Source: a virus. From it: a stretch of 22,986 nucleotides of DNA. Position 1 is the first letter of the stretch; the number at the start of each line of letters is the position of its first letter. The position numbers and the translations under genes were made by a program. Positions 1 through 22,986 of this stretch are shown in pieces. The DNA is taken from positions 1-22,986 of the IMG/VR virus record IMGVR_UViG_3300021961_000672; one strand, 5' to 3'. The notes beneath the pieces were generated by a model, which saw only the letters and a program-made list of their open reading frames with translations, was not told where the DNA came from and made no database searches.

Positions 1-235
1 CAGCAATCTGGTCAGCGCCAATTGCTCCGGCCTGGATCTTGCCAGAGCTAATTGCGTTAGCAATAATTTTATCGGACGTTACAGCATTAGCGGCAATCTT
101 ATCCGCAATGACTGCATTGGCCGTAATCTTATCTGTAGTGACGGCACCAGCCGCCAGCTTTGCTGTCGATACAGCATTTGCTGCAAGTTCAGTTGCTGAT
201 ATAGCCCCAGCTTGAATGACACCAGCAGCAATAGA
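1..235 (-). repeat. 30-bp coding repeat array in the tail fibre shaft
   Basis: About seven degenerate 30-bp units in frame, each coding a decapeptide of the form A-N-A-V-T-x-D-K-I-x. Examples on the plus strand are the stretches at 61-90, 91-120 and 121-150, which share the core caatcttatc. The protein repeat is better conserved than the DNA. The array continues past the window edge, so the copy number is a minimum. Such repeats usually form a trimeric shaft. Confidence 0.8.
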
Positions 236-1579
236 ATTGGCAGTTAACAGGGAACCATCGACGGAACCAGTGAGATCTGACCCCGCAACAGCGGCAGTCC
301 ATGTTGCGCCCTCATATCTGTACAGTTTGTTGTCTGTAGTCAGATACGCCATCCGACCCTCAAAGTTGCCACTGCTTGGAAGAGTCGCAACAATTTCGAC
401 AGGTGTGATACCCTGAGCAAATTTGGCCGTCGTAATAGATCCATCAGCAACGGTTGCCGACGTGTCGTTTGTCAGCACGATGGCAACCCACTGACTGCTG
501 CCAGCATCCCACTCATACAGCTTTTCATCTGTTGAAAGGTACACGACCTGGCCAGCCGTTCCTGCCCCAGGAAGGGACGAAACAACAGTAATTGCGTCAG
601 GCGCGTCTGGAGTAAACGATTGGAAGATGTCTAGCCACTCGCTTGTGCTAGCTTTCCAAATGTAGATTGCGCCGTCTGTTGTGTTGTAGATTGTCTGGCC
701 ATCGTACTCGCCAGAAGCGGGATTAGATGTTACAATTTCAATGTAGCTGGTCGGATCTGCTTCGCCGCCGCCACCACCGCCACCACCGCCTGCGTCAGGA
801 ACGCCGCCTTCATAAAGTCTGATGAACACTGCATAGCATGTGTCCAAACTTTCAGGAGCAGTTGTAAACACAACGCGAGCAATATCGCTTGAGTCCACTG
901 TAATATTGTAATCGACACTTTCTGTTTGGATTACACCGTTAAGTGCTATAATCCAAAAACCGTTGTCGTTGACAGTCGTGCCAAGATTATCACCGTTTAT
1001 GTCCAACAAAAATGCTGTCTGATTACCATCGAACAAACCGCTAAAGTCATTGATTGTGTAAGACGCTCCGATCGGCACGCCAATTTCATAAGCCTGCGGG
1101 TTGCCAGAACTGTCAAAAGAAAGAACTTTACCAGCCCTGGCCGATGCGGCAGGCAACGTCAGATTGGCTGTGCCGCCATCGGCAACATCAGCAGGATCGT
1201 AAGCCGGTGCCTTTAGCGTTCGCTTGTTCTCTTCAGCAAGCTGCTGGATCATTACGATCTGGCTATCAAGCTGTTCGTTTAGCGACGACGCGAGTAGATC
1301 ACCGGCAGTCACGAAGTCAGTCGTCCGCTCGATCGCACGCGATCCAATAATCGTAATTGTGTCGGAACTGGTAGCGGCCACAACAAGCGTAACAGATCCT
1401 GTACCGTTGGCATTGATCGTCACCGTGTAGTCGGTGGTCAGCGTCAACTTGGTGCTGTTCTTGTAGACGGCGATGTCCGTCTGCGCCAAGATTTCAAAAG
1501 TGAAAGCATACGGCCCGACACCGGCAGAGCCACTGAATACGACGCGGCGCGTCACTGCATTGATGCTGTAGTCTGCCAT
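1..1579 (-). CDS. Tail fibre protein, T7-type N-terminus (3' end cut off by the window)
   Basis: Open reading frame of 526 codons that runs off the left edge without a stop. The first ~115 residues (MADYSINAVTRRVVFSG..., then a short beta-rich stretch and a coiled segment near SLNEQLDSQIVMIQQLAEEN) look like the T7 gp17 N-terminal domain that fixes a fibre to the tail. Residues 264-272 are nine glycines, a flexible linker. Three imperfect repeats of about 45 residues follow (pattern V-x-x-LP-x-x-G ... YLTTD-x-KLY-x-W). From about residue 450 to the edge come decapeptide repeats such as ANAVTSDKIIANAI, typical of fibre shafts. The ATG lies 3 nt after the stop of the 977-residue gene, and its Shine-Dalgarno AGAGGT overlaps that stop. 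The receptor-binding tip is outside the window. The anchor assignment is strong; the receptor is unknown. Confidence 0.88.
   Translation of the reverse strand, partial: MADYSINAVTRRVVFSGSAGVGPYAFTFEILAQTDIAVYKNSTKLTLTTDYTVTINANGTGSVTLVVAATSSDTITIIGSRAIERTTDFVTAGDLLASSLNEQLDSQIVMIQQLAEENKRTLKAPAYDPADVADGGTANLTLPAASARAGKVLSFDSSGNPQAYEIGVPIGASYTINDFSGLFDGNQTAFLLDINGDNLGTTVNDNGFWIIALNGVIQTESVDYNITVDSSDIARVVFTTAPESLDTCYAVFIRLYEGGVPDAGGGGGGGGGEADPTSYIEIVTSNPASGEYDGQTIYNTTDGAIYIWKASTSEWLDIFQSFTPDAPDAITVVSSLPGAGTAGQVVYLSTDEKLYEWDAGSSQWVAIVLTNDTSATVADGSITTAKFAQGITPVEIVATLPSSGNFEGRMAYLTTDNKLYRYEGATWTAAVAGSDLTGSVDGSLLTANSIAAGVIQAGAISATELAANAVSTAKLAAGAVTTDKITANAVIADKIAANAVTSDKIIANAISSGKIQAGAIGADQIA
290..750 (-). 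repeat. Three tandem ~45-residue repeats in the tail fibre
   Basis: Three homologous protein segments starting near 750, 600 and 402 (minus strand) share a hydrophobic IVxxLP-like start, a Gly-containing turn, then Y-x-TTD-x-K/A-x-Y-x-W and a final Trp. They begin just after the nine-glycine linker at 764-790. This looks like duplication of a small beta domain within the fibre. Confidence 0.7.
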
Positions 1580-1582
1580 AAC

Positions 1583-4516
1583 TTACCTCTTTTTCCCATC
1601 GATCTTGGCTTTAAGATCAAAACCGTCAACTTCAGTGTCCAGGAATAGGCGTTCTTGCGCCACTTTTCGATACTTGCCAATAATTCCCGTTATGGCATTT
1701 CGTTTTGCCTCATTGCCAACAAGACTATCATAGTCTTTACTCATAATCATATCAGTCAACACATAGAGCATTGTGCCTTTTGAACTGTATCCTTCTTCTC
1801 CAGGCATCCTGTTGTTTATCAGATCGATCGTATTAGTTGTAGTGATCCATTTGTTATATTGGTCTGCATTAAGTTCTACGCCGCCGATCTTCTTTTTAAA
1901 ATCAGATATGCCAAAGTTAATACGTTGTAGTTCTTCATCCACTAGATTAAATTTGGAGTCGCGGATACGAACAGGGTTTATCATCTCCCATGCAGAGCCA
2001 GACCCCTGCGGCATTGTCTCGCCCCAATGGTTTAATGCTGGTGGCAGAGAACCATTGAAGAATGGATTGCGTGCCTTTGCTTTTTGCAGGGCTGTATAAA
2101 AACCTTTTGCAAAATTTGGTAACGTAGTTGGGTCCTCACCAAACAAACCTTCAGCCGGAAGCATTGTGTTTTTTTGATTTGGATCACGATATCGTGCAAT
2201 TGCAGCAGAGCCGGAACTTACTGTTGGCAAAATAGACAAAACGCCAGCGGTAAGTTTCTCTGTAAATAATTTTTGCAGAGCTTCATTTTTTTCTGTTGGG
2301 TTCTGAAGTATAAGAGCGCGTGCCATTTCTGCAACATTCTGCATATATGGATGCTGTAACATATATTGCGACATTGCTGTCGATGCAGCGGATGCCAAAT
2401 TATCGAGTACATGCTGGTCTTTTTCGTGCTTCGCATAGTAAGCATAGTCAGCAGCAATAGCGAGCAGCCCAGACACAGGGTCAAAACGGCTATAAGTGAA
2501 AGACTTATAGCTTCCATCTTCTTGTTTTACCGATACAGAATATGGGAGAAAATTTTGCCGTAGCCATGCTTTGCGCACATTAGGGTCGCTTGGGCCGTTT
2601 CCATTGATAATGATATCGCCGTTTTCCCCACCAGTCATTGCTAAGTAAGCAAAACTACCAGTTATCATACCGCCCATTGCAATTTTCGACATAGCAATAT
2701 CGGCTCTTCTGCCGCCAGCCAGAAGATCATTGCGCAATTCAGAACTAAAAAACTGAACACCAGGTGTGCGCTCAACGACAGCCTTCATAATATTAGTTGG
2801 AGTTTTAACAAACGGCACATACAACTTTGCAATCGGGTGTTGTGTTGCATCTTGAACCTTCTTCATTAGTCCAGTTAGATCTTTCTGAAAGACCATTTCA
2901 CGGGCAGCGTCTTGAATGTCCTTGACAACACTCTCAGGTGGATCAGTCAATATTCTGTTGCGTTCGATCGATGCCATCGACATCGCATCCTGTGGCGTCT
3001 TGCCAGCAGAAATTGCTTCATCGTAGACACGCTGGCTTCGGATATATGCTTCCTTACGCAATCCCATCCTATAGCCAATTGCCTTGAAGAACTCATCTTC
3101 AGCCAAAAGAAACCGTCCAGGCATCCTGATGCCAACGCCAAGAACATTTACTGCACCGGCTACAGAATTACCCTCACGGAATTGTTTATAAATTTCTGCA
3201 ATATCGCCGGTATTTCCAATGGCTTTAGCGCGACGCAATTCCATTTTTGAGACAAGATCACCTGCTTCTTCTTTTACAAAAGACTGGCCCGCAACAAGCA
3301 ATGCGTCCATAAATCCTTCATAAACACCTTGCGCTTCAGCAATTGCCTCGCGAGCATAGACACGATCGGTATTTCCGGTAATCTTGGATCGCAATTTGCC
3401 AATGCCACCCGCAATAGCTGTTTCAACCATACGAGTAGCCATAAATCCAGCATTACCAGCCACGTTAACAATATGCGTTGCTGGTGCGGATAATATACTG
3501 TTGATGAATGCCTCTGCCATGACATCCATTGTGCGATTTAGGAATCCGGCTTTGACAAAAGTTGATTTCTGATGTGGTGATTTTAATGCCAGATAAGCAG
3601 TTACAACATATTCAGCATCTTTTGCCGTCTCAGCACCAAACAGGCTTGTGAGGCTTGTGATATCGGCAGCCCGTTTCTCGATAGATTCAGCGCCCATAGC
3701 CTTTTGCGCTTCGCGCAAAACATATAAAGCCCTGCCAGCCTCAGACCCGGCACCACTAATCTGAGCTAATAACTCGCCTTCAATAGAAACTATCTGGAGG
3801 CTGCGTTTTAGGGCTGCTTCCTTTTCAGGGCCATCAGCCATTGTCAACGCTTTGGTACCTAAAGCCTCTCCTTCACTTCGCAGGGCTCTTGATGCAAGTA
3901 TGCCAGCAAGGATGTCCTCACCATTTGCACCTTCACCGACTGACCTTGTAAGCCACTGGTAAATTGTAGAGTCTACGTTTTTTGCGTCAGCTTTTTCAAG
4001 CAACTGCTTAAAGTTTAATGTGCCTCGTCTGGCTTCTTCAAATTTATCCGGGTTTGCGTTTTTCAATTGCTGCAAATAACTGGCCAAATTAGTATCGCCG
4101 GCAGCCTCTGCTATCTTGGGGAAGTTAATTCCCTTTGTATAATCTTTGCTAAAAATGGTAGATAGCTTATTTACCTCATCATCGGTCGCTGGTCGAATGA
4201 GAACGGTCTTGTCTACCACCTGAACAGGAACATCAGGTAATTGAGGACGAGTGCGTGTCTCAGCTTCAGTAACACGTTTGCCGATCCTGCCAGCAATCGC
4301 CTCGACGATATCCTTCATGCCGGCAACTTTGACCGGCTCAATCACAGGATCAGTTGCGGGAGCTTCTAAAACAGACGGCTCTAGCGCACTAGGCTGGGCT
4401 GGCTCTGGCGGCGGCGCAATGGCATCAGCGGACAACTCCATGTCCGGCGTAGGCACAGCAGACTGCGGCTCAAGAGCCGACTTGAGAACTGCACCAATGT
4501 CATCCTGCAATGCCAT
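1583..4516 (-). CDS. Large internal virion / DNA-ejection protein candidate (977 aa)
   Basis: The longest gene of the window. It sits at the end of the internal virion protein block and just before the tail fibre, where T7 carries gene 16. I see no peptidase or transglycosylase signature. The N-terminal ~70 residues are Pro/Ala-rich and probably disordered. The rest is mainly helical, with Ala/Gly-rich hydrophobic stretches, for example around residues 345-375 (SAPATHIVNVAGNAG) and 610-635 (IAMGGMITGSFAYLAMTGG), that could enter a membrane. Near the C-terminus is an aromatic/Pro segment ending INPVRIRD. Start ATG overlaps the stop of the 280-residue gene as TAATG. The role is inferred from position, size and composition; T7 gp16 is larger (about 1,300 residues) and carries a transglycosylase that is absent here. 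Confidence 0.62.
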   Translation of the reverse strand: MALQDDIGAVLKSALEPQSAVPTPDMELSADAIAPPPEPAQPSALEPSVLEAPATDPVIEPVKVAGMKDIVEAIAGRIGKRVTEAETRTRPQLPDVPVQVVDKTVLIRPATDDEVNKLSTIFSKDYTKGINFPKIAEAAGDTNLASYLQQLKNANPDKFEEARRGTLNFKQLLEKADAKNVDSTIYQWLTRSVGEGANGEDILAGILASRALRSEGEALGTKALTMADGPEKEAALKRSLQIVSIEGELLAQISGAGSEAGRALYVLREAQKAMGAESIEKRAADITSLTSLFGAETAKDAEYVVTAYLALKSPHQKSTFVKAGFLNRTMDVMAEAFINSILSAPATHIVNVAGNAGFMATRMVETAIAGGIGKLRSKITGNTDRVYAREAIAEAQGVYEGFMDALLVAGQSFVKEEAGDLVSKMELRRAKAIGNTGDIAEIYKQFREGNSVAGAVNVLGVGIRMPGRFLLAEDEFFKAIGYRMGLRKEAYIRSQRVYDEAISAGKTPQDAMSMASIERNRILTDPPESVVKDIQDAAREMVFQKDLTGLMKKVQDATQHPIAKLYVPFVKTPTNIMKAVVERTPGVQFFSSELRNDLLAGGRRADIAMSKIAMGGMITGSFAYLAMTGGENGDIIINGNGPSDPNVRKAWLRQNFLPYSVSVKQEDGSYKSFTYSRFDPVSGLLAIAADYAYYAKHEKDQHVLDNLASAASTAMSQYMLQHPYMQNVAEMARALILQNPTEKNEALQKLFTEKLTAGVLSILPTVSSGSAAIARYRDPNQKNTMLPAEGLFGEDPTTLPNFAKGFYTALQKAKARNPFFNGSLPPALNHWGETMPQGSGSAWEMINPVRIRDSKFNLVDEELQRINFGISDFKKKIGGVELNADQYNKWITTTNTIDLINNRMPGEEGYSSKGTMLYVLTDMIMSKDYDSLVGNEAKRNAITGIIGKYRKVAQERLFLDTEVDGFDLKAKIDGKKR

Positions 4517-5358
4517 TACATAGACCCCGCATCATTGGTTATGCTTGTATCAGAATTGACATTATCGGGCAAATCTGCATCACGAAGTTGATCGATTATG
4601 GCTTTTACATTCTTGCCGCCATTAGCTTTCATTGTCTTAATTCCAGCAAAAATACCTTCAATGGCATATCCAAGACCAGCGCCTTCCAATGCGTTTTTCA
4701 TCCGAGCCTGCAACCTCTTACCGGCAGATGCGTCGCGCCCAACTTTGCTATCAAGATATTTAAATAATTCTGGTGCGAACCCAAGCTGAACTGCGAGGCT
4801 AGATAAATTGCCTTCTTCTGGGTCTTGTAATACATCAGAGGCAACGCTTGCTGTCACAGTGCCTGCCCCCAGACCCTTTAGCAGAGCGAATGTTAAAGCA
4901 AATTGCCCTATATTCTTGATGACCTTGCCGGTTTCGGTATCTGGGGAAATATTAGGAATTATGTTACGAACCGCTTCTAGGGCCTTTGGGTCTTTGCCGA
5001 GCAAGCCGCTAACATAATCTATTGCTTCTGCCCCTAAATTAAGAACTTGTTGTGCTGTGCCGGCCACCGCGCCTCCAAATACCTTTTCAGCCTCTGTAGG
5101 TTGTATAGGCGCAGCAGCACCAATATTCCCAGGTGTGCCAAGTGCAAGTGATTCCGCTGGCTGACCAGGAAATGGCGATGCGGGTAACTTAGGGCGAAGC
5201 GGGTCTGTCGCAAATTCACTCAAACCCCATGTGTCGGATTTCTGCAATGGAGCCACAATGTCGCTTGGTTCCACTTCAACACGACCATTGCGCAATTGCA
5301 TAGGCAATTCGCTATCAGCAATGCTCATTGTTCTGGAGAGTTCTTGCTCAAGGTTCAT
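4516..5358 (-). CDS. Probable internal virion protein (280 aa)
   Basis: Lies between the 598- and 977-residue proteins with overlaps at both ends (ATGA upstream, TAATG downstream), so the three are almost certainly translated together. The N-terminal ~90 residues are Pro-rich and low complexity. The middle has amphipathic or hydrophobic helices (around residues 95-120 and 150-180, the latter with FALTFALLKGLGAG). The C-terminal part includes the Ala/Gly helix ALEGAGLGYAIEGIFAG. No catalytic motif is visible. Composition and place suggest a head-interior protein ejected with the DNA. It may be the detached N-terminal part of a larger gp16-like protein whose remainder is the next gene. Function is inferred from context only. 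Confidence 0.6.
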   Translation of the reverse strand: MNLEQELSRTMSIADSELPMQLRNGRVEVEPSDIVAPLQKSDTWGLSEFATDPLRPKLPASPFPGQPAESLALGTPGNIGAAAPIQPTEAEKVFGGAVAGTAQQVLNLGAEAIDYVSGLLGKDPKALEAVRNIIPNISPDTETGKVIKNIGQFALTFALLKGLGAGTVTASVASDVLQDPEEGNLSSLAVQLGFAPELFKYLDSKVGRDASAGKRLQARMKNALEGAGLGYAIEGIFAGIKTMKANGGKNVKAIIDQLRDADLPDNVNSDTSITNDAGSM

Positions 5359-7151
5359 TGCTGTCCACCTTTAAGACGTTCTTTCTTTTTCAAATCTTCG
5401 ATCAACGCCTTGATCTTTTGCTGTATAATTACAAATCCAGCGCCTGTCTCATGTCCGCGCTTGTTGATAAATTCTTTTTGCAATGTTTCAAGATCAGCAA
5501 TCGAATCCATGCGCTTTAATATGTCTGCTGGTTTTTCTCTTGCAAAAGGCCCAAGAGAGTTACTTTTTTTCAAAAAAGAATAAATATTATTTTTCTCTCT
5601 ACTTATCTCACTTGCACTCATTGTTTTATTTTGATCTTCTTTTATTGCTTGCTCAACAATCTTCATCGGCTCAAAAGATCCGCCTTCGCGACGAACACGT
5701 TGCAATTCTGCAACCAGCTTATTGGATATGCCCTCAACTTTATTTTGTTTATCACGTTGTGCGCCAATTGGATTAAGCAACCCAGTGGGTAGTTGAAGAT
5801 AAGTGCGATATGCCTTAACGGCTTCTTGCAAGGACTGGTTGTTTGCCGTTTTGATTTTTTCAAAATATGGCAAAGCATCTTTTTCGCTTAGTTCACCCTT
5901 TGTGATTTTATCCACAACATAGGCGCGTGTTAGTTCGAATTTAGATAACCTGATTTCCAATTCACGAAGCGTAGCGGGATCAGTCGTTGGTGGACCACCA
6001 CGAAACAGCGTACTGTATGGTGCAAATTTATCACTTCCCAAAATACGCATCTGTTCCAATGACGCCTTCATGCCATCTTTGTTGCCTTTTTCATAATAAT
6101 CAATGAATTCAGTGTTTGCCATTCTTATTGCAACAGAACGCCTACGCTCTAATCTTGCATCCGCATCGTCTTGCAAATCATGCGCTTCCTTGCCACGGCG
6201 CACAATTTCCTTAAATACAGCACTACGCTGTTCATCATTCATCGCGGCAAATGCAGACTCAACTGGTGTTCCTACGCCCCGGTTAGCTCTTAATTCTTGA
6301 GCCCTTCTTATATTAACCATCCCAGTTTCATCTGTCACATAATCAACAACAACACCAAGCCGGCCCGCTTGAACTGCGTCATTGAAACGTGTAAGCGCAG
6401 ATTTGGCCATAACTGGATCGCCAATACTATAGGCTAGTTTTAAAATTTTATTACGTTCACCAGCAAGGATAGCTTCAGATGGAACAACAATCTGATCGCC
6501 AGGTTCAAAAGCATCTTGAAACTGATCGCCTGTCTTAACGATATTGCCAACGCTTTCAACAATATTATCTATTGCAGCAACCGCTGCAACCTTGCGGCGT
6601 TGCTCTGCTTTCGATGCAAGTTGCGTAGCATGCACCTTGTACTGCATAGACGCAATTGTCGCGAGGCTTGCCCGCAATGACCCAGCAGCCGTAGGCGATG
6701 CAGATGCGATTGCGTCGCCGTAGCCCTTAATCAGATTGTTCATCTGGGCTGCATACTGGTCGGCCGGAACTTCCGTCTTGAGAATGTTGGCGTGCATCTG
6801 GGCGAGTTCGTTTCTTGCTGCCGACTCAACATTCAGTCGCATTGTGGATAGAGCCTGCGCCCTAGCCGCCCTGCCAAACACGGTAGTCGTATCGCCAGGC
6901 ACATTGACCGGATCGCCATCTTCCTGCGCCCGCTTGATCTGCTCGATCGTCGGTGCCTTATCAGCGCCATATTCTGCACCTTCAACGACAGCCTGCTGCA
7001 TTGCCTGCCTGAACGCAAAGTTCGACATCTGCGTCAAGCTGGCAGATATGTTGCGCCCCAACGATGCAGCAGCCTGACCAGCCGCTGCTGTCACAGGTTG
7101 CGGTGCTGCAATCGTTATGCCTGCCGGCGTATATCTGGGAAGTGGTGCCAA
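5355..7151 (-). CDS. Internal virion protein, gp15-position (598 aa)
   Basis: Large, mostly helical, charged protein in the slot of T7 gp15, the middle member of the ejected internal core. The N-terminus (PLPRYTPAGITIAAPQP) has the Pro-rich opening seen in many podovirus internal proteins, then Ala/Gln-rich helices and long alternating-charge helices toward the Lys-rich C-terminus. The start codon is TTG at 7151-7149. It follows GAGGA by a good spacing, and the next in-frame ATG is about 40 residues in and would remove the conserved-looking opening. The gene starts 10 nt after the gp14-like stop and ends in an ATGA overlap. The last third is notably AT-rich, with only 15 G/C in the 60 bases at 5581-5640. 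Confidence 0.68.
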   Translation of the reverse strand: MAPLPRYTPAGITIAAPQPVTAAAGQAAASLGRNISASLTQMSNFAFRQAMQQAVVEGAEYGADKAPTIEQIKRAQEDGDPVNVPGDTTTVFGRAARAQALSTMRLNVESAARNELAQMHANILKTEVPADQYAAQMNNLIKGYGDAIASASPTAAGSLRASLATIASMQYKVHATQLASKAEQRRKVAAVAAIDNIVESVGNIVKTGDQFQDAFEPGDQIVVPSEAILAGERNKILKLAYSIGDPVMAKSALTRFNDAVQAGRLGVVVDYVTDETGMVNIRRAQELRANRGVGTPVESAFAAMNDEQRSAVFKEIVRRGKEAHDLQDDADARLERRRSVAIRMANTEFIDYYEKGNKDGMKASLEQMRILGSDKFAPYSTLFRGGPPTTDPATLRELEIRLSKFELTRAYVVDKITKGELSEKDALPYFEKIKTANNQSLQEAVKAYRTYLQLPTGLLNPIGAQRDKQNKVEGISNKLVAELQRVRREGGSFEPMKIVEQAIKEDQNKTMSASEISREKNNIYSFLKKSNSLGPFAREKPADILKRMDSIADLETLQKEFINKRGHETGAGFVIIQQKIKALIEDLKKKERLKGGQQ

Positions 7152-7161
7152 TTATCTGTCC

Positions 7162-7788
7162 TCAGTACATCGTGCCGGTTACATATTGCGGATAGCCAGA
7201 AAGACTTGGTGATGGCGTAAGACTAGAAATAATTCTAGGACCAGCAAGTGACTGTGTTGGAGTCTGCCCGCCAACAGACCCGTACTTCTGGAATCCACCA
7301 AGCAGACCAGCGGTCAAACCAAACACGCCCTGCATCATATAGGACGATGCGGCATCTCGATAGGCAGCAGCATTAGCGGCCCCACCCAACTTGGCCATCT
7401 GAACATTTTCTTGCGCCCAGTTGTATTCATCAAGACCCTTGTTCAGAGCATACTCTGATAGCGCCCCAGCAGATCCACTAAACGGATCAATGCCACCGGC
7501 AGCGCCGCGAGCATTGATGGCCGCCTCTGTTTCCATTGTGCGGTTCATCACCTGTATAGCCTGGCGCTGATAGTTCATCGCCTGTTGATTACCTTGGATC
7601 AAAGCATTAGTTGCTTGGATCTCCATGGCCTTGGCCTGCGCCATGCCAGTAGCAAGAGCGCCAACGCCACTGACGACGCTGCTCAGCAGTCCAAGTGTTG
7701 ATGACGTAATCCCTATGCCGGTAGCAGCCGCTCCTACTGTGGACGCTGCACCGGCAATTGCTGGTCCTATCGCTGCAAGAAATGCCAT
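7162..7788 (-). CDS. gp14-like internal virion protein B
   Basis: 208 residues; T7 gp14 is similar in size (about 196). The first ~50 residues are a Gly/Ala-rich hydrophobic segment. A helical Gln/Asn-rich part follows (about residues 55-90), then the short GGIDPFSGSAG motif typical of gp14-like proteins, and a second Gly-rich hydrophobic patch near residue 155 (GVFGLTAGLLGG). In T7, gp14 leaves the head during ejection and forms a pore in the outer membrane. The start ATG directly follows the stop of the nozzle gene (TAAATG) with GGTGGGA as Shine-Dalgarno. Order nozzle - gp14 - two or three large proteins matches T7 genes 12-14-15-16. Confidence 0.8.
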   Translation of the reverse strand: MAFLAAIGPAIAGAASTVGAAATGIGITSSTLGLLSSVVSGVGALATGMAQAKAMEIQATNALIQGNQQAMNYQRQAIQVMNRTMETEAAINARGAAGGIDPFSGSAGALSEYALNKGLDEYNWAQENVQMAKLGGAANAAAYRDAASSYMMQGVFGLTAGLLGGFQKYGSVGGQTPTQSLAGPRIISSLTPSPSLSGYPQYVTGTMY

Positions 7789-9993
7789 TTATCCCACCGA
7801 TAGTTTGTATTCAATGCCAAGGACCGTAGCCTTTAGCGGTTGATTTTGCGTAATAGTAATTGCACCCTCTCGATCGTATCCAAGCAAACACTCAATTTTC
7901 TTGATGCCAGTATAGCCAACAACAGCACTGTCTAAGACATCCTCACCAAACTGCCGGAACGCAACATTGCGACCTTGGATGGTCAGGTTCTGCGTCTCGA
8001 ACAAGTCAGCCGTGATATCGTAAACACGTTTGCGCATACTGCGGATCGACCCTTGCTGCAATCTTGGCGCAGCCGGAAGCGTCTTGATCGTAATCGTATA
8101 ATCTAGCCCGACCTGATAAAACTCTTCTGCATTGCGATCAAATGTGATTGCACCAGACGCTACCGTCTTATCAGCACCAACAACACCATCGCGAATCACC
8201 TTAACAGTCTTGCCCTCAATAAACGACAAGCCACTGACGCCGCTGGTCGAAGATCCAACCGTTGCATTTTTGGCGCAATCAACAAATAGAGCCTCGTCAA
8301 AGATTTCGACGTAATAGTTTACGCTCGTGTCCGGTAGTGTTCTTTTTACCACAACATAAATGTCGTCGATATCAACGCCAATTGACAAGAAATCGCCATC
8401 AGTCTGCCACTCCGATGCCGCAATAACTTTCTGCGAACGCAGCAGAGTATAGCAAACAATCGTCCCATCGTCGTCGTTTACGATCAGCAAACGATCGCCT
8501 TCATCTGTCGACGTTGCTGCGCGGACAGCCATCTCAGATGGAGACTTTAACAAATGCGATGACAACAGCGAGATACGGGCAGACGTAAACGCAGCCTGTG
8601 TATCTGCGTAAATGAACTCTTGCAGCGCCTTGCCCTGCCGCTGCACGAAGATTGTTCCGCCCTCAACATTAACAACGCGGATGCCCTGACGCGAACCGTT
8701 CTCTGTCTGTAGCTTTAGAAAAAAGTTCTGCGGCGTAATCGGATCGTCGCCAGGTTGCGGCGCATAAAATTCGCCGCCTGTCGTAAAGATTTGCAACGCT
8801 CGGCCTGGATACAGATCGTTGATTGAATTAAGCTGGCCAGTATCTGCTGTTGCCTCAACGCTGTCATCAGCCAGTGACTCACCAGGATTGAAGTCAAAAT
8901 ACTGGCCTACGCGGCTACCCCAAATTGTAGAAGGCCGCCCCTTAGATCCGCCAAAGTACAATCGGCCCTGATAGAACGCGACACTGCGCGGCCAACCACG
9001 GGTAGCAGACCATACCGGCTCATAAAAGCATTCGGCGCTATGGTCACCAGACACGATCGGGTCTGTATTGGGGAACGGAACTTTTGTATATACCTGAACA
9101 GTTGTGTCGGTTAGGAACTTAACAATTCTAGCGCGCCCAAATGGCACAGCATTGATGTACTGGTTGACGCTCTCTTCCGCGTATGGAACAACCTTGTAAT
9201 TGTCAGAAGCGACTGGTGCCGTTTCCCACGCAGGGTAGATAGTAGCAACCTTTGTTGTTCCGTTGTAATCTACAATTTTGCGAGCCTTACCATCTTGCGC
9301 GCCGCTGGTCATAACGATGCACAGCCCGACAAATATATCATCGGTCGAACCCGCCGCCGCCTTCAGCGTCATCGTTGTTGTTGTCGCTGCCTGCAAACTA
9401 CCTGTGTCACCAGTGTAGGCAGATGCCGTGATGGTAATAGTACCGGTGGTATCGCTTGGTGTTATTGTAGATTTTGGATAAAGATCGATATGATCGTAAT
9501 CGTAATACGGCACATTGGTCAGCGTTAACGTGCTTGCCGTCCATGTCGAGTCATTTCCGCCACGGAATATCTTAACCGGCTCAAGATCTTCATGAACAAC
9601 AATCAACGTGTCATATTGCTGCGTCCACGTCATTGTCGGTATAATGGAAGATGTAATTGCGGCAACAGCAAGGTAATCATTACCGCTGCCATTAATATTT
9701 GTGATAAGCGCCCCATCTTTGAACACGTGCATTTTGCCAGGAGTAAACACCAGCATGTAACTGGTATCGACAGAATATTCAAAAGCAACCATGCGGACGG
9801 CCTGGCTCGCGTCGCTTGGGAGGGACGCAATATAACGCGATCCAGGCCGCCGCTTTGCCCCACCTTGGGGCTGAACCGTTATGTTTTTTGCTGTAGCAAG
9901 TGCGCTGCGGTATTGCTCCAAATCAGAACGAGCGCGAAGTTTTGGGTCAACTTCGCCGCTGGTAAAATCGTTCTGAAGTGTCGTTATCTGCAT
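7789..9993 (-). CDS. Tail tubular protein B-like nozzle protein
   Basis: 734 residues, close to the usual 700-800 of T7 gp12-like tail proteins. The opening (NDFTSGEVDPKLRARSDL, then VQPQGGAKRRPGSRYIA) is the diagnostic N-terminus of this family, where a Phe-Ser/Thr-x-Gly-Glu segment is followed by a Gly-Gly, Arg-Pro-Gly motif. The body is beta-rich and low in Cys. It would form the hexameric nozzle at the tail tip through which DNA leaves. It abuts the adaptor gene upstream and the gp14-like gene downstream with no spacer. Confidence 0.88.
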   Translation of the reverse strand: MQITTLQNDFTSGEVDPKLRARSDLEQYRSALATAKNITVQPQGGAKRRPGSRYIASLPSDASQAVRMVAFEYSVDTSYMLVFTPGKMHVFKDGALITNINGSGNDYLAVAAITSSIIPTMTWTQQYDTLIVVHEDLEPVKIFRGGNDSTWTASTLTLTNVPYYDYDHIDLYPKSTITPSDTTGTITITASAYTGDTGSLQAATTTTMTLKAAAGSTDDIFVGLCIVMTSGAQDGKARKIVDYNGTTKVATIYPAWETAPVASDNYKVVPYAEESVNQYINAVPFGRARIVKFLTDTTVQVYTKVPFPNTDPIVSGDHSAECFYEPVWSATRGWPRSVAFYQGRLYFGGSKGRPSTIWGSRVGQYFDFNPGESLADDSVEATADTGQLNSINDLYPGRALQIFTTGGEFYAPQPGDDPITPQNFFLKLQTENGSRQGIRVVNVEGGTIFVQRQGKALQEFIYADTQAAFTSARISLLSSHLLKSPSEMAVRAATSTDEGDRLLIVNDDDGTIVCYTLLRSQKVIAASEWQTDGDFLSIGVDIDDIYVVVKRTLPDTSVNYYVEIFDEALFVDCAKNATVGSSTSGVSGLSFIEGKTVKVIRDGVVGADKTVASGAITFDRNAEEFYQVGLDYTITIKTLPAAPRLQQGSIRSMRKRVYDITADLFETQNLTIQGRNVAFRQFGEDVLDSAVVGYTGIKKIECLLGYDREGAITITQNQPLKATVLGIEYKLSVG

Positions 9994-10605
9994 TTAGCCC
10001 CTCACAGCAACCAGAGGGAAATCTTCAATTGCCTGTGGTGGCAGGCTGCCGTCTATGTTCATTGCAACGCGCATCAGTCCACCACGCATATTGTCCGACG
10101 CAGGGCCAAATGCCATAGCATGAAAAAAGTCCCCTTTTGATGCACTATCGGCAACTGGGATAGAGAAAGCAGAAGCAAGTGCCGCTTTTAAGACGCGCAC
10201 AAAATACGGAGGCATCTTGCTCTCTTCAACCTGATACTGGTAATCAATCCAGACCGATCCATAATTCGTGAATATGCTTGTGCCGTAGACTTCCCAACCG
10301 GTGATGGGACGCATGCCGACAGCAGAACTGTCGAACAAAGCACGCGGCTCTCCAAGCATATCGCCCGGCATGGCGTAGGCATACTTCCATTCATTCGTAG
10401 GTGCCGCCGCCAGACGGGCAAGAGCAACCTTCTTCATAGACCACGCCCAGGGATACTGAGCAATCATCGTGTCGCGGATATCGTCATATAGGCGATCAGC
10501 AGCTTGCGCAGCATCGGTGCCTTCACTAAACGACGAAAGCGGGGCAGCGCCCAGCATAATCATTGCATCGGAGCAAATGGATAGTTTTGTGTCGCCGGCA
10601 GCCAT
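9994..10605 (-). CDS. Tail tubular protein A-like adaptor
   Basis: 203 residues, similar to T7 gp11 (about 196). N-terminal helices KLSICSDAMIMLG and AADRLYDDIRDTMIAQYPW, then WAWSMKK, are typical of this adaptor family, which forms a twelve-subunit ring between portal and nozzle. The middle contains WKYAYAMPGDMLGEPRAL, also common in the family. The ATG follows GGGGAA and comes after the hairpin at 10627-10646, so its translation may depend on read-through from the capsid genes. The next gene starts right at its stop. Confidence 0.87.
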   Translation of the reverse strand: MAAGDTKLSICSDAMIMLGAAPLSSFSEGTDAAQAADRLYDDIRDTMIAQYPWAWSMKKVALARLAAAPTNEWKYAYAMPGDMLGEPRALFDSSAVGMRPITGWEVYGTSIFTNYGSVWIDYQYQVEESKMPPYFVRVLKAALASAFSIPVADSASKGDFFHAMAFGPASDNMRGGLMRVAMNIDGSLPPQAIEDFPLVAVRG

Positions 10606-10626
10606 TATGTTCCCCGAATAGGTGAA

Positions 10627-10646
10627 GGCCGGGGTTTCCCCCGGCC
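10627..10646 (-). terminator. GC-rich hairpin with GAAA loop between capsid and tail genes
   Basis: Perfect 8-bp inverted repeat GGCCGGGG / CCCCGGCC. The loop on the transcribed strand is GAAA, a stable GNRA tetraloop. It starts about 7 nt after the decoration-like gene's stop. No U-run follows on the minus strand (TTCACCTATTC), so it is not a classic intrinsic terminator. It may attenuate transcription or protect the 3' end of abundant capsid mRNA. Confidence 0.55.
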
Positions 10647-10653
10647 AACTTTA

Positions 10654-10926
10654 TTAGTCAGAGTCGGTTGCGGAAACGGTGGTGCCGTCCGCAATATCGA
10701 CAACGGTTCCGCTGTTGGCATTGACGTAGGTCAGTACCAGAGACGGGGTAGTGGTGTCATACACGAAGATGATATCGCCTACCGAAACAATCGAAGCGAT
10801 GCTGTTGAAGTAGCCAGCGGTGTTGACAGTGGCCTGCGTGTCAGCCGTCTTGTAGCTGTACATCGAAGGGGCATTGCCAGCCTTACCGGCAGCGATGGTA
10901 GACCATCCAGTTTTATCGAACGCCAT
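10654..10926 (-). CDS. Small capsid-associated (possible decoration) protein
   Basis: 90 residues, Thr/Ser/Val/Ala-rich and probably all beta. It has a Gly-x-Gly-Asn-Ala-Pro-like opening (AAGKAGNAPSMYSY), then TVNTAGYFNSIASIVSVGDIIFVYD. Small proteins of this shape often follow the capsid gene in podoviruses and are carried as hypothetical or capsid-associated; some may decorate the shell. The gene begins 12 nt after the capsid stop behind a strong Shine-Dalgarno AAGGAG, suited to high expression. The decoration role is inferred from position, size and composition. Confidence 0.62.
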   Translation of the reverse strand: MAFDKTGWSTIAAGKAGNAPSMYSYKTADTQATVNTAGYFNSIASIVSVGDIIFVYDTTTPSLVLTYVNANSGTVVDIADGTTVSATDSD

Positions 10927-10938
10927 GGTTAGTTCTCC

Positions 10939-11781
10939 TTAGCTTTCGCGGGTGGTGATGAGGCAGATGCCTTCATCGTCGATGTTGATCGCACCAGCAG
11001 AGAACATGCCGTTGACCAGATACGAAGTCTTTTCAGCAACGTAGTTGATCTCCGAACGCATGGCCATACCAACTGCGAAGCCTATGGCGTCCTTGTGGAA
11101 CGCATAGACAACACGATCGTTCGAGCCGTCGATCGCAAGGCCGCCTTCAGAACGATCGCCGATCGTAATGAAACGGAAGCCCAGGAACGTGTTGATCTCG
11201 CCGGCAACAAGAGCGCGAACGCTGTTGAAGTCTGCGGAGATCGCGGCTGTTTCACCAAGCAGGCTTTCCAGCGAGTTCGCGTGGATGAGCATGCAGCGAC
11301 CGTCCATCGGCACGTTCTGCTTGTCCAGCAGAGCCTTGGCACGGCGCAGCTTGGCAACATTCAGACCACTATCCGTTCCGCCAATGTCGTTAGAAACAGT
11401 GAGCGAAGAGGATGATGCGGCCAAGGCGTCGATCACAAGCTGGTCCATACGGCGGCCAACGGCAGCCGAAACGACCTGAACGAGTTCACGGCGCTCGTCG
11501 AAGTTTACCTTTGCCTGGTGGAAGATGTCCGAATATTCGGCAGCGTTCCAGTCCTGCAATGTGCAAGTAACCTGGCTGTAGCTGACGTTCATCGGGGTGA
11601 CATCAGCCTGCGGCACGCGCAGCGTGGCAGAGCCTTTGCCGATCTTCGGGAACTTTACAACAGAACCTTCGACGTTGTTACGCTCGCGGACTAGGCCGGC
11701 AAGCTGACGAGAAGCCTGATAAGCCTGTTTGACTTCTGCGTCGAACAACTGAACGAAGGCATTGGAAATGGCCTGTGCCAT
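10939..11781 (-). CDS. Major capsid protein
   Basis: 280 residues. The N-terminus reads AFVQLFDAEVKQAYQASRQLAGLV, then a beta segment with KGSATLRVPQAD, a long acidic extension, the helix RRMDQLVIDAL, and the part RALVAGEINTFLGFRFITIGDR, the usual P-domain-to-A-domain pattern of HK97-fold podovirus capsids that run in this order after a scaffold gene. No cleaved prodomain is evident, consistent with a separate scaffold. It has its own 180-nt leader and a strong Shine-Dalgarno AAGGAG eight bases before the ATG. GC content is higher than in the ejection genes (33 of 60 G/C at 11161-11220). Confidence 0.9.
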   Translation of the reverse strand: MAQAISNAFVQLFDAEVKQAYQASRQLAGLVRERNNVEGSVVKFPKIGKGSATLRVPQADVTPMNVSYSQVTCTLQDWNAAEYSDIFHQAKVNFDERRELVQVVSAAVGRRMDQLVIDALAASSSSLTVSNDIGGTDSGLNVAKLRRAKALLDKQNVPMDGRCMLIHANSLESLLGETAAISADFNSVRALVAGEINTFLGFRFITIGDRSEGGLAIDGSNDRVVYAFHKDAIGFAVGMAMRSEINYVAEKTSYLVNGMFSAGAINIDDEGICLITTRES

Positions 11782-11894
11782 ATCTATACTCCTTCAAGAT
11801 TGATATATATGGGTTCGTCGCAGAGGGTGGCCGGCAACCGGGCCTCGACTTGAGCAATAACGAATGCCCCCAACGGGCCATGCCAGTCTGCGGG

Positions 11895-11908
11895 CTGTAT
11901 AAATACAG
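11895..11908. repeat. Perfect inverted repeat CTGTAT-(2)-ATACAG
   Basis: Six-base arms separated by two bases, 114 nt before the capsid start. Dyads of this size fit a dimeric repressor or activator site, but could also fold as a weak RNA hairpin. No second copy was noticed elsewhere. Confidence 0.4.
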
Positions 11909-11932
11909 GTAGCCGCAATATCGCTATATCAT

Positions 11933-11955
11933 GGGCCAGACAAGAAGTCTAGCCC
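11933..11955 (-). other. Stem-loop at the start of the capsid leader
   Basis: Arms GGGCTAGAC and GTCTGGCCC pair over 9 bp with one G-U, around a loop TTCTT. It begins 6 nt after the scaffold stop. No U-run follows in the minus direction. On the plus strand the stem is followed by TTGATATTATT, which matters little as nothing is coded there. It may be an RNA-processing or 5'-stabilising element. Confidence 0.45.
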
Positions 11956-11984
11956 TTGATATTATTCACCATAAGCATTCTCAA
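11956..11984 (-). promoter_or_regulatory. Possible sigma-70-like promoter for the capsid gene
   Basis: TTGAGA, 17 nt, TATCAA on the minus strand, overlapping the last codons of the scaffold gene. The -35 matches 5 of 6 and the -10 matches 4 of 6 of the bacterial consensus with ideal spacing. Transcription would begin inside the stem-loop at 11933-11955, placing it at the 5' end of the capsid mRNA. A match of this quality can arise by chance. Confidence 0.28.
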
Positions 11985-12759
11985 ATGCTTGCTCTACCTT
12001 ACGCCTATAGGACGGGTCAGACGCATAACGCGGATCGGCAATCATAGCGTTTAGGTCTTCCTTGCTTGGACGATCCGATACAGCCGCAATATCAACTGGA
12101 ATACGTTGCATGTCGCCATAATACTCGCGCACTTTCATCAATGCGTTCAGCCCCTTAGCCGTGCCGCCCATGATTTTGAACTCCTCAAAATCATCAACAG
12201 ACCAGATGCCACGTTTGACCATGTTCTGACCCCATGCAGCCATCTCGCCAATGATCTTGTCGGCGTTAGGACCGAGTTTCTGTTTCTCCGCATTGATGTC
12301 GATTTGCATCGATTTCTGAACTTCAAGCTGACTATTGATGTAGGTCTGCGCCAGCTTCTGAAAGCCTTCTTGACTAACACCGTTTTCCTTGGCCCACTCA
12401 GAGAACGAGCCGACAAGCGGATCATCGTCCGGCACGCCATACTCAGACATGAATGACGTGTCGTAACTCTCAGGTACTTTATGTTCACCGCGACTAAACC
12501 GCTTCTCCAGTTCTGCGCGTGCTTTCAGGGCTGACCCAAGATCAGGTGTGCCATCCTTCCAGTATTTCTCTGGCAATGCCTCAAAATTTGGTTTGCCGTC
12601 CTTATACAGCGTCTCGCTGACAGAAGATATCCATTGCTCTGTGCCAGTGTTGTCTGGGGCAGACTGTGGTGCCTTTTCTTCTTGAACGTGCGAGATATCA
12701 ACCTGTGCCGGTGCCTCTTCCTCTTGAGGAAGATCTCCGATCAGACTTTCATCATTCAT
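11962..12759 (-). CDS. Capsid scaffolding protein
   Basis: 265 residues, between the Bbp19-like gene and the capsid gene, the standard scaffold position. The first ~45 residues are acidic and disordered (LPQEEEAPAQVD). A central part has EKYWKDGTPDLGSALKARAEL, which resembles the helical segment common to T7-like scaffolds, then long Glu/Lys/Gln helices and a charged C-terminus (RRKVEQAFENAYGE) of the kind that docks on capsid subunits. I chose the ATG at 12759 because it forms an ATGA overlap with the upstream stop. A 32-residue upstream extension reads through the previous gene and looks unnatural. Confidence 0.82.
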   Translation of the reverse strand: MNDESLIGDLPQEEEAPAQVDISHVQEEKAPQSAPDNTGTEQWISSVSETLYKDGKPNFEALPEKYWKDGTPDLGSALKARAELEKRFSRGEHKVPESYDTSFMSEYGVPDDDPLVGSFSEWAKENGVSQEGFQKLAQTYINSQLEVQKSMQIDINAEKQKLGPNADKIIGEMAAWGQNMVKRGIWSVDDFEEFKIMGGTAKGLNALMKVREYYGDMQRIPVDIAAVSDRPSKEDLNAMIADPRYASDPSYRRKVEQAFENAYGE

Positions 12760-13007
12760 GCCCTTGCCCTCACAATACGACGCTCGATCTCGCGCACTAG
12801 ACTGTTCTGTCCCTCGCGTGCATATCCATACGATGCGTCTTGCCCCGGCACCCATGCCGGCGCTTCAATCGTCAAACCGCGAAGCCAAGCCAGAACCTTC
12901 TGGCCTTCTTCGCTGCCAAATGTTTTGGAAATCAGGATGTCAATGTCCTGCTTCTCTGCCGGCTTGCCCTCGTCAGGCTGCGGCTCAAAAAAATCCCATC
13001 CCTCCAC
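12756..13007 (-). CDS. Bbp19-like small phage protein
   Basis: 83 residues. The stretch ISKTFGSEEGQKVLAWLRG, then GYAREGQNSLVREIERRI, matches the pattern of the Bbp19 family first named in Bordetella phage BPP-1: a Phe/Gly segment ahead of VL-x-x-L, and later the REGQ/REGR-like helix. Its job is unknown, but it usually sits near portal and scaffold genes as here. The start is GTG at 13007; there is no Met in the protein otherwise. The Shine-Dalgarno AGAGG lies over the portal stop, and the gene ends in an ATGA overlap with the scaffold. Confidence 0.72.
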   Translation of the reverse strand: MEGWDFFEPQPDEGKPAEKQDIDILISKTFGSEEGQKVLAWLRGLTIEAPAWVPGQDASYGYAREGQNSLVREIERRIVRARA

Positions 13008-13016
13008 AGAAACCTC

Positions 13017-14642
13017 TTACACTTCCTCTAGATCCTCACCGGGCAGCGGCGGCTCCGCTGGTGCCGCCTGTCCCTGATCTGCCGGCAGTGCGCCAGATGC
13101 TGCCGCCTGCTGGGCCATCTGCATAGCCATCATGGCCTGCTGCTGCTGCTGCATCTCTTCCATTTTCTGCTGCCGCTCTTCCGGCGTAGTACGGACACGG
13201 GCCGGGATGCCAAGATTGTCTGCGATCATATCGACAATCTCGCCAGGCTTTGATGCTATCTGGCCTTCTGGTCCCATCTGCTGCGAAATCTGGAACCACT
13301 GCAAAGTCTTTTCAATCTCGCCCATCTGCTGCGCCTGTGCGATCGGCGAGATCGGCACAACCTTAACCTCTAGGCCGTTGACCTTCAGCGGCAGATCAAT
13401 CATGCCAACTTCGTCCATGATCTGTAGTGTCTTGGTGACAACAGGGACCATGGTCTCAGTAATGAGGCGGCCAAACGCAGAACCCAAATTGGTCGCCAAC
13501 TCTTTCATGCGTTCAGCGATCTCAGTAGCCGAACGCGCCGACATAGTGTCGGGCGGAAGTGTATCGTCCAGCAGCATCTTCTTGACATTCATGCGGATGT
13601 CCTGAAGCACAAGCTGCGTCACGTTAAAGTCGCCAGCACGCGGCAGAGGACGAAGGCTCTCGCCCTGCGGCCCACCATTGCGAGCTACCGGGATGATCGC
13701 ACCGGGAACGATGCGGATCGTCTGCGGGTTCAGAACGCCATCGTCTGCCGCAGTGTAGACGCCGGCAATCGCCAGAGACGCATTCTTCAGCAGCAGTTCG
13801 ACAGTCTTGTTCAGCGTCTTGATGTCAGGCAATGCCGCAACCAGAGGACCGCGACCATAGATTTCACCAGCCAGCTTGCTATACCGAGAGACAATCCACG
13901 GAGAGAACCGCATTTTACGATGGACGATCTTCTCCTTGTCGCGGCCAAAGATCACGCAATAATGCCACTCATCTTTTTGAATATCGTGTGTGGTCGCTTC
14001 CAACAAGTCAACTTCGTCGGTGGCCCGTTCAACCAACATACGCTTGAGCGTATCGCTCAACTTGGCGTCAGGCCATGTTGGTTGTATTGTTTCGACTTTA
14101 AGGCGCATACGCCGGTAGACGTTCTCAGGGATGCCGTCAACGCCTTCGTCGAACGCCAACAGATATTCTGGTACAGGCTGAAAGCGGACAGGCATATCAC
14201 CCGTGCCTGGCTGTACCATCATAGCGGCTGTGCCGACAGTCAGGTCCAGCAGGAACTCGCCCATAGCCAGATCAAAATTGCTTTGGCGCAAAACCGTAAA
14301 AAATTTATCGGCATATATGTCCAGTGCAGCCTGCGCCTCGATGCGCCGATCCATCGGAATGTCGGTGCCTGGCTCAAGTCTCATCCAGCGTCCATAGGGC
14401 GGGAACAGACCTGACTGCAAGCGATTGGCAAAACGCTGCGTGCTATGGATCGCTGTCGAGTCGAACACCTTGACCATCTTCTTCTGGCCAGGCACGCCAC
14501 CCTCATATGCGCCATCGTACAGATTTCGCTGGGGCAAAGCGTATTCATAACAATCTTGATAGATCTGACGCCAATTCAATTTGCGAGCGTATGCTTTCTC
14601 GCTGCGCTTCATCAAATCATCGACTTCAAGCGGGTACTTCAT
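13017..14642 (-). CDS. Portal (head-tail connector) protein
   Basis: 541 residues, the size of T7 gp8 (536). The opening KLNWRQIYQDCYEYALPQRN, then DSTAIHSTQRFANRLQSGLFPP and WMRLEPG, is typical of the T7-type connector family. It would form the twelve-subunit ring through which DNA is packaged and to which the adaptor binds. The C-terminal 50 residues hold Gln/Met/Ala-rich runs (residues about 490-515 with QQQQQ) and an acidic Pro-rich tail. The start ATG overlaps the upstream hydrolase stop as ATGA. Confidence 0.92.
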   Translation of the reverse strand: MKYPLEVDDLMKRSEKAYARKLNWRQIYQDCYEYALPQRNLYDGAYEGGVPGQKKMVKVFDSTAIHSTQRFANRLQSGLFPPYGRWMRLEPGTDIPMDRRIEAQAALDIYADKFFTVLRQSNFDLAMGEFLLDLTVGTAAMMVQPGTGDMPVRFQPVPEYLLAFDEGVDGIPENVYRRMRLKVETIQPTWPDAKLSDTLKRMLVERATDEVDLLEATTHDIQKDEWHYCVIFGRDKEKIVHRKMRFSPWIVSRYSKLAGEIYGRGPLVAALPDIKTLNKTVELLLKNASLAIAGVYTAADDGVLNPQTIRIVPGAIIPVARNGGPQGESLRPLPRAGDFNVTQLVLQDIRMNVKKMLLDDTLPPDTMSARSATEIAERMKELATNLGSAFGRLITETMVPVVTKTLQIMDEVGMIDLPLKVNGLEVKVVPISPIAQAQQMGEIEKTLQWFQISQQMGPEGQIASKPGEIVDMIADNLGIPARVRTTPEERQQKMEEMQQQQQAMMAMQMAQQAAASGALPADQGQAAPAEPPLPGEDLEEV

Positions 14643-15811
14643 CCGATCAAACCTCTCGAACGCAAGCCAAACCGCTGCGCCATTCTACCAATTTCGCTCT
14701 CAACCTGCGGACCACCCTGCTGCAACTGCTGCTGCGCTACTGGGATCGGCTGCATTCGGAACTGCGCCACTGGCGTATCTTCTTTAGCAGCCTGTTTGAC
14801 GGCTGGAGTTGCCGCTGCATCCGGTGTCTCTGCCGGCATACCATCTGTCTTAATGGTCGTAAGATCTTTATAAACCTGTGAAATTGATCGTGTGTTGCCA
14901 TCTTTATCGTAGAAGATGCTAGGATTAGCGACGGCTGCCTTCTCGAAATAATTAGCAGCAATATCGTTTGGCGTTTCCTTGTTCATACGCATCAAGCTAG
15001 CGGCGCCTGCCGCACCAAGAAAATGCGCAGCATACAATTCACCATCGGTCGGCGTAGCGCCTGTAATCTGCGTAATAGTTTGGCTGTTCTCTTTCGTCAG
15101 AGCCGCAGCCATAATCGCAGACCACTTCGGATCGAAGCGGGTTGTCCCCATTGGCATCTTGACCAATGCACCATACTTGGCCACCATGCTGTTCCATGTG
15201 GCGTCAGTGAACTGGAACAATCCGCCGGCACTGCTATTGGGGTTCTTTGCGCCAGGCTTGAACCGGCTCTCTCGCCACGCTGTTGCACGCATCAAAGCGG
15301 GATTGACGCCAAACATTGCAGCGCCTGCATCAATATCCTTAAAGACGCCGCCAAGCGGAGGAGGATTGGGGATCACGCCGCCGCCTGTACCCATCAGCTT
15401 GGCAAGATGCGGCTGCGCCCATGCCGGGAAAGCCTCTGGCTTTGCGCTGGCATAAGGTGCGTTAGGGTTAGCACCCCACAGCGACGGGTTGCTGCGCGTA
15501 TCTATATGAAGCGTCTTTCCGCCTTTATAGATGCCGACGCCTCTTGCTCCGGCAGCTATAGCCTGCGCCAGAAGATTTGACTTTTGCTCGTCCGTCAGGT
15601 GGCCGATCGGGATGTCCAGAGCATTGCTATGCAAATGCTGACTATTGCTAGCGCCGCCAACTGCAATATTTTGCGCAGCCGTCCGATGCCCCGACGTGAT
15701 GTTTAGGTCAGGCAAAGTGGCATTGCGCTGGATATACATGAGCATATTGCGCGTCGGCGCACTCAACATATCCAACCTCACGCCTGGATTAAACGTGAAG
15801 TTTGTTGGCAT
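14639..15811 (-). CDS. Two-domain murein hydrolase: M15 peptidase plus lytic transglycosylase
   Basis: 390 residues with two catalytic modules. Residues ~10-106 match the M15_3 peptidase pattern: SGHRT at 40-44, SQHLHSNALD with H59 and D66, and LHID with H102 as the third zinc ligand. Such domains cut the peptide cross-links of peptidoglycan. A linker with GTGGG and Pro-rich residues (141-152) leads to a lysozyme-fold transglycosylase domain: WRESRF with catalytic E181, then SSAGGLFQFTDATW, continuing to about residue 290. The C-terminal ~80 residues are Gln/Ala/Pro-rich. No signal peptide is seen. In T7 the transglycosylase is part of gp16; here it is separate and lies beside the portal. It may be a virion-borne enzyme opening the cell wall at entry, or the lysis endolysin. 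Starts with a TAATG overlap. Confidence 0.87.
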   Translation of the reverse strand: MPTNFTFNPGVRLDMLSAPTRNMLMYIQRNATLPDLNITSGHRTAAQNIAVGGASNSQHLHSNALDIPIGHLTDEQKSNLLAQAIAAGARGVGIYKGGKTLHIDTRSNPSLWGANPNAPYASAKPEAFPAWAQPHLAKLMGTGGGVIPNPPPLGGVFKDIDAGAAMFGVNPALMRATAWRESRFKPGAKNPNSSAGGLFQFTDATWNSMVAKYGALVKMPMGTTRFDPKWSAIMAAALTKENSQTITQITGATPTDGELYAAHFLGAAGAASLMRMNKETPNDIAANYFEKAAVANPSIFYDKDGNTRSISQVYKDLTTIKTDGMPAETPDAAATPAVKQAAKEDTPVAQFRMQPIPVAQQQLQQGGPQVESEIGRMAQRFGLRSRGLIG

Positions 15812-16047
15812 TAGGAACCTGATCCAAGAGTAGTTGTACCAGCTTGGCCAAGATCTTTTTGACCCGCATCGGTATTGGCAAGAAGCTGACGCATGCCACC
15901 AGAGCGACGTGCCGTAGCCATTGCGGCCATCTGCCTCTGCCTATCAACTTCCTGAGCATCAAGTCTGGCCTGCTGCTTCTTCTGCATTTCAAGCTGCTGC
16001 GCCTGCATGGCCTCAGCATTCCCGCCACCACCAAACAATCCTGCCAT
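15811..16047 (-). CDS. Small Gln-rich protein of unknown function (78 aa)
   Basis: A Gly-rich opening (AGLFGGGGNAEAM) is followed by a continuous Gln/Lys/Arg/Ala helix (residues ~12-45) that could form a coiled coil, and a Gly/Ser/Thr-rich C-terminus. I do not recognise it. It overlaps both neighbours by one base (TGATG upstream, TAATG downstream), which supports real translation. Small proteins with a Gly-rich start and a Gln-rich helix are often found beside internal virion proteins, so a virion role is possible. Confidence 0.6.
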   Translation of the reverse strand: MAGLFGGGGNAEAMQAQQLEMQKKQQARLDAQEVDRQRQMAAMATARRSGGMRQLLANTDAGQKDLGQAGTTTLGSGS

Positions 16048-16499
16048 CAGAAAATCCTTGCAAGTCGAACATAGTCCCGCTTGTCGGGTCCATATGCCTT
16101 CATAACCCCTTCGCTAGTAAATCCTAAAGATTTTGCATATCGTAATGCTATCACATCGCTTGCATCTACTGACATGTGCAATCGATGTGCTTGCAAAGTG
16201 ATAGCGTCGCTATCAATGTGATATCTCGATTGGCGTATTGTAGCTATCGGATAGCGTTCAATTAGATATCCAGACAGGAACCAGCACTCATAAACGCCTG
16301 GCCATTGCGGTATGTAGCCCCAAGAGCAAGCCGGACCCTCACCATCTACTATAGCTGTGCAGCTTAGGCCTAATGCCTCTTGCTGTTTTAGCTTATCCAT
16401 ATAACCAGGCACTTGCTCTATGTTCCGCCTTTCTGCTTCGCGGATGTCAATTGCCTTGATGTGATACCATCGAAATGGTACGATCGTAACCTTTGGCAT
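16047..16499 (-). CDS. GNAT-fold protein, T7 gp13-like
   Basis: 150 residues. The second half has the acetyltransferase-like ending: LHMSVDASDVIALRYAKSLG, F-T-S-E-G-V, then an aromatic and Arg. The first half (IKAIDIREAERRNIEQV, SCTAIVDGEGPACSWGYIP) follows the pattern of phage gp13-type proteins (DUF2833), which are GNAT-like and were once called internal virion protein A. T7 gp13 is 138 residues. Whether it acetylates anything is unknown; the usual Q/R-x-x-G-x-A acetyl-CoA loop is not obvious. TAATG overlap with the large terminase gene. Confidence 0.65.
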   Translation of the reverse strand: MPKVTIVPFRWYHIKAIDIREAERRNIEQVPGYMDKLKQQEALGLSCTAIVDGEGPACSWGYIPQWPGVYECWFLSGYLIERYPIATIRQSRYHIDSDAITLQAHRLHMSVDASDVIALRYAKSLGFTSEGVMKAYGPDKRDYVRLARIF

Positions 16500-18043
16500 T
16501 AGAATACGCTAAAATCAGATGTTGCCACAAACTGCTTGCCGCTAGGACCAGACTTGCCGCGAGTGATATACTTGTGTTCGCCGCCGCCCATCATCAGATA
16601 GCCAAACGCATCGCCGACATGTGAGTGTTCGTTCTTATGTGGACTATCCTTGAACCGCTCATGGCCAGCACCGACAGCGACACGCTTGAAATGGTAGCCG
16701 CCGGCAAGTGACTTCCTGAGCCGGTGGCAGTCACGATGGATCAGCAAACCGGGTCTGCCATTGACCAGCCGCTGCATCGGTGCAGCACCGGCCTCACGGC
16801 GCACCATGAAATCGTTCGATGCCGTTGGCTGCGCCTTCAGGCCGACCGATTGCAAATGCTCGAAGGCCGTTACCTCAAAGATTTCATCCCGCTTCATACC
16901 AGCAGGATCGCCCCATATAAAAACCTGGGACATGCGAAACTTCGTGTTGATCTCGCTCAACAGCATGTGCGTAAATTTTTCCAGCCCCATGCTGAACGAT
17001 ACAAGTTCATGGACCACATGCCAGCGGCCCTCGATCTTCTGGCCAAACACTGCAGCAGGCGTCAAACCAAAGTCCAGCCCGATATGCACATCCTCACCTT
17101 CGCGGATGCGTAAATCATCGACCATCGTCGAATCATCGTATTCATGCCACACAGGTCGCCCTTCCTGCACATATACGTACTCGCCCTGCGCATAGCACCT
17201 GATCCAGTCCAGGTTTTTGCCGGCAAGCTGCTGGGCATAATACCCCATCGGCAGATTGTTGATGTTCTCAGCGGACGTATTCTCCTTCCAGAACTTGCCG
17301 GCAGAGAAAATCGCCTCGTCGTCGTCAAAGGACTCGACTACGCCACCAGGCTGCTTAAAGAACGTCCACTTGTACTGGCCCCGGATCGGCTCCTTCTCAG
17401 CCAGCTTATACCACCAATGGTCATCGTCCATCGGGTTGGTATCCATCCAAATGCCGCGCCATGTCGGCCCACCATTAGCTTTTGTAGGAAAGCGACCGAC
17501 GCGATGGGTCAATCCGTCTATCACTGCCTTGGGCAACTCTCGTGCTTCGTTTACCCATGCGCCGGTCAATTCCAATGATAGCAGCTTTCTGACATCTTTG
17601 GGCTGGTCCAATGCCAAAAAAATTACTTCGCAGTCAATGCCTGGAACGTCACCCCTCGCCGGCAGCTTGATGTGATGCGTGATCGGCGGGGACCAGCGCA
17701 TGGCACCCCAAACATTCTCAGGAAACAGTTCCTGCCAAGTCTTGATCGTCGTTGTCCGCAACTCAGGATAAGAGTTACGCACAATCACAAACCGCGTGTA
17801 CCTTATATGGTCCTGCGGCGATGGTGCCTGCTTGACTGCTCGCAAGATAATCTCAGCCGCAGACGCATACGACTTGCCTGAGCCGACAGGCCCAAGCAAG
17901 CCGCGAACAAAGCTGTCATCATTCAGAAACCGCCAGACAACCGGCGACTTGCTGAAATCAAGGTCCAGCCCCTCCAGCGCCTCCTGCTCCGTCTGCTTTT
18001 TCGGTCGCTTCGACTTGTCCGTCGCTGCCCTCGTTCTCGCCAT
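16499..18043 (-). CDS. terL: Terminase large subunit
   Basis: 514 residues. The ATPase domain has Walker A GPVGSGKS at 51-58, a Walker B-like GAWVNEARE with the catalytic Glu, and the coupling motif MDTNPMDDDHW. The nuclease domain starts with IGLDFGLTPAAVFG (first RNase H-type Asp), then FIWGDPAGMKRDE and a late HVGDAFGYLM with the last acidic residue. It packages DNA into the prohead and cuts it. The start at 18043 lies inside the small terminase gene, behind AAAGGA eight bases upstream, so 86 nt are read in two frames. Confidence 0.95.
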   Translation of the reverse strand: MARTRAATDKSKRPKKQTEQEALEGLDLDFSKSPVVWRFLNDDSFVRGLLGPVGSGKSYASAAEIILRAVKQAPSPQDHIRYTRFVIVRNSYPELRTTTIKTWQELFPENVWGAMRWSPPITHHIKLPARGDVPGIDCEVIFLALDQPKDVRKLLSLELTGAWVNEARELPKAVIDGLTHRVGRFPTKANGGPTWRGIWMDTNPMDDDHWWYKLAEKEPIRGQYKWTFFKQPGGVVESFDDDEAIFSAGKFWKENTSAENINNLPMGYYAQQLAGKNLDWIRCYAQGEYVYVQEGRPVWHEYDDSTMVDDLRIREGEDVHIGLDFGLTPAAVFGQKIEGRWHVVHELVSFSMGLEKFTHMLLSEINTKFRMSQVFIWGDPAGMKRDEIFEVTAFEHLQSVGLKAQPTASNDFMVRREAGAAPMQRLVNGRPGLLIHRDCHRLRKSLAGGYHFKRVAVGAGHERFKDSPHKNEHSHVGDAFGYLMMGGGEHKYITRGKSGPSGKQFVATSDFSVF

Positions 18044-18416
18044 CCGTCAGTTCCTTTGGTCCACGCAAGTTAATCCCGACGAGGCTTGGACGCTTGTCAG
18101 CATCATCAGTCCCATCCAGCAGTCCCTCTGCCCGCGCCAGCAGCCGCAACGCAGACAGCTTATCGTGCATCTCGACCTCGACCTGATTACCAACAGCCGT
18201 TGGCGTGATCTTGATCTTCTTGATCCCACGCCGCGCTCGCTCTGGCAACTGATCGGACGGCACGATCTGCACATTCGTGATCTGACCAAACTCGTTCGTT
18301 TGCCAAGACAGTACGTCAGTGATCTGCGATGCACCCACCGCTTCGATCTCCTGACGTACCGCCTCGCGGCCCTCCGTCCCTCTGCTAATCAAATCACGCC
18401 TGCTGATCTTCTTCAT
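17958..18416 (-). CDS. terS: Terminase small subunit (putative)
   Basis: 152 residues from ATG 18416, which follows the primase stop by two bases; a longer frame begins with TTG inside that gene and is less likely. The N-terminus is basic (KKISRRDLISRG). A central beta part (TAVGNQVEVEMHDK) leads to LSALRLLARAEGLL, a helix pattern shared by the C-terminal region of many small terminase subunits. The last ~30 residues (Glu/Asp, then Gly/Ala repeats) are low complexity and coincide with the overlap with the large subunit. Position right before the large subunit supports the role. DNA recognition elements are not clear. Confidence 0.72.
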   Translation of the reverse strand: MKKISRRDLISRGTEGREAVRQEIEAVGASQITDVLSWQTNEFGQITNVQIVPSDQLPERARRGIKKIKITPTAVGNQVEVEMHDKLSALRLLARAEGLLDGTDDADKRPSLVGINLRGPKELTDGENEGSDGQVEATEKADGAGGAGGAGP

Positions 18417-18418
18417 CT

Positions 18419-20287
18419 TTAAACTATCCAAACGTGATCGCCCCAAACTGCGATCGTGCCACGTTGTAGCAAGCTGTCAAAGCATCGTTGAAATCTCTTT
18501 CTAAGTGTTTCTTGCTCTGCGCCACCAAGTTTATAATAATACTCACGGACTGTGCGTAGTTTAACACACTTGGCATCAAACGGTATGTGATTACTACCAA
18601 CAACCTCACCGCATTCCGCGATAGCCATTTCAATAGCGTCAAATAATTGCTGCTGATGCCTCGTCAACGGTTTCGACTTAGCCTTCAGATCGTGCATGCC
18701 ATCCTCATCCAGCGGCACGCAAACAAGGCTTGACTTGCCACCGATAGGCGATAATGCAACAACCTCCATCTTATAGCCAATGTCAAATCCGTCTTCACCA
18801 TCCTTCATCTTCGTGACGGCCAATTTGCCAATGCGATTAGGACTGTCTTCATCGCTGATCTTTGTAAGCTCATATTCTGCATCCAAAGCACCAAGCCATG
18901 AACTGTGACCGCGACTTCCTGCCGCCTCATTCTTACCAGCATGATGCACAACAAGGACAGAACAACCAAGTTGATCTTGGATCAGACCACAGCGGCTGAT
19001 AAATCCGCCCATTGCTTCAGATGTGTTCTCATCGCCCCCACCAAACGCACGGTTCAATGTATCAACCACCAACATCGCCGGTTTGATATTTAATGCACCC
19101 ACAGCCTGCACCAATGCAATTGCATCGTCTTCTGTCGATCGCAAATCAAGTTGCGAGCGCAAAAAATATACAGGTGGCTCGTCTATGCCGTAATGACTTG
19201 CCAACGCATCAAGCCTTGGCTTCAAGCCGCTTCCACCTTCGCCCATAATATAAACGACCGGACCTTGCACAGTTGACCGACCAAATGCCTCTTGCCCCAT
19301 TGCAATCATTGCCGACAAGTACAACGCCACAAATGATTTGTAAGACCCTGGCCTGCCGTACATGCCACACAGTCCACCAGCCGGCAGCAGCTTGTCGATC
19401 TGCCACGCAACCTCGATGTCCTCGATGTCTGCCCACGATGTCAACGATATGCGCGGACGATCAACCGTGTTCTGCGCAGCCTCAATAATATCAGGCTTGA
19501 TCTCCGGCTGCTGCAACGGATCATAGAACGGGCAACCCTTTGCCAGATCAATCAGCCGGTCTTTCGTACCGCCCATGATGATCCAGTCCACAGCATCGCC
19601 CTTGCGCGGCAAATCCGGCAGACGAAGTACCCTGACCGATCGCGCCGTGCCTGTCAAAGCATCGGCCACAATCCTTGCATGGCGCTCGCCCGGCTCATCA
19701 TTATCAGGCAAAATAACGACAGGACGGCTGCGGAAGTAATCATTCAAACTTGGCCACCATCGACCGGCACCGCCGTGCGCTGTCGTTGCCACCAGCCCAA
19801 GGCTTGCCACCGCGTCGGCAGTCTTCTCTCCTTCACACACGAAGATCGGACCCGTGCTGTTCAGAATATCGGCAAGCCGATACGGCAATGCCGTGACGCC
19901 GGCCATAGAATATATAGGATTGCCATCGTCGGCGATCTGACGCTGCCGGTAAGTCTTGCCGTCGCTGCTGTCTATGCGGACAACCTGATAACGGATCACG
20001 CCGTCAGCGTCTGTGTAATTATATGCAGTCTCTGTTCGCTGGCCAGTTTTAGGCAAACCAAATTCCGCCATGCGATCGACAACGCTGATATCAGGCTCCT
20101 GCATACGGATCAAGTCAGCCAGCCCGCCGCCTTGGTCCAATTCGTGATCGAACCAGATTTCTTTCTCCAGGTCGATCGCTTTGCTGCCGTGGCTGCCGTA
20201 CCGCAATTGCTTGCCTGTCGATAGCCGCTCATTGGGTGGACCCCAATATTGCTTTGCAGCTCTCAGTAATGGTTCCAAATAAGACAT
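18419..20287 (-). CDS. TOPRIM primase / RepA-type helicase
   Basis: 622 residues. The N-terminal region resembles D5/RepB-type primase openings (IWFDHELDQGGGLADLI), without a CHC2 zinc finger. The TOPRIM domain has FVCEGEKTADAV (E152) and ILPDNDEPG (D195, D197). An ATPase of the RepA/AAA_25 type follows: Walker A GRPGSYKS near 311-318, IMGEGG, Walker B AMLVVDTLNRAFGGGDEN, then LVVHHAGK as sensor. The C-terminal ~120 residues look like a winged-helix module (LTRHQQQLFDAI ... WGDHVWIV). It likely primes and unwinds phage DNA. The start ATG follows GGGGGACAG, which lies in a hairpin (20292-20308). Confidence 0.9.
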   Translation of the reverse strand: MSYLEPLLRAAKQYWGPPNERLSTGKQLRYGSHGSKAIDLEKEIWFDHELDQGGGLADLIRMQEPDISVVDRMAEFGLPKTGQRTETAYNYTDADGVIRYQVVRIDSSDGKTYRQRQIADDGNPIYSMAGVTALPYRLADILNSTGPIFVCEGEKTADAVASLGLVATTAHGGAGRWWPSLNDYFRSRPVVILPDNDEPGERHARIVADALTGTARSVRVLRLPDLPRKGDAVDWIIMGGTKDRLIDLAKGCPFYDPLQQPEIKPDIIEAAQNTVDRPRISLTSWADIEDIEVAWQIDKLLPAGGLCGMYGRPGSYKSFVALYLSAMIAMGQEAFGRSTVQGPVVYIMGEGGSGLKPRLDALASHYGIDEPPVYFLRSQLDLRSTEDDAIALVQAVGALNIKPAMLVVDTLNRAFGGGDENTSEAMGGFISRCGLIQDQLGCSVLVVHHAGKNEAAGSRGHSSWLGALDAEYELTKISDEDSPNRIGKLAVTKMKDGEDGFDIGYKMEVVALSPIGGKSSLVCVPLDEDGMHDLKAKSKPLTRHQQQLFDAIEMAIAECGEVVGSNHIPFDAKCVKLRTVREYYYKLGGAEQETLRKRFQRCFDSLLQRGTIAVWGDHVWIV

Positions 20288-20291
20288 CTGT

Positions 20292-20328
20292 CCCCCGACA
20301 AATGGGGGCGAGCTTGACTGCCCGCCCC
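20292..20328 (-). promoter_or_regulatory. Two mutually exclusive hairpins before the primase-helicase start
   Basis: On the transcript, hairpin A pairs GGGGCGGGC (20328-20320) with GCTCGCCCC (20313-20305), 9 bp with one G-U, loop AGTCAA. Hairpin B pairs CCCCC (20308-20304) with GGGGG (20296-20292), loop ATTTGTC. The C-run is used by both, so only one can form. Hairpin B buries GGGGGA, the Shine-Dalgarno of the primase-helicase 4 nt before its ATG; hairpin A would free it. A starts 7 nt after the upstream stop, so ribosomes finishing that gene could influence the choice. Pairing is seen; regulation is inferred. Confidence 0.5.
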
Positions 20329-20335
20329 TTCGCTA

Positions 20336-20872
20336 TCAAAAATCGTCGCTTTCGATATCATCCTCCGGTGCTGCTTCCGGTGCAGCCTCATCCCACTCAA
20401 TGCTATCGCGTGCGACCCACTTAACGATCTCGAACTTAGGCTTGCGCGTGTTACCCTTGCCAACCTTCATGGCTTCAGAGCCAACGTATTTGACAACCGG
20501 AACCTTGCCAGCGTTCTTCTCCTTTGCGTTCCATATTTCTTCAAACACGCTCTCGAAACCCATGACAGGGCCGGTGCCAGTGGATGACCACTCGACAACG
20601 CCAATGTCTTTCACGAACAGCTTTATCGAGAACCCGCGACGATAGTCACCGTCCGGCCTCTTCCCCTGCACGCCTAAACGCTCGTCCCAAACCCACTGCG
20701 GTGCCTGACCCTCCGCCATTAGCCCCCAGCCGGACTTTACCGATCCATGATCGATAACAAACTGCTTGAGTTCAACTTCCTCTTTATTGACCACCCACGC
20801 ATTCATCGAGGGCATATAGCGGATATACTTGCCGCCACCATTGCTGGAATTGCTAAGACCTAATATTGACAT
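20336..20872 (-). CDS. Candidate single-stranded DNA-binding protein
   Basis: 178 residues. The body is beta-rich with many aromatics (KYIRYMPSMNAWVVNKEE, GWGLMAEG, PQWVWDE) and basic patches (KGNTRKPKFEIVKW). The C-terminus is a strongly acidic tail ending DDIESDDF. An acidic tail with a terminal Phe is the hallmark by which T7 gp2.5 and bacterial SSB bind replication partners. It sits directly before the primase-helicase. I do not recognise a classic OB-fold signature, so the assignment rests on tail, composition and neighbour. The ATG follows AAAGG by eight bases. Confidence 0.6.
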   Translation of the reverse strand: MSILGLSNSSNGGGKYIRYMPSMNAWVVNKEEVELKQFVIDHGSVKSGWGLMAEGQAPQWVWDERLGVQGKRPDGDYRRGFSIKLFVKDIGVVEWSSTGTGPVMGFESVFEEIWNAKEKNAGKVPVVKYVGSEAMKVGKGNTRKPKFEIVKWVARDSIEWDEAAPEAAPEDDIESDDF

Positions 20873-20904
20873 GCTGTTAACCTTTCACAGTTTTGAGTTA
20901 ATCC

Positions 20905-20992
20905 CCGAAAAGGGCCAGCACCTAAGTGCTGGCCTAGTCGAGGGGACAATCAAACGAGATCAACCCAGTGATCTCAACGCATCACATGATGC
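20905..20992 (-). terminator. Cluster of three hairpins after the exported peptidase gene
   Basis: Between the peptidase stop and the SSB-like gene. In transcription order: GCATCA/TGATGC (20992-20979), GAGATCA/TGATCTC with loop CTGGGT (20975-20956), and GGCCAGCAC/GTGCTGGCC with loop TTAG (20934-20913). The last is followed by CTTTTC. Flanking CCCC (20945-20942) and GGGG (20906-20903) can extend it. The last stem resembles an intrinsic terminator with a short U-run, so partial termination is likely. No coding frame is seen in the 133-nt gap. Confidence 0.6.
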
Positions 20993-21005
20993 GCCCCACC
21001 GTTGA

Positions 21006-21365
21006 TTAGCGGCGAGATCGTGACCGACATCGAATATGATGTCGGTGTTCGTTGCCACCAACACTGAGATGTATGTGCCGGTGATGTGTGCATCTGGCGT
21101 AAGTGATAACACCAAATCCCTTACTTAAAGCCGCGCGTATGATGCCACGCTTCCACTTGACATCAACAGCCCCACGACGCTTGTCGCAATAAGAGTGCAA
21201 AGAAGCACGCCGTTTGCCTCGTATCCGCGCACCGCGTCGATAACTGCTAACAACCGTCAACTTGTGATAGCGCACAAATTCACGCAGTGCCGGCGGCGTG
21301 CAATGCAACGACGATGCCTGCGCAGGCGCAATGCCCAAAAATGCCGCCAAAAAAAATACCATCAT
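21006..21365 (-). CDS. Exported M15-type peptidase candidate (119 aa)
   Basis: From ATG 21365 (ATGA overlap with the RuvC-like gene). A second ATG follows at once; an upstream TTG is unlikely. Residues 1-17 are a signal peptide (hydrophobic VFFLAAFLGIAP, then AQA cleavage). The mature part has VVSSYRRGARIRG, SLH with H57, GAVDV with D68, and HRHIHLSVG with H97/H99, the order of zinc ligands in M15 D,D-peptidases. The H-to-D spacing is longer than in the two-domain enzyme at 14639-15811 (an extra YCDKR-like insert), so activity is not certain. Very basic, with an Arg/His-rich C-terminus (HRHHIRCRSRSRR). Export to the periplasm would suit cell-wall cutting at lysis. No transglycosylase domain. 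Confidence 0.62.
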   Translation of the reverse strand: MMVFFLAAFLGIAPAQASSLHCTPPALREFVRYHKLTVVSSYRRGARIRGKRRASLHSYCDKRRGAVDVKWKRGIIRAALSKGFGVITYARCTHHRHIHLSVGGNEHRHHIRCRSRSRR

Positions 21366-21829
21366 TTGGTAACACCCCACCAAGCGATCAAAGCCGCGTC
21401 AGCGCGACCATCGTCCTTAGCCCGCGCAAAATACGTCGCAAATGCAGGAAACAACTCAGCAGCCCTAAGCCGCGCGCCACCCTTGCCGCCACGAGTTCCC
21501 GTAAACTTCTGCCACCGCTGCGGCGCGACCACTGTCGTCGGCACCATCAAGGCACCCAAACATCCCTCCAGCATGCCGACCGTCCGGCCAAATTGATACA
21601 TGCTAGACACACCCTGCCCAGGCCTCGCACCAACTAACTCCAAATACGCATGCGTCGGTTCGTACTTGCGCAGCAGGCCGGCGACGATCGGCGTCGATAC
21701 CTCACGCTTCAGCTTGCCGTTGCGCTTGACAACAAGCACAGGCATGTCATGTATCTCAAGTACACACTTCTCATCATCAAAAAATGCCAAGGCACCTGAC
21801 GCGCCTGGATCAATGCCAACGATCCACAT
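21362..21829 (-). CDS. RuvC-like Holliday-junction resolvase
   Basis: 155 residues with the RNase H-fold acidic residues of RuvC: D7 in IVGIDPGASGALAFF, E64 in HAYLELVGARPGQG, and the pair in DDGRADAALIAWW (D140, D144). Phage RuvC-type nucleases cut branched replication intermediates before packaging. The length is slightly below that of bacterial RuvC (about 170). The start has a near-perfect Shine-Dalgarno GGGAGG seven bases upstream. That site lies within the reading frame of the small membrane protein, which overlaps this start by 20 nt. Confidence 0.87.
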   Translation of the reverse strand: MWIVGIDPGASGALAFFDDEKCVLEIHDMPVLVVKRNGKLKREVSTPIVAGLLRKYEPTHAYLELVGARPGQGVSSMYQFGRTVGMLEGCLGALMVPTTVVAPQRWQKFTGTRGGKGGARLRAAELFPAFATYFARAKDDGRADAALIAWWGVTK

Positions 21830-21944
21830 CGAATAGCCTCCCGATCTCTTGACGCGTACACCAAAAGACTGCGACGCAGAGAATGTTCAGGACAATCAGC
21901 GGAACCACCAGCAGGCCCAACACAATTGAAGCAACCGTTGTCAT
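21810..21944 (-). CDS. 44-residue single-span membrane protein
   Basis: A short frame starting at ATG 21944, which overlaps the stop of the ribbon-helix-helix gene as ATGA and has AGAGGA just upstream. It ends inside the RuvC-like gene at 21810. Residues 3-28 are an uninterrupted hydrophobic helix (TVASIVLGLLVVPLIVLNIL and on to VFW), and the rest is a short charged tail (TRQEIGRLFDVDRWH). It fills what would otherwise be the only real gap in this gene run. It may be a small holin-like or membrane-tethering protein. I do not recognise a family; size, one span and closeness to an exported peptidase are the only hints. Confidence 0.6.
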   Translation of the reverse strand: MTTVASIVLGLLVVPLIVLNILCVAVFWCTRQEIGRLFDVDRWH

Positions 21945-22132
21945 CTCGTCCTCTCGACTGCCTGACGCAACCGATCAACAGGCGGTTGCTGGGCATTGAT
22001 CTCCGCAAAGCGACGGCGCAAAGCATCTTCAATAAACGCAGCCATCGATCTGTGCGGACCCTTCTCAACATGATGCTTGAGGCTCTCAACAGTTGAAGTG
22101 TTCAACCGTATGTAGATAGGCTTGTAGTTCAT
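21941..22132 (-). CDS. Ribbon-helix-helix DNA-binding protein
   Basis: 63 residues. The pattern PIYIRLNTSTVESLKHHVEK, then SMAAFIEDALRRRF, is a ribbon-helix-helix (Arc/MetJ/CopG type): a beta strand with alternating polar residues (Y-x-R-x-N), helix 1, a turn and helix 2. Such dimers bind palindromic operators. The C-terminal ~20 residues are an Arg/Gln-rich tail. ATGA overlaps at both ends. The ATATCGATAT palindrome in the promoter at 22837-22846 is a possible target, which would make it an autoregulator of this operon; that is inference. Confidence 0.8.
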   Translation of the reverse strand: MNYKPIYIRLNTSTVESLKHHVEKGPHRSMAAFIEDALRRRFAEINAQQPPVDRLRQAVERTR

Positions 22133-22425
22133 AATCCCTGCTCTCCATACCCGCCCTCATTAGGCCGGCTATTCCTCTCGATCTCATCAACCACAAGCTG
22201 GGCGTAACCAGCAATGTCTAACCAATGATCCTTCAACCGGCCACCAGACATCGCACGGGCAAGCTTCATCATAATCATGTGCATACACATCCGCTCAATA
22301 TGGGTCATAGCTGCGCAGTTGTTGCTTCCATAAAAAATATCCCACATGCCGCAAACAGCATCGGAAACATCGTTGACATTCCCATGCTCCTTGTCCTTAG
22401 CATCAAGCAGTACGTGTATGTTCAT
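22129..22425 (-). CDS. DUF6378-like phage protein
   Basis: 98 residues. The order NVNDVSDAVCGMWDIFYG, then a Met-rich helix IERMCMHMIMMKLARAMSGG, then DHWLDIAGYAQLVVDEI follows the pattern of DUF6378-type phage proteins (an N-x-x-x-I/V...W opening, ALMM-K-x-AR, and a D-x-x-D-I-A-G-Y helix). The helical fold recalls MazG-like nucleotide hydrolases in general layout, but the metal-binding Glu residues of that family are not apparent. The function is unknown. It overlaps the upstream gene by 23 nt and the downstream gene by ATGA. Confidence 0.66.
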   Translation of the reverse strand: MNIHVLLDAKDKEHGNVNDVSDAVCGMWDIFYGSNNCAAMTHIERMCMHMIMMKLARAMSGGRLKDHWLDIAGYAQLVVDEIERNSRPNEGGYGEQGL

Positions 22426-22804
22426 ACTTTTTAACCCCGTGCATTACAGTCGTATGGTCACGATTCAAAAGTCCGCCGATCGTAGGGTACGACATGCCAG
22501 CCCGGCGCATCTCCCACATGCACTCATGCCGACACGCAACCAGCCTGTTCGACCTCTTTGCGCTGGAAATCTCCCGCCATGTCAACTCATGGCGTTGAAG
22601 GATCGGCTCAATAACCTCACGGATCGGGCCAACCGGAGCGCCAGCCAGCAAAGGTGGACGCAAATCAGGCTTCGGCTCCGGCGGTAAAGGTGGTGGTGGC
22701 GGCGGAGGAGCCATAGCAATCTGGGCGGCCCTGGCAGCCGCCGCTATCCGCTGCTTGATGGCAGCGTAGTGCGCGCGAAGTTCCTGCGGTGTTTTGAAAT
22801 CCAT
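22403..22804 (-). CDS. DnaA domain IV-like DNA-binding protein
   Basis: 133 residues. Residues ~60-128 resemble the C-terminal DNA-binding domain of the bacterial initiator DnaA: the basic loop SAKRSNRLVACRHECMW, the helix SYPTIGGLLN, and RDHTTVMHGVKKY at 115-127, which matches the DnaA signature that reads the DnaA box. There is no AAA+ ATPase domain. The N-terminal ~30 residues are an Ala/Arg/Gln helix, then seven prolines (33-39) in a longer Pro-rich linker. It may occupy DnaA boxes on phage or host DNA, or act as a transcription regulator. The first gene after the promoter at 22829-22857; GGGAG is six bases before the ATG. Confidence 0.83.
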   Translation of the reverse strand: MDFKTPQELRAHYAAIKQRIAAAARAAQIAMAPPPPPPPLPPEPKPDLRPPLLAGAPVGPIREVIEPILQRHELTWREISSAKRSNRLVACRHECMWEMRRAGMSYPTIGGLLNRDHTTVMHGVKKYEHTRTA

Positions 22805-22828
22805 GTATGTCTCCCTCGTGACTGTGTG

Positions 22829-22857
22829 GCGATAGCATATCGATATATTGCTGACAA
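22829..22857 (-). promoter_or_regulatory. Alphaproteobacterial-type housekeeping promoter
   Basis: On the minus strand TTGTCAG, 14 nt, GCTATCGC. The Caulobacter housekeeping consensus is TTGACGS, 10-14 nt, GCTANAWC; the -35 matches at 5 of 7 and the -10 at 6 of 8. An alternative E. coli-type reading (TTGTCA, 17 nt, TATCGC) is weaker at the -10. The start would be about 15-20 nt before the ATG of the DnaA-like gene. The perfect 10-bp palindrome ATATCGATAT (22837-22846) lies between the two elements, an apt operator position. Confidence 0.6.
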
Positions 22858-22872
22858 GTGGCGTGTGGGGCC

Positions 22873-22881
22873 TGTGGACAA
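22873..22881 (-). promoter_or_regulatory. DnaA-box-like site
   Basis: TTGTCCACA on the minus strand differs from the consensus DnaA box TTATCCACA at one base. It lies beside a run of A residues and about 70 nt before the gene for a protein with a DnaA-type DNA-binding domain. Confidence 0.45.
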
Positions 22882-22920
22882 AAAAGTTGGAAAATTTTGC
22901 GTGGGAGCCCCCAACGCAGA

Positions 22921-22943
22921 GGGCGGGGGCGGGGGGCAGGGGG
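22921..22943 (+). other. G-quadruplex-like run
   Basis: Four G-runs (3, 5, 6 and 5 G) separated by C, C and CA on the plus strand, fitting the usual G-quadruplex pattern. The C-rich strand is the one read as sense for the genes. It may pause polymerase near the right end or mark a control site. Confidence 0.5.
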
Positions 22944-22986
22944 TGCGCGCGTTTGCGCGGGCGAATTGCGCGCTTTCGGCCCGGCC

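Follow-up and report, generated by a model that had tools for sequence, protein, structure and literature searches.

Bacteriophage T7 carries a transglycosylase at the N-terminus of gp16 (PDB 7EYB, 9JYY); this domain is required for genome entry when the peptidoglycan is highly cross-linked, and the gp16 hydrolase domain has been described as able to swap to the gp15 homologue (PMC8954989). In phage phiKZ, gp144 has been reported as a component of the particle (PMC7909554), and it forms chain S of PDB 9XPS, an entry titled as the phiKZ neck structure. Virion enzymes combining two lytic domains include HydH5, phiMR11 gp61, phi11 gp49 and CwlP, which pair an amidase or endopeptidase with a lysozyme at the tail tip or baseplate in phages of Gram-positive hosts (PMC5380687). 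A 2017 review counted only five two-lytic-domain virion lysins, all from phages or a prophage of Gram-positive bacteria; among phages of Gram-negative bacteria it listed a single virion lysin demonstrated to be an endopeptidase, and P22 gp4 was its sole example at the neck (PMC5380687). Our literature search for fused M15/lytic transglycosylase phage virion proteins returned only an endolysin survey.

Here we analyze a two-domain enzyme encoded in a 22,986-base record of an uncultured virus (the window, meaning this whole stretch of DNA). The isolate nearest to it is Methylophilales phage MEP301 (portal 63%, capsid 70%). Like T7 gp16, the enzyme has an SLT fold, with its E181 aligning with E37, and belongs to a podovirus with a separate ejection-protein cluster, but in T7 the SLT domain is part of gp16 and an M15 domain is lacking, whereas the SLT domain of the window occupies a separate gene by the portal gene. 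Its closest solved SLT relative is phiKZ gp144 (3BKH), a protein of a jumbo myovirus whose chain, unlike the enzyme, has no M15 match. Neither the domains nor what they are for is new, and their mosaic movement is known as well; new, as far as we found, is that the two domains stand alone as one protein at the portal locus in a podovirus whose relatives infect Gram-negative bacteria, with an M15-less form in one relative.

An enzyme gene coupled to the portal gene

The open reading frame encoding the enzyme (Table 1) is genuine. The original prediction had placed an M15 peptidase site (H59, D66, H102) and a transglycosylase site (E181) in this one protein, and the residue numbers proved exact. 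Pfam detects Peptidase_M15_3 (PF08291) at aa 36-104 (E 1.4e-12, 48.1 bits against a curated cut-off of 23.2) and SLT (PF01464) at aa 162-258 (E 7.8e-10, 38.8 bits against 21.3), scores well beyond chance, and the AlphaFold2 model, built with 29 related sequences, folds both domains confidently (mean pLDDT 83; 88-98 in most of their blocks). Pairwise dN/dS against the orthologues L002 and L003 is 0.06-0.11 for the whole protein, and purifying selection acts on each domain as well as on the final 30 residues.

The SLT domain (dN/dS 0.036 against L002, 0.090 against L003) can be assigned to family 1 of the lytic transglycosylases, its score exceeding the cut-off and its catalytic Glu being correctly placed. 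Sequence comparison matches this part of the enzyme to phiKZ gp144 with E 3e-27, and the modelled domain superimposes on 3BKH with Z 21.1 (36% identity over 169 residues), on the T7 gp16 core chain 9jyy_I with Z 10.9, and on Slt, MltF and MltE with Z of about 12-13, which identifies the modelled fold as lysozyme-like.

The M15 domain (dN/dS 0.055 against L002, 0.094 against L003) has at H102 an HxD motif as in YcbK and MepK and no acidic residue three positions before it, so its catalytic base, as far as sequence can tell, is uncertain. Its first two predicted Zn ligands were aligned with 1LBU, the S. albus Zn DD-peptidase; in YcbK, modelled on 1LBU, the corresponding His/Asp/His residues have been described as Zn ligands (PMC3927764).

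Within the Gln-rich C-terminal tail, which the original prediction had singled out as a possible virion anchor, the Gln/Ala-rich stretch turned out to be the fast-evolving spacer (dN/dS 0.37 against L002, 0.23 against L003), and the conserved portion of the tail is instead its last ~30 residues (0 against L002, 0.12 against L003). On these values, constraint falls on the two domains and the extreme C-terminus, with the Gln-rich stretch left loose. Residues 334-371 and 382-390 have pLDDT <50; the tail and the short helix modelled at 370-380 are low-confidence predictions.

Table 1. Coordinates of the enzyme gene, its predicted parts and neighboring late genes in the window.
Feature	Position	Strand	Details and evidence
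M15_3-SLT two-domain peptidoglycan-cutting enzyme (predicted)	14639..15811	-	390 aa, ATG start; Pfam, orthologues, dN/dS
M15_3 Zn-peptidase domain (predicted)	15452..15811	-	aa 1-120; Pfam; pLDDT mostly 80-96; dN/dS
H59 codon, predicted Zn ligand	15635..15637	-	in SQHLHSNALD; aligns with 1LBU residue 154; invariant in orthologues
D66 codon, predicted Zn ligand	15614..15616	-	same motif, SQHLHSNALD; aligns with 1LBU residue 161; invariant in orthologues
H102 codon, predicted Zn ligand	15506..15508	-	HxD motif in TLHIDTR; invariant in orthologues, kept in aligned M15 relatives
SLT lytic-transglycosylase domain (predicted)	14852..15346	-	aa 156-320; structure matches to 3BKH and 9jyy_I
E181 codon, predicted catalytic acid	15269..15271	-	in AWRESRF; aligned with T7 gp16 E37 and phiKZ gp144 E115
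Variable Gln/Ala-rich spacer	14732..14851	-	about aa 321-360; dN/dS; pLDDT mostly <50
Conserved C-terminal segment, proposed docking tail	14642..14731	-	aa 361-390, short helix 370-380
Portal (head-tail connector)	13017..14642	-	PF12236 7.7e-96; overlaps enzyme stop (ATGA)
Small Gly/Gln-rich protein	15811..16047	-	translationally coupled to enzyme (TAATG); kept in MEP301 gp43, L003, L004
Acyltransferase-like protein	16047..16499	-	PHROG 308 'internal virion protein'
Terminase large subunit (TerL)	16499..18043	-	late gene block
Ejection-protein cluster, 4 ORFs	1583..7788	-	PHROG 418 and 6651 internal virion proteins

The late block runs in the order TerL, acyltransferase-like protein, small Gly-rich protein, enzyme, portal, scaffold and capsid. 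The enzyme start overlaps the stop of the upstream gene and the enzyme stop overlaps the portal start, bearing out the claim that the activity stands beside the portal gene. The companion claim, that the ejection proteins lack a transglycosylase, is likewise upheld, as searches of the four ejection-cluster ORFs with Pfam and with purpose-built HMMs found no M15 or SLT match.

Two neighbors of the enzyme merit separate mention. The small Gly/Gln-rich gene stands upstream of the enzyme or portal gene in the window, MEP301, L003 and L004, and its products (window 15811-16047 (-), MEP301 gp43 and gp42 in L008, L003 4650-4886, L004 8491-8742) share a GGxRxLL ... TLG ending, with MEP301 gp42 and gp43 resembling copies of one another. 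Position and size alone liken the small protein to T7 gp6.7/gp7.3, a kinship supported by no tool match. The acyltransferase-like protein, with its PHROG 308 match, shares the late block of the enzyme, and its fold is an unexplained one for a virion.

Relatives at the locus and within larger phage proteins

The relatives L002, L003 and L004 encode a two-domain protein at the same locus (96%, 81% and 42% identity, respectively), each retaining both domains and the equivalents of H59, D66, H102 and E181. A full-length match (38% identity, E 8.7e-35) was also found among public predicted structures: A0A6J7XLY2, a 400-aa protein of an uncultured Caudovirales phage, titled 'LT_GEWL domain containing protein', a name covering the transglycosylase part only. 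A genome-contig scan with the enzyme as query yielded no relative, and tblastn against 50,697 phage records yielded no match covering at least 80% of the protein, only separate SLT or M15 matches.

In L021 the interval between the small gene and the portal gene is filled by a 249-aa SLT protein with no M15 domain and with the same tail, in which the extreme C-terminus of the enzyme is recognizable; in MEP301 the same interval holds gp41, with a weak SLT match of 17.0 bits, below the Pfam cut-off of 21.3. The view of the peptidase as an addition is thus sustained by M15-less versions at the locus in L021 and probably in MEP301. The enzyme is likely to have originated when an M15 domain, akin to those that other podoviruses carry within their ejection proteins, was added to an SLT protein encoded here.

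A search with the M15 domain located its nearest kin (49-52%) within proteins of 764-880 aa encoded directly downstream of a gp12-like tail gene (L098-L101), and M15 domains occur at a similar position in L105, L108, L117, L125 and L153. In a tree computed from 115 columns and containing some long branches, the M15 domain of the window groups with those of L098, L100, L104 and L004 at 94/98, a grouping that we regard as suggestive only.

The same two predicted activities, in the same N-terminal order, emerged from a search with the whole enzyme, in which VanY(M15)-SLT was found to head gp16-like internal virion proteins of 1473-1481 aa in L022, L024, L055 and L072. The pairing is therefore not peculiar to the window gene, although in these proteins the M15 domain is of the VanY family rather than M15_3 and is fused to an ejection protein of 1470-1480 aa. 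Their genes are flanked by one of gp15 size and one that is tail-fibre-like, and the proteins match PHROG 342 with E <1e-160. This match starts only at the SLT domain, leaving the VanY peptidase outside the profile. The enzyme of the window matches PHROG 342 over 19-212 of 1235 only; compared with a T7 gp16-like ejection protein it lacks the long C-terminal ejection region, ending ~70 residues past the SLT domain. With the VanY-SLT region of L022 as query, tblastn against the 50,697 phage records again gave only separate SLT or M15 matches and none covering at least 80%.

Other arrangements include SLT followed by VanY in L046, M15_3 followed by SLT within a 1054-aa protein in L030, and Hydrolase_2 followed by M15_3 in L118 and in the isolate Agrobacterium phage Atu_ph02. 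The Atu_ph02 protein, named 'cell wall hydrolyse' (1191 aa) and belonging to the tail/ejection block, resembles the enzyme in joining M15_3 to another wall-hydrolase domain, but that other domain is Hydrolase_2 and the whole is embedded in a large protein. Peptidases thus probably became paired with glycan-cutting domains more than once, with different M15 families taking part. Among the relatives, peptidase and transglycosylase modules occur in gp15-position, gp16-like and stand-alone genes. Together with the locus in its forms with and without the peptidase, they lend themselves to comparisons of which cuts are needed for a podovirus to cross the wall and of how modular its ejection machine is. 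Expressing the free-standing protein of 390 aa should also be far simpler than expressing an ejection protein of 1,400 aa.

A proposed role at entry

We consider it probable (about 0.75) that the enzyme is a virion-associated entry lysin, that is, the lytic module of a podovirus ejection protein encoded as a separate gene and translated with the portal. This reading is favoured by the overlaps at the locus, the M15-less SLT-type proteins of L021 and, with its weak match, MEP301 in the same interval, the separate lysis gene of L004, the presence of homologous modules in ejection-cluster proteins and the lack of both domains in the virus's own ejection proteins; the virion location and both enzymatic activities are predictions. 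We infer that the enzyme would be incorporated close to the portal or internal core, with the C-terminal segment perhaps providing the attachment, and would be ejected early in infection, whereupon the SLT domain would cleave MurNAc-GlcNAc bonds, the M15 domain would cleave stem or cross-link peptides, and the combined cuts would open a hole for the DNA tunnel. Two cuts might, as the original prediction proposed, breach the wall faster. The presence of phiKZ gp144 in the particle and neck fits such a placement by analogy, and does not prove the same for the enzyme.

The original prediction had allowed for either entry or lysis, and of these two the entry role is the better supported by inference. 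An endolysin, or one of two, that releases progeny at the end of infection is an unlikely identity for the enzyme, even though endolysins commonly contain either kind of domain, the name endolysin is also applied to phiKZ gp144 and the MEP301 lysis gene encodes an M15A peptidase. Neither a signal peptide nor a SAR helix is apparent in the enzyme sequence, no holin-like or spanin gene is apparent beside its gene, which is coupled to that of the portal, and its nearest M15 relatives lie within ejection-cluster proteins. The lysis region of the window itself falls outside the fragment, and the argument against an endolysin leans on relatives. The L004 contig is complete and circular at 34.8 kb: its ends join in frame, without overlap, to yield an intact ORF for the protein found at window 20336-20872. 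In this genome the orthologue is the sole M15 and the sole SLT match, and the tail-fibre gene is followed by a GH19 protein with a C-terminal TM segment (PF00182, 3.3e-12) and then by a 76-aa TM protein. Since lysis has a gene of its own in both relatives, GH19 in L004 and M15A in MEP301, we regard it as an improbable function of the two-domain protein. The L004 endolysin lies at L015 10105-10914, equivalent to 29004-29813 of the L004 contig. A GH19 domain with a C-terminal TM segment resembles the arrangement described for Hafnia phage Enc34 (PMC8943055).

Slightly less probable again is a virion-associated enzyme in which the transglycosylase alone matters for entry and the M15 domain merely binds or is vestigial. 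The M15-less versions at the same locus and the lack of an obvious general base would suit such a reading, but the Zn ligands and the HxD motif are retained and the M15 dN/dS of 0.055-0.094 is comparable to that of the SLT domain. An assembly-stage enzyme acting on the wall before release could draw on the tight coupling with the portal gene, but is very improbable, podovirus assembly being cytoplasmic and the homologous modules sitting within ejection-cluster proteins.

More tentatively, and with somewhat less than even confidence, the entry lysin proposed here may represent a dual-activity type of Gram-negative podoviruses, no longer part of the ejection proteins, docking as a free subunit at the portal or neck through a conserved C-terminal peptide with a putative docking function, and adding cross-link cleavage to glycan cleavage. 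If so, the DNA-ejection machine would hold its wall-cutting module as a cartridge that is mobile and can be separated from it.

Pfam searches detected no SLT domain in Vibrio phage 1.138.O, Dunaliella virus SI2 or the pelagiphage Hodr, which does not imply that these viruses lack an entry lysin. Within the window, the 125-aa ORF at 21006-21383 (-) was considered as the endolysin and set aside after Pfam, PHROGs, tblastn and hhalign gave no match. It has an N-terminal hydrophobic stretch and an M15-like H ... D ... HxH pattern (SLHSYCDKRRGAVDV ... HHRHIHL), and judged by this pattern is possibly a second, secreted peptidase, or else a chance resemblance. The identity of L007 to the window is 93-99% through the portal, capsid, tail and first ejection ORF and falls to 51, 43 and 36% in the following ejection ORFs, a sharp recombination boundary seen on setting L007 6672-9919 against window 1583-7151.
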